Shown here: piece after piece, positions 1 through 55,435 of the stretch | Position numbering within the stretch: position 1 is the stretch's first letter | Layout: each line of letters starts with the position of its first letter | Assembly: GCA_902780505.1 (NCBI GenBank) | Contig: CACZFN010000030.1 | Coordinates: 1 to 55,435, forward strand | Direction of reading: 5' to 3' | DNA from: an uncultured Ruminococcus sp. | GTDB lineage: Bacteria; Bacillota; Clostridia; Oscillospirales; Ruminococcaceae | DNA: 55,435 nt | Notes under the pieces: model-generated | What the model was told of the DNA's origin: nothing | Seen by the model: the letters and a program-made list of their open reading frames with translations, nothing else | Databases searched by the model: none | Translations under genes and position numbers: made by a program

Positions 1-1
1 C

Positions 2-146
2 CTGCTAAAAGAAAAAAGAAGAAAGAATAAATAAGAAATAAAAACGGCGGTATCGCCTTTGGCGATAAATTTTAAAAATCCGTCCGCAAAGCGGACACCA
101 TGTTTATTCTTTATTCTTTCTTCTTTATTATTTATTCTTTTAGCAG
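2..146. repeat. Long imperfect inverted-repeat element (MITE-like)
   Basis: The ends CTGCTAAAAG (2-11) and CTTTTAGCAG (137-146) are perfect inverted complements. The A/G-rich left arm and the T/C-rich right arm stay complementary with small gaps over about 42 bp. The middle holds two small hairpins: GGCGATACC-type at about 46-66 and GTCCGCAAAGCGGAC at about 82-96. There is no credible coding sequence. It could be a non-autonomous mobile element or a structured intergenic repeat; the left boundary is at the window edge. Confidence 0.5.
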
Positions 147-229
147 CAGCGAACACAAAGCGTGAATCTAAAAAAATTCTATATCGCTGCTGCGCTTATG
201 CCCGCCTTTTTGTTATAGTGTTATGCTTG

Positions 230-889
230 CTACCTGTTAAGTATTATGTGTACTATCGCAAAATAGTGGAATATACTGCCGCCTATGGTGAACAGATGCC
301 ATATGGAGTGAAAGTAGCGTATTTTCTTTTTTACATAGAATATCACACCGAAAAGGTAAAACCCGCCGCCTATACACAGGTACACAAGCGAACGTGTCGG
401 GACGGCTTCGGTCATGGGCTTCCACACAAGAAGTATCGCAAGCCCCATAACTATATAGCAGATAAGTGATGCCTTCTTGAATTTTTCAAGGTTTATTGAA
501 TTAAATACAATGCCGAGTGTCGTCATGCCCCAGATCACCCCGAATATCACCCAGCCGAGCGCGCCGCGAAGGGGCACAAGGGTTATCGGCGTATACGTCC
601 CCGCTATAAGGAAGAAGATCGTATTATGATCCATTATCCTGAAAAATTTTTTTGCCGTGGGGTTTGTTATGGCGTGGTAGAGCGTTGACATAGTATAAAG
701 AATTATCAGCGATGCCCCGAATATCGCAGAGCTTACAACGCCCCATGCATTTGAATGTACAGCCGCGATAACTATCAGCACGACAGTCCCCGCGACAGAA
801 AGCCCGCCGCCGATACCGTGGCTCACGGAATTGAAGATCTCCTCCCCGAGGGTATAGCGCTTTACTGCGGCAGATTTAGTTTCTGACAT
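230..889 (-). CDS. Hemolysin III / PAQR-family membrane protein
   Basis: This 219-residue integral membrane protein has about seven hydrophobic segments. It carries the family features SHGIGGG near the N-terminus, STLYHA and MDHNTIFFLIAGTYTP in the middle, and HSIWHLFTIGGSIFHYFAI near the C-terminus. The spaced Ser and His residues are those expected to bind metal in the PAQR fold. The family is widespread; a role in membrane homeostasis is commonly proposed and haemolysis is not established here. I chose ATG at 889 (MSETK) over the upstream start at 910 because AGGGGTG lies directly in front of it. A perfect promoter precedes it, so it appears to be transcribed alone. Confidence 0.85.
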   Translation of the reverse strand: MSETKSAAVKRYTLGEEIFNSVSHGIGGGLSVAGTVVLIVIAAVHSNAWGVVSSAIFGASLIILYTMSTLYHAITNPTAKKFFRIMDHNTIFFLIAGTYTPITLVPLRGALGWVIFGVIWGMTTLGIVFNSINLEKFKKASLICYIVMGLAILLVWKPMTEAVPTRSLVYLCIGGGFYLFGVIFYVKKKIRYFHSIWHLFTIGGSIFHYFAIVHIILNR

Positions 890-921
890 ATTCACACCCC
901 TTTTAGTCACTTTATATTATA

Positions 922-950
922 ATTATATCACTTACGTTTACTTTTGTCAA
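922..950 (-). promoter_or_regulatory. Sigma-A-type promoter of the hemolysin III gene
   Basis: On the minus strand, TTGACA (950-945) is followed after exactly 17 bp by TATAAT (927-922), about 30 bp upstream of the start codon. Both hexamers are perfect. Confidence 0.85.
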
Positions 951-1029
951 TAAGCTGCGGTACTGGTAAAAGTGTAAAAATACTCAAATTCACGGTGCTT
1001 CTTTGAGTGTATTTCTGCCGTTTTCACCA

Positions 1030-1058
1030 TTGAAAAAAGTCAGGTGCAGTGATATAAT
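1030..1058 (+). promoter_or_regulatory. Sigma-A-type promoter of the antiporter gene
   Basis: TTGAAA (1030-1035), 17 bp, TATAAT (1053-1058). The -10 box overlaps the first possible TTG start at 1058, which rules that start out and moves translation to TTG 1094. Confidence 0.8.
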
Positions 1059-1093
1059 TGATTAGGATAAAAAATAAGAAAGCGGAGATCAGA

Positions 1094-2305
1094 TTGGACA
1101 GGATAGAATTTTTCAGGGACTTGGCGATAATAATAGTTTCAGCCAAGTTTTTCGGGCTTGTGGCAAACAAGCTCAAAGCCCCGCAGGTAGTGGGGGAGAT
1201 AATAGCAGGTCTGCTTATAGGCCCTTGTGTTTTCGGGATAGTAAAGGATTCTGATTATTTAAAGCTTATCGCCGAGATAGGCGTTGTAATGCTTATGTTT
1301 GAAGCGGGCCTTACCACTAACCTGAAAGAGCTTATAAGGACAGGCCCGAAGGCTTTTGCGGTGGCGTGTGTGGGCGTGTTTGTACCGCTTATCGGGGGAA
1401 CGCTTTTATACGGTTTTTTCTACGGCTTCGGTGCTGTGGGTACGGAAAAGTTTATGAAAGCCGTGTTTATCGGAACGATAATGACGGCGACAAGTGTGAG
1501 CATAACCGTTGAAACGCTGAAAGAGCTCGGGCGGCTCAAGAGCAATATAGGCACGCTGATACTGAGTTCTGCAATAATTGATGATGTCATAGGCATAATC
1601 GTGCTGACATTTGTTATCGGCTTCAAGGATAAGGACACAAGACCGCTTGATGTGATCTGGCATACCGGACTGTTTATAGTGTTCAGCTTTGCAGTAGGGT
1701 TTTTGACATATTATGTGTTCAAAAAGATAGACAAACGCTACCCGCATCAGCGCCGGATACCTATAATGGGGCTTGCGCTTTGTATGTTCCTTGCGTTTGC
1801 GGCGGAAGCTTTCTTCGGCATTGCTGATATCACAGGTGCTTATGTGGCGGGGCTTATCCTCTGCTCACTTTCCGATTCCGATTACATAGCAAGAAGGGTG
1901 GATATAAACTCCTATATGTTCTTCGGCCCTGTATTTTTTGCAAGTATAGGCTTGAAGACCAAGCTTGACGGCTTCAATGCAGACCTTCTGATGTTCTCGC
2001 TCGGCTTTGTGTTTGTGGCACTGATCACAAAGGTGATAGGGTGCGGGCTTACCTCACGGCTTATGGGGTATAAGTTCAAGGACAGCCTTAAAGTCGGCGT
2101 CGGTATGATGACAAGGGGGGAAGTCGCACTTATAGTCGCACAGAAGGGGCTTTCTGTCGGGCTGTTAAGATCAGAATACTTTGCGTGTGTAATACTTCTT
2201 ATAATAGTATCTTCGGTGTCAACACCGATACTGTTAAAGCTTCTCTATAAGGGAGAAGCCTCAGAGGAGGAAACATCATCACCTGTGACTGCACAGGCAA
2301 CATAA
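1094..2305 (+). CDS. CPA2-family cation:proton antiporter (Kef/NapA-like)
   Basis: This 403-residue polytopic protein has about 12-13 membrane segments. Family signatures are KAPQVVGEIIAGLLIGP near the N-terminus, GVVMLMFEAGL, and SSAIIDDVIGI with the paired acidic residues of electrogenic CPA2 exchangers. MTRGEVALIVA lies near the C-terminus. It probably exchanges Na+ or K+ for H+ at the cytoplasmic membrane. There is no fused RCK/TrkA-N domain after the membrane part, unlike full-length KefB/C. The TTG start at 1094 is chosen because GGAG sits 7 nt upstream and the promoter -10 box covers the earlier TTG at 1058. Confidence 0.85.
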   Translation: MDRIEFFRDLAIIIVSAKFFGLVANKLKAPQVVGEIIAGLLIGPCVFGIVKDSDYLKLIAEIGVVMLMFEAGLTTNLKELIRTGPKAFAVACVGVFVPLIGGTLLYGFFYGFGAVGTEKFMKAVFIGTIMTATSVSITVETLKELGRLKSNIGTLILSSAIIDDVIGIIVLTFVIGFKDKDTRPLDVIWHTGLFIVFSFAVGFLTYYVFKKIDKRYPHQRRIPIMGLALCMFLAFAAEAFFGIADITGAYVAGLILCSLSDSDYIARRVDINSYMFFGPVFFASIGLKTKLDGFNADLLMFSLGFVFVALITKVIGCGLTSRLMGYKFKDSLKVGVGMMTRGEVALIVAQKGLSVGLLRSEYFACVILLIIVSSVSTPILLKLLYKGEASEEETSSPVTAQAT

Positions 2306-2465
2306 AAATATAACCTTGTTTTATTAATACGCAGGGGAGATGTGCTTATCCATAGGCTGTCCGCGCCCTATTTCGGGGGGCTTTCCCTGTCTACGCAGTA
2401 GACAAGTGCCCCCCGCACCCCCTTCGGGTGCATCACCCAAAGGATTTGGCTTTATCAACAGACTG

Positions 2466-2503
2466 AACCGCTGTACGAATTATGGTACAGCGATTCTTGT
2501 TTT
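2466..2503 (+). terminator. Probable terminator after the antiporter gene
   Basis: CGCTGTAC (2469-2476) pairs with GTACAGCG (2485-2492) around an 8-nt loop, followed by CTTGTTTT. The U-run is interrupted, so termination may be partial. Confidence 0.5.
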
Positions 2504-2555
2504 GCCGATATTATGATAAGATTATAAATTTCAGTACATTTTTTTTGACAAATAA

Positions 2556-2584
2556 TTGACAAAGCCGATTTAATGTGTTATAAT
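2556..2584 (+). promoter_or_regulatory. Consensus promoter of thrH
   Basis: TTGACA (2556-2561), 17 bp, TATAAT (2579-2584). Both hexamers are perfect, with the start codon at 2623. It probably also drives nrdR, since no terminator lies between the two genes. Confidence 0.9.
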
Positions 2585-2622
2585 ATGAAAGTAAAAATCT
2601 GTTATATTGGAGGAATTTTTTT

Positions 2623-3228
2623 ATGTATATCACCTGTCTTGACCTTGAAGGCGTGCTTGTGCCGGAAATCTGGATAGCCTTTGCCGAGGAAACGGGCATA
2701 CCCGAACTAAAGAAGACTACCCGTGATGAGCCTGACTATGACAAGCTTATGAAGTACCGTTTGGCTATACTTAAAGAACACGGCCTTGGACTGAAGGAGA
2801 TACAGAACACTATTGCCAAGATCGAGCCTATGCAGGGCGCTAAGGAGTTCCTTGATGAACTGAGAAGCCTTTGTCAGGTGATAATCATTTCCGATACATT
2901 TGCGCAGTTTGCAGGCCCGCTTATGAAGAAGCTCGGCTACCCGACTATCTTCTGCAATTCACTTGAAGTTGCGGATAACGGCGAGATAACAGGCTACAAG
3001 ATGCGCTGTGAAAAGAGCAAGTACACAACAGTAAAAGCATTGCAGTCGATAGGCTTTGAAACTATAGCAAGCGGTGACAGCCATAATGATCTTGGCATGA
3101 TACAGGCAAGCAAGGCAGGCTTCCTTTTCAAGAGCACTGATGCTATAAAGGCAGAGCACCCCGAACTGCCCGCATTTGAAACTTATGATGAGCTTTTAAA
3201 TGCTATAAAGGCAGAACTTGCAAAGTAA
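2623..3228 (+). CDS. thrH: Bifunctional phosphoserine phosphatase / homoserine phosphotransferase ThrH
   Basis: This 201-residue HAD-superfamily enzyme opens with CLDLEGVLVPEIWIAF. This is the hallmark ThrH N-terminus, with the nucleophilic Asp7 and a Glu in place of the second Asp of the usual DxD. Motif II is IIISDTFAQF, the conserved Lys region is CEKSKY, and the Mg2+ site is GDSHNDLGM. ThrH dephosphorylates phosphoserine and can transfer the phosphate to homoserine, linking serine and threonine biosynthesis. AGGAAT follows GG at 2609-2614 as the ribosome binding site. The length matches the family. Confidence 0.9.
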   Translation: MYITCLDLEGVLVPEIWIAFAEETGIPELKKTTRDEPDYDKLMKYRLAILKEHGLGLKEIQNTIAKIEPMQGAKEFLDELRSLCQVIIISDTFAQFAGPLMKKLGYPTIFCNSLEVADNGEITGYKMRCEKSKYTTVKALQSIGFETIASGDSHNDLGMIQASKAGFLFKSTDAIKAEHPELPAFETYDELLNAIKAELAK

Positions 3229-3286
3229 GAAAGATCAATGCCGCTTTATGCGGTCATCTGTCACAGGATAAGCAGGAGGTTTTGTT

Positions 3287-3736
3287 ATGAAGTGTCCTTT
3301 TTGCGGATATGTCGATACTAAGGTCATAGATTCCCGCCCGAGTGAGGGTAAAAAGCGCAGAAGGCGTGAGTGTGCACAGTGCGGCAGGCGCTTTACTACA
3401 TATGAAGTAATAGAGAAGCCTACCCTGATGGTGGATAAGCGTGACGGAAGCTTTGAACCTTTCGATCGTGAAAAGCTTATAAAAGGGATACAGAGCGCTA
3501 TCAAAAAGCGCCCCGTAAGCGTAGATCAGCTCAATCAGCTTGTGGACAATATTGAAAATTTCTATGCAAATTCAATGCAGACGGAAACAACGACTTCCGA
3601 GATAGGCGACAGGGTGCTTGCAGGGCTTAAAGACCTTGACCTTGTGGCGTATGTAAGGTTTGCTTCCGTTTATAAGGATTTTAATGACGTTGATTCCTTC
3701 GTGCAGATAATAACAGAACTTTCGGATAAAAAATAA
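3287..3736 (+). CDS. nrdR: Ribonucleotide reductase transcriptional repressor NrdR
   Basis: This 149-residue protein of typical NrdR architecture has an N-terminal zinc ribbon (CPFCG at 3-7 and CAQCGRRF at about 31-38) and an ATP-cone from about residue 49 (VDKRDGSFEPFDREKLIKGI). NrdR senses ATP/dATP and represses ribonucleotide reductase genes by binding NrdR boxes. No nrd gene is in the window. AGGAGG lies 7 nt before the ATG. It is 58 bp downstream of thrH and probably co-transcribed with it. Confidence 0.95.
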   Translation: MKCPFCGYVDTKVIDSRPSEGKKRRRRECAQCGRRFTTYEVIEKPTLMVDKRDGSFEPFDREKLIKGIQSAIKKRPVSVDQLNQLVDNIENFYANSMQTETTTSEIGDRVLAGLKDLDLVAYVRFASVYKDFNDVDSFVQIITELSDKK

Positions 3737-3750
3737 GTGATAAAAAGCCA

Positions 3751-3788
3751 AAGGCACTTCTGCTTTGTATGCAGAGGTGCCTTTTTGT
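3751..3788. terminator. Bidirectional terminator between nrdR and the CAP gene
   Basis: AAGGCACTTCTGC (3751-3763) pairs with GCAGAGGTGCCTT (3771-3783), followed by a T-run on plus. The upstream A-run gives a U-run for the convergent minus-strand gene. Confidence 0.85.
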
Positions 3789-3798
3789 GTGCGTTTTT

Positions 3799-4503
3799 TT
3801 ATTTGTTACAGCCCTTTAAAAGTGAGCAGACTGCCCTGCTTGCATTTACCTGACAGGAGGGGCAAGCCTTGCAAAGCGATGACAGGTTTATACACCCGAA
3901 GGGTGTGCACAGCTTGTTTGCGGCGGCGGGGGCTTTGGCAGTGGTATTGCCTGATGTATTCCCCTTAGAGGGTGCTGTGCTTTCGGAAGCGGCAAGGTTT
4001 CCTTTGGCAAAAAACTGTGTCCAGTAATATGTGCCGTTTTTATAAGAGATGCCTATTCCGACATACTGCGCATTCCGGCTTAAAATATTTGCCCTGTGGC
4101 CTGATGAATTCATAAAGCTTTTCATTACGGCTTCCGGTGTCTTCTGGCCGTATGCGATATTTTCGGCGGCGTAGGTGTAGCTTACACCTGCTTCATTAAG
4201 GGCGGTAAAGCAGGTCTTCCCGTTCGGGCGGGTGTGCGAGAATACCTTTTGTATCTCCTTTGCCCTGACATTTGCGGCATCACAGAGCTTATCGTTCATT
4301 CTGACCGCAGAAAGCCCGTTTGCCGCCCTTTCACGGTTTATAATCGCAAGGACCTGTTTTGCATAGTCCTGAAGTTTTTCGCTTTCATACGCCGCTGACG
4401 CTGTTATGGCAGTGTCGGTGAAGTGCTCTGCGGGTGAGCCGGTTGCGCCGTGTGAAAGCACCAATGTCAGCGCAAGCAATGATGTTATAAGTTTCCTTTT
4501 CAT
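3799..4503 (-). CDS. Secreted CAP-domain (SCP/YkwD-like) protein with Cys-rich tail
   Basis: This 234-residue protein has a Sec signal peptide (MKRKLITSLLALTLVLSHG). A CAP domain spans about residues 45-165, with the family motifs INRERAANGL, AKEIQKVFSHTRPNG, AAENIAYG and WMNS-like MNSSGHRANIL; His and Glu cavity residues are visible. After an Ala/Thr/Ser-rich linker the last 36 residues contain seven cysteines in a CTPFGC...CKACPSC...C...C pattern, suggesting a small disulfide or metal module. ATG at 4503 is preferred over the TTG at 4515 because GGAGG lies between them. The function of bacterial CAP proteins is mostly unknown; YkwD-like members are linked to spore and cell-envelope biology. 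Confidence 0.85.
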   Translation of the reverse strand: MKRKLITSLLALTLVLSHGATGSPAEHFTDTAITASAAYESEKLQDYAKQVLAIINRERAANGLSAVRMNDKLCDAANVRAKEIQKVFSHTRPNGKTCFTALNEAGVSYTYAAENIAYGQKTPEAVMKSFMNSSGHRANILSRNAQYVGIGISYKNGTYYWTQFFAKGNLAASESTAPSKGNTSGNTTAKAPAAANKLCTPFGCINLSSLCKACPSCQVNASRAVCSLLKGCNK

Positions 4504-4647
4504 TTTATCCTCCAATTATTAGACAAATCTAAGAAAAGCTTTCCTTGAATTAATACTACCATATAAGTAGGATAAAATCAATGCAAAATTATTTCCATAA
4601 TTGGCAGAATGTGACTTTTGTCATATCGTAAAAGTTACAATTCGCAC

Positions 4648-4676
4648 TTCAAAAACGTTTTCTCAGGTGTTATAAT
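4648..4676 (+). promoter_or_regulatory. Promoter of the ABC-2 exporter operon
   Basis: TTCAAA (4648-4653), 17 bp, TATAAT (4671-4676), 33 bp upstream of the ATG at 4709. Confidence 0.65.
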
Positions 4677-4708
4677 GGTTACAGAAAATAAAAAACGGAG
4701 GTATTGCT

Positions 4709-5653
4709 ATGGCACAGACGGTCGTAAAAATAGATAAGCTTGTCAAGAGGTACAAGGAACTTGTGGCAGTAGACCACCTTTCATTTGAAATATACGAGGG
4801 TGAGGTATTCGGGCTGCTGGGGCCTAACGGTTCGGGCAAGACTACCACGATAAACTGCCTGCTTTCACTCCTTTCCTACGATAAGGGTGAGATACAGATA
4901 TTCGGTAAAGATATGTCGCCGACAGCTTATGATATAAAGCAGGAAATAGGCGTTGTTATGCAGAACGTCGCGGTGTTTGACGAGCTGACAGTTTATGAAA
5001 ACATAGATTACTTCTGTGGGCTGTATGTAAAGGATAAGGCAAAAAGAAAACAGCTTGTAGAAGAAGCCATAGCTTTTGTAGGGCTTGAAGATTTTAAGAA
5101 ATTCCGTCCCAAAAAGCTTTCGGGCGGGCTTTTAAGAAGGCTCAACATTGCCTGCGGCATAGCACATAAGCCTAAACTGATAATTTTTGACGAACCGACT
5201 GTTGCAGTCGATCCGCAGTCAAGAAACAAGATACTTGAAGGCATAACACAGCTTAACCGTGAGGGTGCTACGATAATCTATACTTCGCATTATATGGAGG
5301 AAGTCGAGCAGATATGCTCACGCCTTGTAATAATGGATAAGGGCAAAGTAATAGCAGGCGGAACGATAGACGAGCTGAAATCAAACATCCGCTGCACCGA
5401 AACGATAGTTGTGGAAACAAAGGGCATACCTGAGAATATAGTACAGGGTGCGGGAAATATTGAACACGTATTTGAGGTACAGTATGATAAAAACGTACTG
5501 ACGGTAAGGTGTTCGGGCGGTAAGCATAATGTAGTAAGGCTGCTCGGTTACTTGCAGGATAATAACGTACACATAGGCAGGGTACAGAGTGAACGCCCGA
5601 CACTCAACACCATATTCCTGGAACTCACAGGCAAGGAACTGAGAGATAACTGA
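4709..5653 (+). CDS. ABC transporter ATP-binding protein (ABC-2 type exporter)
   Basis: This 314-residue nucleotide-binding subunit has Walker A GPNGSGKTTT (about 38-47), Q-loop VMQN, signature LSGGLLRRL, Walker B LIIFDEPT and H-loop TSHYMEE. In the signature the usual Q is replaced by L (LSGGL). The DrrA/CcmA-like fold carries a C-terminal extension of about 90 residues. It opens a three-gene operon with two permeases, which together probably form one exporter. GGAGG precedes the ATG by 8 nt. The substrate is not predictable. Confidence 0.9.
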   Translation: MAQTVVKIDKLVKRYKELVAVDHLSFEIYEGEVFGLLGPNGSGKTTTINCLLSLLSYDKGEIQIFGKDMSPTAYDIKQEIGVVMQNVAVFDELTVYENIDYFCGLYVKDKAKRKQLVEEAIAFVGLEDFKKFRPKKLSGGLLRRLNIACGIAHKPKLIIFDEPTVAVDPQSRNKILEGITQLNREGATIIYTSHYMEEVEQICSRLVIMDKGKVIAGGTIDELKSNIRCTETIVVETKGIPENIVQGAGNIEHVFEVQYDKNVLTVRCSGGKHNVVRLLGYLQDNNVHIGRVQSERPTLNTIFLELTGKELRDN

Positions 5654-5670
5654 TAAAAGAGGTAACACTG

Positions 5671-6801
5671 ATGTTTTTTCATAATGTAAAATACTATACC
5701 CTTGATACTATAAGGCAGAAGCCTGTGGTGTTCTGGCTGATGATGTTCCCGATAATACTTTCAACCTTTTTCCATGCGGCGTTTTCGGGGATATACGAGA
5801 AGGTTTTTCTCAATAACGCAATACCTGTTGCAGTGGTGGTAAAGCGTGACAACCCGAACTTCAAAAAGGTAATGGATGAGCTTTCCAAGGGTGAGGACAA
5901 GATGTTTGACACCACATGGACTGACGAGGAGGGGGCGCTTAAACTCCTTGAAGACGGTGATGTGATCGGCGTTATATATGTTGATCCGGCACTTTCGCTG
6001 TCAGTCAGGACAGACGGGCTTGACCAGACAATAATAAAGACCTTCCTTGACCGATACAGCGTAACGGAATCGGTAATAATAGAAAACGCTATAAAAAACC
6101 CTTCAAGCATAAATGATGTATCGGCGGCGTTCTCGCAGGAACTTAATGCTGTCAGGGCTCAAAAGCTTACTGACGGCAATATGGACGTATATGTCACCTA
6201 TATGTACAATCTTATCGCAATGGTTTGCGTGTTAGGCTCGACAGTCGGGCTTTCGATAGCACTCAATAACGAAGCTAATCTGAGTTCTGTCGGTATGCGG
6301 ACAGCTCTTTCGCCGACAAGCAAGCTTCAAAAGTGCTTTGCAGGGCTTGTATCGGGGTGTATCGTGCAGACTTTCTGTTCGCTTATTGCATCAATATATA
6401 TCGTGTTCGTGCTCAAAGAAGACCTCGGCGTGCCGTTTGGCATGGTAACGCTTGTGGCGGTAGTCGGCAGCTGGCTCGGTGTGTCGATCGGGTTTTTCTT
6501 CGGTTCAGTGGGCAGGTTAAGCTTTAGTGCAAGGACCGGTATCTGCACAAGTGTCACAATGTTCTGCTGCTTCCTCAGCGGTCTTATGCTCGGGGATATG
6601 AAAATGACAGTTGAAGAAAACGCCCCGATAATCAACAGGATAAACCCGCCGGCACTTATATCTGATGCGCTTTATGTGCTTAATGTTGATGATAACTTAG
6701 ACAGGTTCATAGTCAAGATGATAACTATGCTTTCAATGACAGTCGGTTTTACTGTTCTTGGGTTTATTGTTACAAGGAGAAAGAAATATGCAAGTTTATA
6801 A
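5671..6801 (+). CDS. ABC-2 family permease, first subunit
   Basis: This 376-residue protein has one N-terminal membrane segment (VFWLMMFPIILSTFFHAAF), a soluble domain of about 150 residues (about 45-180) with the ABC-2 pattern of small periplasmic-type domains, and five to six C-terminal segments (LIAMVCVLGSTVGLSIAL onwards). It starts 17 bp after the ATPase gene and its last 14 bp overlap the second permease gene, indicating translational coupling. Confidence 0.85.
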   Translation: MFFHNVKYYTLDTIRQKPVVFWLMMFPIILSTFFHAAFSGIYEKVFLNNAIPVAVVVKRDNPNFKKVMDELSKGEDKMFDTTWTDEEGALKLLEDGDVIGVIYVDPALSLSVRTDGLDQTIIKTFLDRYSVTESVIIENAIKNPSSINDVSAAFSQELNAVRAQKLTDGNMDVYVTYMYNLIAMVCVLGSTVGLSIALNNEANLSSVGMRTALSPTSKLQKCFAGLVSGCIVQTFCSLIASIYIVFVLKEDLGVPFGMVTLVAVVGSWLGVSIGFFFGSVGRLSFSARTGICTSVTMFCCFLSGLMLGDMKMTVEENAPIINRINPPALISDALYVLNVDDNLDRFIVKMITMLSMTVGFTVLGFIVTRRKKYASL

Positions 6802-7972
6802 GACCTTTTTAAAGATACTTAGATCAAAAATAGGCGTGGCTATGATATATCTTACCATCTTCCTTGTGATAGGTATATCATCAGCAAACAGCAGTAAGGA
6901 AACCGGTGATTTCAAAGAGGTAAGGGTGGGTGTCGGCATTACCGACAACGACAATACCAAAGCTTCAAAGAACCTTTGCACTTTCCTTGAAAAAAGCTGC
7001 AATGTGACCTACGGCGAATTTGACAAGAATGAGAAGCTTGATAAGCTCTACTACGGGCAGATGGGCTACTATCTTACAATAAACGAGGGCTTCGGCGAAA
7101 AACTCGTAAGCGGGGATACTGAGGGAATACTTTCAAGTTCGTCTGTAGACGGCGGCAGAAGGTCAAGCTTTATTGAATCAAAGATCGATATGTATTTAAC
7201 GACTGCAAGGGGATATATAGCATCCGGGCTTCCGGCTGATGAAGCCCTTGAAAAAGCAGGTAAAGCACTTGAAAAGAAGGTCGATGTAAAAATCGTTGAC
7301 AGTTCAAGCGGCGGGTTTATGGATATATCTTACTATTTCAAATTTATGCCGTATATACTTATGTCGGTGCTGATGTTCTCGCTTTGCCCGGTAATTATGA
7401 TACTTAACGAAAAGGAAGTAAGGAACAGGACATTAAGTTCGGCACTCCCGCAGAGGAGTTTCCTTATGCAGATAACGCTCGGCGTACTAAGCTTTATAGT
7501 GCTTATATACCTGTTTGTTACGGTGTTTGTGCCGCTTGTGGTGTTCGGTGCAGAGCCTACATCTGAACTGAAAACAGCCATGCTCAACACGCTTGCTTTT
7601 ACGCTTGTATGTGCGGCGATCGTACTGCTCGTATCAAACGTTATAACAAATCAGGAACTTGTATCTCTTGTGGGTAATGTGATAGGGCTTGGTATGTCCT
7701 TCCTGTGCGGTGTGTTTGTGCCTATGGAATACCTGGGCGGCGGTGTGAAGCTTGTGGGTTCGTTCCTGCCTGCTTACTGGTTTGAGGTATTGAACAGCGC
7801 CCTTGCAGGACTTGACGGCGAGGTATACAGCAAAGAACTTGCAGTAAAATGTATCCTGATACAGCTGTTCTTTGCGGTGGCATTGTTCCTTGCAACATTT
7901 GCGCTGATGAAAACACGCAAGGCAAGAAACCTTGATAAGCCCGATCCGATAACAGAAAACCCGGAAAACTGA
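6788..7972 (+). CDS. ABC-2 family permease, second subunit
   Basis: This 394-residue protein has the same topology as the preceding permease: one N-terminal helix, an extracytoplasmic domain to about residue 185, and a cluster of C-terminal helices including LMSVLMFSLCPVIMIL and VIGLGMSFLCGVFVPMEYLGG. AAGGAGA (6774-6780) fits ATG 6788 and not the upstream in-frame start at 6758, so the gene overlaps its neighbour by 14 bp. The two permeases probably heterodimerise with the ATPase encoded at 4709. Confidence 0.85.
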   Translation: MQVYKTFLKILRSKIGVAMIYLTIFLVIGISSANSSKETGDFKEVRVGVGITDNDNTKASKNLCTFLEKSCNVTYGEFDKNEKLDKLYYGQMGYYLTINEGFGEKLVSGDTEGILSSSSVDGGRRSSFIESKIDMYLTTARGYIASGLPADEALEKAGKALEKKVDVKIVDSSSGGFMDISYYFKFMPYILMSVLMFSLCPVIMILNEKEVRNRTLSSALPQRSFLMQITLGVLSFIVLIYLFVTVFVPLVVFGAEPTSELKTAMLNTLAFTLVCAAIVLLVSNVITNQELVSLVGNVIGLGMSFLCGVFVPMEYLGGGVKLVGSFLPAYWFEVLNSALAGLDGEVYSKELAVKCILIQLFFAVALFLATFALMKTRKARNLDKPDPITENPEN

Positions 7973-7982
7973 ATATATATAT

Positions 7983-8014
7983 CAGCCGCCTGCGCTTAAT
8001 GGCGGCTGTTTTTG
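7983..8014 (+). terminator. Terminator of the ABC-2 exporter operon
   Basis: CAGCCGCC (7983-7990) pairs with GGCGGCTG (8001-8008), followed by TTTTTG. It separates the exporter from the downstream two-component system. Confidence 0.85.
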
Positions 8015-8016
8015 TA

Positions 8017-8045
8017 TTGAAATTATAGTATTTGTGTGATATAAT
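8017..8045 (+). promoter_or_regulatory. Promoter of the two-component system
   Basis: TTGAAA (8017-8022), 17 bp, TATAAT (8040-8045). It lies inside the longest open frame and so fixes the start of the regulator gene at 8092. Confidence 0.8.
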
Positions 8046-8091
8046 AAAAGCATATATACATTTTATTCTGTTACTGTCAGGGGAGAAAAAT

Positions 8092-8772
8092 ATGCGAAGA
8101 ATACTTATAATAGATGATGATGCTGACCTTTCGTTTATAATATCGGAAATGCTTACCTCCTACGGGTATGATGTCACCTGTGCTGAAAGTGCGGCGGAGG
8201 CTTTTGACATTTTAGAGGGGAATACTTTTCACCTGCTGCTGCTTGATATAAACCTGCCCGATTCAACGGGGTTTGAACTTTGCAGGGAACTAAGGCGGGT
8301 ATCGACTGTACCTGTCATCTTTGCAAGCGCAAGGACTGATGAAAATGACCGTATCGAAGGTTTTGATATCGGCGGTGATGATTACCTGCCAAAGCCCTAT
8401 TCCATGAAAGAACTGCTTTCCCGTGTCAATGCACTTATAAGGCGCAGCTATGGGTTTTTCGGGGAGGAAAAAACCGTCAGTTTCGGCAATGTAAGTGTAA
8501 ACATAACAACACGCAAAGTAACAAAAAACGGCAGTGAAGTAAGCCTGTCACTCAAAGAGTTTGACCTGCTTGCATACCTTTGTGAGCATATCGGCACCCC
8601 ACAGCCTAAGGAAAAGCTTATCAGCGGGGTATGGGGCGCTTTTACAGCGGTGGAGCCTTCTACGCTGACAGTACATATAAGGTGGCTTAGGGAAAAGTTA
8701 GAAGATGATGCCGCAAACCCTGTGTATATAAAAACCGTTTATAAAGTCGGCTATGTGCTGGAGGTGAAGTGA
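8092..8772 (+). CDS. OmpR-family response regulator
   Basis: This 226-residue regulator has a receiver domain with acidic pocket D8-D10, phospho-acceptor Asp52 (LLLLDINLPD), and KPY lysine at about 103. A C-terminal winged-helix domain (about 130-226) has the LSLKEFDLLAYL and VHIRWLREKLE elements. ATG 8092 follows GGGGAGA by 5 nt. Its stop overlaps the histidine kinase start (TGATG). It probably controls the adjacent ABC transporter genes: a direct repeat suited to this family lies at 9935-9956. Confidence 0.9.
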   Translation: MRRILIIDDDADLSFIISEMLTSYGYDVTCAESAAEAFDILEGNTFHLLLLDINLPDSTGFELCRELRRVSTVPVIFASARTDENDRIEGFDIGGDDYLPKPYSMKELLSRVNALIRRSYGFFGEEKTVSFGNVSVNITTRKVTKNGSEVSLSLKEFDLLAYLCEHIGTPQPKEKLISGVWGAFTAVEPSTLTVHIRWLREKLEDDAANPVYIKTVYKVGYVLEVK

Positions 8773-9938
8773 TGTATAAAAAGCTTCTTGCATTTACGGT
8801 CTTGTGTATTGCTTTTATAATAGGAACCGGTGCGTTTTTTATGCATTCGCGTGAAAGCAGCGATGACAGAGAAAGGGAGTTACAGCAGAATATAATCACA
8901 ATAAACGCCGCACAGAAGCTTATTGAAAACGGCGAATATGAAAGTGCTGTGATAAAAACCGCCGAGCTTGAAGTCGCCCTGCGTAACAGCAGCAGTGAGA
9001 AGCGCGGGAATAATGATATATTCGTTATCTGCCTTGTATGTATAGGGGCAGTGATGTTTGTTTCGGGGTATGTGTATGTTAAGATACTTATGCCTTTTGA
9101 TAAGCTTTCCGGCTTTGCGGAAAATATCGCAAAGGGGGATTTTGACACGCCGCTTGAATATCAGCGCTCAGCTTATTTCGGACTTTTTACATGGGCGTTT
9201 GACAATATGCGAAGTGAGATAAACAAATCCCGCGCGTGTGAGCGTGAAGCGATAGAAAACAACAAAACAGTTATAGCAACACTTTCACACGATATAAAGA
9301 CACCTGTGGCATCAATACGTGCATATGCCGAGGGGATAGATGCGGGTATGGCCGCATCACCCGAAAAGCTTGCAAAATATTGTTCCGTTATAATGCGCAA
9401 GTGTGACGAGGTAAGCAGGCTGACAAATGACCTTTTCACACATTCGATAGCCGACCTTGACAAGCTGAGCATATCAAGCGACAGCTTTGAACTTGTTTCA
9501 GCCGCACAGACAGTTGTCAGTGAGCTTTCGGGCGAGCGGGGGGATATTGTTTTTGAAATGCCGTGCTTTGAAGCAGAGGTGAAGCTTGATAAAAACAGGT
9601 TTGAACAGATATGCGAAAATCTTATCAACAATTCAAGAAAGTATGCCAAAACAGATATAAACGTATTCTTCACCCGTGATGAAAATACTGTTACCATGCA
9701 CTTTAAGGACAAGGGAAACGGGATAAATGATGCGGATATGCCATTTATATTTGATAAATTCTACCGCGGTAAAAACTGCGGTGACGAGCAGGGCTCGGGA
9801 CTCGGTCTATACATAGTAAAGTACCTTGTGCAAAAGCAGGGGGGCAGTGTTTTGCTTCATAATATGGCAGACGGTTTTGATGCTGAGGTGACATTCCCCG
9901 CAAAGCCGTCAGGCAGTAGTCGTGCGGTGTTGTCTTAA
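8772..9938 (+). CDS. Sensor histidine kinase
   Basis: This 388-residue membrane kinase has TM1 at about 5-22, a short extracytoplasmic region, TM2 at about 78-98, then a HAMP-like linker. The HisKA dimerisation helix contains the phospho-acceptor ATLSHDIKTPVASI. The HATPase_c domain has N-box ENLINNSRKYA, G1 DKGNGI and G2 GSGLGLYIVKYL. ATG 8772 overlaps the regulator stop, and GGAGG lies 8 nt upstream. The short sensor region and neighbouring FtsX-type transporter suggest sensing of envelope stress or peptides. Confidence 0.9.
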   Translation: MYKKLLAFTVLCIAFIIGTGAFFMHSRESSDDRERELQQNIITINAAQKLIENGEYESAVIKTAELEVALRNSSSEKRGNNDIFVICLVCIGAVMFVSGYVYVKILMPFDKLSGFAENIAKGDFDTPLEYQRSAYFGLFTWAFDNMRSEINKSRACEREAIENNKTVIATLSHDIKTPVASIRAYAEGIDAGMAASPEKLAKYCSVIMRKCDEVSRLTNDLFTHSIADLDKLSISSDSFELVSAAQTVVSELSGERGDIVFEMPCFEAEVKLDKNRFEQICENLINNSRKYAKTDINVFFTRDENTVTMHFKDKGNGINDADMPFIFDKFYRGKNCGDEQGSGLGLYIVKYLVQKQGGSVLLHNMADGFDAEVTFPAKPSGSSRAVLS

Positions 9939-9967
9939 TGACTTCTTAATAACTTATCTGATATAAT
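9935..9967 (+). promoter_or_regulatory. Direct-repeat operator and -10 box upstream of the MacB/Bce-like transporter
   Basis: TTAATGACTTC (9935-9945) and TTAATAACTTA (9946-9956) form a direct repeat with an 11-bp period. They sit just before TATAAT (9962-9967). There is no good -35 hexamer, as expected when an OmpR-type regulator replaces it. This is an inference from architecture. Confidence 0.5.
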
Positions 9968-9998
9968 AACGTCAGTAAAAACAGGGGAGGTCACAACA

Positions 9999-10760
9999 AT
10001 GAAAAACACCATTCTTTCTGCCGCAGGGCTTTGTAAAAGTTTTGCACATGACGGCGGACAGGCGCATATTCTTTCAAATGTGGATATCGACATCTATGAA
10101 AAGGATTTTACAGTTATAATGGGCGCATCAGGCTCAGGTAAATCAACGCTTCTGTATTCCCTGTCGGGTATGGACAGGGCGACTGCGGGCAAGGTGATGT
10201 ATAAGGGCACTGATATAGTTACCGCAAAAGAAAAAGAGCTTGCAAAACTAAGGCACAGGGACTTTGGCTTTATTTTTCAGCAGATGCACCTTGTGGGCAA
10301 CCTTACGCTTTTTGAAAACATTGCCGTTTCAGGCTATCTTAACAAGGACAAGAGTCCTAAGGAGATAAACGAGCGCGCACAGATGCTTATAGAAAAAATG
10401 AACATTGATGATGTAAAGACACACCTGCCCTCACAGGTCTCGGGCGGCCAGCAGCAGAGATGTGCTGTGGCACGTGCGGTTATAAACGAGCCCTCACTTC
10501 TGTTCGCAGACGAGCCTACAGGTGCACTCAACCGTAAAAACACAACAGACGTTCTTGACCTGATGACAGAGCTTAACAGAAACGGACAAAGCATACTTAT
10601 GGTGACGCACGACATACGTGCGGCGTTAAGGGCAAGCAGGCTTTTGTACCTTGAGGACGGCAAGATAATCGGTGAGCTTGACCTGCCGCCGTTTGATGTG
10701 TCAGAGGAAAAGAGCCGTGATGCACAGGTGAACGCATGGCTGTCCTCTCTTGAATGGTGA
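9999..10760 (+). CDS. ABC transporter ATP-binding protein (MacB/LolD/BceA type)
   Basis: This 253-residue ATPase has Walker A GASGSGKST, Q-loop FIFQQMHL, signature VSGGQQQRCAVARA, Walker B LLFADEPTGAL and H-loop VTHDIRAAL. The QQQR signature and PTGAL are typical of the mechanotransmission (MacB/LolD/BceA) subfamily. It partners the large FtsX permease that follows, and its stop lies 8 bp before that start. AGGGGAGG precedes the ATG. Confidence 0.9.
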   Translation: MKNTILSAAGLCKSFAHDGGQAHILSNVDIDIYEKDFTVIMGASGSGKSTLLYSLSGMDRATAGKVMYKGTDIVTAKEKELAKLRHRDFGFIFQQMHLVGNLTLFENIAVSGYLNKDKSPKEINERAQMLIEKMNIDDVKTHLPSQVSGGQQQRCAVARAVINEPSLLFADEPTGALNRKNTTDVLDLMTELNRNGQSILMVTHDIRAALRASRLLYLEDGKIIGELDLPPFDVSEEKSRDAQVNAWLSSLEW

Positions 10761-10768
10761 GGTGCGCT

Positions 10769-13117
10769 ATGGAAACAAGAACACTTTTAAAAGCCAATTT
10801 AAGAAGCAAAAAGGGTACGTTTATAAGCATAGCTGTGCTTACATTTCTTATAATAACGATAGCCTCGGCGATACTTTGTGTCAGGGTGAACCTAGAAAGT
10901 GCGGTAGATGCGGCGACTGAATATTCACAGACGGGTGACATCGGTCTGCTTATAAAGGACAGCTTTTCTGATGAAAATGTATTACAGCAAATAAAAGACC
11001 TTGACTATATAAGTGATGTAAAAAAGGACGAAACTGTTGTAAATTCAGGCACTACAGTGATCGGAGATGGCACGACGGGCAATTCGATATTCTTTATGAA
11101 GGATCCGGGGAGGTACAGGCTTTACAACAATGATGCCACGGGCTTTGAAAGCAGTATACCTGAGCTTTCGGGTGATGAAGTCTATATTCCCTTCGGGCTA
11201 AAGACTGCATACGGGGTAAAGGCCGGGGATAAGATAGTTACCGAATTTGTTCACGGCAAGGAAAGCTTTACGATCAAGGGCTTTATTCAGGAGCCTGCAA
11301 CCGGCGCACAGTTTATCGGCTGGAAGCTTATAATGGTTTCTAAGGAAAAATACGATGAACTTTGCAGTGCCGTTTTGCCGTATAATGACGGGGAAAAATG
11401 CTATAATATAAACTATATCCGCATATTTAAAAGCGATGAGAGCCTTTCGGATTATAAGCTTCAGAGAAAGCTGAATACTGATACGGGGATAATCACAAGA
11501 TCGGCAGGTCTGCTTTCACATATGCAGCAGAAAAAATACACCATGCTGTTTTCGGATATCGTAACCGGTGTTATACTCGCATTTGTGCTTATCCTGTTTG
11601 TGATAGTTCTTGTTGTGATCGCACACGGTATAAAAACGGAGATCGACATAGACTACGTCAACCTCGGCATACTGAAATCACAGGGGTTCACCGACACAAC
11701 GCTTACCCGTGTGATAATGCTCAGGTATTTCCTGTCCGAGGGTACAGGGATAGTGCTCGGCCTTATTGCAGGTATACCGCTTGAAAGTTTTTTTAGCAGG
11801 CTGTTCTTTTCAAATACTGCAATACTCCCCGGAAACAACTATGCGGCACTAAGGGTGATCCTGCTTATAATAAGTATGCTTTCCCTTTCTGCACTTATCA
11901 TCTTTATAATGACAAGAAAACTTGTACGCATATCCCCTGTTCGTGCTATATCCGGCGGAAAGGACGATGTATATTTTTCAAGCAGACTGAATGCTTCAAT
12001 ATCAGGCAAGGCTTTACTGCCGTCGTTAGCGTTCAGGTGTGTGACTTCTGACAAGAAAAAATACGCGGGGCTTTTGTTTATTACAGCACTTCTCACTTTC
12101 TTTACAGTTACGATAAATACCATGTCAGGCACACTTGATTCAAGAAAGTCATTTGAAAACATGGGCGAGAGTATCACTGATATAGATATCACTATAAAAG
12201 ACAGGGCGGCTTTTGACAAGCTTGATGATATCAAGGCACTGATAGAGAGCTATTCAAAGATCACGAAGACTGTGGCTTCTGCCACTACATACGGATCGCT
12301 TAATGGTGTGAATATACAGCTGAGTATTTGTAAATACCCCGAAAACATCACAGGGCTGCTTGACGGAAAGCTGCCTGAATATGACAACGAAATACTTGTA
12401 ACAGAGCTTGTTGCCGAGCAGGAGGGGCTGAAGATAGGTGACAAGGTAACGATAGGCTGGCAGCGCGGGAGTGATGAATATATCATCTGCGGGCTGAACC
12501 AGAGCATGAACGATGCAGGACTGTCCGTAACGATGTCGGAGCAGGCCGCAAAGAAGCTCGGCACAAAGGATGTACTGTATTATGGCTATATGCTGGAGGA
12601 TGCTTCAAAGGGCGGCGAGATAGAAAAGGCAGTTAATGAAAAGTTCGGCGGCATAGTGGAGTGCAGCTTCTGGGATTTTGACAAGGAAATGTCAGATCAC
12701 CCTATGATAATCGCATCAAAAGCGATCAGTGTAATGGTTTATGTTTTTTCGGGCGTGTTTATCCTTGTGGTGGTAATAATGGTGTGCTCAAAGGCACTTA
12801 CACAGGAACGCACAGACATAGGCATCTATAAGGCTATAGGATTTACATCAGCTGCGATAAGGAGGCAGTTTTCTATAAGGTTCCTGCTTGTTTCCGTTGT
12901 CGGCAGTACATTGGGCTCAGTCATTTCAAAGCTTTTTTCTATAAAATTGCTCAACTTTGTATTCAGAATGTTCGGTGTGAGCCGGGTAAGCGATGAAACA
13001 AATATAATAACATACCTGGCGGCTGCTTCATTTATATGTTTGTGTGTGTTCGTCTTTTCATTTATCACATCACACAGGGTGTCAGGAATAAAACCGCGTG
13101 AGCTTATTACAGAATAA
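10769..13117 (+). CDS. FtsX-domain ABC transporter permease
   Basis: This 782-residue permease has an N-terminal TM (TFISIAVLTFLIITIASAIL), a large extracellular domain (about 45-250), three TMs of the first FtsX unit (about 255-400), a second extracellular domain (about 450-650) and three C-terminal TMs (from about ISVMVYVFSGVFILVVVIMV). The duplicated layout resembles MacB-like exporters rather than 10-TM BceB. ATG 10769 is taken because GGTGAGGTG lies in front; the ATG at 10754 overlaps the ATPase stop. Likely roles are antimicrobial peptide resistance or lipoprotein/peptide export; the substrate is unknown. Confidence 0.85.
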   Translation: METRTLLKANLRSKKGTFISIAVLTFLIITIASAILCVRVNLESAVDAATEYSQTGDIGLLIKDSFSDENVLQQIKDLDYISDVKKDETVVNSGTTVIGDGTTGNSIFFMKDPGRYRLYNNDATGFESSIPELSGDEVYIPFGLKTAYGVKAGDKIVTEFVHGKESFTIKGFIQEPATGAQFIGWKLIMVSKEKYDELCSAVLPYNDGEKCYNINYIRIFKSDESLSDYKLQRKLNTDTGIITRSAGLLSHMQQKKYTMLFSDIVTGVILAFVLILFVIVLVVIAHGIKTEIDIDYVNLGILKSQGFTDTTLTRVIMLRYFLSEGTGIVLGLIAGIPLESFFSRLFFSNTAILPGNNYAALRVILLIISMLSLSALIIFIMTRKLVRISPVRAISGGKDDVYFSSRLNASISGKALLPSLAFRCVTSDKKKYAGLLFITALLTFFTVTINTMSGTLDSRKSFENMGESITDIDITIKDRAAFDKLDDIKALIESYSKITKTVASATTYGSLNGVNIQLSICKYPENITGLLDGKLPEYDNEILVTELVAEQEGLKIGDKVTIGWQRGSDEYIICGLNQSMNDAGLSVTMSEQAAKKLGTKDVLYYGYMLEDASKGGEIEKAVNEKFGGIVECSFWDFDKEMSDHPMIIASKAISVMVYVFSGVFILVVVIMVCSKALTQERTDIGIYKAIGFTSAAIRRQFSIRFLLVSVVGSTLGSVISKLFSIKLLNFVFRMFGVSRVSDETNIITYLAAASFICLCVFVFSFITSHRVSGIKPRELITE

Positions 13118-13124
13118 ATACATG

Positions 13125-13162
13125 TTCCCCCTAAAGAGCAAATGCCCTTCAGGGGGAAAATC
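13125..13162 (+). terminator. Possible terminator after the FtsX permease gene
   Basis: TTCCCCCT (13125-13132) pairs with AGGGGGAA (13151-13158) across an 18-nt loop. The downstream T-run is poor, so the call is tentative. Confidence 0.4.
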
Positions 13163-13202
13163 AGTCTTTGGCAGTAAGTGCCGTCTGTATGGCAGCGGTT
13201 AT

Positions 13203-13829
13203 TTATACCACTTTATACTTTTTAAGGAACTCAACACACGCCTGCTCGACGGGAGCAAGCATTTTTTCGCTGAGTATCAGCGGCTTTTCGTCTATTGCCT
13301 TTTTTTCCATATAGTCTGTGGTAAGGTGACGGACATATTTTTCAAGCAGGTCAGGCGTTACTGTTGAGATGCCGTCAAATCGTGTTACTTCGCCGATCTT
13401 CGGAAGGACCTCTTTATAAAGCCAATCACCCGCAAGTGCGGCATTGAATCTGTAAAGTTCCTGCCATTTGAGTTCTCTCAGCTGCTGTGCGGCAGCACCG
13501 TTTTCCTGCAATGCGGAAAACAGCAGTGGCTGCACAAGCTCGTCCCAGAATATATCTGTAAGTATATGCAGCAAAAAGCCCTTGAAAAAGTCGGTATTAT
13601 TCTTGTAATCATCACTTTTATCTGTGATATAGTCAGCGACATTGCGCTTCCACTGTGCATAATCCGTACTTCTTATATGTGCGGGGTATCTTATATCCTG
13701 CGGGGCAAAGCCGTCAGCGTTCACAGCGTCGGGTGATACCGCCCCGACATAAAACTGCCCTGTATCCTTGACAGAAAGTATATCTTTGAGGTCATACGCC
13801 GCTTTCAGGTGTACTACAGCAGAAGGCAT
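13203..13829 (-). CDS. Zinc-dependent phospholipase C-like protein
   Basis: This 208-residue protein resembles the zinc-dependent phospholipase C / S1-P1 nuclease-like family. It starts with MPSAVVHLKAAYDL. It has GAVSPDAV with an Asp, and FFKGFLLHILTDIFWD, whose His and Asp match the metal-binding pattern. ATG 13829 follows GGAGG and lies directly after the ricT stop, so it is the last gene of the darA-holB-ricT operon; the open frame extends to 13877 but overlaps ricT. No signal peptide is seen. The substrate is unknown. Confidence 0.7.
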   Translation of the reverse strand: MPSAVVHLKAAYDLKDILSVKDTGQFYVGAVSPDAVNADGFAPQDIRYPAHIRSTDYAQWKRNVADYITDKSDDYKNNTDFFKGFLLHILTDIFWDELVQPLLFSALQENGAAAQQLRELKWQELYRFNAALAGDWLYKEVLPKIGEVTRFDGISTVTPDLLEKYVRHLTTDYMEKKAIDEKPLILSEKMLAPVEQACVEFLKKYKVV

Positions 13830-13830
13830 A

Positions 13831-14688
13831 TCACTTGTCCTCCAGTTCTTTAAGCGCTTTGAGTTCGTTTCTGTCAAGCCTTATAACTGCGTCCTTTATA
13901 AGCTCTACCTCGTCCTTTTTAAGTGTTACAACGGCATCGGTCTTGTCCATTTTTATGGTCAGTTTACCTGTCAGAAGGTTTGCATCCGTTACAACGCCCC
14001 TGCCCTCGGCAGTTTTGACTATAGCACCGGCCTTCGGTGTGGTCTTGAGCAGGTCTTCATATGCTTCCTGCTCATATTTTAAGCAGCACATAAGCCGCCC
14101 GCAGGTACCTGATATCTTTGTCGGGTTAAGCGAAAGCGACTGTTCCTTAGCCATTTTGATAGAAACAGGTGCAAACTCGCCCATAAACCTTGAACAGCAG
14201 AACGGCTGACCGCAGATACCAAGCCCGCCGAGCATTTTTGCTTCATCACGCACGCCTATCTGTCTTAGTTCTATCCTTGTGCGGAAAACTGATGCAAGGT
14301 CTTTTACAAGTTCCCTGAAATCCACCCTGTTTTCAGCTGTAAAGTAGAAAAGAAGCTTATTGTTGTCAAATGTACATTCACAGTCGATAAGGTTCATTTT
14401 AAGGTTATGCGACTTTATTTTCTGCTCGCATATAGTGAACGCTTCCTTTTCCTTTTGCTTGTTGCGTTCTATCTGCTTTAAGTCTGCATCAGTCGCTACC
14501 CTTATTATCGGCTTTATATCGCCGAAGTTATCAGGGTTTATCTCCCTGTCTGTCATAACGGCTTCGCCGCATTCAACGCCTTTTACAGTTTCTACTATCA
14601 CCTTGTCACCAAGGTTCACCTTAGCGCCCTTAGGGTTAAAGTAGTAAACCTTTCCCACGCTTTTAAAGCGTACACCGATTATCTTCAA
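13831..14688 (-). CDS. ricT: PSP1-domain protein RicT (YaaT)
   Basis: This 285-residue protein has the RicT hallmark cysteines LGGLGICGQPFCCSRF and SGTCGRLMCCLKYE, which in Bacillus form an Fe-S-binding complex with RicA and RicF. It opens with a PSP1 fold (MKIIGVRFKSVGKVYYF). RicT affects RNase Y-dependent mRNA processing, competence and sporulation. It sits immediately after holB, as in Bacillus subtilis. A basic/acidic C-terminal tail ends in ALKELEDK. Confidence 0.92.
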   Translation of the reverse strand: MKIIGVRFKSVGKVYYFNPKGAKVNLGDKVIVETVKGVECGEAVMTDREINPDNFGDIKPIIRVATDADLKQIERNKQKEKEAFTICEQKIKSHNLKMNLIDCECTFDNNKLLFYFTAENRVDFRELVKDLASVFRTRIELRQIGVRDEAKMLGGLGICGQPFCCSRFMGEFAPVSIKMAKEQSLSLNPTKISGTCGRLMCCLKYEQEAYEDLLKTTPKAGAIVKTAEGRGVVTDANLLTGKLTIKMDKTDAVVTLKKDEVELIKDAVIRLDRNELKALKELEDK

Positions 14689-14710
14689 AATTCTTCCTCG
14701 CTTTCATTTG

Positions 14711-15679
14711 TCACAGCACTGACAGGTCTGCGCACAGTGCATTTACAGTAAGTGTTTTTGAACAGTTTGAATCAAGTTTTTTTATGTAGTTACATATTAC
14801 TTCATACATTTTCTGTGAGCCTGCCGCCCCGAGCCGCCCCGAGAGCACCATAGCACCCTCCTTATCACAGCCTGTGGCACTGCCGCCCATACTTATGACA
14901 GCACTGTCGCGGGCGATACCGCTGATACATTCAAGCGTCTGCCGGAGCAGTCCTTTTTTGCAGTCACATTCGGTAAGTGTCATAAGCAGAACATATTCAT
15001 TTCTGTCCGTCAGTGCCTTGCAGATATCGCGGGCATATTTTACAGCAAAGAAAATGTTTTCTTTTTCAAGGTATTCTATGCACTTGCCGATATTCCCGCC
15101 TATTGCCGAAACCGCATCACCTATTTCACCGTAGCTGTATTTTTGAAGTGTGCCGAGATACTCTGCACATTCCTGAACACTGCAAGGCACCACGCTGAGT
15201 GCAAGCGCCCTTGAAATGATAGTTGACAAAAACGCTTCCTTTGAGTCAGCGGTAAGTATTATCACGGTATGTTCGGGCGGCTCCTCAATAAGCTTTAAAA
15301 GGATATTCTGTGCCTGCTCACCTGTTATTCCTGACTTATCAAAATCGGGTATGATATAGACCTTGAACCTGCCCTCGTTCGGAGAAACTATCGCATCACT
15401 GACTATTTCCCTGACAGTATCCACCTGATAGTTGCCGTTTTCGTTTGCTTTTAAAAACATAACGTCGGGGTGTGTGCCGTTTTTTATCTTTTTGCAGGCA
15501 AGGCATCTGCCGCAGGGGGTACCGCTTTGCTGTTCACACAAAAGTGCCTGTGAGATATATTTTGCGGCTGTTTTCCTGCCCTGACCGTGTTCCCCGGTTA
15601 TGATAAGCGAATGCGGCTCACGCCCTTTGCTTATAAGTGAAGCGATAAGCTCCTTTAACCGCGCATTTCCCGCAAGCAT
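14711..15679 (-). CDS. holB: DNA polymerase III delta' subunit HolB
   Basis: This 322-residue AAA+ clamp-loader subunit has a degenerate P-loop GEHGQGRKT (about 28-36), a zinc module CEQQSGTPCGRCLACK, Walker B-like VYIIPDFDK and sensor motif KLIEEPPEHTVIIL. Delta' subunits load the sliding clamp with DnaX and HolA. The gene lies 3 bp after darA, a conserved Firmicutes arrangement. Confidence 0.9.
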   Translation of the reverse strand: MLAGNARLKELIASLISKGREPHSLIITGEHGQGRKTAAKYISQALLCEQQSGTPCGRCLACKKIKNGTHPDVMFLKANENGNYQVDTVREIVSDAIVSPNEGRFKVYIIPDFDKSGITGEQAQNILLKLIEEPPEHTVIILTADSKEAFLSTIISRALALSVVPCSVQECAEYLGTLQKYSYGEIGDAVSAIGGNIGKCIEYLEKENIFFAVKYARDICKALTDRNEYVLLMTLTECDCKKGLLRQTLECISGIARDSAVISMGGSATGCDKEGAMVLSGRLGAAGSQKMYEVICNYIKKLDSNCSKTLTVNALCADLSVL

Positions 15680-15682
15680 TTT

Positions 15683-16006
15683 TTAAACCTGCTCAAAGCG
15701 CTCGATATCCGTCACAAATATCGTAGCGCCGCCTATAGTTACCTCTATCGGCTGAGAATCGCCTATCTCGCGCCCCATGATCGAAGTCGAGCTGACGGTC
15801 TGTTTTCTTTTCTTTGAATACTGCTTGCAGATATCAATTACCTTGTCAACAAGCCCGTCCTCACAGCAGATCATATATGTGGTATTCCCCTTTAAAAGGA
15901 AACCGCCTGTTGTTGCAAGCTTTGTTGCCCTTATACCCGCATCTGAAAGCCCGTGGCTTACAGCATATGTATCATCATTATTAACTATTGCATAAATAAG
16001 CTTCAT
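15683..16006 (-). CDS. darA: Cyclic di-AMP receptor DarA (PstA/YaaQ)
   Basis: This 107-residue PII-like protein starts MKLIYAIVNNDD, with GIRATKLATTGGFL forming the ligand-binding region and GGATIFVTDIERFEQV at the C-terminus. DarA binds c-di-AMP. The first reachable start is at 16024, but ATG 16006 has AAGGAG 6 nt upstream. It heads the operon darA-holB-ricT. Compared with Bacillus subtilis, tmk and yaaR are missing from the cluster. Confidence 0.9.
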   Translation of the reverse strand: MKLIYAIVNNDDTYAVSHGLSDAGIRATKLATTGGFLLKGNTTYMICCEDGLVDKVIDICKQYSKKRKQTVSSTSIMGREIGDSQPIEVTIGGATIFVTDIERFEQV

Positions 16007-16046
16007 ATTTCTTCTCCTTAACAAAAGCCATAAAACTTCAAATTAT

Positions 16047-16075
16047 ATTATAACACAAACAATTAAAAAAATCAA
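16047..16075 (-). promoter_or_regulatory. Promoter of the darA-holB-ricT operon
   Basis: On minus, TTGATT (16075-16070), 17 bp, TATAAT (16052-16047), about 40 bp before the darA ATG. Confidence 0.75.
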
Positions 16076-16088
16076 CAGCACAAAGGGG

Positions 16089-17429
16089 TTATTTCACGAC
16101 GGATATTTCCTTTATGCCGTATTCTTTCATGATCCTTATCGTTTTATCGGTGATGACTTCACCGCTTATAGCGATAGGTATAGACGGCTGACAGGAAACC
16201 GCACCGCAGGCGCACACCCTGCCAAGCGCACAGTCTGCGGGGACATTTTCAGCGTCAGAGAACATACCCTGCCTTATACTCATTCTTGTTTCCGGGCAGG
16301 GGAGTGCAAGAGGTTCTTTAATATCAGCTTTCCCGGGGCTTACAAGTGAAAGAGCAAAAAGCAGTTTGTCATAATCCTCCTGAGTGTTATAAACAGACGG
16401 CATCAGCACAAGTGAAAATTCATCAGAGTATTCACATTCAACACCGTTTTCACGCAGATGCTGTGCAAGAGCGTCGCCGCTTATCCCGAAGGACGATGTA
16501 AGTATGCTTATTTTCATAGGTTCATTGCCTATAAGGTCGTAGCCCATATCTCTTATCCCGCTTTTGACTTTTATCACCTGTCTGACAGCCGTTTCGAGCC
16601 TGGCGGGGAATTCTTCACTTAATATCCTGTTGCAGTTATCGAGTGACTGCATTATGATATAAGACGGGCTTGTTGAAGCAAACACGGGCATTTTTCCTTT
16701 AGGGTTATCAAAGAGCCGTTTATCGGCGGCTGCATTTATATGCAGATACCCGCCGCCTGTATAAACGGGAAGTGTCTTATGTGCCGAATCACAGCACATA
16801 TCAGCGCCCATATCAAGTGGGTGCAGGCTTTTTTCAAGAAACCTGAGATACGCGCCGTGTGCATTATCAACAAGCAGAGGTATACCGTGTTGTGAGCATA
16901 CCTTTTTTATCCCCTTAACATCAAGCATAAGCCCGAGGTAATCGGGGCTTGTTATGTAAACGGCAGTCGGCTTTCTGTCAAGGGAAAGCAAGGCTTTTGA
17001 AACGTCTTCCGGGGTGATATATGCCTGACATATCGTGCCAAGTGGTTTTTGTGGCATTATCCACGCTGCATCAAAGTCGATAAGTGCGGCAGCGTCGATA
17101 AATGCCTTGTGAACGTTTCTCGGGGCAAGGATAAGTGCGCGATCACCGCTGCCGAGTGAAGCTACGGCGTTTAGCAGCATAGCCTTTATTGAAAGCGACG
17201 AGCCTTCTGTTGAGTAAAGTGTTCTGCCGCTGCCAAAAAGCAGTGATGCGTTTTTCTCGCTCTGTGCGATTATGCCCTCCTCCGAATAGAGGTAGCCGGC
17301 GCCTTTTATTTCGGTTATATCAATACTTTCAAGCCCGTGGCAGGGCACACCCTTTGCACCGGGCATATGAAAGCGTGATGTGCCGCTCAGGGCATAAGCT
17401 GTGACAAAATCGCATATAGGCGTATCCAT
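16089..17429 (-). CDS. PLP-dependent Orn/Lys/Arg decarboxylase-family protein
   Basis: This 446-residue fold-type I PLP enzyme has an N-terminus with SGTSRFHMPGAKG, TEGSSLSIKAMLL, LLVDNAHGAYL and the PLP lysine in CCDSAHKTLPVYTGGGYL. It is short, like YaaO/Cad-type proteins next to tmk in Bacilli, and ends with a small C-terminal domain containing CALGRVCACGAVSCQPSIP. The substrate cannot be assigned to Arg, Lys or Orn from sequence alone. GGAGG precedes the ATG. Two small genes lie 15 bp upstream in the same direction. Confidence 0.85.
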   Translation of the reverse strand: MDTPICDFVTAYALSGTSRFHMPGAKGVPCHGLESIDITEIKGAGYLYSEEGIIAQSEKNASLLFGSGRTLYSTEGSSLSIKAMLLNAVASLGSGDRALILAPRNVHKAFIDAAALIDFDAAWIMPQKPLGTICQAYITPEDVSKALLSLDRKPTAVYITSPDYLGLMLDVKGIKKVCSQHGIPLLVDNAHGAYLRFLEKSLHPLDMGADMCCDSAHKTLPVYTGGGYLHINAAADKRLFDNPKGKMPVFASTSPSYIIMQSLDNCNRILSEEFPARLETAVRQVIKVKSGIRDMGYDLIGNEPMKISILTSSFGISGDALAQHLRENGVECEYSDEFSLVLMPSVYNTQEDYDKLLFALSLVSPGKADIKEPLALPCPETRMSIRQGMFSDAENVPADCALGRVCACGAVSCQPSIPIAISGEVITDKTIRIMKEYGIKEISVVK

Positions 17430-17444
17430 CTCAGGTTCCTCCAG

Positions 17445-17744
17445 TCATTTTTCCAGGGCTTTGTATATCCAGATAACACGGTGCTCAAGCTTTCGCCTTG
17501 CTGCGGCTATAGTTCTTGAAACGGTGGATTTATTAACGTTAAAGCGCCGGGCTATCTCGGGCATTGAAAGCCCTTCGTTATAATATAGTATTATATAACA
17601 TTTTTGTGTTTTAGTCAAACCGTTTGAAAGTGCTTCTCTGAGCAGCATGGTCTTGAACCTTGTGATAAGCTGTTCTGATCCGCTGTCACTTGTCTGTGAG
17701 CTGAGTGCGGCAAGCTCTATCGGTATTCTTCTTATCCTTGTCAT
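17445..17744 (-). CDS. Sigma-70 region 4-like HTH protein
   Basis: This 99-residue protein has a C-terminal helix-turn-helix: LTKTQKCYIILYYNEGLSMPEIARRFNVNKSTVSRTIAAARRKL. It matches sigma region 4 or a small phage-like activator. There is no region 2, so it cannot be a complete sigma factor. The start overlaps the upstream 84-residue gene by ATGA, and the PLP decarboxylase gene follows after 15 bp. It may regulate that operon. Confidence 0.65.
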   Translation of the reverse strand: MTRIRRIPIELAALSSQTSDSGSEQLITRFKTMLLREALSNGLTKTQKCYIILYYNEGLSMPEIARRFNVNKSTVSRTIAAARRKLEHRVIWIYKALEK

Positions 17745-17995
17745 GCGGCAGGCTTTGCCTCGCTGACATCTGACGGACGGCGGACAGGGGGCTTTTCGGT
17801 ATCTATGTACTTTACCATATCGTGAAGCGAAAGGATAAGTTCATCATATTCCTCCTTTAGCGTATCCCGTCTTAAATGAAGCTCTTTAAGCTCGTCTGAG
17901 CTTTTCGGGTACTGATGGATAAGTGTGTCAAGGTATTGTATCCTGTTTTCAATATTGGTCAAGAGGGCCTGGTAGTTTTTAAATAGTTCTTTCAA
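17741..17995 (-). CDS. Small coiled-coil hypothetical protein
   Basis: This 84-residue, mostly helical protein has heptad-rich stretches (KNYQALLTNIENRIQYL; ELHLRRDTLKEEYDELIL) and a Pro/Arg-rich tail. It starts with TTG, supported by AAAGGAGG 5 nt upstream. It is coupled to the HTH gene by an ATGA overlap. The layout resembles small phage- or element-derived gene pairs, but I do not recognise a function. Confidence 0.6.
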   Translation of the reverse strand: MKELFKNYQALLTNIENRIQYLDTLIHQYPKSSDELKELHLRRDTLKEEYDELILSLHDMVKYIDTEKPPVRRPSDVSEAKPAA

Positions 17996-18266
17996 TTTTT
18001 CCTCCTTTTTGTTGATCTCGGTCTGCTGACACCGGCGAATGTGTCAGTATGTGCGTACTATCCCATAGTGCAAAAACACACACCAAAAGCTTTTGCAAAT
18101 GGTAATATGTGACAGATGATAAGCTTTGTACGGATATCAGTGCGAAGCGAACATCTGTTCTAATATTATGATAACATATTCTGAGAAAAAGTCAATAGGA
18201 ATACTGAAATTTATTTTTTTTGTGCTAATTGTGGTCTTTTAATTGGACTGTTTGTGCAAAATAACG

Positions 18267-18295
18267 TTGACAAGAGGAAAATTTTGTGGTATAAT
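18267..18295 (+). promoter_or_regulatory. Consensus promoter of a candidate RNA
   Basis: TTGACA (18267-18272), 17 bp, TATAAT (18290-18295). Both hexamers are perfect, yet no start codon with a ribosome binding site follows for more than 250 bp. Confidence 0.85.
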
Positions 18296-18301
18296 AGGTG
18301 A

Positions 18302-18530
18302 ACAGACAATAAATGTTCTGCCCGCAAATGCGATAAACAGAAAAAGAAAATTACAAAATTTCGTACAGCGGCAGGTGTTTTAATGTTTGTACAGCTTTTT
18401 TAAAAGGGTAAAAAAACAAAAATAAAAAAGCCCTGTGTGAAAAGCTTTTTGTGTGTAAAAATTTTAAGATGTGAAATGTGCTTTTGTTTAATAGAGAACG
18501 AGGGCATGGTTTTGTGCCCCTTTTTTTATT
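18302..18530 (+). ncRNA. Candidate small RNA or attenuated leader
   Basis: About 230 nt lie between a perfect promoter and a strong intrinsic terminator, with no plausible open frame. Visible structure: a GAACA/TGTTC hairpin at the 5' end (18300-18318), a GTACAGC motif occurring twice, a GCTTTTT/AAAAAGC pairing, and a 5' TGCCC that could pair with the GGGCA arm of the terminator. It may be an independent sRNA or a conditional leader for the DUF896-WYL genes that start 36 bp after the terminator. I found no match by eye to 6S, SRP or tmRNA. Confidence 0.45.
18504..18530 (+). terminator. Strong terminator upstream of the DUF896 gene
   Basis: GGGCA and TGCCC form the stem around TGGTTTTG, followed by CTTTTTTT. 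It stands in front of, not behind, the DUF896-WYL gene pair. Confidence 0.75.
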
Positions 18531-18566
18531 TATTAAGTGCATTTTGTATCGAAAGGTGTAAAAATT

Positions 18567-18794
18567 ATGGAGAAAGAAAAGCTTGACCGAATAAGTGAGC
18601 TTACACGCATTTCGCGTGAAAGGGAACTTACGGAGGCAGAGCATCTTGAGCGCCAGCAGTTAAGAAGCGAATACAGGGCTGCTGTACTGGGCAATTTCAA
18701 AAACCAGCTTGAGAACATAACGCTTGTGGAACCCGACGGAAAAAAGGTCAGAGTAGCAGACAGGATGAAAAAAATGACAGGGGAGGAAAACTGA
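18567..18794 (+). CDS. DUF896 (YnzC-like) protein
   Basis: This 75-residue protein fits DUF896: LDRISELTRISRERELTEAE, then LRSEYRAAVLGNFKNQLENI, and a short basic tail. YnzC is a small two-helix protein produced from an SOS-regulated operon in Bacillus; its function here is unknown. ATG 18567 follows AAAGGTG by 8 nt; the longer frame from 18537 overlaps the terminator. The WYL gene starts 1 bp after its stop. Confidence 0.85.
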   Translation: MEKEKLDRISELTRISRERELTEAEHLERQQLRSEYRAAVLGNFKNQLENITLVEPDGKKVRVADRMKKMTGEEN

Positions 18795-18795
18795 A

Positions 18796-19788
18796 ATGGC
18801 AAGTCAGGCAAAGCAGAAGCAGAAGCTTTTGTTTATGAAAAATCTTTTTGAGAGGAAGTCCGACGAGGATCACCCGATAACAGGTGTGAAGATAATAGAC
18901 ATTTTAGCAGAGCAGAATATCAAGTGCGAAAGAAAGACAGTGTATGACGATATCGACACGCTCAAAAATTCGGGGATGGATCTTCTCACTACCAAAGTGG
19001 GACATTCAAATGCTTACTATCTTGGTGAAAGGCTGTTTCAGGAGGAGGAGTTATACGTCCTTGTTGACTCGGTAGCTTCTTCAAGATTTTTGACTATCAA
19101 AAAATCAAACGAGCTGATAGAGAAGCTGATGACGCTTACAAGTGAATTCAAAGCGCCGCAGCTGAGAAGATCGTTCTTTATAAGAAACAGGTCAAAGACT
19201 GTCAACGAGCAGATATATTACTGCATAAATGCCATAAACCAGGGCATAAACGAGGACAGGGACATAGAGTTCAAATACTATGAATACACCCCCGAGAAGA
19301 AAAAGCAGCTGCGCCACGGCGGTGAGGTCTACCACGTTTCGCCTTATTATCTTGTATGCAATGACAATAATTATTACCTTATCTGCTACAACTACAAGTA
19401 CGAAAAAATATCATACTTCCGTGTTGACAGAATGACTAAGGTCGAGATAACCGACCGGAAAAGGCGGGTGCTTTCCGATGCTGAGGAAGCTTATGCAAAG
19501 GAGCAGCGCTATGCAGTTTTCGATATGTATCCGGGTGAGGCTGTAACGGCGGAGATCCGCTTTGACAATTCTCTTATAAATGCCGTTATAGACAAGTTTA
19601 CCGAGCGTGTCGTTATTGAGCCGCTTGACGGGAACAGCTTCAAGGTGACGGTCGATGTTCAGCTTTCGCCGACATTCTACGGCTGGCTGTTCACCTTTGG
19701 TGACAAGGCACAGGTGCTTTCCCCTGCAAAGGCTGTTGAGCAGGCAAAGGATATGGTAAACGGCATAAAGAAAATGTATGATAAATAA
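18796..19788 (+). CDS. WYL-domain transcriptional regulator
   Basis: This 330-residue regulator has an N-terminal winged helix (about 1-80, with VKIIDILAEQNIKCERKTVYDDIDTL) and a central WYL domain (about 140-230; DIEFKYYEYTP..., VSPYYLVCNDNNYYLICYN, FRVDRMTKVEI). A WCX-type C-terminal extension follows. WYL proteins often act as ligand- or nucleic-acid-sensing regulators. GGGGAGG at the end of the DUF896 gene is its ribosome binding site, so translation is coupled. Confidence 0.9.
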   Translation: MASQAKQKQKLLFMKNLFERKSDEDHPITGVKIIDILAEQNIKCERKTVYDDIDTLKNSGMDLLTTKVGHSNAYYLGERLFQEEELYVLVDSVASSRFLTIKKSNELIEKLMTLTSEFKAPQLRRSFFIRNRSKTVNEQIYYCINAINQGINEDRDIEFKYYEYTPEKKKQLRHGGEVYHVSPYYLVCNDNNYYLICYNYKYEKISYFRVDRMTKVEITDRKRRVLSDAEEAYAKEQRYAVFDMYPGEAVTAEIRFDNSLINAVIDKFTERVVIEPLDGNSFKVTVDVQLSPTFYGWLFTFGDKAQVLSPAKAVEQAKDMVNGIKKMYDK

Positions 19789-19803
19789 GTATACATAAAC
19801 AAA

Positions 19804-19834
19804 AGAGGTATCGTGTGATACCTCTTTTTTTTTA
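19804..19834 (+). terminator. Terminator after the WYL gene
   Basis: AGAGGTATC (19804-19812) pairs with GATACCTCT (19817-19825), loop GTGT, followed by a run of T. The A-run upstream may also serve the convergent mazF. Confidence 0.92.
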
Positions 19835-19843
19835 TGCGCAGAT

Positions 19844-20191
19844 CTAAAGCCCGAAGCTAATGGTCAGAGCAGAATTGACCTCGTTCATATGGCGGCTGTC
19901 GAGCTTTCCCATGCGTTCTCGCAGGCGTCGTTTGTCAAGGGTGCGTATCTGTTCGAGCAGCACAACGGAATCCCTTGAAAGCCCGCACCCCCTGCCGCCT
20001 ATCTCTATATGTGTGGGCAGCTTTGCCTTATCGTGCTTTGAGGTTATTGCGGCTGCTATAACTGTTGGGGAATGTTTATTGCCGACGTCGTTCTGAACGA
20101 TAAGTACAGGTCTTAACCCGCCCTGTTCCGAGCCGACTACCGGGCTTAGATCTGCGTAATATATTTCTCCTCTTTCGACTGATGATGTCAT
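19844..20191 (-). CDS. mazF: MazF/PemK-family toxin endoribonuclease
   Basis: This 115-residue toxin has the MazF core: [29 protein letters not shown], then VIAAAITSK, and [18 protein letters not shown]. Arg and Thr catalytic residues of the NdoA type are present. MazF cleaves single-stranded mRNA at short motifs. No antitoxin gene lies directly upstream: the 211 bp before it hold only promoters and a small hairpin. GGGAGG lies 9 nt before the ATG. Confidence 0.92.
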
Positions 20192-20309
20192 GATATCTGA
20201 CCTCCCTATGTGTTTAAATATAGTATTGCCTGAAAACTCAGGTTTAAACGGGGAGCTTTATATTTATAATATGCCCGCACATAAAATAGGTTAAAAGCGC
20301 CGGCACTTC

Positions 20310-20338
20310 TTGACATAAGGAAATATATTCTGTATAAT
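20310..20338 (+). promoter_or_regulatory. Consensus promoter of the GTPase-NYN gene
   Basis: TTGACA (20310-20315), 17 bp, TATAAT (20333-20338), with the ATG at 20403. The leader contains AAGTG...CACTTTT complementarity (about 20362-20391) that could form a small hairpin before the ribosome binding site. Confidence 0.88.
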
Positions 20339-20402
20339 TTAAAGAGTATAAAAAATAAAAAAGTGTCCTGTTATCAACGCTGCACTTTTCTGGAGGAATG
20401 AT

Positions 20403-22976
20403 ATGAAGCATAAGGTCATTGGTATACTTGCCCACGTTGACTCGGGCAAGACCACACTTTCCGAAGCGATACTATACAAAAGCGGAAGTGTAAGAAAGTT
20501 CGGCCGCGTTGACCACCGTGACAGCTTTCTTGACAACAACGCCTATGAACGTGAACGCGGGATAACGATTTTTTCAAAGCAGGCGGTGTTTGAGTGGGGG
20601 GAAAGCTCATTCACGCTGCTTGATACCCCCGGACACGTTGACTTTTCGGGGGAAACAGAGCGCACGCTTTCTGTGATAGATGCGGCAATAATGGTAGTAA
20701 GCGCAACTGAAGGAGTGCAGAGCCATTCCGTGACGCTTATGCGGCTTTTGAGAAAACGAAAAATACCTGTGTTTATATTCGTAAACAAAATGGATATGCC
20801 GGGCAGTGACAGGGAATACGCTTTGAGAAGTGCACAGGCAAAGCTTTTCGACGGGTGTGTGGATTTCACAAAGCCGAGGGACGAACTTGAAGAAGCGCTT
20901 TCGCTTACAAGTGAGGGGCTGATGAATGAATACCTTGAAAACGAAACGATAAGCGACGAAGCGATAAGCGAAGCGGTGATGAAATGTGATGTAGTGCCGT
21001 GCTTTTTCGGCTCGGCGCTGAAGCTTGACGGGGTGGAGAAGCTGCTTGATGCGGCGGAACTCTATTTAAAGCCGCGTGAAGCTGCACAGGAGTTCGGCGC
21101 AAGGGTATATAAGATAACAACTGACGGTTCGGGCGCAAGGCTGAGCTTTATGCGGATAACGGGCGGAAAGCTCAGTGTCCGCGACAGCATAACATATACG
21201 GATAAAGACGGCGGGGAGTATACCGAAAAAATAAGCCGTATAAGAATATACAACGGCGAAAAATACACAAATAAGGAAACCGCTGAAGCAGGAGAAGTAT
21301 GTGCGGTGACAGGGCTTAGCAAATGTTTTATAGGGCAGGCACTCGGAAGCGGTGAAAGCGGCGGCAGGGCTGTGCTTGAACCTGTTCTTTCCTATAGTGC
21401 GGAGCCGCCCGAAGGTGTTGATGCACACAACCTGCTGAGGGCGCTCAAAACACTTGAGGAGGAAGATCCGACGCTCGGTATCGGCTTTAACGAGCAGACG
21501 GGGGAGATAACAGCTTCGCTTATGGGTGAGGTACAGCTTGAAATATTAAAACGCACTCTTTCTGAAAGGTTCGGCATTGAAGCCTCTTTCGGGGAGGGCA
21601 GGATAGCTTACCGTGAAACGATAAAGGGAGCTGTGACGGGTTCGGGGCATTTTGAACCGCTCAGGCATTATGCTGAGGTACATCTCAGACTTGAACCTAT
21701 GCCGAGGGGCAGCGGGCTTTCGTTTGGAACGGAGGTAAGTGAGGACAGGCTTGCAAGGAACTGGCAGCGGCTTATACTTACACACCTGAAGGAAAAGGTG
21801 CACCGGGGTGTACTGACCGGCTCGCCGATAACGGATATGAAGATAACGCTTATAGCAGGGCGTGCACACCTTAAACACACAGAGGGCGGGGATTTCAGGC
21901 AGGCAACTTACAGGGCGGTAAGGCAGGGACTGAGATATGCCGAAAGCATACTGCTTGAACCGTATTATTCTTTCAGGCTTGAAGTGCCCGCAAGCTGTAC
22001 GGGCAGGGCACTTACAGACCTTGACACAATGGGGGCGGAGATATCTCCCCCCGAAACGCATGAAGACGAATGTGTGATAACAGGGCGTGCACCTGTCAGC
22101 AGATTAAGGTACTACCATAAAGAAGTGACCGCCTACACAAAGGGGCTTGGGCATTTGTATACTGAAAGTGACGGCTATGATCTGTGCCTTGATACGGAAG
22201 GCGCCATAGAACAGTGCGGGTATGATGCAGACAAAGATCTGCACAACACGGCGGATTCGGTGTTCTGCTCACACGGGGCGGGGCACGTTGTGCCGTGGAA
22301 CGAAGCAAACGGGTATATGCATATATCCTTAGAAGCCGCACCGAGTGACGAGGAACAGGCAGAGGCTGTCAGGGCAAGGGCACAAAGCTTTGTAAGGCGT
22401 GCTGCCGAGGACGACGAGCTGATGGAGATATTTGAGCGCACCTACGGCAAAATAGAGAGAAAAAAAGAGCAGAAAATGCACACCCCGAAAGAGGTGAAAG
22501 CATCACCGCAAAAGCCTGGGAAGATCCCGGCAGGACCGCTTTATATACTTGTGGACGGGTACAATATCATCCATGCGTGGAAGGGGCTTAAAGCGCTTTC
22601 GGATAAAAGCCTTGACCTTGCAAGAAGCACACTTATGAACAGGCTTGCAAATTATCGGGGCTTTATGGGGTGCGAGCTGATACTTGTGTTTGATGCATAC
22701 AAGGTAAAGGGCGAGCACAGGGAGATAGAGCAGTTTTGCGGCATAAGTGTTGTTTACACTAAGGAAGCCGAAACAGCCGACACATACATAGAACGCACAG
22801 CGCACAAGCTTTCAAAAGACCACAGGGTAAGGGTTGCAACTTCCGACGGAATGGAACAGGTGATAATACTGGGAAGCGGGGCTTTGCGCATTTCTGCCGC
22901 TGAATTTGAACGTGAGGTAGAATCAGCAGAGCAGGCGGTAAGGGAGATCATCGCAGGGCAACACCCGGACTTATGA
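20403..22976 (+). CDS. TetM/EF-G-like translational GTPase fused to a Rae1/YacP-type NYN ribonuclease domain
   Basis: This 857-residue protein has a GTPase domain with P-loop AHVDSGKTT (about 10-18), DTPGHVDFSGE, and VNKMD, then EF-G/TetM domains II-V to about residue 665. A basic linker (about 685-712; ERKKEQK...) leads to a C-terminal NYN domain (713-857) with LYILVDGYNIIHAW, LILVFDAYKV and ADTYIERTAHKL, as in YacP/Rae1. Rae1 cuts mRNA in the ribosomal A site, so both halves act on ribosomes. The TetM domain IV tip loop is replaced by AHLKHTEGGDF (488-498), arguing against tetracycline protection. GGAGG precedes the ATG. The gene is monocistronic. Confidence 0.88.
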   Translation: MKHKVIGILAHVDSGKTTLSEAILYKSGSVRKFGRVDHRDSFLDNNAYERERGITIFSKQAVFEWGESSFTLLDTPGHVDFSGETERTLSVIDAAIMVVSATEGVQSHSVTLMRLLRKRKIPVFIFVNKMDMPGSDREYALRSAQAKLFDGCVDFTKPRDELEEALSLTSEGLMNEYLENETISDEAISEAVMKCDVVPCFFGSALKLDGVEKLLDAAELYLKPREAAQEFGARVYKITTDGSGARLSFMRITGGKLSVRDSITYTDKDGGEYTEKISRIRIYNGEKYTNKETAEAGEVCAVTGLSKCFIGQALGSGESGGRAVLEPVLSYSAEPPEGVDAHNLLRALKTLEEEDPTLGIGFNEQTGEITASLMGEVQLEILKRTLSERFGIEASFGEGRIAYRETIKGAVTGSGHFEPLRHYAEVHLRLEPMPRGSGLSFGTEVSEDRLARNWQRLILTHLKEKVHRGVLTGSPITDMKITLIAGRAHLKHTEGGDFRQATYRAVRQGLRYAESILLEPYYSFRLEVPASCTGRALTDLDTMGAEISPPETHEDECVITGRAPVSRLRYYHKEVTAYTKGLGHLYTESDGYDLCLDTEGAIEQCGYDADKDLHNTADSVFCSHGAGHVVPWNEANGYMHISLEAAPSDEEQAEAVRARAQSFVRRAAEDDELMEIFERTYGKIERKKEQKMHTPKEVKASPQKPGKIPAGPLYILVDGYNIIHAWKGLKALSDKSLDLARSTLMNRLANYRGFMGCELILVFDAYKVKGEHREIEQFCGISVVYTKEAETADTYIERTAHKLSKDHRVRVATSDGMEQVIILGSGALRISAAEFEREVESAEQAVREIIAGQHPDL

Positions 22977-22981
22977 ATGTA

Positions 22982-23032
22982 TTGCAAAAAAACGGGGGAT
23001 ATGGTATAATGAATGCAAAAGCATTCATTATA
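22982..23032 (+). promoter_or_regulatory. Promoter overlapping a 12-bp perfect inverted repeat
   Basis: TTGCAA (22982-22987), 17 bp, TATAAT (23005-23010). The -10 box starts the inverted repeat TATAATGAATGC (23005-23016), AAAA, GCATTCATTATA (23021-23032), which covers the likely start site. It may be an operator or a 5' hairpin. Further nested pairs follow: GCAGATC/GATCTGC, GCCC/GGGC and GGTATAAT/ATTATACC (to 23101). Confidence 0.6.
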
Positions 23033-23155
23033 ATTTATTTTAATGCCCTTGCAGATCCGCAGATCAGAGATCTGCTCCCTGCATATCGGGCAATTATACC
23101 ATAAACGCTTCGCTTATATATTCATATGCGTTTATACAAAAAAGGAGAAGACGTA

Positions 23156-25231
23156 ATGAAAAACAAAGTAAAAGAGGACAAGCTTTTAAGGCTGACCAAA
23201 AGCCATATTTGGATAAGGACGACGGTATTTATATGCCTGTTTGTGCTGACACTTGTGATTTCTGTGTTTTTTGCTTTGGGTTTGTTGTTGTTCCAGACGG
23301 AAACAGACCTCGGGCAGGAAATAGACCACGCAAAGGTCATAGCAAAGCTTTATGAAAACAATTCAAACGAAAGTGAACCCTATGGGATACTTGAAAACAG
23401 CGGGCTTGACCTTATCGTTTTAGATGAAAGCAATAGTATCATTTATCAAAAAGGCAGGGATACAAGGGGAAATGTCAAGGAGTATTTCTATTCGGGAATA
23501 ATAGTATCGGGCTTTGATAATAATGATAATAATGAAAACGACGGAAAGATACCCGACGATAGTGTGCTTATCTGGAACGACGAGGAAAACGGCATTATCA
23601 AGCCGAGTGACGGCGGAACGATAATGATAGAATACAGTGATTACCTCAAAGCACTCACAAAAAGCCTTAAAGAAGACCACAGCGGCGATAATGAAGATAC
23701 TGATTTCAAAATGATATCAATGCCTGTATGGGCAAGGATAGAGCTTTCAAACGGGCAGAGTATCATATGCAAATGTGTTGTCGAGCAGAAGCTTTCAAAT
23801 ATCATATATATGATATTGCTTATGACTGTTCTTGCGGTGATGATACTTATTATGCTTATAATGCTTATCGTTGATGCTGTAAGGAATATTCTTATCCGCA
23901 GAAAAATGCTGAAGGTGCTGTTTACCGACATTGCCACGGGCGGGTACAATATGATACGCTTTATGGTAAAGGGCAGGCAGATATTAAGAAAGAGAAAACT
24001 TGCCAGAAAATGCTTTGCGGTAATAAGGCTTGAATTTGTAAATTACAGAAGGTTCTGTGTATGCCACGGTGTGGCAGAGGGTGAAGATGTATTAAGGGCG
24101 ATATACGCAAGGCTTAAAATGAATGTATCGAGGAACGAGCTTGTTTCACATTCGGCGGACGGAAGGTTTGCGCTTATGCTTTGCTTTGATGACGGGCAGC
24201 AGCTGACAGAGCGCATTGACAGTATGATAGAGGGCATTCAGAACATAAAGGCAGACCACACATTTGCTTACCATGCAGGAATATGTCTGATAGATGCCGA
24301 CAAAGGTTCGATTCTTTCACGCCCGCGCAAGGGGGTGGATCTGAGTGACGTTTATAACAACGCCTGCACCGCCTGCGCAACGCTTGAGGACTTGGGCGAA
24401 ACGGCAACGTGTGTATTCAGCGGAAACATTATAGAAGACCAGAAGTGGATAGACACAGTAGAAGAAAGACAGCGAACAGCGCTTGCAAACGAAGAATTTG
24501 AAGTCTACTATCAGCCGAAGTATGATCCTTCCACAAACGAACTTAAAGGTGCGGAGGCACTTATCAGGTGGCAGTCGCCCGAATTCGGGTTAATAACGCC
24601 ATATAAGTTCATACCGATATTCGAGAAAAACGGTTTTATAACAGAAATAGACCATTATATGATATCGCACGTTGCAAGGGATCAGAAAATGTGGCTCGAT
24701 CAGGGGTACAGATGCGTGCCTGTATCGGTCAATGTTTCACGCGCACACTTTATCGAAAGTGACCTTGCCGAGCAGATCCGTGACCTTGTTGACAAGGAGG
24801 GCGCACCTCACCACCTTGTTGAGATAGAACTGACAGAAAGCGCATTCTTTGATGACAAAAAAGCTATGATAAACACGATAACCAGGCTTAAAGAATACGG
24901 CTTTGCAGTGTCAATGGACGATTTCGGTTCGGGTTATTCGTCGCTTAATTCACTTAAAGATATGCCGCTTGATGTGTTAAAGCTTGATGCTGAGTTCTTC
25001 CGAGGTGAGGAAGCGGAGACTGACAGGGGTGAGATAGTAGTAAAGGAAGCGATAAAGCTTGCCAAGAGCCTTAATATGCGCACTGTTGCTGAAGGCGTTG
25101 AGATAAAGGAACAGGTGGATTTCCTTGCATCTCAGGGGTGCGATATGATACAGGGCTACTATTTTGCAAAACCGATGCCGAGAGCGCAATACGAGGAGAG
25201 AATGAAAAACCCGATAAAAGCTGACACCTGA
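23156..25231 (+). CDS. Membrane-bound EAL-domain c-di-GMP phosphodiesterase with degenerate GGDEF domain
   Basis: This 691-residue protein has TM1 (about 22-45), an extracytoplasmic sensor (about 46-215), TM2 (about 218-243), a GGDEF-like domain (about 260-430) and a C-terminal EAL domain (about 445-685). The GGDEF signature is replaced by ADGRF, so it should not make c-di-GMP but may bind GTP. The EAL active site looks complete: EALIRW, VNVSR, EIELTES, MDDFGSGYSSL, LKLD, AEGVE, QGYYFAKPM. ATG 23156 follows AAAGGAG. It degrades c-di-GMP if active. Confidence 0.9.
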   Translation: MKNKVKEDKLLRLTKSHIWIRTTVFICLFVLTLVISVFFALGLLLFQTETDLGQEIDHAKVIAKLYENNSNESEPYGILENSGLDLIVLDESNSIIYQKGRDTRGNVKEYFYSGIIVSGFDNNDNNENDGKIPDDSVLIWNDEENGIIKPSDGGTIMIEYSDYLKALTKSLKEDHSGDNEDTDFKMISMPVWARIELSNGQSIICKCVVEQKLSNIIYMILLMTVLAVMILIMLIMLIVDAVRNILIRRKMLKVLFTDIATGGYNMIRFMVKGRQILRKRKLARKCFAVIRLEFVNYRRFCVCHGVAEGEDVLRAIYARLKMNVSRNELVSHSADGRFALMLCFDDGQQLTERIDSMIEGIQNIKADHTFAYHAGICLIDADKGSILSRPRKGVDLSDVYNNACTACATLEDLGETATCVFSGNIIEDQKWIDTVEERQRTALANEEFEVYYQPKYDPSTNELKGAEALIRWQSPEFGLITPYKFIPIFEKNGFITEIDHYMISHVARDQKMWLDQGYRCVPVSVNVSRAHFIESDLAEQIRDLVDKEGAPHHLVEIELTESAFFDDKKAMINTITRLKEYGFAVSMDDFGSGYSSLNSLKDMPLDVLKLDAEFFRGEEAETDRGEIVVKEAIKLAKSLNMRTVAEGVEIKEQVDFLASQGCDMIQGYYFAKPMPRAQYEERMKNPIKADT

Positions 25232-25243
25232 TATTAAATCAAG

Positions 25244-25292
25244 GCAACACCGCACAAAGACCGCATGACGTTTTTGTGCGGTGTTGCTTTAA
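25244..25292 (+). terminator. Terminator after the EAL gene
   Basis: GCAACACCGCACAAA (25244-25258) pairs with TTTGTGCGGTGTTGC (25273-25287), a 15-bp perfect stem followed by TTTAAAA. Confidence 0.85.
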
Positions 25293-25383
25293 AATACGGG
25301 ATTTTTTTCCACACATATATTTTTTAACACAGCACAAAATAATATCGCAAGCCCGTTAAGATACAATTTCAAAAAAGGAGAAC

Positions 25384-25578
25384 ATGAAAATGAAAGGTGT
25401 TACAACACAGCAGGGTAGAGATACTCTCAACAGATTTAAGATGGAAGCAGCTAACGAAGTAGGTGTAAACCTCAAGCAGGGTTACAACGGTGACCTCACT
25501 TCCCGTGAGGCAGGTTCTGTAGGCGGTCAGATGGTTAAGAAAATGATCGACTCCTACAAGTCACAGGGCAGCCACTGA
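25384..25578 (+). CDS. Alpha/beta-type small acid-soluble spore protein
   Basis: This 64-residue SASP has FKMEAANEVGV (the region cleaved by the germination protease) and the DNA-binding C-terminal signature NGDLTSREAGSVGGQMVKKMI. It coats and protects spore DNA in the forespore. AAAAGGAG precedes ATG 25384 by 4-5 nt. No vegetative promoter is visible; ACATA, 17 bp, CAAAATA (about 25313-25341) faintly resembles a sigma-G site, but this is weak. It shows the host can sporulate. Confidence 0.92.
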   Translation: MKMKGVTTQQGRDTLNRFKMEAANEVGVNLKQGYNGDLTSREAGSVGGQMVKKMIDSYKSQGSH

Positions 25579-25597
25579 TAAGCTGTAAATAAAACTG

Positions 25598-25628
25598 CAA
25601 GCCGTCCGGTATGGGCGGCTTGTTTTTT
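25598..25628 (+). terminator. Terminator after the SASP gene
   Basis: CAAGCCGTCC (25598-25607) pairs with GGGCGGCTTG (25613-25622; one mismatch), followed by TTTTTTG. Confidence 0.88.
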
Positions 25629-25890
25629 GTATTATGGTTATTTCTGTGATCCTGTACGTCTGTTATTAAGATGACCGGTGTTACAATGCTTTACAGAAGT
25701 CTTTGCATTCATAAGCATTAACAATGGGCATTTTTGAAATCATTTCATATCGTAAGCAAAATGCAACAGCGTTTACGTCCGGGACAGGATCTATCACAGC
25801 ACACATCAAGATGCTTTCTGAAGCGGACAAAAATATTAGATAAAAAAACGTGACAAACTTTGTGTAAAATCACGAAGCGAAATGTGCCGG
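25629..25890. other. Non-coding stretch before the peptide island
   Basis: I see no gene, terminator or strong hairpin here. It is A/T-rich and leads into the regulated promoter of the first precursor gene. Confidence 0.4.
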
Positions 25891-25926
25891 TTTGTTGCAC
25901 ATTTGTTGCGGGGGGTGTGTTATAAT
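25891..25926 (+). promoter_or_regulatory. Regulated promoter of precursor 1 (TTTGTTGC box)
   Basis: TTTGTTGC (25891-25898), ACA, TTTGTTGC (25902-25909), then TATAAT at 25921-25926. The direct repeat has an 11-bp period and starts 30 nt before the -10 box. There is no -35 consensus. The same architecture recurs at 26387 and, on minus, at 31150. Confidence 0.75.
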
Positions 25927-25993
25927 GTGTTTGTAAGCTAAAGGCGGCGCCCGGCTGCCTGTTTGCGTAATAAATTATAAGGAGGAAAACACT

Positions 25994-26212
25994 ATGAACG
26001 AAAATTTTGAAAAGTACATTAAGGACTTATCCCCGGAATTGCAGGAAAAGGCAAGGGAGTGCAAGACAAAGGAAGAACTTAATGCTTTTATAGCGGAAAA
26101 TGATCTCGAACTGCCCGAGGAGGCACTTGAAATGGTAGCAGGCGGCGGCTGTATCACATCAACTGAGATCCCTGATGATCAGCGAAATAATCACCTTTAT
26201 CTACAAAAATAA
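25994..26212 (+). CDS. Nif11-like leader RiPP precursor 1
   Basis: This 72-residue peptide has a Nif11-like leader (1-51): FEKYIKDLSPELQEKARE, KTKEELNAFIAEND, and ELPEEALEMVAGG. The predicted core after Gly-Gly starts GCITSTEIPDDQ and ends HLYLQK, with one Cys. AAGGAGG lies 8 nt before the ATG, and the leader RNA before it is nearly identical to that of precursor 2. The core is hydrophilic and unlike those of its neighbours. A second core-like sequence lies directly behind the stop, hinting at core replacement. Confidence 0.75.
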   Translation: MNENFEKYIKDLSPELQEKARECKTKEELNAFIAENDLELPEEALEMVAGGGCITSTEIPDDQRNNHLYLQK

Positions 26213-26213
26213 G

Positions 26214-26279
26214 GGCGGCGGCTGTTTATGCATTATCTGTAAAAGATATATGGAGCAGTCCGAATTGGAATCAGTATAG
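26214..26279 (+). pseudogene. Relic RiPP core sequence
   Basis: Two bases after the precursor 1 stop, GGCGGCGGCTGT repeats the Gly-Gly-Cys junction of precursor 1 (26141-26152). Read from 26214 it encodes GGGCLCIICKRYMEQ, then SELESV and TAG. There is no leader, start codon or ribosome binding site. The CxCxxC pattern looks like a displaced core. The frame differs from that of precursor 1. Confidence 0.5.
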
Positions 26280-26386
26280 TAACTGCATGAGAATTCTCTC
26301 TCATCACAGCGAGGAATGAAAATTCGTCGTTATACACAAACGATCATCAAAAAGTTTATTTATTATGTTTGATAAAAAACGGGCGG
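26280..26386. other. Short intergenic stretch between precursors 1 and 2
   Basis: No gene. It contains weak hairpins (GAATT...AATTC at about 26293-26325; ATCAAA/TTTGAT at about 26346-26374 followed by A-rich sequence), neither a convincing terminator. Confidence 0.35.
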
Positions 26387-26422
26387 TTTGTTGCACATTT
26401 GTAGCAGATGATGTGCTATAAT
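26387..26422 (+). promoter_or_regulatory. Regulated promoter of precursor 2 (TTTGTTGC box)
   Basis: TTTGTTGC (26387-26394), ACA, TTTGTAGC (26398-26405), TATAAT at 26417-26422. It has the same 11-bp period and 30-nt spacing as the precursor 1 promoter. The transcribed leader to the ATG is also nearly identical. Confidence 0.75.
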
Positions 26423-26489
26423 GTGTTTGTAAGCTAAAGGCGGCGTCCGTCTGCCTGTTTGCGTAATAAATTATAAGGAGGAAAACACT

Positions 26490-26744
26490 ATGAACGAAAA
26501 TTTTGAAAAGTACATCGAGGGCTTATCCCCCGAATTACAGGAAAAGGCAAGGGCTTGCAAGACAAAGGAAGAACTTAACGCCTTTATCGCCGATAATGAC
26601 CTCGAACTGCCCGAGGAGGCACTTGAAATGGTAGCAGGCGGCTGCGGAACTCCTCTCAAATGTGATAGATGCGGAGCAGTAATGGACCACCTATACAACT
26701 CTTTCTGGAAATGCCCCAAATGCGGGTATTCAAAAACGGGGTAA
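26490..26744 (+). CDS. Nif11-like leader precursor 2 with zinc-ribbon core
   Basis: This 84-residue peptide has leader 1-51 ending ELPEEALEMVAGG, then a core CGTPLKCDRCGAV...KCPKCGYSKTG. The core has C52, C58-x2-C61 and C75-x2-C78, the spacing of a zinc ribbon, with the typical glycine after each CxxC. A metal-binding mature segment behind a RiPP-type leader is unusual. The core DNA (26637-26736) is identical to that in precursor 3. Transcription is predicted from the TTTGTTGC-type promoter. Confidence 0.75.
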   Translation: MNENFEKYIEGLSPELQEKARACKTKEELNAFIADNDLELPEEALEMVAGGCGTPLKCDRCGAVMDHLYNSFWKCPKCGYSKTG

Positions 26745-26751
26745 TATACTA

Positions 26752-26802
26752 ATGAATGCATTTATTGCAGAGAACGATCAGGAGATCCACGAGGAGGTAT
26801 AA
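26752..26802 (+). pseudogene. Truncated leader relic
   Basis: A 16-codon frame reads MNAFIAENDQEIHEEV and stops. It corresponds to LNAFIAEND-LELPEEALEMV of the intact leaders and lacks both ends. Its 3' end (GAGGAGG at 26791-26797) now serves as the ribosome binding site of precursor 3, 7 nt before ATG 26805. Confidence 0.6.
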
Positions 26803-26804
26803 CC

Positions 26805-27296
26805 ATGAACGCAAACTTTGAAAAGTACATTGAGTGTCTTTCCCCCGAAATGCAGGAAAAGGCACGTCAGTGCAAGACAAAGGAAGAGCTTAATGCTTTT
26901 ATAACGGAAAATAACTTAGAGCTGCCCGAGGAGGCTTTGGAGCTTGTTTCGGGCGGCTGCGGAACTCCTCTCAAATGTGATAGATGCGGAGCAGTAATGG
27001 ACCACCTATACAACTCTTTCTGGAAATGCCCCAAATGCGGGTATTCAAAAATGAACGCAAACTTTGAAAAGTACATCGAGGGGTTAAGCCACGAAATGCA
27101 GGAAAAGGCAAGGGAATGCAAGACAAAGGAAGAACTTAACGCTTTTATAGCCGAGAACGATCTTGAGATTCCCGAGGAGGCTTTGGAGCTTGTTTCGGGC
27201 GGGTGCGGAACATCTACGCCCCCTGACAATGATGATAATACGATATCTATAAATGTCAACGGCAACAATCCTAATATCGGAGTAGATAATAAATAA
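26805..27296 (+). CDS. Tandem fused RiPP precursor 3 (leader-core-leader-core)
   Basis: This 163-residue protein is built of two complete precursors in one frame. Leader A is 1-51 (ELPEEALELVSGG), followed by zinc-ribbon core A 52-82, DNA-identical to the core of precursor 2. Leader B starts at Met83 (MNANFEKYIEGL) and ends EIPEEALELVSGG at 133. Core B is CGTSTPPDNDDNTISIN to VDNK, Asn/Asp-rich and with one Cys. The joint is SK-MNANF with no linker. It may be cut at two Gly-Gly sites, or be a recent recombination product. It has no promoter of its own and probably reads from the precursor 2 promoter. Confidence 0.75.
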   Translation: MNANFEKYIECLSPEMQEKARQCKTKEELNAFITENNLELPEEALELVSGGCGTPLKCDRCGAVMDHLYNSFWKCPKCGYSKMNANFEKYIEGLSHEMQEKARECKTKEELNAFIAENDLEIPEEALELVSGGCGTSTPPDNDDNTISINVNGNNPNIGVDNK

Positions 27297-27482
27297 TATG
27301 GTTATATACTTGACACACCACGATTTTGACTGCAAATAATGCTAATGCTTTCAGCGGTTTGCCATAGCCTCCTCCCATTCGTAAGGGGAGGAGGCTGGGG
27401 TTGGGGTGTCCCTACCGCCAAACACGCTGTATTAGGGCTATCAAACGTTGGTGTATTAATGGGATAACCATATGATTATTTA
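27290..27482. mobile_element. MITE-like element with about 45-bp imperfect terminal inverted repeats
   Basis: The left end TAAATAAT (27290-27297) and the right end ATTATTTA (27475-27482) are complementary. The arms continue with ATATGGTTAT / ATAACCATAT and further imperfect pairing, for example ACACACCA against TGGTGTAT. The centre carries a strong hairpin AGCCTCCTCCC...GGGGAGGAGGCT (about 27366-27396). No gene lies inside. It sits between precursor 3, whose stop codon it overlaps, and the radical SAM gene, and could insulate or terminate transcription. Confidence 0.55.
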
Positions 27483-27516
27483 AGAGTATCGTAAACAGAT
27501 ATAATGGGGGATAATA

Positions 27517-28914
27517 ATGTATTACAGACTATCTGACAACATAGCGCTGCGAAGCTGGCAGTTCGTGCCGAGGGCGTATTATATTAAAAATGATCCCTAC
27601 GCAAAGGGGCTTTCAGAGGAGGACTTTGAGCTTCTTCTCAGATGCGACGGTATGCATGATATCGGGCCGGCTGCAGAGCTTGATACACTGAAGCTGCGCG
27701 GACTTATCGAGGAATGTGAAAAGGGTGATAAGCCGTCGGAGTGGTCATCATATAAGTCATATGAACACAGGTACTTCCCGAAGATGAACTTTATGATAAC
27801 GGGCAAGTGCAATTATAACTGCCTGCACTGCTTCAATGCGGCAGACAATGCCCCGATAATGACCGAATGGACTTATGAACAGGCTCTTGACCTGCTCGAT
27901 CAGGCACGTGACTGCGGTGTTTTGGCGTTTACCATAACAGGCGGTGAACCTATGCTGCACCCGCATTTTATGGATATTGTCAAAGCTGTATATGACCGCG
28001 GGATGTTTATTGAGGAACTTAATACGAACGGCTATTTCATTACGCAGGAAAAGCTTGACAGAATGAAAGAGCTGGGGTGTTTTCCTTATATCAAGATATC
28101 ATTTGACGGCCTTGGCTGCCATGACTGGATGCGCGACAGAAAAGGCGCTGAGGAAAAGACGCTTGCTGCAATGGAACTGTGCGTAAAAAACGGCTTCCGT
28201 GTCATGGCACAGACACAGGTGCATAAGAGAAACCTGCACACACTTATCCCCACAGCAAAAAAACTTGACAGCATAGGTGTGAACACTATGCGCCTGATAC
28301 GCACGACTGAGGTATCACGCTGGCTGGAAAACGCTCCTGACAGCTGTCTGCCCATTGAGGACTATTTTGCGGCTATGCTTGATTTTATGAAGGAGTATAA
28401 AACGCTCGGCCTTGATATGGATATAATCATATGGCAGTTTATGAAGGCATATCCGGGGCAGAAAAGCTATTCCCTTGATACTGTTCTTTGTGCAAGCGGC
28501 GAAATGAAGCCGACTGATCCTGTATGCAAGGGCAACAGGGGCATGATAGGTGTGACGTCAGGCGGGGATATAGTCCCATGCCTGCAAATGTCCGGCTATT
28601 TTGAGGAACACGGCATACATATGGGAAACCTCCACAAGACACCGCTTAAAGAGCTTTTAAGCGGGGGGGATTATATGAAGACGGTCTGTACAAATCTTCA
28701 CAAATTTGCAAAGGCAAATGAAAAATGTGCCAAGTGCAGGTATTTCAGATACTGCAACGGCGGCTGCCCTGCGCTCGGTCGTCTTTTCACGGGCGACAGG
28801 AACGGTTCAGATCTTTCAAAATGTATTTACTATGAAAAAGGCTGGTATCAGAAAACCACAAAGGCTATGGAGGGCTGGACTAACCTTACGGCGATAAGAG
28901 AACTGGACGGATGA
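27517..28914 (+). CDS. Radical SAM/SPASM RiPP maturase
   Basis: This 465-residue enzyme has an N-terminal region (1-90) resembling the small winged-helix portion seen in RiPP maturases and a radical SAM core with C98-x3-C102-x2-C105 (CNYNCLHC). ITGGEPMLHP and LNTNG follow. The C-terminal SPASM region holds many cysteines (VLCASGE, DPVCKG, IVPCLQ, CTNLHKF, KCAKCRYFRYCNGGC, LSKC) for auxiliary Fe-S clusters. Such proteins install thioether, epimer or C-C links in precursor peptides. GGGGGA precedes the ATG by 7 nt; TATAAT at about 27494 is a possible -10 box. Likely substrates are the GG-leader peptides upstream. Confidence 0.88.
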   Translation: MYYRLSDNIALRSWQFVPRAYYIKNDPYAKGLSEEDFELLLRCDGMHDIGPAAELDTLKLRGLIEECEKGDKPSEWSSYKSYEHRYFPKMNFMITGKCNYNCLHCFNAADNAPIMTEWTYEQALDLLDQARDCGVLAFTITGGEPMLHPHFMDIVKAVYDRGMFIEELNTNGYFITQEKLDRMKELGCFPYIKISFDGLGCHDWMRDRKGAEEKTLAAMELCVKNGFRVMAQTQVHKRNLHTLIPTAKKLDSIGVNTMRLIRTTEVSRWLENAPDSCLPIEDYFAAMLDFMKEYKTLGLDMDIIIWQFMKAYPGQKSYSLDTVLCASGEMKPTDPVCKGNRGMIGVTSGGDIVPCLQMSGYFEEHGIHMGNLHKTPLKELLSGGDYMKTVCTNLHKFAKANEKCAKCRYFRYCNGGCPALGRLFTGDRNGSDLSKCIYYEKGWYQKTTKAMEGWTNLTAIRELDG

Positions 28915-28977
28915 TCGGTGCTGCATAAATACCATTTGTGCAGCGGGCGGAAATTATATATTTAGCAGGTGTGGATT

Positions 28978-29829
28978 ATGGATATTAACAGCTTGACAGC
29001 AAAGTATGAGCTGAGTGATAATGAAGCAAAAGAGCTTGAGGGATACATTGCAAACCGCTTTGAAGGAATAGAGCCGCATAAGTGCGAAACTTTTGAGTTT
29101 ATAGGCGTGTGGAAAAAGCTTGCGGCACTTGGCGGTATTATCGGTGCAGCTGAGGTCATAAATAAAAAGCTTACCGCTAAGCTGCCGATAGATTTTAAAA
29201 ACCCTGACGGTATAAAGCTTGAGATCTATGATTCGCTTGCGGGTGAGATACCGATAATATACGCCGATGATCCGCAGGATTTTGAATCTCTCGTTGTGAA
29301 TATCGTATACAAGGGCAGGCGTCCTGAAAATATCGGGCAGACGGGGGCTTCGTTTATTTCGGGAAATACAACGCGCCTTATCATTCTTTCCTCAAAGCCA
29401 TACAGCAATGTGCCCGCCTGTGAGCTTTCACTTGATGAAAAAGACTGGGCACGCAGATCAATGCTTATACGCCGCAGTCACGAGTGTACACACTATTACA
29501 CAAAGCAGGCTTTCGGCATTTCAAACAATATCCTGCATGATGAACTTATGGCTGATTTTATCGGGCTGTATGACACATTCGGCTTTTATAAGGCAGAGTG
29601 GTTTCTGCGCTTTATGGGTGTCATAGAGGGCAGCGGCGGCAGGATGGCGGTCTATACAAGCGGCCTTTCTGTTAGTGTCACAAATGCTGTTGCAGAGCTT
29701 TTGACGGCGGCAGCATACGGGCTTGAAAAATGGTCGGAGAGTGAACAGTTCAGTGTACTTTCTCAGGCCGGGCGTATAAACGAAATGTGCAGACTCGGCA
29801 TTACCGGAATGGATGGGCTTGTGAACTAA
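28978..29829 (+). CDS. Protein with HExxH zinc-metalloprotease-like motif
   Basis: I do not recognise the family of this 283-residue protein. It contains RRSHECTHYYTKQAF (H168-E169-C-T-H172) followed by HDELMADFIGLY, where E189 is placed like the third zinc ligand of gluzincins. No signal peptide is present, and one modest hydrophobic patch (AALGGIIGAAEVI) lies near residue 50. It follows the radical SAM gene in the same direction, 63 bp on, with AGGTG 6 nt before ATG 28978. A role in cutting leader peptides at Gly-Gly is an inference; it could also bind metal for another purpose. Confidence 0.65.
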   Translation: MDINSLTAKYELSDNEAKELEGYIANRFEGIEPHKCETFEFIGVWKKLAALGGIIGAAEVINKKLTAKLPIDFKNPDGIKLEIYDSLAGEIPIIYADDPQDFESLVVNIVYKGRRPENIGQTGASFISGNTTRLIILSSKPYSNVPACELSLDEKDWARRSMLIRRSHECTHYYTKQAFGISNNILHDELMADFIGLYDTFGFYKAEWFLRFMGVIEGSGGRMAVYTSGLSVSVTNAVAELLTAAAYGLEKWSESEQFSVLSQAGRINEMCRLGITGMDGLVN

Positions 29830-29926
29830 TAACAATTGGCAGGCGGCATACTGTCTGACATTTTTAGATTATAAAGCTATGGTGCTTTAATTATAATTTT
29901 TTATATTTTACAGGAGAATACTGATA

Positions 29927-30160
29927 ATGAACGAAGACAGAGAACTTGAACTTGACGAGCTTGAAAGCGTTTCGGGCGGAGTGACTTTATTAGGTGATGA
30001 CAGCATTATCGCTTACTGCTCTAAATGTTGAAGAAAGCTTTTAGACCACGGTGCTGTAAGGACGGGTGACGGCGGCACAACCAACATTTTTGAGTGCACG
30101 AACAAAAAATGCACCGAATACGGCAAAAAGAAAAACAACCTTCAGGTAAGGTGGCCGTAA
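29927..30160 (+). pseudogene. GG-leader peptide gene with zinc-ribbon tail, interrupted by in-frame UGA
   Basis: AGGAG lies 9 nt before ATG 29927. The frame encodes MNEDRELELDELESVSGG, a compact double-glycine leader, then VTLLGDDSIIAYCSKC and TGA (30029-30031). The same frame continues RKLLDHGAVRTGDGG, TTNIFECTNKKCTEYG and ends LQVRWP-TAA at 30158. With Gly in place of the stop it gives CSKCGRKLL...CTNKKC, a zinc ribbon. GGA to TGA is one base change. Options are a fresh nonsense mutation, a truncated 34-residue peptide as the true product, or readthrough. No obvious selenocysteine element follows. Confidence 0.6.
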
Positions 30161-30174
30161 AGGAAGGAATAAGC

Positions 30175-30723
30175 ATGATATTATATGTAAACTGCTGTGT
30201 GCGAAGCGATTCTCGCACACACCGCCTTGCAAGGGCTGTACTTGACAAAATGGGCGGGAAGTACACCGAGCTTTACCTTCCCGAGGAGGGACTTGCCCCG
30301 CTTAGCGAGCAGACTCTTGACAAACGCACAAAGCTGATTGAAAAGGGGGAGCTAAACGACGATATGTTTTACTATGCACACCAGTTTGCAAATGCTGACA
30401 GGATAGTGATATCAGCGCCGTTTTGGGACGGCTCTTTCCCGTCCGTACTAAAGGTATACCTTGAAAACATCTACGCTGTGGGGATAGTTTCACGGTATGA
30501 TGAAAACGGTGTGCCTGTAGGAATGTGCAAAGCAAGTGAGCTTGTTTATGTAACAACAGCGGGCGGTGAATATATCCCCGATTTCAGCTATGATTATATC
30601 AAGGCGCTTTCACAGGGGTGCTTCGGGATAAAGAATACCCGCCTTGTAATGGCGCAAGTGCTTGATATAGCAGGCAATGATGCAGAAGCAATATTAACTA
30701 ACGCTATAGCACAAATAAAATAG
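30175..30723 (+). CDS. Flavodoxin-fold NAD(P)H:FMN/quinone oxidoreductase (azoreductase-like)
   Basis: This 182-residue protein has a flavodoxin-like fold: MILYVNCCVRSDSRTHRLARAVL (phosphate-binding loop), ADRIVISAPFWDGSFPSVLKVYLENI (FMN site and dimer contact) and VYVTTAGGEY. It fits FMN-dependent azoreductase/NQO relatives. ATG 30175 follows AAGGAAGG, 14 bp after the UGA-interrupted peptide gene. It might supply electrons or be an unrelated neighbour of the peptide island. Confidence 0.8.
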   Translation: MILYVNCCVRSDSRTHRLARAVLDKMGGKYTELYLPEEGLAPLSEQTLDKRTKLIEKGELNDDMFYYAHQFANADRIVISAPFWDGSFPSVLKVYLENIYAVGIVSRYDENGVPVGMCKASELVYVTTAGGEYIPDFSYDYIKALSQGCFGIKNTRLVMAQVLDIAGNDAEAILTNAIAQIK

Positions 30724-30744
30724 AAGCACAATGCTTAATGCAAA

Positions 30745-30787
30745 AAAGGTATCACTCACATTTTTTGAAGCGATACCTTTATTATTA
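30745..30787. terminator. Terminator after the reductase gene
   Basis: AAAGGTATC (30745-30753) pairs with GATACCTTT (30772-30780), flanked by an A-run on the left and ATTATTATT on the right. It could work in both directions. Confidence 0.7.
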
Positions 30788-30845
30788 TTTATGGTGGCGC
30801 ACATGGTTTTTAAAGCCATAGCCATTTACTGTAAGGCACATGACG

Positions 30846-31082
30846 TTATCGCTGTGTGTGTTTGTTATCCATATCTGTGATTATAGGATTGGGCTTTGGT
30901 ATAATACTGCCGCAGATATTGAAATAACCGCCCGCCACCATTTCAAGTGCTTCTTCGGGGAGTTCTATATCATTTTCAGCTATAAATGCCGAAAGCTCTT
31001 TCAAGTCTTTGCATTGTCTTGCCCCATCCTGAAATTCTTCAGGCAGATCATCTATGTATCTTTCTATTGTGCTGTCAAACAT
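30846..31082 (-). CDS. Nif11-like leader RiPP precursor 4
   Basis: This 78-residue peptide has leader IERYIDDLPEEFQDGARQ, LKELSAFIAENDIELPEEALEMVAGG (ends at residue 52). Its core is YFNICGSIIPKPNPI followed by TDMDNKHTQR, with one Cys and a Pro-rich stretch. The N-terminus MFDST is diverged from the MNENF/MNANF of the other three. AAGGGGG precedes the ATG at 31082. It is convergent with the rest of the island but has the same promoter box, which binds it to the same regulon. Confidence 0.75.
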   Translation of the reverse strand: MFDSTIERYIDDLPEEFQDGARQCKDLKELSAFIAENDIELPEEALEMVAGGYFNICGSIIPKPNPIITDMDNKHTQR

Positions 31083-31114
31083 AATATGCCCCCTTTTTGT
31101 TATTGTCCGGTTTT

Positions 31115-31150
31115 ATTATAACACATCACCTGCAACAGATGTGCAACAAA
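31115..31150 (-). promoter_or_regulatory. Regulated promoter of precursor 4 (TTTGTTGC box)
   Basis: On minus, TTTGTTGC begins at 31150, followed by ACA and TCTGTTGC, with TATAAT at 31120-31115. The first repeat starts 30 nt before the -10 box, exactly as at 25891 and 26387. Confidence 0.75.
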
Positions 31151-31248
31151 TCGGGGTTTTTTGCTTCGTTATTATTCACGAATTTTTTTACTGTTTTTTG
31201 TAAATTTCGCTGTATGGTTTCAGACACCTCGTAATTCAGGTAAAAAAC

Positions 31249-32445
31249 TTATCTGCCCGAAGACTTGTTAAGATAATCAAGCTGATAATCAAAGGCAAGT
31301 TTTAAGAGCTCGATATACTTGTCCGGCGATTCAGGAAAGCCCTTCAGCATTTTTTCTATATCTTCGTGGAACCCTTCAAGGCGGGCGGGATCATACCAGC
31401 TGTAATCCCAGCCCGTGTTCAGGACATTTGAATTGAACAGAACGATAAGGAAAACGCTTTGCGGATCTTTTATTGCAACAGATGCAGCGCTCAGCTGACC
31501 GTTTTCCATCGGCTGACCAAAGCAGCCGAAGCTCCTGCCCCTGTCAAACAGCGGTGCAGGGCGCAGTTTCAGTGTTTTAAGATCCCTTATAAACCCGAAG
31601 TTTGTTGAATGGCAGTCGCCTGCAAGCGTAAGGTTGAATACGGCTGCGATTTTTGCAAAGTAGGCTGTTACATTTTTTACGCCAAGGCCTTCGATCGTTT
31701 CGGTGAATTTTTTGAGAAAAGCTTTATCCTTGCTTATCATTTTAAGGCTGTTGATGTTTTTTTCATTCATCATTTCAAGTACCTGGCTTGCAGGGACAAA
31801 TTCCTCACCGTCTTTTATCATAGAACGGCAGGCTATATAGTTTTCACCGGCAAATTCATAGTGCGAGTAATCTATGATATCCACGGGATCAAGCAGCCTT
31901 TCTGTAAGCCTTGCCGATAGCAGTTCTGACTGTTCAACAAACGCTGACTGCCCCGCTTCGGATTTTAAAAGAAGCGGCTTGCCGTCAACCCTTATCCATG
32001 CCTTTTTTGAAATGCCGTCAAGTGTCAGGTCAGGGGTGAGCAGGTCTGCCTTTGTGACTGTATCGTAGTCGCATTTAAGTATAGCTTCGCTCAGTGTCGT
32101 ATCATATTCTCTTGCAAAACAGTTTACATCTTTCCATTTAAGTGTTGAACCTGACGGCCTGTACCAGTAGCAGTCTGAAAGTGAAAGTCCTGATGACATG
32201 AATGATAATTCAAGTTCATTATGCGCTTTGAGGGCTTTTATAATTTCTTGCGTGTCACGCCGCCCCGGATGAAGACACCTGTCCTGCAAAAGACGGTAAA
32301 GATTATACCTGATCGTTGCTTCCCTGAAGTGTATCGGCGCATGATCAAACCCGTCAAGCAGGTTTATATTGCTTAGAGTGCAAAAGTTTTCGTCAATACT
32401 GAAATCAATGACTTCATAGTCTTCATTCATAAGGGTATATCTCAT
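31249..32445 (-). CDS. HipA-like kinase-fold protein
   Basis: This 398-residue protein resembles single-chain HipA/CtkA-type kinases in Firmicutes. The C-terminal half has LAGDCHSTNFGFIRDLKTLKL and RPAPLFDRGRSFG, the catalytic-loop and metal-binding patterns of the HipA C-terminal domain; PLLLKSEAGQSAFVEQS could be the nucleotide-binding region. HipA toxins phosphorylate glutamyl-tRNA synthetase, but members differ in targets. No HipB-like antitoxin is nearby. It starts 5 bp after budA and is probably co-transcribed with it. Confidence 0.7.
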   Translation of the reverse strand: MRYTLMNEDYEVIDFSIDENFCTLSNINLLDGFDHAPIHFREATIRYNLYRLLQDRCLHPGRRDTQEIIKALKAHNELELSFMSSGLSLSDCYWYRPSGSTLKWKDVNCFAREYDTTLSEAILKCDYDTVTKADLLTPDLTLDGISKKAWIRVDGKPLLLKSEAGQSAFVEQSELLSARLTERLLDPVDIIDYSHYEFAGENYIACRSMIKDGEEFVPASQVLEMMNEKNINSLKMISKDKAFLKKFTETIEGLGVKNVTAYFAKIAAVFNLTLAGDCHSTNFGFIRDLKTLKLRPAPLFDRGRSFGCFGQPMENGQLSAASVAIKDPQSVFLIVLFNSNVLNTGWDYSWYDPARLEGFHEDIEKMLKGFPESPDKYIELLKLAFDYQLDYLNKSSGR

Positions 32446-32450
32446 TGCCT

Positions 32451-33176
32451 TTACTCTCCCTGCTCGACCTTTTTTATGTCCTCGCCTGATGCGTTTTTCA
32501 GTGAATAGGTATCAAATGCAGGTGAATCCGGCAGCTGTATCTCTAAGCAGTTTATCTTTATCATTTCAGCTTTGCCGCTGTTCATTTCAAGTTCAAATAC
32601 ATGGCCGCCCTTTTTCCTGTCGTCCGATACAAAATGCAGGTGCCAGCCCGATGCGTTTATACCGTCCATATAGTCGGGGTAGTAAACACAGACAAGCGAG
32701 CCTGAAACGTCATCAAAGCGAAAATCACGCTGTGTAACGCTCAGGGCATCTTTCAGAGTTACGTGGTGAGCCTTGTAGGCGGATTCCGAACGTGCATATA
32801 TCTTTGAAAAGCTGCCGTCAATGCGTATTATATGCATACTGTTGAGGCCGAAGTGTTCCTCTATTTTAAGTGTGAGCGTTTCTTTAAGTGCAGCGATGTT
32901 CTTTGCACCGCCTATCTCAAAGCGTTCGGCGTTTTCCATTTTTGCCACCGATGAAAACGGAACGCCGGCGCTGCCGTCGGCTTCGGTAACGATACCGTCA
33001 TGTGCTGCTTTGTAGCAGCGGCCGTCAAGGACTATCATCTCACCGTTTACGTCTTCAAACGTACCAAGACCGATATTTCCGTGGCGCAGAAGTTCATCAA
33101 CGCTTACAACGGATTTTGAATAACCGAGTGCTAATGCCTGAAGTGTTGACACCTGGTACATTTTTATCTTTTTCAT
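32451..33176 (-). CDS. budA: Alpha-acetolactate decarboxylase
   Basis: This 241-residue enzyme converts acetolactate to acetoin. Family signatures are YQVSTLQALALGYSKSVVSVDELL, HGNIGLGTFEDVNGEMIVLDG, and the zinc-binding ASGWHLHFVSDDRKKGGHVFE with three His. It probably diverts pyruvate-derived acetolactate to neutral fermentation products or balances branched-chain amino acid synthesis. GGAG precedes the ATG. A consensus-like promoter drives it divergently from ptsI. Confidence 0.92.
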   Translation of the reverse strand: MKKIKMYQVSTLQALALGYSKSVVSVDELLRHGNIGLGTFEDVNGEMIVLDGRCYKAAHDGIVTEADGSAGVPFSSVAKMENAERFEIGGAKNIAALKETLTLKIEEHFGLNSMHIIRIDGSFSKIYARSESAYKAHHVTLKDALSVTQRDFRFDDVSGSLVCVYYPDYMDGINASGWHLHFVSDDRKKGGHVFELEMNSGKAEMIKINCLEIQLPDSPAFDTYSLKNASGEDIKKVEQGE

Positions 33177-33220
33177 AAATATCTTCTCCTTTATAATAAG
33201 TATAAAGCTTATATATTATT

Positions 33221-33249
33221 ATTATGCCATATTTACGTATATTTGTCAA
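33221..33249 (-). promoter_or_regulatory. Promoter of budA
   Basis: On minus, TTGACA (33249-33244), 17 bp, CATAAT (33226-33221), 45 bp before the ATG. Confidence 0.8.
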
Positions 33250-33274
33250 ATACTTTATTATATATGGCACTGCC

Positions 33275-33303
33275 TTGAAATCTTAACGCTTATGTGGTAT
33301 AAT
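33275..33303 (+). promoter_or_regulatory. Promoter of ptsI
   Basis: TTGAAA (33275-33280), 17 bp, TATAAT (33298-33303). It is divergent from the budA promoter, with 25 bp between the two -35 boxes. Confidence 0.8.
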
Positions 33304-33347
33304 ACCTGTGAGAACTTTTATTTCATACAAGCGAAAGGGTGAAAATT

Positions 33348-34979
33348 ATGAAAAAACTCAGCGGAAGGGGCGTTTACGGGGCTGTGGCAATAGGTACGGC
33401 TTCGGTATTCAGGCGGCACTGTACAAGTGTCTGCTGCACGCATATAGATGATACCGAGGGCGAGATAAAAAGAGCACAAGCCGCAAAGGAACTTGCTGTC
33501 AGTCAGCTCTCGGAAATCTATGAAAAGGTTAGCTGTGAAGCGGGCGAAGCTGCCGCACAGATAATAGAGCTGCATATGATGATGCTTGAAGATGATGACT
33601 ACAATAAAAGCATTGAAAGCATTATCAGGACACAGAAGATCAATGCAGAATATGCAGTCAAGCTGACGTGTGATTCTTTTTCAAAAATGTTCTCATCAAT
33701 GGAGGATGATTATATGCATCAGCGCGCTGCTGATGTAAAGGATATATCAGGCAGGCTTATAGGCTGCCTTTCGGGGAACGGATATGAAAGCACCGACAGC
33801 GCAGAGCAGCTTATAATATGCGCTGATGACCTTGCGCCGAGCGAAACAGCATTGCTTGATAAGAGCAGAGTGCTTGCTTTTGTTACAGCATCAGGATCGG
33901 TCAATTCACACACTGCGATACTTGCAGCGGGTATGAATATCCCCGCAGTTGTGAATGTCGGTGATGACCTTCTGAACCTGGTCAGGGACGGCGACAGGCT
34001 TATAGTCGACGGCGGTACAGGGGATATAATTATAGGTGCAGATGAGCAGACAGAACGTGAGTATTTTCTCAAAGGGGAGGAGTATGCCCGCAGGAAAGCA
34101 CTTTTGCTTGAACTTAAAGGCAAGCCTGATATGACCAAGGACGGGCGAAAGATAAACATATTTGCAAACATAAGCAGTACCGACGGTATAAGCGCAGCAC
34201 TTGAAAATGATGCTGGCGGGATAGGGCTTTTCAGGTCGGAGTTTTTATTTCTTGAAAGCAGTTCATACCCGACTGAGGAGAAGCAGTTTACAGCATATAG
34301 ACAGGTGCTTGAAAGCATGAAAGGAAAAAAGGTGATAATCAGAACACTTGATATCGGTGCTGACAAGCGTGCGGATTATTTTCAGCTTGAAAGGGAGGAA
34401 AACCCCGCACTCGGGCTAAGGGCGGTAAGGCTCTGCCTTAAAAGGCGTGATATCTTTATAACGCATCTTCGTGCGCTTTACCGGGCATCTGTTTATGGAA
34501 AGCTTTCGATAATGTTCCCTATGATAACAAGCGTGAGTGAGGTGGAAAAATGCCTTGAAGCCTGCGAAGAAGCAAAGCGCGGGCTGAAAGCTGATGGGAT
34601 ACCCTACAGCGGAGATGTCACGCTCGGTATTATGATAGAAACCCCTGCCGCCGCAGTGATAAGTGACCTGCTTGCACCTTTGGTGGATTTTTTCAGTGTA
34701 GGCACGAATGATCTTACACAGTACACACTTGCCTGTGACAGACAAAACCCTGCACTTGAAGAATTTGCGGACACCCGCCACGAAGCGGTTATGCGGCTTA
34801 TCAGGCTTTCAGCTGAAAATGCACACAAGTGCGGCATAAAGATAGGCATCTGTGGTGAACTTGCAGCCGATACGTCGCTTACAGAGAACTTTATCAGAAT
34901 GGGCATTGATGAATTAAGTGTTTCGCCGCCGTATATCCTTAATGTAAGGAAAAAGGTAAGGTCACTTGACCTGTCGTGA
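33348..34979 (+). CDS. ptsI: Phosphoenolpyruvate-protein phosphotransferase (PTS enzyme I)
   Basis: This 543-residue enzyme I has an N-terminal HPr-binding domain, the phospho-histidine loop ASGSVNSHTAILA (family usually GGxTSHxAI), and the PEP-binding barrel with GGIGLFRSEFLF, IRTLDIGADK, FFSVGTNDLTQYTLACDRQNP and GICGELA. It passes phosphate from PEP to HPr. It is about 30 residues shorter than typical. No ptsH or EII gene is near. ATG 33348 has AAGGGTG upstream, better than the GTG at 33339. Confidence 0.92.
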   Translation: MKKLSGRGVYGAVAIGTASVFRRHCTSVCCTHIDDTEGEIKRAQAAKELAVSQLSEIYEKVSCEAGEAAAQIIELHMMMLEDDDYNKSIESIIRTQKINAEYAVKLTCDSFSKMFSSMEDDYMHQRAADVKDISGRLIGCLSGNGYESTDSAEQLIICADDLAPSETALLDKSRVLAFVTASGSVNSHTAILAAGMNIPAVVNVGDDLLNLVRDGDRLIVDGGTGDIIIGADEQTEREYFLKGEEYARRKALLLELKGKPDMTKDGRKINIFANISSTDGISAALENDAGGIGLFRSEFLFLESSSYPTEEKQFTAYRQVLESMKGKKVIIRTLDIGADKRADYFQLEREENPALGLRAVRLCLKRRDIFITHLRALYRASVYGKLSIMFPMITSVSEVEKCLEACEEAKRGLKADGIPYSGDVTLGIMIETPAAAVISDLLAPLVDFFSVGTNDLTQYTLACDRQNPALEEFADTRHEAVMRLIRLSAENAHKCGIKIGICGELAADTSLTENFIRMGIDELSVSPPYILNVRKKVRSLDLS

Positions 34980-35023
34980 AACTGCGGCGGTGTTGCCTGA
35001 AAAATTTTCGGAAGGCGGTCATT

Positions 35024-35683
35024 ATGGACAGGATACTGATAATTGATGATGATATACACATAGGGAATATGCTTGAAGGCGTGCTTTTAAAAAACGGATA
35101 CCTTACCGCGCGTGCCTATTCGGGGACAGAAGCGCTTTTACTTCTTGAAAGGGACAGTTTTTCGCTTATTCTTCTTGACCTTATGCTTCCGGGGGTAAGC
35201 GGGGAGGAACTTCTTGCAAAGATATCCGCCACCCCGACTATAGTGCTCAGTGCAAAATCCGATACGGCTACAAAGGTGCTCGTGCTTTCAAACGGTGCGG
35301 TCGATTATATGTCAAAGCCGTTTGATATCGACGAGCTTCTGGCAAGGATCAGGCTTGCACTTAAAAAAACAGCGGGCAGTGAAAATACGCGCATACTGCG
35401 CTTTAAGGATATAGAACTTGATACTGATACGCACACGGTGACAATAGAAGAAAGCTCAGCACACCTTACACGGACGGAGTATGCTATACTTAAACTTCTG
35501 ATGCAAAGCGGTGAGCAGGTATTAGGCAAGCTGTCTATCCTTGACAGGATAAGCTTTGATACCCCGGACTGCACCGAAAGCTCTCTTAAACAGCATTTAA
35601 GCAATTTAAGGCGAAAACTCAGGGACCTTGACGGGTGTGACCATATCGAATCGGTATGGGGAATAGGTGTAAGGCTTTGCTGA
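35024..35683 (+). CDS. OmpR-family response regulator (ABC-associated)
   Basis: This 219-residue regulator has receiver residues D8-D10, Asp52 (LILLDLMLPG) and KPF lysine near 103, and a winged-helix C-terminus (LTRTEYAILKLLMQ; LKQHLSNLRRKL). ATG 35024 follows GAAGGCGG. The histidine kinase lies three genes on, separated by the transporter genes it likely controls. Its gene starts 44 bp after ptsI. Confidence 0.88.
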   Translation: MDRILIIDDDIHIGNMLEGVLLKNGYLTARAYSGTEALLLLERDSFSLILLDLMLPGVSGEELLAKISATPTIVLSAKSDTATKVLVLSNGAVDYMSKPFDIDELLARIRLALKKTAGSENTRILRFKDIELDTDTHTVTIEESSAHLTRTEYAILKLLMQSGEQVLGKLSILDRISFDTPDCTESSLKQHLSNLRRKLRDLDGCDHIESVWGIGVRLC

Positions 35684-35689
35684 TATATC

Positions 35690-35750
35690 TTTACCTTTTC
35701 TTTACCTTTCCCTTTACCGTTTTCTTGACAATTGTGTGGTAGTATATATT
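35690..35750 (+). promoter_or_regulatory. Triple TTTACC repeat and -35 box before the ABC transporter
   Basis: TTTACC occurs at 35690, 35701 and 35713 (periods 11 and 12), immediately upstream of TTGACA (35725-35730). A TATATT-type -10 follows at about 35745, with short spacing. This is a typical layout for an OmpR-type activator acting on its neighbouring transporter. Confidence 0.5.
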
Positions 35751-35773
35751 CAAGGTGATAAGGAGGAATGTAT

Positions 35774-36682
35774 ATGGAATACGTTGTCAGAACATACAGC
35801 CTATGCAAGCGTTACCGGAAATTCACAGCGCTTGACGGGCTTACGATGAATGTCCCGAAAGGGGCGATATACGGCTTTGTCGGCAGGAACGGTGCGGGCA
35901 AGACAACTCTTATAAGGATACTTGCAGGTATACAGCCGCAGACATCGGGCAGCTATGAACTGTACGGTGAGAAAAGCGAAACAAAAGGTATCTACAAAGC
36001 CCGCAGAAGAATGGGCGCTATTGTCGAAACGCCCTCGATACACCTTGATATGTCGGCAAGGGAAAATATGCTTTCTATGTACCGCATTATGGGCCTGCCG
36101 GAGGATAACAGGTCAGGTCAGCTTCTTGAACTTGTCGGTATAGCTGATACAGGCAGGAAAAAGGCGAAGGGTTTCTCGCTCGGTATGCGCCAGCGGCTCG
36201 GCATTGCTATGGCGCTTTGCTCAAGCCCCGATTTTCTGATCCTTGATGAGCCGGTAAACGGACTTGATCCGCAGGGCATAATTGAGATACGTGAGCTTAT
36301 ACTGAAACTCAACCGTGAAAATAATATCACTATCCTGATATCAAGCCACATACTTGACGAGCTTGCAAAGCTTGCGACACATTACGGCTTTATTGATAAG
36401 GGCAGGATGATATCTGAGATGACCGCGCAGGAACTTGAAGCACAGTGCAGGAAAAGTATGTGCATAAAGGTATCAAACCCGCAGGTGCTCACCGGGTACC
36501 TTGAAAGCATAAATGCAGACTATAAGCTGACAGATGCACAGACTGCACAGATCAGCAGTGAGATCAGGATCACCCCGCTTGTGGAAGAACTTGATAAAAG
36601 GGGCTGTGAGGTACTTCACATAAATGAAAATGAAGAAAGCCTGGAGAGCTTCTTTATCAATCTTGTTGGGGGTGAGCAGTGA
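35774..36682 (+). CDS. ABC transporter ATP-binding protein (BcrA/LanF type)
   Basis: This 302-residue ATPase has Walker A GRNGAGKTTL, Q-loop AIVETPSIHLDMSARENM (the E in place of Q is typical of bacitracin/lantibiotic-immunity ATPases), signature FSLGMRQRLGIAMAL, Walker B FLILDEPVNGLDP and H-loop ISSHILDEL. ATG 35774 is 7 nt after AGGAGG; the ATG at 35768 is too close. It is followed directly by its permease. Confidence 0.9.
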   Translation: MEYVVRTYSLCKRYRKFTALDGLTMNVPKGAIYGFVGRNGAGKTTLIRILAGIQPQTSGSYELYGEKSETKGIYKARRRMGAIVETPSIHLDMSARENMLSMYRIMGLPEDNRSGQLLELVGIADTGRKKAKGFSLGMRQRLGIAMALCSSPDFLILDEPVNGLDPQGIIEIRELILKLNRENNITILISSHILDELAKLATHYGFIDKGRMISEMTAQELEAQCRKSMCIKVSNPQVLTGYLESINADYKLTDAQTAQISSEIRITPLVEELDKRGCEVLHINENEESLESFFINLVGGEQ

Positions 36683-37413
36683 TGAATACACTTATATATG
36701 ATAATTTTTACAGAATGAAGCGTTCGCTTCTGCTTATAGGCGTTATCATTGCTATGATGGCACTTCCTGCCATAATGCTGATACTTGAAAAGGTCATACA
36801 CGGGGACAAAGCCACGATAGACGTTATCTATATTGAAGGCCTTCTTTTTATGCCAATGATCTTTGCGGTGGCGGCAGGGCATTTTATTGCACATGATTAC
36901 ACAAATAATACTATCCGCAACAAGCTTATTATCGGGCATACAAGGGTTAATATCTACCTTTCAAACCTTATTGCCATGACAGCTTTTCTGCTCGTGGTAT
37001 TTATACTAAACGAGATCGTTGCGCTTGGTGCGGGCGCAGTCGTGATAGGCACAAAGGGGCTTGAAAGTGATGTCGTTATAAAGAACCTGCTGTTTTGCGT
37101 GCCAATGCTTGTGGGGGTGTCTTCTATAACCGTTTTTGTTTCTATGACTATAAAGGGCAGCGGCGGCATGGTACTGAATTTTATGATACAGTATGCATTT
37201 ATGGCTGTTGGTATATTCAAAAACGAACTGCCCGATTATTTCAAGGGAATTCTGGGCACTGTATCGGACTTTATACCCTCTGTACACCTTATGCTGCTAA
37301 ACCCTGTGCAGCTGCCTGAAAACCCGGTAAGCAAAACGGTATATGCGGTGATCGTAACAATAGCCACAACTGTCGGCGGTATAGAGATATTCAAGAGGGC
37401 AGACCTTAAATAA
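36682..37413 (+). CDS. ABC transporter permease (lantibiotic immunity/bacitracin type)
   Basis: This 243-residue protein has six predicted helices (LLLIGVIIAMMALPAIMLIL; MPMIFAVAAGHFIAHDY; LIAMTAFLLVVFILNEIVAL and others), matching EpiG/BcrB-like permeases. HDYTNNTIRNKLIIGHTR is the usual cytoplasmic coupling segment. ATG 36682 overlaps the ATPase stop (TGATG). Together with the ATPase it likely removes membrane-active peptides or antibiotics. Confidence 0.85.
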   Translation: MNTLIYDNFYRMKRSLLLIGVIIAMMALPAIMLILEKVIHGDKATIDVIYIEGLLFMPMIFAVAAGHFIAHDYTNNTIRNKLIIGHTRVNIYLSNLIAMTAFLLVVFILNEIVALGAGAVVIGTKGLESDVVIKNLLFCVPMLVGVSSITVFVSMTIKGSGGMVLNFMIQYAFMAVGIFKNELPDYFKGILGTVSDFIPSVHLMLLNPVQLPENPVSKTVYAVIVTIATTVGGIEIFKRADLK

Positions 37414-37436
37414 AGAGTCAGAAAGGGGCGGGCAGA

Positions 37437-38327
37437 ATGTTCTGGCAGGCGGTAGTGATAATAGTATTGCTTATATGTATTATCTCTTTGCTTTTGTTAA
37501 AACTTGCTGTGATGAAGTACGGGATCAGGGAAATAAGCAAAAGCCTGCCCCGGGTATTAAATGATGATACAAATGCACTTGTGACAGTACAGTCTGCCGA
37601 TAAGGATATGCATTTGCTTGTGAGAGAACTTAATTCCTCGCTTATTACGCTCAGAAATATGCGGCAAAAATACGATAAGGGCGATAAAGAGCTTAAAACG
37701 GCGATAACGAATATCTCCCACGATATCCGCACGCCGCTTACTGCTATAATGGGCTATATCAGCCTTGCCGAGCAGGAGGAAATGAACGAAGAACTCAAAG
37801 CCGATATAGCAGTTATAAAAGACCGCTGTCTTGCGCTTAAAAAGCTTTCGGAGGAACTTTTTGATTATTCTGTCACGCTTTCGAGGGAAGCGGAGGCAAA
37901 GTATGAACAAGTGTATATAAACAGACTGTTGCAGGAAAGTCTGATGAATGTATATGCTTCACTCAAAGAAAAAAATATCGAGCCTGATATTCATATAACA
38001 GACAAAAAAATACTGCGTTTTACAGACGGGACCAAGCTTTCACGAATAATCCAGAATATACTTTCAAACGCCGTTAAGTATTCAGACGGCGACTTGTACG
38101 TATCACTTTCGCCGTCAGGCGTTATGAAGTTTTCAAACACAGCCGAAGGCATCACTCACGTTGAACTCGAAAGGCTGTTTGACAGATTTTTTACGGTGAA
38201 TGATTCACGTGTTTCAACAGGGCTCGGTCTGGCAATAGCAAAGAAGCTTGCGACTGATATCGGTGCAGAACTGACTGCTGAACTTAAAAACAAAAAGCTT
38301 AGTTTTATACTTAAACTGCCCGAATGA
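37437..38327 (+). CDS. Sensor histidine kinase with single N-terminal membrane segment
   Basis: This 296-residue kinase has one TM (about 5-23), no extracellular sensor, HisKA motif TNISHDIRTPLTAIMGYI, N-box QNILSNAVKYS and G2 STGLGLAIAKKL. The lack of a sensor suggests it reads the state of the membrane or of the neighbouring transporter, as in intramembrane-sensing systems. It ends the RR-ATPase-permease-HK operon; a terminator overlaps its stop codon. Confidence 0.88.
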   Translation: MFWQAVVIIVLLICIISLLLLKLAVMKYGIREISKSLPRVLNDDTNALVTVQSADKDMHLLVRELNSSLITLRNMRQKYDKGDKELKTAITNISHDIRTPLTAIMGYISLAEQEEMNEELKADIAVIKDRCLALKKLSEELFDYSVTLSREAEAKYEQVYINRLLQESLMNVYASLKEKNIEPDIHITDKKILRFTDGTKLSRIIQNILSNAVKYSDGDLYVSLSPSGVMKFSNTAEGITHVELERLFDRFFTVNDSRVSTGLGLAIAKKLATDIGAELTAELKNKKLSFILKLPE

Positions 38328-38344
38328 AAGGTTCGGGCTTTTTT
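38318..38344 (+). terminator. Terminator of the RR-ABC-HK operon
   Basis: GCCCGAA (38318-38324) pairs with TTCGGGC (38332-38338), followed by TTTTTT. The left arm lies inside the last codons of the kinase gene. Confidence 0.9.
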
Positions 38345-38345
38345 G

Positions 38346-38374
38346 TTGACAAGGACTTTGTGAAATGATATAAT
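38346..38374 (+). promoter_or_regulatory. Consensus promoter of the GNAT-phosphatase genes
   Basis: TTGACA (38346-38351), 17 bp, TATAAT (38369-38374), directly after the preceding terminator. Confidence 0.9.
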
Positions 38375-38391
38375 GTATCTGGGTGATGATT

Positions 38392-39150
38392 ATGTATAAA
38401 GAGTATTTATCAAGGCTTTTTAAGCTTCTCGGAATTGAGTATGGCTGTGAAGTGTCCGATATTTTAGACGGTAAAAATGTGCTGTCAGGATCTTCACAAA
38501 ATAAAGGTTCCCGAATATACTCGTTTGAGCCAAGCTTTTTCAGAATGGCAACGCTCGGAACAGGTGTGCTTATCTCAGCTGACAGATCGCTGCATGGGTT
38601 TTTACAGCAGCATTTGAAAACCTACAGCGGACACTGGATATTTCAGCTTGAAAGTCTTGTAAAGATAGAAAAAGAACTTGAAAAATATGGGTATAAGCTT
38701 ACAAATACGCACCATATGCTTCTGCTTGATGAATTAAAGGGTATTAATTTGGACTATAAAACAAAGTGGTTCTATGAAAGAGAGATCGATGCGTTTTATG
38801 GTGACGAAAGGTTTTCTCATGCGCTTAGCGGGAAGTATCTTGAATCCCGCCCTGACAGGATAGCAGTGTGTGCATATGACGGCGAGGAAATAATCGCAAT
38901 GGCTGGTTGTTCGGAAGATGCGCCCCACTGGCAGCAGATAGGTATTGACGTAAGCGAAAAATACCGTGGCAGGGGAGTTGGGACGTATCTTGTGAGCCTT
39001 CTGACAAAAGAGATCATAAAGCGCGGTGATACGCCGTTTTACGGAACAGATACAGGTAATTATCACTCAATGAAAATAGCACTTCGATGCGGCTATAAGC
39101 CGACATGGGTGGAAATAGACTCTGAGAAGATAATGGAGGATAAACAATGA
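38392..39150 (+). CDS. GNAT-family N-acetyltransferase
   Basis: This 252-residue protein has a C-terminal GNAT core: IAMAGCSEDAPHWQQIGIDVSEKYRGRGVGTYLVSLL, with the acetyl-CoA loop RGRGVG, then YGTDTGNYHSMKIALRCGYKP. The N-terminal 120 residues are a less conserved domain. ATG 38392 lies 6 nt after GGGTG; 38386 is an alternative. It overlaps the next gene by ATGA. The substrate is unknown. Confidence 0.85.
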   Translation: MYKEYLSRLFKLLGIEYGCEVSDILDGKNVLSGSSQNKGSRIYSFEPSFFRMATLGTGVLISADRSLHGFLQQHLKTYSGHWIFQLESLVKIEKELEKYGYKLTNTHHMLLLDELKGINLDYKTKWFYEREIDAFYGDERFSHALSGKYLESRPDRIAVCAYDGEEIIAMAGCSEDAPHWQQIGIDVSEKYRGRGVGTYLVSLLTKEIIKRGDTPFYGTDTGNYHSMKIALRCGYKPTWVEIDSEKIMEDKQ

Positions 39151-39809
39151 AGCTTCTTCTGATAAGACATGGCGAACCGGACTATGAGCTTGACTGTCTT
39201 ACTGAAAACGGCAGACGGCAGGCAAGGCTTCTTGCGGGAAGGCTTGAGCGTGAGAATATAGCAAAGGTTTATATTTCACCAATGGGAAGGGCGCAGGAAA
39301 CCGCAAAAATCTATTTGGAGGGTAAAAATATTCCCTGTCAAACACTTGACTGGCTGCACGAGTTCGATGTTAAGGTGAAGGACAAAGATATTGCTGAGCC
39401 TGTTCCGGTGTGGGATATATATCCAAAAAACTGGACATTAAATAAAGGCTATTATGATAAGGAAGCGTTCTTTTCAAGCCCCGGTCTTTCATCAACAGAC
39501 CTTGAAGTAAGGTTCAGAGCCGCAAAAAACGGACTTGATGAGATACTCGCCGCACACGGACTTGTCGGCCATGACGGGCTTTATAAAAAAACTTCCGCTT
39601 GTGACGAAACTATAGCGATATTCTGCCACTTTGGGATAACCTGTGTGATGATAGCCTGCCTGCTCGGAGTATCACCTATAGTTACACTTCAGGGGCTTTC
39701 CGCAGAACCCACAGCGATTGCAACGCTCTGCACTGATGACCGCTTTTCTCCCGATGTGAATTTCCGCCTCCACGGTTTTGGTGACATTTCACATCTGGGT
39801 GATATTTAG
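39147..39809 (+). CDS. Histidine phosphatase (phosphoglycerate mutase-like)
   Basis: This 220-residue protein has the phosphatase signature LLLIRHGEPDY (catalytic His), SPMGRAQETA, and a second His in IAIFCHFGITCVM. It belongs to the broad PhoE/CobC/GpmB group; no specific substrate can be read. It is translationally coupled to the GNAT gene. Confidence 0.88.
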   Translation: MKLLLIRHGEPDYELDCLTENGRRQARLLAGRLERENIAKVYISPMGRAQETAKIYLEGKNIPCQTLDWLHEFDVKVKDKDIAEPVPVWDIYPKNWTLNKGYYDKEAFFSSPGLSSTDLEVRFRAAKNGLDEILAAHGLVGHDGLYKKTSACDETIAIFCHFGITCVMIACLLGVSPIVTLQGLSAEPTAIATLCTDDRFSPDVNFRLHGFGDISHLGDI

Positions 39810-39853
39810 GACAGCGGTATCAATTACAGATAATTGCTGTCCCGCTTGGCTTT

Positions 39854-40918
39854 TCAGTCGGACGGGCTTTTTTCTGTAAGTGTAGGTCTTATATCAAAGT
39901 CTGTTATTTCGTACAGTTTATATAGCTCGCTTTTGTACCTCTGGTACAAGGCGGGCTTTTGCTGTCTTACGTGCCTGTAAATGCCGAGAATATCTGTATC
40001 ACCCTCTTTATAATATTTATCAAATAACGTTCCTGCGCTGTTTTCAAGCTCAATGGCAAGCTGCTGACATTTCGTTTTGTCTGCCCCGATAAATGCGCCG
40101 ATATTTGCAGTGATCTGAATTGCATTGTTCTTTGATTCTACATCAAAGCTGCATTTGGCATTTTCGAGTACAAAATAATCCCCGCTTGCGTTTTTTATCC
40201 TGATATTGCATTCGCTTTTATTGGTAAACAATGAAAACAGCGCACATTCCTCCTCGGAGATCCTGCCTTTTATACCTGCGTCTGTCAGTATGCTGCTGCC
40301 TGTAGGAATAAGCCTTTTTTCGTCGCCGTCGCCTATCAGTTCAAGATGTGTCAGCGCAAGACTGCCTGTAGGCCTGTATTGTCTTTCAATATCGGCGAGT
40401 GTTGTTTTAAGTGATATTCCGCGTTTTTGCGCTGTTTCTATTATTCCCTTGTAATTCTCTGCTGTCACTGCATTTTCTTTTATCGGGAAGCTTACTATCT
40501 CACCAGCGTTTTTGGCGCTTGCAATATACACCCCTCTGTAAATGCTTTTGTTGCTTATAAACGGCTCAAATATTTCATTCGGTTTTATAAAAGTAACATC
40601 TTCGCCTATGACAATCAATTGTAAGTGACCAAAAAATATCTCTGTACCCAACTGTGATGATAATTTCCCTATTGCTTCACTTGCCGATTTCCCTTGTGCA
40701 GAAACCGTTTTGAAATTCGCCTTGCTTATATCTATCGGCGTATCTGAACCTGCTGCTTCGGGCTTGAATATCTGAAGCGTTATTTTCAGTCCGTTTTGGC
40801 TCTTGTCAATTCCCACTGCGTGCACGATAGACCTGTCAGTGATACTGAGTGTTCTGCCGTTTGAGAAAAAAACTGTCAGTGCAGTAAGAAGTATGATTAT
40901 TATGTTCATTCCTTTCAA
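39854..40918 (-). CDS. gerAC: Ger(x)C-family spore germination protein (GerAC-like)
   Basis: This 354-residue protein has the Ger(x)C pattern: SIVHAVGIDKSQNGLKITLQI, KSASEAIGKLSSQLGTEIFFGHLQLIVIGED and a C-terminal DIRP-type domain. Usual family members are lipoproteins with LTGCWD; here the signal region reads FFSNGRTLSITDRS with no lipobox Cys, so anchoring may differ. The TTG start at 40918 is supported by GGGGGA 6 nt upstream and overlaps the gerAB stop. Confidence 0.82.
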   Translation of the reverse strand: MKGMNIIIILLTALTVFFSNGRTLSITDRSIVHAVGIDKSQNGLKITLQIFKPEAAGSDTPIDISKANFKTVSAQGKSASEAIGKLSSQLGTEIFFGHLQLIVIGEDVTFIKPNEIFEPFISNKSIYRGVYIASAKNAGEIVSFPIKENAVTAENYKGIIETAQKRGISLKTTLADIERQYRPTGSLALTHLELIGDGDEKRLIPTGSSILTDAGIKGRISEEECALFSLFTNKSECNIRIKNASGDYFVLENAKCSFDVESKNNAIQITANIGAFIGADKTKCQQLAIELENSAGTLFDKYYKEGDTDILGIYRHVRQQKPALYQRYKSELYKLYEITDFDIRPTLTEKSPSD

Positions 40919-41772
40919 TTATAATCCCCCGTTTCGTCAGTCAGTTCCCTGATCGAAAGCTTCACGGCGCTAAACTCCGTCCCGGTTTTCATTATGCATA
41001 GCAGCGTTAATATCATCATAAATATGCTGTCATATCTTTCTGCTATATGTCCCTTTGAATACGCTGCTATCTCGAAAACCGGCAGCATGGCGCTGCTCGC
41101 ATTTTCGCCGACAATAATTATAACTGATGTGAAAATAATTATAATTATCATCGCTTTTACTGTTAGGTATTTCAATATATCTCTTGCATTCAGATCCGCT
41201 TTTTTGCCGAGCGCCAGAATGTACAGAGAGCTTGCTTCACTCAAACTCCCCCCTGCAATAAACCCGCCTGCTATATCACCTGCGGGATCGTCTGCTGCTA
41301 TGTGCAGGTTTGTCATATCTGCATTTTTCAAAGCACTTATTATCATCATGATATATACTGCCGCTGATATCATCATGACAGCCATTGCGGTTCTTGCTGA
41401 TGCATTTATGCTTAAAGAAGCAATGTATAATGATGACAGTATCATAAGCCCGGCTGTTACTCCTCTGCCTATAAAATGTCCCGAATAATTCTCACTTATC
41501 AGCACGTATTTACAGACCGTAAAAACGGACTGCACTCCAAGAAACCATACCGCCGCCAGACTTCTTGTCCTGATGACTATTTTATTTTTGATATCCTTGT
41601 GCTTGTAGATATTTACAAATATCAGCAGTATGACAGCTTCCGGCAATATGCTTGACAGTACGCCGAGCATAGTCAGCACCATATTTCCTCCCGCCCTCGG
41701 TGTCAGGCAGAGGGGCGGTATGCTTACTGCAAGCATCAGTATAACGCTGTATCTTCCGCTAAGTTTTTTCAT
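40915..41772 (-). CDS. gerAB: GerAB-like spore germination permease (short)
   Basis: This 285-residue membrane protein of the amino acid permease-like GerAB family has about eight helices. At about 285 residues it is shorter than the usual 360-370, lacking some N-terminal helices. LNARDILKYLTVKAMIIIII and MLPVFEIAAYSKGHIAERYDSIFMMIL fit the family's late helices. It overlaps gerAA and gerAC and is predicted to form the germinant-binding subunit. Confidence 0.72.
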   Translation of the reverse strand: MKKLSGRYSVILMLAVSIPPLCLTPRAGGNMVLTMLGVLSSILPEAVILLIFVNIYKHKDIKNKIVIRTRSLAAVWFLGVQSVFTVCKYVLISENYSGHFIGRGVTAGLMILSSLYIASLSINASARTAMAVMMISAAVYIMMIISALKNADMTNLHIAADDPAGDIAGGFIAGGSLSEASSLYILALGKKADLNARDILKYLTVKAMIIIIIFTSVIIIVGENASSAMLPVFEIAAYSKGHIAERYDSIFMMILTLLCIMKTGTEFSAVKLSIRELTDETGDYN

Positions 41773-43235
41773 AAGCCCTCAGCCCCTTTGTCATCTGCTT
41801 TTGTTTTTGATTTCTGTAGTGTTTTAAAGCTTTTTCGCATCAGTACGTTTTTTATTCTTTGAATATCCACAGGGATTATGGGGGATGTGTATATTGCTGA
41901 AAGTTCGTCCATTGCACACACGTTTGCAGTTACCACTGCAAGTGCGCACGCAAGCCCTGTCATTCCCGCAAATGAACCTGCTATTATGAATATGAACCTT
42001 ATTATTGATGTCTGTGCACTTATTTCGGGTATCACGAATGATGATGTTGCTGTCAGCCCGACAAGTATCAGAAGCGGTGCTGATATTATCCCGCATTTTA
42101 CTGCGGCATCGCCTATTATCAGCCCGCCGACTATTGATACCGCGCTGCCTACCGCTTTTGGCAGGCGTATACCCGCTTCGCGCAGTATTTCAAGTAAGAC
42201 TGTCACTATCAGCACCTCTGTGCCAAGCGGGAACTGTGAAGATTCCTCTGCCGAGTACAGATTTAAAAGCAGTTTGAATGCAAAGCCCTCGGGTTCAAAT
42301 ACTGACGCCGCATATATTCCCGGGAACAGCGTCGCAAGGAAGAATGCAAAGAATTTCAGTACCCTGATAAACGCTACGTAAAGCGGCTTTTGTACGTAAT
42401 CATCAGGGGTTATGAAATGCTCTGAAAAAAATGCCGGTATAATAATAGCAAACGGCGTGCCGTCTGTCAGTATCGCTATCCTGCCGACGTTAAGTGCGGC
42501 ACAGACGCTGTCGGGGCGCTCTGTCAGCCTTGACGGTGAAAACAGTGTCAGCGAATAACCTTTCTCTACAAACGGTCTTATATAACCGCAGGAAAGTACG
42601 GTATCAAGCTTTATTCCGTTTATTTCCCTGCGTATCTTGCTTATGGCTTTCCTGTCTGCGCGCCCTTCAATGTAGCATATGGCGGTGTCGGTCTTTGAAA
42701 GCCCGCCTGTCTGTATAAGTTCAAACCTTAATTTCGGTGTTTTCATGCGCCTGCGTATGGCGGAGATGTTTACTCTTATGCTTTCTGTAAATCCCTCCTG
42801 CGGCCCGTATACAGACTGGTCAGCTATCGGCAGGCTCACACTTCTTGATGCAAACCCCTGTGTGCCTGCGGCTATGGCTTTTGAGCACCCGTCACATACA
42901 ATTATGCAAAACCCCGAAAACAGTCTTGTCATAAGCTCGTCTATAGTTGTCACATAGGCTTTGTCGGCGCATATAAGAAGCTTTTCAAAAAGACAGCTTA
43001 CAGTCTGTTCACCGCCCTTTATGCTTTCATCACTGATGATCTCGCTTAATGGGGCAGACAGTATCTCGTTTATAAGCAGGCTTCCCGCCATTCCCTCAGC
43101 TGATATCACAAGAAGACTGCTGCCCTTGTTATCAAGCTCTGTGATGTTCAGGTCAGCCGTGTCGCCTGCAAGGGCTTTTATCAGCTTTTTTGTTTCCCCG
43201 GCTTTTGCCGGCAGAGCGTTTTGATTTTTCTCCAT
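41769..43235 (-). CDS. gerAA: GerAA-like spore germination protein
   Basis: This 488-residue protein has a soluble N-terminal half, with SLPIADQSVYGPQEGFTESIRVNISAIRRRMKTPKLRFE as the family's most conserved region and AICYIEGRADRKAISKIRREI. About five C-terminal helices follow (ILKFFAFFLATLFPGIYAA onwards). It opens the gerAA-AB-AC operon encoding a germinant receptor in the spore inner membrane. AAGGAAA precedes the ATG. Confidence 0.9.
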   Translation of the reverse strand: MEKNQNALPAKAGETKKLIKALAGDTADLNITELDNKGSSLLVISAEGMAGSLLINEILSAPLSEIISDESIKGGEQTVSCLFEKLLICADKAYVTTIDELMTRLFSGFCIIVCDGCSKAIAAGTQGFASRSVSLPIADQSVYGPQEGFTESIRVNISAIRRRMKTPKLRFELIQTGGLSKTDTAICYIEGRADRKAISKIRREINGIKLDTVLSCGYIRPFVEKGYSLTLFSPSRLTERPDSVCAALNVGRIAILTDGTPFAIIIPAFFSEHFITPDDYVQKPLYVAFIRVLKFFAFFLATLFPGIYAASVFEPEGFAFKLLLNLYSAEESSQFPLGTEVLIVTVLLEILREAGIRLPKAVGSAVSIVGGLIIGDAAVKCGIISAPLLILVGLTATSSFVIPEISAQTSIIRFIFIIAGSFAGMTGLACALAVVTANVCAMDELSAIYTSPIIPVDIQRIKNVLMRKSFKTLQKSKTKADDKGAEGL

Positions 43236-43320
43236 AATAATTTCCTTTCTTTATCCATATGTATATTTTTATCATTTTTTCCGATAATATTCATAAGCGC
43301 TTTATCGGGAGAGATTTTTT

Positions 43321-44001
43321 ATGCTGATCGTTTTTATCAGGGCACTTGTGCTTTATGCGGTAGTAATATTTTCAGTGCGCATTATGGGCAAACGTCAGAT
43401 AGGCGAGCTTCAGCCGAGTGAGCTTGTCGTGACTATCCTTGTTTCAAATATTGCTACACTTCCCATTGAGGATATCTCAATACCAATGTCGATGGGTATA
43501 GTGCCTATCCTTACCCTTGTATGTCTTGATGTATGCGTGTCGGCTGTCACGCTTAAAAGCAGACGTATCCGCAGGCTTGTTTCGGGCAGCCCCAAGATAA
43601 TAATCGAAGGCGGCAAGCTAAGACCTGAAACACTGAAACAACTCCGCTTTTCGGTCGATGACCTTTTTGAGGGCTTGCGTTCTCAGGGGGTGTTTGATAT
43701 CGCTGATGTGGAAACGGCTGTTGTCGAAACGACAGGCAATATCTCGGTGTGCCTGAAAAAGACTGCTTCCCCGCCGACTTCGGAGGATATAGGCCGGGAC
43801 TGCAAAAACACCCCGCCGCCTGTGCTTGTAGTAGACAACGGCAGTGTGCTCGATACAGCCCTCAGAACACTCGGTTTTGACAGGCAGTGGCTTTTGAAGA
43901 TACTTCGCAAAGAGGGGCTGGCACTTGAAAAGGTCTACCTTATGACTGCCGACAGACAGGGCAGTTACTGCCTTGTAAAACAGCCCGATCGAAGCGAATG
44001 A
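43321..44001 (+). CDS. DUF421 (YetF/YkjA-type) membrane protein
   Basis: This 226-residue protein has three N-terminal helices. The DUF421 signature SVRIMGKRQIGELQPSELVVTILVSNIATLPIED lies near residue 20-55, and the cytoplasmic domain follows (SPKIIIEGGKLRPETLKQLRFSVDDLFEGLRSQG). YetF-type proteins are often sporulation-linked; the function is unknown. It is divergent from gerAA and precedes a DUF4363-like gene. Confidence 0.85.
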   Translation: MLIVFIRALVLYAVVIFSVRIMGKRQIGELQPSELVVTILVSNIATLPIEDISIPMSMGIVPILTLVCLDVCVSAVTLKSRRIRRLVSGSPKIIIEGGKLRPETLKQLRFSVDDLFEGLRSQGVFDIADVETAVVETTGNISVCLKKTASPPTSEDIGRDCKNTPPPVLVVDNGSVLDTALRTLGFDRQWLLKILRKEGLALEKVYLMTADRQGSYCLVKQPDRSE

Positions 44002-44032
44002 TAAGCATTATGTAAAAAAGGATAGATGTTTT

Positions 44033-44401
44033 ATGAAAAGATTAGGCTTTTGCATATTTATACTTATGGCGCTTGTGGCGGTTTCGTATTTTTCACTCAG
44101 GCGTGTCAGCGCAGGCGGGGAGGAATTATCTCAGGGGGTGGACGATATCAGGCGTGAATACAGCGTTACAGGCAAGATACCCACAAAACGCATAGATGAC
44201 CTTTCGCTGAAATGGCAGGATTACTATAAGAGCATTTCCTTTGCGGAAAACACTAATGAACTTAATGAAATTTCCCTGCTGTTCACATCACTGCGCTTTG
44301 CGGAGGACGGGCAGGATCTTATAAAGGAATGTGAGCTGATAAAGACTTCGCTTTTTCTTCTGTGTGAAAATGAATACCCCCATTGGTATTCACTTTTGTA
44401 A
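44033..44401 (+). CDS. DUF4363-like membrane-anchored protein
   Basis: This 122-residue protein has a single N-terminal TM (FCIFILMALVAVSYFSL) and a helical extracytoplasmic domain with LSLKWQDYYKSISFAENTNELNEI. DUF4363 genes commonly follow DUF421 genes in Clostridia, which supports the call. It lies 31 bp downstream of the DUF421 gene, with AAAGGATAG upstream. Confidence 0.65.
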   Translation: MKRLGFCIFILMALVAVSYFSLRRVSAGGEELSQGVDDIRREYSVTGKIPTKRIDDLSLKWQDYYKSISFAENTNELNEISLLFTSLRFAEDGQDLIKECELIKTSLFLLCENEYPHWYSLL

Positions 44402-44470
44402 ATACTGTAAATATTGTAATATTTATTAAAAAAGTGCTTGTTTCTGCGGTAAATTAATGCATTTTGATTA

Positions 44471-44499
44471 TTGACAAAATGTTAATGCCATATTATAAT
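44471..44499 (+). promoter_or_regulatory. Consensus promoter of the zinc-ribbon membrane protein gene
   Basis: TTGACA (44471-44476), 17 bp, TATAAT (44494-44499). Both hexamers are perfect, 53 bp before the ATG. Confidence 0.9.
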
Positions 44500-44551
44500 A
44501 TATTTGTGTTTAAATTTTTAAACAAGTAATATTTATATGGAGGTTTATCAA

Positions 44552-46270
44552 ATGGCACAAAGATTTTGTCAGGCCTGCGGAAACGCTCTTGGTGAGAATG
44601 AAGCTTTCTGCGCAGCCTGCGGTGCACCTAACCCTGTTGAACAGGCTCCCCAGGCAGTAGTACCACAGGCGGCCCAGAGTGCTGTGAACCAGGCAGTACC
44701 GCAGCAGAATAACTTTGTAGATAACGGGGCAGTTCCCACGGCTCAGGGCGGCGGTGCAGCTGCTGCACTCAAGGGTAAGAAGAATATAATAATCATTGCA
44801 GCTGCCGCACTTGTTGTAGTTATAGTTGCAATCGTAGTTATTCTTAACCTTACAAAGTACCAGTCTATTGAAGCTAAGGAGATCATAAGGGTAGACTTCA
44901 GCGGTATGGATGGTAAGGGTACGGCTGTAGCAGTTCTTAATACAGACCGTAAGGAGTATGACGCAAAGAAGGATAAGGAGGAAACTGTAAAGGGCAGCGA
45001 CTTCCTCGTTCAGAAAGATGATGATGATTATAAGGACAGACTTCTCGGCGCATGGACAAAGGCAGGCAGCAAGAATAAGGCCAAGGATATGCAGGAAGTC
45101 CTTATGGATACTGATAAGAAGGGCGAACTCAAAAACCTGAGCATTGAGCTTTCCGAGGAAAAGAACCTTAAAAACGGCGATACTGTTACTGTAACAGTAG
45201 AAGCTGATGAGGACGAACTCAAGGAAGCGGGCATCAAGCTTACTGATACAGAGTTTGAGGTCACTGTTGAGGGACTTAATACACTTGAAACACTTGATGT
45301 GTTTGATTATGCTGAGGTTACATTTGAAGGCTTTGACGGCTATGGCGAATATAACGTAGAAAAGAAGGATTCAATGCCCGAAGGTCTTAAAAAGTATGTT
45401 GATTTCGGCGAGTATGAATACAGAAGTGACCTGAAAAACGGCGATAAGGTCAAGGTTGAAGCTTACGTTTCCTTTAACTATACTGATGAAGACGGCAACA
45501 GATATATCCACCTTGAAGATGACGATAAGTATTATGATGTCGGCTATAAGGCAGGGGAGGATCTTACTAAGGAATTTGACGTAACAGGCCTTAAAGAGCT
45601 TCAGGAATATGATCCTATGAACGATATCAAGATCGAATTCTCGGGCACAGGTCCGTATACTATCAGCAGGATCAATAAGGACGCTATGACTGCTGAAATA
45701 GCTGACGCTGTATACTTCGATTATGATTGGGGCAAAGAGTATAAGGTAGGCGATACGGTTACTATCAAGGGCTATGCTTATTCTTCGCTTAAAGACCTCG
45801 GCTATAAGCTCAAGGGCAATGAAGACAGCGACGGTTACATAAGCTACTCTGTTACAATTACAGAGGATATGGTGCCTGTCCTTATCACAAAGACAGAAGA
45901 TGCAAAGACACTTTCTGATTCGGCAGAGGCTCTTATAAAGGCTGAACTTGATGAATATGTTGAGGATATCAAGGATGACTATAAGAAGGTAGCTGATCCT
46001 GAGGTTTCCAAGACATACCTTACAGTTGCCAAGAAGCTTGACGACTACGGCAGCAAGACGATCTATGCAAGGATCTATAAGATAAACGTTACTGATGACA
46101 GCAATAAAAAGAGCGACATCTTCCTTATGATCTACGGTAATGACCTTGTTAAGCGCAACGGTGAAGTTACATTTACTAATGACTATCTGAGCTATACAAC
46201 AAGGTCCAAGCTTGATGATTACAAGGAATACTGGAGTAAGTCCGATTACACAATGTCAGAAGTCAAGTAA
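44552..46270 (+). CDS. Zinc-ribbon membrane protein with repeated extracytoplasmic domains
   Basis: This 572-residue protein has an N-terminal zinc ribbon RFCQACGNALGENEAFCAACGAPNP, an Ala/Gln/Pro linker, and one TM (about 78-98: NIIIIAAAALVVVIVAIVVIL). About 470 extracytoplasmic residues follow, in acidic, Lys-rich, repeat-like beta domains, each opening with a phrase like IRVDFSGMDGKG, AEVTFEGFDGYG or IKIEFSGTGPYT. It resembles TcaA-like or zinc_ribbon_2 envelope proteins of Clostridia; the function is unknown. ATG 44552 lies 9 nt after GGAGG; the ATG at 44537 overlaps that site. Confidence 0.8.
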   Translation: MAQRFCQACGNALGENEAFCAACGAPNPVEQAPQAVVPQAAQSAVNQAVPQQNNFVDNGAVPTAQGGGAAAALKGKKNIIIIAAAALVVVIVAIVVILNLTKYQSIEAKEIIRVDFSGMDGKGTAVAVLNTDRKEYDAKKDKEETVKGSDFLVQKDDDDYKDRLLGAWTKAGSKNKAKDMQEVLMDTDKKGELKNLSIELSEEKNLKNGDTVTVTVEADEDELKEAGIKLTDTEFEVTVEGLNTLETLDVFDYAEVTFEGFDGYGEYNVEKKDSMPEGLKKYVDFGEYEYRSDLKNGDKVKVEAYVSFNYTDEDGNRYIHLEDDDKYYDVGYKAGEDLTKEFDVTGLKELQEYDPMNDIKIEFSGTGPYTISRINKDAMTAEIADAVYFDYDWGKEYKVGDTVTIKGYAYSSLKDLGYKLKGNEDSDGYISYSVTITEDMVPVLITKTEDAKTLSDSAEALIKAELDEYVEDIKDDYKKVADPEVSKTYLTVAKKLDDYGSKTIYARIYKINVTDDSNKKSDIFLMIYGNDLVKRNGEVTFTNDYLSYTTRSKLDDYKEYWSKSDYTMSEVK

Positions 46271-46280
46271 GGATAATAAC

Positions 46281-46316
46281 AAATACCGCAGGGAATACTC
46301 TGCGGTATTTTTTTCT
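46281..46316 (+). terminator. Terminator after the zinc-ribbon membrane protein gene
   Basis: AAATACCGCAG (46281-46291) pairs with CTGCGGTATTT (46300-46310), followed by a T-run. Confidence 0.92.
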
Positions 46317-46356
46317 TTTTTTTGCGTAAAAACTGCATAAATTTTCACTTTGCATA

Positions 46357-46385
46357 TTGAATTTTTTTGGAGAATATGTTATACT
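46357..46385 (+). promoter_or_regulatory. Promoter of the beta-CASP nuclease gene
   Basis: TTGAAT (46357-46362), 17 bp, TATACT (46380-46385), 36 bp before the ATG. Confidence 0.7.
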
Positions 46386-46420
46386 ATAAGTAGCATATTA
46401 TTTGAAACGGGTGACTTTAT

Positions 46421-48007
46421 ATGAAAATGATGTTTATTGGCGCAAATCACGAGGTCACAGGCAGCTGTACCTATATAGAAGCCTGCGGAAAACGCTTCCT
46501 TGTTGATTTTGGTATGGAACAGGGGTTTGATGAATTTGAAAATGTTCAGATACCATGTAACCCATCTCAGATAGATTTTGTTCTGCTTACCCATGCGCAT
46601 ATCGACCACTCCGGGCTTTTGCCGCTGCTTTTTGCGGGCGGCTTCAAGGGTGAGATACACGCTACCAAGGCGACGGCACACCTTTGTGATATAATGCTCA
46701 GGGATTCTGCACATATCCAGGAGTTTGAAGCGGAATGGAAAAACCGCCGCGGCAGGCGTGAGGGCAAGGATGAGTATATCCCGCTGTATACAATGGACGA
46801 CGCACTCGGTGCAATATTCCTGTTTGTCGAGCACGACTACGGCGTGTATAAGGAAATATCTGACGGGATACAGATCCGCTTTACTGATGCGGGGCATCTG
46901 CTCGGTTCGTCAAGTATAGAGATAAAGCTGTTTGAAAACGGTGTGAACAGAAAGCTCGTATTCTCGGGCGATATCGGCAATAAGGATCAGCCGCTTATCA
47001 AAGATCCGACTTATATCGAGGATGCGGATTTCGTCGTTATGGAATCCACCTACGGTGACAGGCTTCATCACAGGCCGACTGACTATGTTGCCGCACTTGC
47101 ACAGGTGCTGAGGGAAACTTTTGAAAAAGGCGGCAATGTCGTTATACCGTCATTTGCAGTAGGCAGAACGCAGGAACTACTCTATTTTATAAGGCAGATA
47201 AAGGAACGTGACCTTATCCCCGATTATAAGGATTTTCCCGTGTTTGTTGATTCGCCGCTTGCAATTGAGGCTACAAATATATTTATGAAAAACTACGCTT
47301 CCTGCTTTGATGATGAAGCGCTTGATTATATAGAAAGGGGCATAAACCCTATAAAGTTTGAGGGACTCAATATTGCTGTATCATCAGATGAATCGCGTGC
47401 GATAAATTTTGATACCCGCCCGAAGGTCATTATTTCTTCAAGCGGTATGTGCGAAGCGGGCAGGATAAAGCATCACCTGAAGCATAACCTGTGGCGTGAG
47501 GAATGTACGGTAATGTTTGTAGGCTATCAGGCTGTGAATACTCTTGGCAGAAAGCTTGCTGACGGCGCTAAAAGTGCAAAGATATTCGGTGAGGATATAG
47601 CAGTCAAAGCGCGTGTGCTGACACTCCCCGGTATAAGCGGCCACGCCGATAAAAACGGCCTTGATGAATGGATAAAGGCTATTGATAACCCTAAGCGTGT
47701 ATTTGTGAACCACGGCGAGGATAAGGTGTGTATGGCTTATGCCGAACACCTTACAAATGACCTCGGCATTGATGCTGTTGCGCCCTATAGCGGGGCAGTG
47801 TTTGATCTTGTTACCGAGGTCTACGAAAACGGCTCGCCTGTAAGGAACGAGCGTAAATTCAAGGCTGAACCGAATACCGCATACGGCAGGCTTGTTGCGG
47901 CTGTCGATAACCTTACGGCACTTGTTAAGGAAAGTTCGGGCAGGACAAATAAAGACCTTGCCAGGCTTACTGACAGCATAAATAACCTTATACTCAAATT
48001 CAAGTAA
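46421..48007 (+). CDS. Metallo-beta-lactamase/beta-CASP RNA nuclease
   Basis: This 528-residue protein has metallo-beta-lactamase motifs LLTHAHIDHSG, TDAGHLLGSSSI and VFSGDIGNKDQPL. The beta-CASP insert has PSFAVGRTQELLYFI and the RNA-processing motifs ISSSGMCEAGRIKHHL and LPGISGHADKNGLDEW. It belongs to the CPSF73/Ysh1-like group of exonucleases. A C-terminal helical tail of about 60 residues follows. The ribosome binding site is weak (GGGTGA). It is followed after 20 bp by the uridine-kinase-like gene. Confidence 0.88.
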   Translation: MKMMFIGANHEVTGSCTYIEACGKRFLVDFGMEQGFDEFENVQIPCNPSQIDFVLLTHAHIDHSGLLPLLFAGGFKGEIHATKATAHLCDIMLRDSAHIQEFEAEWKNRRGRREGKDEYIPLYTMDDALGAIFLFVEHDYGVYKEISDGIQIRFTDAGHLLGSSSIEIKLFENGVNRKLVFSGDIGNKDQPLIKDPTYIEDADFVVMESTYGDRLHHRPTDYVAALAQVLRETFEKGGNVVIPSFAVGRTQELLYFIRQIKERDLIPDYKDFPVFVDSPLAIEATNIFMKNYASCFDDEALDYIERGINPIKFEGLNIAVSSDESRAINFDTRPKVIISSSGMCEAGRIKHHLKHNLWREECTVMFVGYQAVNTLGRKLADGAKSAKIFGEDIAVKARVLTLPGISGHADKNGLDEWIKAIDNPKRVFVNHGEDKVCMAYAEHLTNDLGIDAVAPYSGAVFDLVTEVYENGSPVRNERKFKAEPNTAYGRLVAAVDNLTALVKESSGRTNKDLARLTDSINNLILKFK

Positions 48008-48027
48008 ATACAGGAGAAACTGATAAA

Positions 48028-48963
48028 ATGAAAAAACTTAGTGTATCATCGATCAATGACAGAGTGTGTTCGGGTATGAAGGAGTTCATTGAAGAATCCG
48101 AAAACAAATATGCAAGACGTTTAAAAAAAGCGGCAGATATACTTGTCCAGACACATGAAGAAAAGCCGATCATCCTGCTTTCAGGGCCTTCCGGCGCAGG
48201 CAAGACGACATCTGCCAAAAGGATAGAGGAACTGCTTGATAAGCAGAATATCGAAACCTATACGATATCAATGGATAACTATTTTCTCCCCGAATCGCAG
48301 ACACCCGACGCTGTTGATGAAAACGGCAAGGTGGATTATGAATCCCCCCACAGAATGGACATAAAGCTTTTAAACGAGCATATGATGAAAATTGCAAACT
48401 GCGAACCGGTTGAGATACCTACCTTTAATTTTGCACAGCAGAAGCGGGAAAAGGGCGTGACCTATGAGCGTAAAAAAGGTGAGCTTGTGCTTTTTGAGGG
48501 TATCCACGCACTTAACCCGGAAGTAACGGGAATTTCGGACGATATTGCAAACTGCATCTATGTTTCTATAAGAACAAGGCTTGAACTTGACAACGGCACG
48601 CTTCTGCACCCCTCGCATATAAGGCTTATGCGAAGACTCCTGCGTGATAAACTCTACCGCGGGCGGGGGTTTGAAGCAACAATGGATATGTTTGACAGCG
48701 TAGAGCGCGGCGAAAGCCTTTATATCATGCCATATAAGGACAGGGCAAAGATACATATAGATACCTTCATAAACTACGAAGTATCTGTTTATAAGCCGTT
48801 TCTTATTGACGAACTTCACCGTGTGTTTAATGATAATCAAGAACACAAAAACCATGAACAGATGGAGCAGTTTATAGATGCCCTCGAAGCTATCCCCGCT
48901 GAGAGTGTTCCTGACGATTCACTTGTGCGTGAGTTTATCGGCGGCAGCAGGCTTTTTGCCTGA
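48028..48963 (+). CDS. Uridine kinase-like P-loop nucleoside kinase
   Basis: This 311-residue kinase has an N-terminal region of about 45 residues, P-loop LLSGPSGAGKTTSAKRI, ISMDNYF (phosphate acceptor binding), PTFNFAQQKRE and LVLFEGIHALNPEV. The RLMRRLLRDKLYRGRGFEATMDMF segment matches the lid. It is the type fused to TGS domains in some Firmicutes, here without TGS. It lies 20 bp after the nuclease gene and 12 bp before rfbA. Confidence 0.85.
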   Translation: MKKLSVSSINDRVCSGMKEFIEESENKYARRLKKAADILVQTHEEKPIILLSGPSGAGKTTSAKRIEELLDKQNIETYTISMDNYFLPESQTPDAVDENGKVDYESPHRMDIKLLNEHMMKIANCEPVEIPTFNFAQQKREKGVTYERKKGELVLFEGIHALNPEVTGISDDIANCIYVSIRTRLELDNGTLLHPSHIRLMRRLLRDKLYRGRGFEATMDMFDSVERGESLYIMPYKDRAKIHIDTFINYEVSVYKPFLIDELHRVFNDNQEHKNHEQMEQFIDALEAIPAESVPDDSLVREFIGGSRLFA

Positions 48964-48975
48964 CAGGAGGGTGAA

Positions 48976-49872
48976 ATGAAAGGTGTGATTCTTGCAGGCG
49001 GCGCAGGCACAAGGCTCTACCCGCTTACTATAGTGACATCAAAACAGCTGTTGCCCGTTTACGATAAGCCTATGATATTTTACCCGCTCAGCACGCTTAT
49101 GCTCGGCGGGATAAGGGATATACTTATCATCACTACACCGGAGGATAATGAAAGCTTCAGGCGGCTGTTAGGTGACGGTTCGGCGTTCGGTTTAAGGCTT
49201 CGATATGCCGTGCAGCAGAGCCCGCGCGGGCTTGCCGAAGCTTTTCTGATAGGGGCTGATTTTATAGGTGATGATGCCTGTGCTATGATACTCGGCGATA
49301 ATATTTTTTACGGAAATAATTTTTCGCGTATGCTGAAAGACGCCTGTGAAAATGCTGAGGACAACGGTCATGCAACTGTTTTCGGCTACTATGTAAAGGA
49401 TCCTGAGCGGTTTGGTATCATGACCTTTGACGAGCAGGGAAATGTTACATCAGTTGAAGAAAAGCCCGCCGAACCAAGATCAAATTACGCGGTGACGGGG
49501 CTGTATTTCTACCCGAAAGGTGTCAGTGAAATGGCGCGCCGTGTGGAGCCTTCCGGCAGGGGAGAACTTGAAATAACAAGCCTGAATGAAATGTATTTAA
49601 ACGAGGGCAGGCTTGATGCGTGTATTTTCGGCCGCGGCTTTGCATGGCTTGACACTGGCACGATAGAAAGCCTTATTGACGCCGCTGAATTTGTTAAAAT
49701 GGTAGAAGAACGTCAGGGAATAAAAATATCCGCCCCCGAGGAGATTGCTTACCGCAACGGCTGGATAGACAAGCAGATGCTTCTTTCCTCAGCAGAGAGA
49801 TATGGCAGATCACCATATGGCGAACACTTAAAGGCAGTAGCCGAGGGCAGGTATTACAGCAATATAAAATAA
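48976..49872 (+). CDS. rfbA: Glucose-1-phosphate thymidylyltransferase
   Basis: This 298-residue RmlA-type nucleotidyltransferase has [58 protein letters not shown] and the [20 protein letters not shown] motifs. It makes dTDP-glucose, the first step of dTDP-rhamnose synthesis. rfbB, C and D are not in the window. AGGAGGGTG precedes the ATG. Confidence 0.95.
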
Positions 49873-49903
49873 AAAAGACGGCGAAGAATCGCCGTCTTTT
49901 TGT
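49873..49903. terminator. Bidirectional terminator between rfbA and trkH
   Basis: AAAAGACGGCGA (49873-49884) pairs with TCGCCGTCTTTT (49889-49900), loop AGAA. A- and T-runs flank it, so it serves both convergent operons. Confidence 0.92.
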
Positions 49904-49910
49904 TGTTAAA

Positions 49911-51356
49911 TTAAAAACTCTTTCTCCACGCTGTCGGTGAGAAAAGTATAAGCATAGGCAGACATTCAAGCCTTCCGAGCAGCATATCAAGTGTCAGTAC
50001 AACTTTTGAAAGGTCGGAATAGAATGAGAAATTGCCAAGCGGGCCTACTTTGTTAAGCCCCGGGCCTATGTTGTTTATGCAGGTCGCGACAGACGAGAAT
50101 GTCGTCGAGAAATCCGCATTGTCAGTGGCAACTATCAGCAGTGATATTATCATCAGACCGATGTAAATGGAAAGGTAATTCTGCACATTATGCACTACCT
50201 GTACGTCCATGGTTTTTGAGTCACTCTTTACAACGTTTACTGAGTTCGGGCGAAGAAGCTTTCTGATCGTCCTGAGTGAGTTTTTAAACAGTATTATGAC
50301 TCTTGCGACCTTAAAGCCGCCGCCTGTAGAGCCGCCGCAGGCACCTATAAACATAAGTATCACAAGCACCATTTGTGAAAACCCCGGCCAGTGCGTGTAA
50401 TCGGCCGTTGCAAAGCCTGTTGATGTCATAATACTTGAAACCTGAAAAGCCGAGAACCTCAGACATCTTGTAAAGCTGTGGTAAATAGGGGATATATCTA
50501 TCATGATAAGCGCGGTTGCGACTGCCATAATGCCAATATAGACTTTTATTTCGGTGTTCTTCCATACATCACCGAGCCTTTTGGCGAGTATAAAATAATA
50601 AAGCGAGAAGTTCACCCCGAAAAGCGCCATCATTATAGTTATAACTGCATCAATATAGCTTGAATGGTAAAACGCCACACCGTCGTTTTTTATACCGAAG
50701 CCGCCTGTGCCTGCTGTACCCATAGCGTGACATACGCTGTCAAAAAGCGGCATCCCGCCTATATACAGAAGTATCACGGTTATAACAGTCAGCACTGCGT
50801 ATATAATGTAAAGGTAAGCCGCCGAGTCCTTGCCCTTCGGCACTATTTTTCCGACCTGCGGCCCCGCACATTCAGCACGCATAAGTGCAAGCGCATCATT
50901 TGAGGAGGGGAGTATAGCTATCGCCAGTACCAGAACCCCCATACCGCCTACCCAGTGGGTAAAGCTTCGCCAGAAAAGCATTCCCCGGGAAAGCGCTTCA
51001 ACGTTTCTGAGAATTGTTGAGCCTGTGGTGGTGAAGCCGGAAACGCTTTCAAATACTGCATCTGCAAAATGCGGTATCTCGCCGCTGAAATAAAACGGCA
51101 TAGCACCGATTATCGGAAAGACCACCCACATCAGTGCCACGATCACAAGGGCTTCCCTGTCATACATATGGGTGTTCTTAGGCTTGATAACAGTCAAAGG
51201 CACCCCGGCTATCGCTGTACATACGCCTACAATAAGGAACATGACAGCGGTATTCTTCTCGTGGTAGTAAATACTTACCGCCATAGGTGCTAAAAACAAA
51301 GTAGAGCCGAGCAGCAGTATTTTTGATAGATAATGGAAAACAAGCTGTTTATTCAT
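49911..51356 (-). CDS. trkH: Potassium uptake protein TrkH/KtrB
   Basis: This 481-residue channel-like transporter has four pseudo-repeats, each with a P-loop glycine: SGFTTTGST, GTAGTGGFG, TSTGFATADY and the C-terminal ATCINNIGPGL. FACGGSTGGG-type IGACGGSTGGGFKVAR is characteristic. It translocates K+ across the membrane under control of TrkA. GGAAAG lies upstream of the ATG. It is coupled 15 bp after trkA. Confidence 0.93.
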   Translation of the reverse strand: MNKQLVFHYLSKILLLGSTLFLAPMAVSIYYHEKNTAVMFLIVGVCTAIAGVPLTVIKPKNTHMYDREALVIVALMWVVFPIIGAMPFYFSGEIPHFADAVFESVSGFTTTGSTILRNVEALSRGMLFWRSFTHWVGGMGVLVLAIAILPSSNDALALMRAECAGPQVGKIVPKGKDSAAYLYIIYAVLTVITVILLYIGGMPLFDSVCHAMGTAGTGGFGIKNDGVAFYHSSYIDAVITIMMALFGVNFSLYYFILAKRLGDVWKNTEIKVYIGIMAVATALIMIDISPIYHSFTRCLRFSAFQVSSIMTSTGFATADYTHWPGFSQMVLVILMFIGACGGSTGGGFKVARVIILFKNSLRTIRKLLRPNSVNVVKSDSKTMDVQVVHNVQNYLSIYIGLMIISLLIVATDNADFSTTFSSVATCINNIGPGLNKVGPLGNFSFYSDLSKVVLTLDMLLGRLECLPMLILFSPTAWRKSF

Positions 51357-51371
51357 GTCTTCTTTCCTTTG

Positions 51372-52730
51372 TTATTCGAGTATATCTTTCAGTTCTGAAA
51401 TGCGGTGCTCCTTGCAGACAACAACAACGCTGTCGCCTATCTCCATAGTATCAACACCGCTTGGGATAATGATATCACGTTTTCTGACTATTGCACAGAT
51501 AAGAATATCCTTTTTAAGTTCAAGCGAAGCAAGCTTTATGCCTACAATGCCGGGGATATTCTCTCTTATTTTAAATTCTATTGCTTCGACTCTGTTTGAT
51601 ACAAGGTGATAGAGCGATTCAATATTTGAATCCATAGCCGACGTCTGTGCCCTTACATAGCTTAAAATGTTGCTCGTGGTGATATATTTCGGCGATATCA
51701 CGGTATCAAGCCCTATCTGTGATGCAAGGTCAACATAACTGTCACGGTTTACTTTTGTAACGACCTTTGCCTGTGTGTTCATTTTAGCGTATAATGACAT
51801 TATGATATTTTCTTCATCAATGCCTGTTATTGCCACGAATGAATCGGCATCCTGAATACCTTCTTCTTCAAGCAGGTCCTGATCTGTGCCGTCGCCGTGG
51901 ATAATGGTGGCTTTCGGCAGAAGCTCGGCAAGTTCTGTGCAGCGCTCGTAATTCTGCTCTATTATCTTTACACGCATACCTATCTGCAAAAGCTGGCGTG
52001 AAAGGTAGTAGCATATCTTGCCGCCGCCGACTATAATAACTGTCTTTATCTTATCCTTGAGCGCCCCGCTCATCCTGAAAAAGCGTTCAAGATCCTTATG
52101 TGAAGCCGCAATATTTATCCTGTCGCCCGATCTTAGTATAAAATCGCCCGTCGGGATAAATATCTTGCTGTCCCTCTGAACTGCGCAGATAAGGAAGCGT
52201 ATATTTGTCCTTTTATATATCTCGGCAAGTGAAAGCCCGTCAAGCGTTGAGTTTTCAGCAAGCTTATGCTCTACAAGTTCTATCCTGCCCTTTTCAAATA
52301 CCTCGACTTTTGCCGCAGTCGGGAATATAAGCACCCTTGCAAATTCTTCAGCTGTAGTAAGTTCGGGGTTTATTACCATTGAAAGCCCGAGTTCGTCCTT
52401 GACATAATCTATCTGGCTGAAATACGCAGGGTTCCTCACCCTTGATATAGTCTTTTTGCACCCAAGCCGTTTAGCAAGCAGGCAGCAAAGCATATTAAGC
52501 TCGTCATAAGGCGTAGCCGCAATAAGCAGCCCTGCTTTTGCGACACCAGCTTCCTTTTGTACTTCAATTGTGGCACCGTTGCCTTCTATGGTCATAACGT
52601 CCTGCGTGTTCTGTATTTTTTTGAGATTTTCCGCTTTGATATCTACTACTGTTATACTATGACCTTCCTCGGCAAGTGTTGAAGCGACATTGCCCCCTAC
52701 CTTGCCGTTTCCGACAATAACAACATTCAT
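51372..52730 (-). CDS. trkA: Trk system potassium uptake regulator TrkA
   Basis: This 452-residue protein has two RCK units. The first NAD-binding site is MNVVIVGNGKVGGNVAS, with VDIKAENL; the second, at about residue 225, is KTVIIVGGGKICYYLSR. Each Rossmann unit is followed by a TrkA_C domain (AENSTLDGLSLAEI; RENIPGIVGIKLASLE). ATG 52730 has AAAGGAA 8 nt upstream; the GTG at 52748 overlaps that site. Its leader carries a small CTCGG/CCGAG hairpin (about 52760-52776). Confidence 0.92.
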   Translation of the reverse strand: MNVVIVGNGKVGGNVASTLAEEGHSITVVDIKAENLKKIQNTQDVMTIEGNGATIEVQKEAGVAKAGLLIAATPYDELNMLCCLLAKRLGCKKTISRVRNPAYFSQIDYVKDELGLSMVINPELTTAEEFARVLIFPTAAKVEVFEKGRIELVEHKLAENSTLDGLSLAEIYKRTNIRFLICAVQRDSKIFIPTGDFILRSGDRINIAASHKDLERFFRMSGALKDKIKTVIIVGGGKICYYLSRQLLQIGMRVKIIEQNYERCTELAELLPKATIIHGDGTDQDLLEEEGIQDADSFVAITGIDEENIIMSLYAKMNTQAKVVTKVNRDSYVDLASQIGLDTVISPKYITTSNILSYVRAQTSAMDSNIESLYHLVSNRVEAIEFKIRENIPGIVGIKLASLELKKDILICAIVRKRDIIIPSGVDTMEIGDSVVVVCKEHRISELKDILE

Positions 52731-52792
52731 AAATACGGTTCCTTTCACTCTAATGATCCCTCGGCACCCACCGAGAACATCTACAATACACT

Positions 52793-52821
52793 ATTATACC
52801 ACTATTAATATTAAATGTCAA
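52793..52821 (-). promoter_or_regulatory. Consensus promoter of trkA-trkH
   Basis: On minus, TTGACA (52821-52816), 17 bp, TATAAT (52798-52793). Both hexamers are perfect. Confidence 0.9.
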
Positions 52822-52867
52822 TTATACAAAAGTAAACTTTATCTTATCAAATAACCCATATTTTAGC

Positions 52868-52915
52868 AAAAACACAAATACCGTCACCCTGCGCCTTTAT
52901 ACAGAGTGACGGTAT
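52868..52915 (-). terminator. Terminator of ilvA-ridA
   Basis: On minus, ATACCGTCACTCTG pairs with CAGGGTGACGGTAT (52915-52878; one mismatch), followed by TTTGTGTTTTTG. Confidence 0.8.
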
Positions 52916-52929
52916 AGCCTGATCTTTTC

Positions 52930-53304
52930 TTATACCTCTGCAATTACCTCAACTTCAACAAGAACGTCTTTCGGAAGTTCTTTAACAGCCACGCAGGAAC
53001 GTGCAGGCTTTGAAGTGAAATACTCACCGTAAACGCTGTTGAATGCTGCAAAATCGCCCATATTCTTTAAAAAGCATACAGTCTTTACAGCCTTTTCAAG
53101 TGAAGAACCCGCTTCTTCGAGCACAGCCTTTAAGTTTTTGCATACCTGTGCTGTCTGTTCCTCTATGGTTGAAGCCTCTACATTGCCGCTTGCGGGGTTG
53201 ATGGCTATCTGTCCTGATGTGAAAACAAGCCCGCCTGCGATCTTAGCCTGTGAATAAGGCCCTATAGCATCGGGTGCATTTTTTGTGTAAACTGTTGTTG
53301 CCAT
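52930..53304 (-). CDS. ridA: RidA-family enamine/imine deaminase
   Basis: This 124-residue protein has APDAIGPYSQAKIAGGLVFTSGQI, SLEKAVKTVCFLKNM and the RSCVAVKELPKDVLVEVEVIA signature with the conserved Arg. RidA hydrolyses reactive 2-aminoacrylate and 2-aminocrotonate, which are products of threonine/serine dehydratase. It lies 13 bp after ilvA, a functionally meaningful pairing. Confidence 0.95.
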   Translation of the reverse strand: MATTVYTKNAPDAIGPYSQAKIAGGLVFTSGQIAINPASGNVEASTIEEQTAQVCKNLKAVLEEAGSSLEKAVKTVCFLKNMGDFAAFNSVYGEYFTSKPARSCVAVKELPKDVLVEVEVIAEV

Positions 53305-53317
53305 AATTAAAACTCCT

Positions 53318-54520
53318 TTACTTATTAACTATTTTAAAGCCGTTTTTAGTAAGTGCGGCTCTTATTTCCTTTATGTGGTCATAGTTTCTTGTTTCAAGCA
53401 CAAGCCTTAACAGACATTCGGTTATATCGCTGTCCTCGCTTGCTCTTTCATGGTGGATAGAAACAACATTTCCGCCGAGGTCGGAAATAATTGCCGAAAC
53501 GCCTTTTAACTGCCCGGGCTTATCTTCAAGCTGAATGGTAAGTGTATCAGACCTGCCGGATTTGAGCAGACCTCTCTTGATAACCCTTGAAAGTATAGTT
53601 ACGTCTATGTTGCCGCCCGATACGACACAGCAGACATTTTTGCCCCTGATGTCGGGTATCTTGTCAAACATTACTGCCGCTACAGGTGCAGCGCCTGCGC
53701 CCTCTGCGATAAGCTTCTGCTTTTCTATCAGGTGAAGTATAGCCGAGGATATCTCGTCGTCCGAAACAGTAACAACGCCGTCGACGAATTTCTTGCAGTA
53801 TTCAAAGGTGTTGTCGCCGGGTTCCTTGACCTGTATGCCGTCTGCGATCGTGTGAACGCTGTCAAGGCAGAGTATCTTGTCCTGTTCAAGTGACTTTACC
53901 ATTGAAGGTGCACCCTCCGCCTGAACGCCGTACACCCTTACCGAAGGCTTTAGCTGCTTTATAGCATATGCAACGCCCGATATAAGCCCGCCGCCGCCGA
54001 CAGGGACCACAACGACATCAACATCAGGCAGTTCGTTATAGATCTCAAGCCCTATAGTACCCTGCCCCGCAATAACATTCTCGTCATCAAACGGGTGAAC
54101 GAAGGTATAGCCCTTTTCGTCCCTCTGTCTTATAGCTTCGGCATAAGCGTCATCATAAACGCCCGGCACCAGGCATATCTCTGCGCCATAGCTTCTTGTA
54201 GCCTCCACTTTTGATATAGGTGCACCGTCAGGCAGGCAGATAACGGCCTTTATGCCGCTTTTCTGTGCGGCAAGTGCAACGCCCTGTGCGTGGTTGCCCG
54301 CACTGCACGCAATAACGCCGTGGGATTTTTCCTCCTCGCTCAGCTGAGATATCTTATAATAAGCGCCCCTAACCTTAAACGAACCCGTCACCTGAAGGTT
54401 TTCTGTTTTAAGGTATGTATTCACACCTGTATTTACCTTTGGTGCATAGATGCAGGAGGTAGGCCTTACTACCTCTTTTAAAACTCTTGATGCGTCATAG
54501 ACCTTATCAAGTGTAAGCAT
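53318..54520 (-). CDS. ilvA: Threonine ammonia-lyase (threonine dehydratase)
   Basis: This 400-residue PLP enzyme has the lysine in TGSFKVRGAYYK, SAGNHAQGVAL and VPVGGGGLISG as the phosphate-binding glycines. There is one C-terminal ACT-like domain (TIQLEDKPGQLKGVSAIISDLGGNVVSIHHER). It deaminates threonine to 2-oxobutanoate, the first step to isoleucine; the size and ACT domain also fit catabolic TdcB/YgeX-like forms. AAGGAG precedes the ATG. The T-box leader upstream favours a biosynthetic role. Confidence 0.92.
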   Translation of the reverse strand: MLTLDKVYDASRVLKEVVRPTSCIYAPKVNTGVNTYLKTENLQVTGSFKVRGAYYKISQLSEEEKSHGVIACSAGNHAQGVALAAQKSGIKAVICLPDGAPISKVEATRSYGAEICLVPGVYDDAYAEAIRQRDEKGYTFVHPFDDENVIAGQGTIGLEIYNELPDVDVVVVPVGGGGLISGVAYAIKQLKPSVRVYGVQAEGAPSMVKSLEQDKILCLDSVHTIADGIQVKEPGDNTFEYCKKFVDGVVTVSDDEISSAILHLIEKQKLIAEGAGAAPVAAVMFDKIPDIRGKNVCCVVSGGNIDVTILSRVIKRGLLKSGRSDTLTIQLEDKPGQLKGVSAIISDLGGNVVSIHHERASEDSDITECLLRLVLETRNYDHIKEIRAALTKNGFKIVNK

Positions 54521-54540
54521 AATAAATTACTCCTTCCAAA

Positions 54541-54801
54541 ATAAAAAAGCCCCGCCCCGTTGATTCAAGAGGCGAAGCATTTAAACTCCGTGTTACCACT
54601 CTGATTGTACGCAGATAATATGCATACCACTCAAACCCCTTAACGCGGGAAACGTGCGTGCCTGAATATCAGCCCGCCGACTCGGGAATGATACGGTAGA
54701 CATCTGCCCTCTGCACTCCCACCAAACGCACAGCTCTCTTTGCGGCTTAGATAAATACCCGTTTCCGTCACAGTCTTTTTAGATATTGCTGAATATCACT
54801 A
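54541..54801 (-). promoter_or_regulatory. T-box riboswitch of ilvA-ridA
   Basis: On minus the leader shows the T-box features. A basal stem I helix pairs CGGG with CCCG and GAC with GUC, and an AGAGAG distal motif is present. A candidate specifier AUC (54692-54690, within GUAUCAUUCCCG) is visible, as is the T-box bulge AGAGTGGTAACACGGAG (54602-54586). The terminator (54575-54541; GCTTCGCCTC with GGGGCGGGGC, then TTTTTT) follows. AUC would respond to uncharged isoleucine tRNA; ACC (Thr) nearby is an alternative specifier. The conserved bulge makes the class call firm, the specifier less so. Confidence 0.88.
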
Positions 54802-54807
54802 AGTATT

Positions 54808-54835
54808 ATTATACCACTTACAAATAATTTGTCAA
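54808..54835 (-). promoter_or_regulatory. Promoter of the ilvA T-box transcript
   Basis: On minus, TTGACA (54835-54830), 16 bp, TATAAT (54813-54808). Confidence 0.85.
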
Positions 54836-54929
54836 GTGCTTTTCCAAAAATAAAGCTATCCCCCTGTGTACACTTGTCAATGATCTTGGACACTCTCCCT
54901 CAAAAAAATAAAATGTTAAGCAAATAATC

Positions 54930-54980
54930 GCAAATTTCCCTCTTGGAGGAGCCGCAGGCGACGGAAAGAGGGAAATTTGC
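54930..54980. terminator. Perfect 15-bp inverted repeat near the IS end
   Basis: GCAAATTTCCCTCTT pairs with AAGAGGGAAATTTGC around a 21-nt GC-rich loop. There is no long T-run on either side, so termination is uncertain. Confidence 0.4.
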
Positions 54981-54995
54981 AGCTCACCACATTAC

Positions 54996-55081
54996 AGACA
55001 GGTGATCTTCAAGCACTTCTTTTGGCGACTTGAATTTCAGACAGGTAATCTTCAAGCACTTCTTTTGGCGACTTGAATTTC
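54996..55081. repeat. 43-bp tandem duplication in the transposase 3' end
   Basis: Two copies, 54996-55038 and 55039-55081, differ at a single base (GGTGATC against GGTAATC). Because 43 is not a multiple of three, the duplication shifts the reading frame of the last codons. Confidence 0.9.
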
Positions 55082-55435
55082 AAACATACCTTCGGTATGC
55101 TGTTTGAGCGCTTGTTGTACGCTGCCAGCTGCTTTCTGCCGTCCTCCAAGCTGTACATTTTCAGCTTGCTGTAAAAACGCTTGCCGTCCTCACGGTGCTG
55201 TCGCTCAACTTTGCCGTTATGTCTCGGCGTTGCCACCCTGATGCGGTGATAGATGATGTCATTGTTCTCTAAAATCGCCTCAAACAGCGTTCTGTGCTGC
55301 TTATCCTTCGTCAGAAGCGCTGTTGTAAACTCGGTGCCGTTGTCGGTCTGTATCTCCCTTATAGGGAACGGAAAGGCTTTCAGCAGCTTTTTGATGAAGT
55401 CCTCCGAACTGAAGGTGCTGTGCTCATTGTACATC
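55009..55435 (-). CDS. Transposase, integrase core domain (partial)
   Basis: At least 141 C-terminal residues of a DDE transposase are visible. IREIQTDNGTEFTTALL holds the second Asp and PRHNGKVERQHREDGKRFYSKL the catalytic Glu, as in IS481-like enzymes. The N-terminus is outside the window, and Met at 55434 is probably internal. The 3' tandem duplication changes the original end, which would have read EVLEDHLSV, to EDYLSEIQVAKRSA. Confidence 0.85.
   Translation of the reverse strand, partial: MYNEHSTFSSEDFIKKLLKAFPFPIREIQTDNGTEFTTALLTKDKQHRTLFEAILENNDIIYHRIRVATPRHNGKVERQHREDGKRFYSKLKMYSLEDGRKQLAAYNKRSNSIPKVCLKFKSPKEVLEDYLSEIQVAKRSA

Follow-up and report, generated by a model that had tools for sequence, protein, structure and literature searches.

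A precursor island of an uncultured Ruminococcus as a likely node of a dispersed Nif11/NHLM-type peptide library with predicted zinc-ribbon cores

What does a short island of peptide genes around a radical SAM enzyme produce, and does it work as one self-contained cluster? We explored this question in a window of 55,435 nucleotides, which is the whole stretch of DNA analyzed, from an uncultured Ruminococcus sp. A multi-precursor system with GG-ending leaders, a radical SAM/SPASM enzyme and several different cores had been proposed there from the letters alone (the original prediction), and our analysis supported it. We consider it likely that the island is a node of a dispersed Nif11/NHLM-type library, whose zinc-ribbon peptides are exported and probably serve as substrates of the radical SAM enzyme. 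The features are collected in Table 1.

Table 1. Features of the island and its flanks, in window coordinates.
Feature	Position	Strand	Remarks
Promoter element copy 1	25891..25926	+	TTTGTTGC; 11-bp direct repeat, 11 nt, TATAAT; 0 mismatches
Precursor 1	25994..26212	+	51-residue leader ending VAGG; core GCITSTEIPDDQRNNHLYLQK; zinc ribbon absent
Promoter element copy 2	26387..26422	+	1 mismatch
Precursor 2	26490..26744	+	Leader and zinc-ribbon-like core, C-x2-C ... C-x2-C
Leader remnant	26752..26802	+	ATG AAT GCA TTT ATT GCA GAG AAC GAT ...; read directly
Precursor 3	26805..27296	+	Two complete leader-core units, single frame
Precursor 3 unit a	26805..27050	+	Core identical in DNA to precursor 2 core
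Precursor 3 unit b	27051..27296	+	Core CGTSTPPDNDDNTISINVNGNNPNIGVDNK
Radical SAM/SPASM protein, putative maturase	27517..28914	+	PF04055 75.2 bits (cut-off 29.5); PF13186 31.9 bits (cut-off 21.5)
DUF7005 HExxH protein, putative zinc metallopeptidase accessory	28969..29829	+	PF22541 177.7 bits (cut-off 27)
Fifth short-leader GG gene	29927..30031	+	MNEDRELELDELESVSGG and 16 residues, then in-frame TGA
Flavodoxin-fold/FMN reductase-like protein	30175..30723	+	Membership uncertain
Precursor 4	30846..31082	-	Leader and core YFNICGSIIPKPNPIITDMDNKHTQR; one Cys, zinc ribbon absent
Promoter element copy 3	31115..31150	-	About 32 nt ahead of precursor 4
HipA_C-like protein (below cut-off)	31249..32445	-	Possible member

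The four genes with shared leaders ending in Gly-Gly were all recovered, and they hold five long leader units, two of them in one ORF. With precursor 1 as the query, a whole-genome search retrieved the other four window units at E ≤ 7.4 × 10−17, and therefore the units are not chance resemblances. Seven further leader matches were present on two other contigs of the same genome. The conserved leader, GG cleavage site, variable core and paralogous expansion that characterize Nif11-type precursors were all found. However, the name Nif11-like holds only as a loose fit, because the window leaders stayed under the cut-offs of TIGR03798 (13.6–15.1 bits; cut-off 32.3) and PF07862 (13.8–18.4 bits; cut-off 23.8), and the minus-strand leader of precursor 4 gave no match to either profile. 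Two relatives with longer leaders scored 29.8 and 26.4 bits, which still does not reach the curated Nif11 cut-off. The window leaders are without an 18-residue stretch found in the leader of locus L021.

The original prediction missed that most related cores are zinc-ribbon-like. A Cys/His pattern (two-knuckle Cys4 or looser) was found in the cores of 115 of 136 related precursors: C-x2-4-C...C-x2-4-C in 97, and a His in place of a Cys under the looser pattern in 18. The remaining 21 have neither, and three of the five window cores are without the zinc-ribbon pattern. Among 87 core-family representatives, 58 carry the knuckle pattern, versus a mean of 9.3 and a maximum of 18 in shuffled sequences. 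The precursor 2 core gave weak zinc-ribbon family matches below cut-off (S27ae, E = 7 × 10−4). A modelled window core formed strands (mean pLDDT 69); its short zinc-ribbon-like Foldseek matches (rmsd 0.9–1.7 over 26–32 columns) were not significant (best E = 0.24), and the top rows aligned at rmsd above 5. Sequence pattern and model together imply that most related cores are zinc-ribbon-like, with zinc binding predicted. After leader removal, most cores may fold round zinc as small ribbons; Cys is the predicted N-terminal residue in over half of them (80/136 have it at +1). In the open-licence PMC literature, which leaves subscription papers and preprints outside its scope, no paper combined zinc ribbon, RiPP, leader peptide and radical SAM, and the combination of zinc ribbon, bacteriocin and leader peptide returned one paper, on Treponema peptides, apparently unrelated to judge from its title and opening lines.

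The radical SAM gene with its Cys-rich SPASM region is real, as both domains exceed their cut-offs (Table 1). All 15 aligned homologues keep the CX3CX2C motif and seven SPASM cysteines unchanged. The N-terminus is a conserved domain of about 85 residues, for which a profile search gave no convincing relative in the PDB or Pfam and no recognizable leader-binding domain. Among the best 25 of 77 matching NCBIfam families, no named radical SAM maturase passed (best 106.6 bits; cut-off 500), and the score against TIGR04103 (nif11-class radical SAM maturase 3), which we take to cover PlpX, was 81.7 bits with a cut-off of 725. Co-occurrence of leaders and enzyme in relatives had been named as a check on the proposal, and the radical SAM gene was present in six of the seven leader-bearing genomes among 120, own genome included (Fisher's test, p = 3.9 × 10−7). 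The enzyme probably modifies the peptides; the helical leader would recruit it, and at least some cores would be modified. The cultured relative R. flavefaciens YRD2003 (L040) carries the radical SAM gene and two precursors, and its 17-kb stretch showed neither exporter nor promoter element.

If the products were sactipeptide- or ranthipeptide-type RiPPs, the enzyme would join core Cys to other residues through thioethers, and CxxC would serve crosslinking and not metal binding. Sactisynthase SkfB (6efn, E = 2 × 10−11) is the only solved relative at E ≤ 1 × 10−8 and the closest solved enzyme by sequence, in a match limited to residues 90–307; the cores are Cys-rich, with at least four Cys in 118/136 besides the frequent Cys at +1. 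However, the His found at a knuckle Cys position in the 18 loosely patterned cores agrees with a metal site but not with a thioether. The clearest His form, CPxGGxHx[WF], occurs in 9/136 cores, six of them within the 18. Moreover, the paired CxxC knuckles model as ribbon-like strands, and several cores within these arrays hold at most one Cys. We regard the thioether explanation as unlikely.

A dedicated exporter or C39 protease was said to be missing next to the island. This is correct for the window, but one is encoded elsewhere in the genome (G000), where contig C29 carries an NHLM C39/ABC pair. ABC1, C39 peptidase included, reached 924.7 bits with TIGR03796 (cut-off 853.3) and the peptidase-less ABC2 714 bits with TIGR03797 (cut-off 709.4), while an HlyD-like protein stayed under the TIGR03794 cut-off (31.2 versus 156.2 bits, model positions 1–65 of 421 only). 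The C39 domain, within the first 150 residues, is the sole C39 match in its genome (E ≤ 0.001) and matched LahT (6mpz) with 222.6 bits. HlyD-like and ABC genes lie beside the radical SAM gene in 12 of 19 named loci, or 13 with L031. Over the 120 genomes, own included, ABC1 was present in 10/10 genomes with the radical SAM gene versus 5/110 without it (p = 2.6 × 10−11, kinship not corrected), and the C39 exporter was present in 6/7 leader-bearing genomes. At the thresholds used, G041 (98% complete) and G003 (incomplete) encode the exporter while lacking both the radical SAM gene and such a leader; of the three, G001 (incomplete) has the leader alone.

An excerpt of PMC6363468 states that LahT cleavage requires Val-4, Leu-7 and Leu-12 of the leader. 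Hydrophobic residues at −4, −7 and −12 were found in 132 of 136 related precursors, including all five window leaders; the short fifth leader has them too. If the leader were retained, the peptides might instead work inside the cell as zinc-ribbon regulators that carry a helical domain, and the Foldseek matches listed, to ribosome chains, RNA polymerase and the exosome, are indeed to proteins of the cell interior. The GG together with the three hydrophobic positions in these 132 precursors, the C39 exporter of the leader-bearing genomes, and strong constraint on leaders with none on cores all argue against it, and we judge it very improbable.

The HExxH protein named in the original prediction is real too, and it belongs to DUF7005. 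Its residues H168, E169, H172, H187, E189 and D193 were invariant in 9/9 sequences. The model was confident (pLDDT 92), yet no significant fold or sequence relative was found in the PDB. The NHLM ABC1 was also present in 7/7 DUF7005-bearing genomes of the 120, and DUF7005 probably assists the exporter as an accessory peptidase. DUF7005 is not a zinc-ribbon-specific part, because in G009 it adjoins long leaders whose cores have no zinc ribbons by eye.

The cores and leaders have different histories. In the window, the cores of unit a and precursor 2 are identical at 93/93 nt and their leaders at 119/153 nt, and the leader remnant between these genes is a probable recombination scar. Cores similar to that of precursor 1 are present in G002 and G004. 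Between genomes, synonymous distances were 0.08 for cores and 0.92 for leaders in G004 (five pairs), 0.32 and 1.04 in G002 (six pairs), and 1.3–2.5 for ABC1, the radical SAM gene and DUF7005. Of 31 pairs, 25 agreed with this picture. The pairs were chosen by core similarity, and such a choice alone makes cores look closer than leaders. Because near-identical cores sit with synonymously distant leaders and enzymes, cores appear to move between species as cassettes. Recombination appears to bring in new cores: cassettes from other species or from genes nearby take the place of the core that follows a resident leader, as sequence comparison of the selected pairs indicates. The junction of leader and core has the look of a natural site of exchange, and the diversification of peptide libraries becomes directly testable.

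Since exchange, the cores have a pN/pS of 1.08, that is, no overall purifying selection, while the leaders in related pairs are under strong purifying selection. This value fits diversifying use and equally neglect; positive selection is not supported, as 12 synonymous among 63 differences is the neutral expectation. The retention of Cys is no more than suggestive: 1/37 Cys positions changed versus 55/487 others (p = 0.16), and 6/71 versus 170/889 in a larger set with overlapping pairs (p = 0.025). The library can be large, with 56 leader matches in G004, a genome that is 58% complete. A broader proposal, which seems to us possible rather than probable, is that these exported peptides form a new class that depends on metal. 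Each genome would hold up to tens of zinc-ribbon effectors, with a common leader, radical SAM enzyme, exporter and promoter element. Recombination where leader meets core would pass their cores from species to species as cassettes, and the cores would diversify under no purifying constraint that can be detected, in a pool common to the rumen community. If this is true, RiPP-style leader systems ship folded metal-binding mini-proteins, beyond short crosslinked peptides, and the tolerant exporter and leader become candidate tools for the secretion of small zinc-binding proteins from anaerobes.

The idea of one cluster was not borne out. The precursor genes are spread over three contigs, with the exporter on yet another, and the precursor groups have a common promoter element. 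The limits first drawn for the island, 25891 and 31150, are the exact outer edges of two copies of this element. We found three sites in the window (none in 100 shuffles), six in the 2.82 Mb genome (none in the reversed control) and 34 across the 120 genomes, in six of them (control 0). Five of the six own-genome sites, which include all five strict matches, precede leader genes, and one precedes a SpoIIE/truncated-radical-SAM operon. The pattern was drawn from four sites, three in the window and one on C18; therefore, the sites on C24 and C7 are the independent ones. Repeats of period 11 numbered 40 versus 3–9 at other periods, 14 of the 40 coming from stretches fetched for their sites, and in L044, L115 and L041 both half-sites are altered alike. 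No element was detected at the radical SAM gene or in the C29 stretch of the own genome. The scattered precursor genes are probably switched jointly, and the element, drawn from four of the five strict matches, is a simple DNA pattern for locating members anywhere.

A histidine kinase and a response regulator are encoded with the exporter on C29. SARPs bind 11-bp direct repeats, and the DNA-binding half of this regulator matched EmbR, presumably a SARP-type protein, at E = 0.7 as a single sequence; the match was lost with a four-sequence profile. The C29 two-component system may turn on the precursor genes through the 11-bp direct repeat just before the −10 box. The products could then be signals and not weapons, sensed by the co-encoded kinase in a density circuit that also drives a STAS/RsbW/SpoIIE module. 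The adjoining of kinase and regulator to the exporter genes agrees with this, as do elements with two mismatches ahead of the gene for a kinase homologue (65% identical) in G041 and ahead of STAS/SpoIIE genes (61%) in G002, and a Cys-free leader peptide that stands alone, has its own element and is conserved in G000, G001 and G004 (75–83% identical). However, dozens of unrelated cores per genome, such as the 56 of G004, are ill-suited to one receptor, and signals would be a minority at most; this explanation is quite improbable. Extracellular action as competition peptides is the likeliest role, although it is the weakest step of the proposed mechanism.

The fifth small GG-leader gene is present, but it is cut by an in-frame TGA. 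Its frame stays open for 42 codons past the TGA, to about 30160, and we conclude that the gene is interrupted here because these codons still resemble the relatives in L046 and L031 (62% and 52% identical, respectively). Selenocysteine was ruled out, as both relatives have sense codons at that position. The L046 copy has its own stop further upstream; the L031 copy is open throughout, and therefore an intact fifth gene exists. The interrupted gene, the fused ORF of precursor 3 and the leader remnant would all be expected if a locus once complete, as in a relative, were decaying in this genome and gave little product or none. So would the truncated leaders in the C18 array (L013, 9471–9797 and 9700–10212), the non-adjacent exporter, and a radical SAM gene without the promoter element. 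Decay is nevertheless unlikely: the frames of the radical SAM gene, DUF7005, ABC1 and ABC2 are open with conserved motifs, the window elements have at most one mismatch each, and selection purifies the leaders of related pairs. A phage or viral origin was set aside: IMG/VR yielded one precursor match and one radical SAM fragment, both weak. Anti-phage defence was rejected as well, since the PADLOC matches were merely general ones, to radical SAM (viperin, 65 bits) and to ABC proteins (up to 105.8 bits).

Several known systems resemble the library. Lah is a lanthipeptide cluster. In Lachnospiraceae C6A11, according to excerpts of PMC6363468, nine precursors share a Nif11 leader while their cores are diverse; the C29 C39 domain would read the same leader positions as LahT, and these excerpts do not mention zinc-ribbon cores for Lah. 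The NHLM/Nif11 families, as portions of Haft, Basu and Mitchell (2010, PMC2887384; TIGR03793–03798) describe them, combine paralogous GG leaders and variable cores with a C39 ABC1, a peptidase-less ABC2 and an HlyD-like protein, all found in the island system too. The latter differs in leaders under the family cut-offs, zinc-ribbon-like cores, an HlyD-like protein of only 140 residues, and a radical SAM enzyme where those families have TOMM or LanM enzymes; the main text of that paper does not contain the term "radical SAM". Prochlorosins are large Nif11 libraries in which one promiscuous enzyme serves varied cores, with recombination as the suspected source (excerpts of PMC10783134 and PMC2887384). 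Their enzyme is of LanM type, and 29 precursors are predicted in P. marinus in the PMC2887384 excerpt, fewer than the leader matches of G004; in the island system, core exchange is visible at the nucleotide level. Spliceotides (PlpX), according to an excerpt of PMC11002830, rely on a radical SAM/SPASM enzyme acting on Nif11/NHLP-leader peptides, a pairing that the island shares with them and with TIGR04103.

Two further genes are uncertain or possible members of the island. In L031, a flavodoxin-fold/FMN reductase homologue adjoins the relative of the fifth gene. The HipA_C-like protein has homologues in four other loci, and the promoter element lies 93 nt upstream of the homologue in G002 (60% identical). 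At window site 9932, a different 11-bp repeat lies by another operon.

Precursors with GG-ending Nif11-like leaders, a radical SAM/SPASM gene and an HExxH gene were all located within 25891-31150 of C30, the window contig, in a genome of 2.82 Mb (51 contigs, 98.6% complete), as originally predicted.

Features of the island on the window contig
Feature	Position	Strand	Remark
Precursor 1	25994-26212	+	
Precursor 2	26490-26744	+	
Precursor 3	26805-27296	+	single frame with two complete leader-core units (3a, 3b)
Radical SAM/SPASM gene	27517-28914	+	
HExxH gene	28969-29829	+	DUF7005
Short GG gene (fifth gene)	starts 29927	+	
Precursor 4	30846-31082	-	

The original prediction treated the island as one cluster with several cores. 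Several cores are present, but the island is one node of a dispersed set, with leaders on contigs C30, C18 and C24. Searching the whole genome gave 12 leader matches. Five are those of the window; C18 carries an array of six, and C24 has a single one. Because radical SAM matches in this genome (E ≤ 1e-40) are confined to C30 and C7, the C18 array has no adjacent radical SAM gene. We consider it fairly probable that the island belongs to a precursor library of NHLM/Nif11 type that is dispersed over the genome, carries mostly zinc-ribbon-like cargo, and has a common promoter element and an associated putative radical SAM/SPASM maturase. The family of leader and NHLM exporter is already known. 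No report of zinc-ribbon cargo was found in the leader-peptide/RiPP literature under open-licence PMC coverage, and no precedent for nucleotide-level core exchange and the promoter element was met in the literature covered, where the element itself was not a search subject.

Two side observations concern the window. An inverted-repeat-like intergenic stretch (27360-27440; CCTCCTCCC ... GGGGAGGAGG), downstream of precursor 3 and ahead of the radical SAM gene, is possibly repetitive or mobile DNA. At 32451-33176, on the minus strand, an acetolactate decarboxylase-like gene stands immediately upstream of a HipA_C-like gene.

A fifth small GG-leader gene had also been proposed. Its leader of 18 residues retains Val-4, Leu-7, Leu-12 and GG, but the gene reaches a TGA after 34 codons. 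The 42 codons beyond this TGA showed 62% identity to a stretch of locus L046 and 52% to one of locus L031 (L125 is the same stretch), and both have a sense codon at the TGA position. No stop interrupts the L031 copy, whereas that of L046 has one of its own, upstream of that position. The comparison thus indicates an interruption of the window gene, caused by mutation or an error in assembly. Reading the TGA as a selenoprotein codon found no support, both relatives having a sense codon there.

The prediction that no exporter or C39 protease is adjacent held for the surroundings of the island, but an NHLM C39/ABC pair is present in trans, on contig C29, where the only C39 peptidase match of the genome was found. 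The genes on C29 encode, in order, a histidine kinase, a response regulator, a STAS protein, an RsbW-like kinase, a SpoIIE-type phosphatase and a second STAS-like protein, then a 140-residue HlyD-like protein, ABC1 with its C39 domain, and ABC2. Both ABC proteins exceeded the NHLM export system cut-offs, while only the start of the HlyD-like model was matched. The C39 domain scored 222.6 bits against LahT, and hydrophobic residues at the LahT-read leader positions -4, -7 and -12 occur all together in 132 of 136 precursors. HlyD-like and ABC genes accompany the radical SAM gene in 12 of the 19 named loci (greedy ORF choice), L031 being a thirteenth; several of the remaining loci end near the radical SAM gene. 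The window precursors would probably be exported by the NHLM genes on C29.

We analyzed co-occurrence in 120 genomes, own included. The radical SAM gene (E ≤ 1e-40) was found in 10, ABC1 (E ≤ 1e-150) in 15, DUF7005 (E ≤ 1e-8) in seven, and the leader (E ≤ 1e-6) in seven (G000, the own genome, and G001, G002, G004, G005, G006 and G021). ABC1 was present in 10/10 genomes with the enzyme and in 5/110 without it (Fisher p = 2.6e-11), and in 7/7 DUF7005 genomes (p = 1.1e-7). Leaders and the radical SAM gene co-occur in relatives, as had been anticipated: six of the seven leader genomes contain both ABC1 and the enzyme (leader with ABC1, p = 8.9e-6; leader with enzyme, p = 3.9e-7; all four p-values uncorrected for kinship). 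G001 has one leader and neither of the two. ABC1 occurs without the enzyme in G003, G024, G041, G055 and G073, and the enzyme without a leader at E ≤ 1e-6 in G009, G026, G050 and G077. Longer leaders were found in G050 and G077 under a looser search (loci L022, L119, L020 and L120), and long leaders are visible by eye in G009.

The 19 named loci are those retrieved with the radical SAM protein. They do not represent 19 genomes, because L028 and L031 share one assembly. Their labels are Ruminococcus, including R. flavefaciens YRD2003, Clostridia, Clostridiales, Oscillospiraceae, Lachnospiraceae or only bacterium, and ruminant gut sources include water deer rumen, goat omasum and duodenum, and yak omasum. 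G004 has 56 leader matches despite being 58% complete; its loci L112 and L113 are tandem arrays with 32 and 22 matches (two of the latter partial or without a recognised GG). Lone leader peptides in G000, G004 and G001 (L014 7357-7728, G000:C24:13362 on; L147 3792-4202; L153 4567-4974) are 75-83% identical, each behind its own promoter element, with a Cys-free core (zero Cys in L014); this peptide is a candidate signal or different effector. In L042, a radical SAM fragment stands in a row with three full-length ORFs of that kind, and the short-leader precursors there have cores with spaced cysteines in a pattern differing from the others. In the 1.2-Mb genome G009, long Nif11-like leaders follow one another (L117 9945-13762) beside NHLM-like genes and DUF7005; their cores are short, and some look amphipathic.

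An alignment of nine DUF7005 proteins showed an invariant HExxH followed by an invariant HDExxxD. The structural model is confident (pLDDT 92), and no significant PDB relative was found by fold or by sequence. In G009, DUF7005 has as neighbours long-leader precursors, whose cores show no zinc ribbon on inspection by eye, a radical SAM protein of distant relationship (27%) and an NHLM-like exporter. Because DUF7005 and an exporter are paired there with such cores, DUF7005 would seem to be part of the export system and not tied to zinc-ribbon cargo.

For the cores, 158 profile matches (69 + 89), from loci retrieved via leader or enzyme and never via cores, were reduced to 148 (136 distinct) by dropping seven without a recognised GG and three without a start. 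C-x2-4-C...C-x2-4-C occurs in 97 of the 136 cores, a looser pattern with His replacing a knuckle Cys in another 18, and neither in 21; CPxGGxHx[WF] occurs in nine, including three of the 97. Clustering at 40% identity gave 87 core families, whose representatives have the two-knuckle pattern in 58 cases (shuffles: mean 9.3, maximum 18) and Cys at +1 in 40 (mean 7.4, maximum 18). Because His replaces a knuckle Cys in some cores, the patterns argue for metal binding over thioether crosslinks. Precursor 2 matched zinc-ribbon families weakly, far below cut-offs (S27ae, E = 7e-4; RNA polymerase subunit P, E = 9e-4), and in its model (pLDDT 69, pTM 0.40) the leader forms four helices and the core is rich in strands. 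Foldseek gave 159 matches at E ≤ 10 and none at E ≤ 0.001. Most of the best 50 of the 159 are ribosome chains, taken here as L37ae, a zinc ribbon; others are RNA polymerase I, TFS4-bound polymerase, exosome and a PhnA-like protein. The rmsd exceeds 5 in the top rows and is 0.9-1.7 in short alignments over 26-32 columns. However, three of the five window cores are without the pattern, which counts against the zinc-ribbon reading.

The core DNA of precursor 2 recurs unchanged in 3a (93/93 nt), whereas their leaders share 119/153 nt. Synonymous distance was 0.08 in cores and 0.92 in leaders for five core-matched pairs between G000 and G004, and 0.32 and 1.04 for six between G000 and G002, the pairs being reciprocal best core matches, a choice favouring close cores. 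For ABC1, radical SAM and DUF7005 it was 1.3-2.5 in both genome pairs. Despite this pair selection, core distances so low between genomes whose remaining system genes approach saturation would require recent exchange, and the cores appear to move between species as cassettes. Identity climbs near the GG codons in 9/10 profiled pairs (by eye), often persisting beyond the stop; this is not so for L013 8624 versus L030 12405. Among all 31 between-genome pairs with cores at least 65% identical, core synonymous difference was below that of the leader in 25 (p = 9e-4, pairs non-independent). In eight hand-chosen low-divergence pairs from seven core families, pN/pS was 1.08 for cores and 0.19 for leaders; leaders are thus conserved, whereas cores are exchanged and can vary freely. 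The fused ORF, the truncated C18 leaders and what is left of a leader at 26752-26802 look like by-products.

Upstream of precursors 1, 2 and 4, TTTGTTGC is repeated at 11 bp and followed by 11 nt and TATAAT (three window sites; none in 100 shuffles). With the pattern derived from these sites and one on C18, the strict element has five sites in the own genome, on three contigs and all before leader genes, the C24 site being new. Allowing ≤3 mismatches gave six (reversed control, 0); the sixth, on C7, lies 93 nt upstream of a SpoIIE phosphatase gene; a truncated radical SAM paralogue (41% identical) comes after that gene. This operon (L059 6529-10707) encodes the SpoIIE-type phosphatase, a 211-residue protein and the paralogue, whose 320 residues gave no SPASM match in Pfam. 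Across the 120 genomes, ≤2 mismatches gave 34 sites in six (G000, G001, G002, G004, G006 and G041; control 0). In relatives, genes preceded by the element also encode a radical SAM protein, STAS/SpoIIE proteins, a histidine kinase, a HipA_C-like protein, a D-Ala-D-Ala dipeptidase and others, and some sites have no clear gene; none was detected before the window radical SAM gene or within the 20-kb C29 stretch. With sequence unspecified, 40 period-11 repeats precede a -10 box in the 637 kb of fetched loci, versus 3-9 each at periods 8-10 and 12-14, an excess somewhat inflated because 14 of the 40 fall in stretches fetched for their sites; 34 are of the element type or close variants. In L044, L115 and L041 both half-sites are altered alike. 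Among candidate regulators the response regulator on C29 comes nearest; its DNA-binding half matched EmbR at no better than E = 0.7 by single sequence, which the profile does not confirm.

D-Ala-D-Ala dipeptidase genes lie near exporter/regulator genes in L149 (3312-3977; PF01427) and, 75-87% identical, in L152 (2829-3494), L058 (15862-16518) and L123 (9487-10155). The element stands 24 nt before the L149 gene and, in L152, before the gene preceding the dipeptidase; the enzyme is a possible cell-wall side of the regulon. A different 11-bp direct repeat with a -10 box (GTCTTAAT/TTCTTAAT) occurs at L112 600 (minus) and at window 9932-9967, where it adjoins a different two-component and ABC operon.
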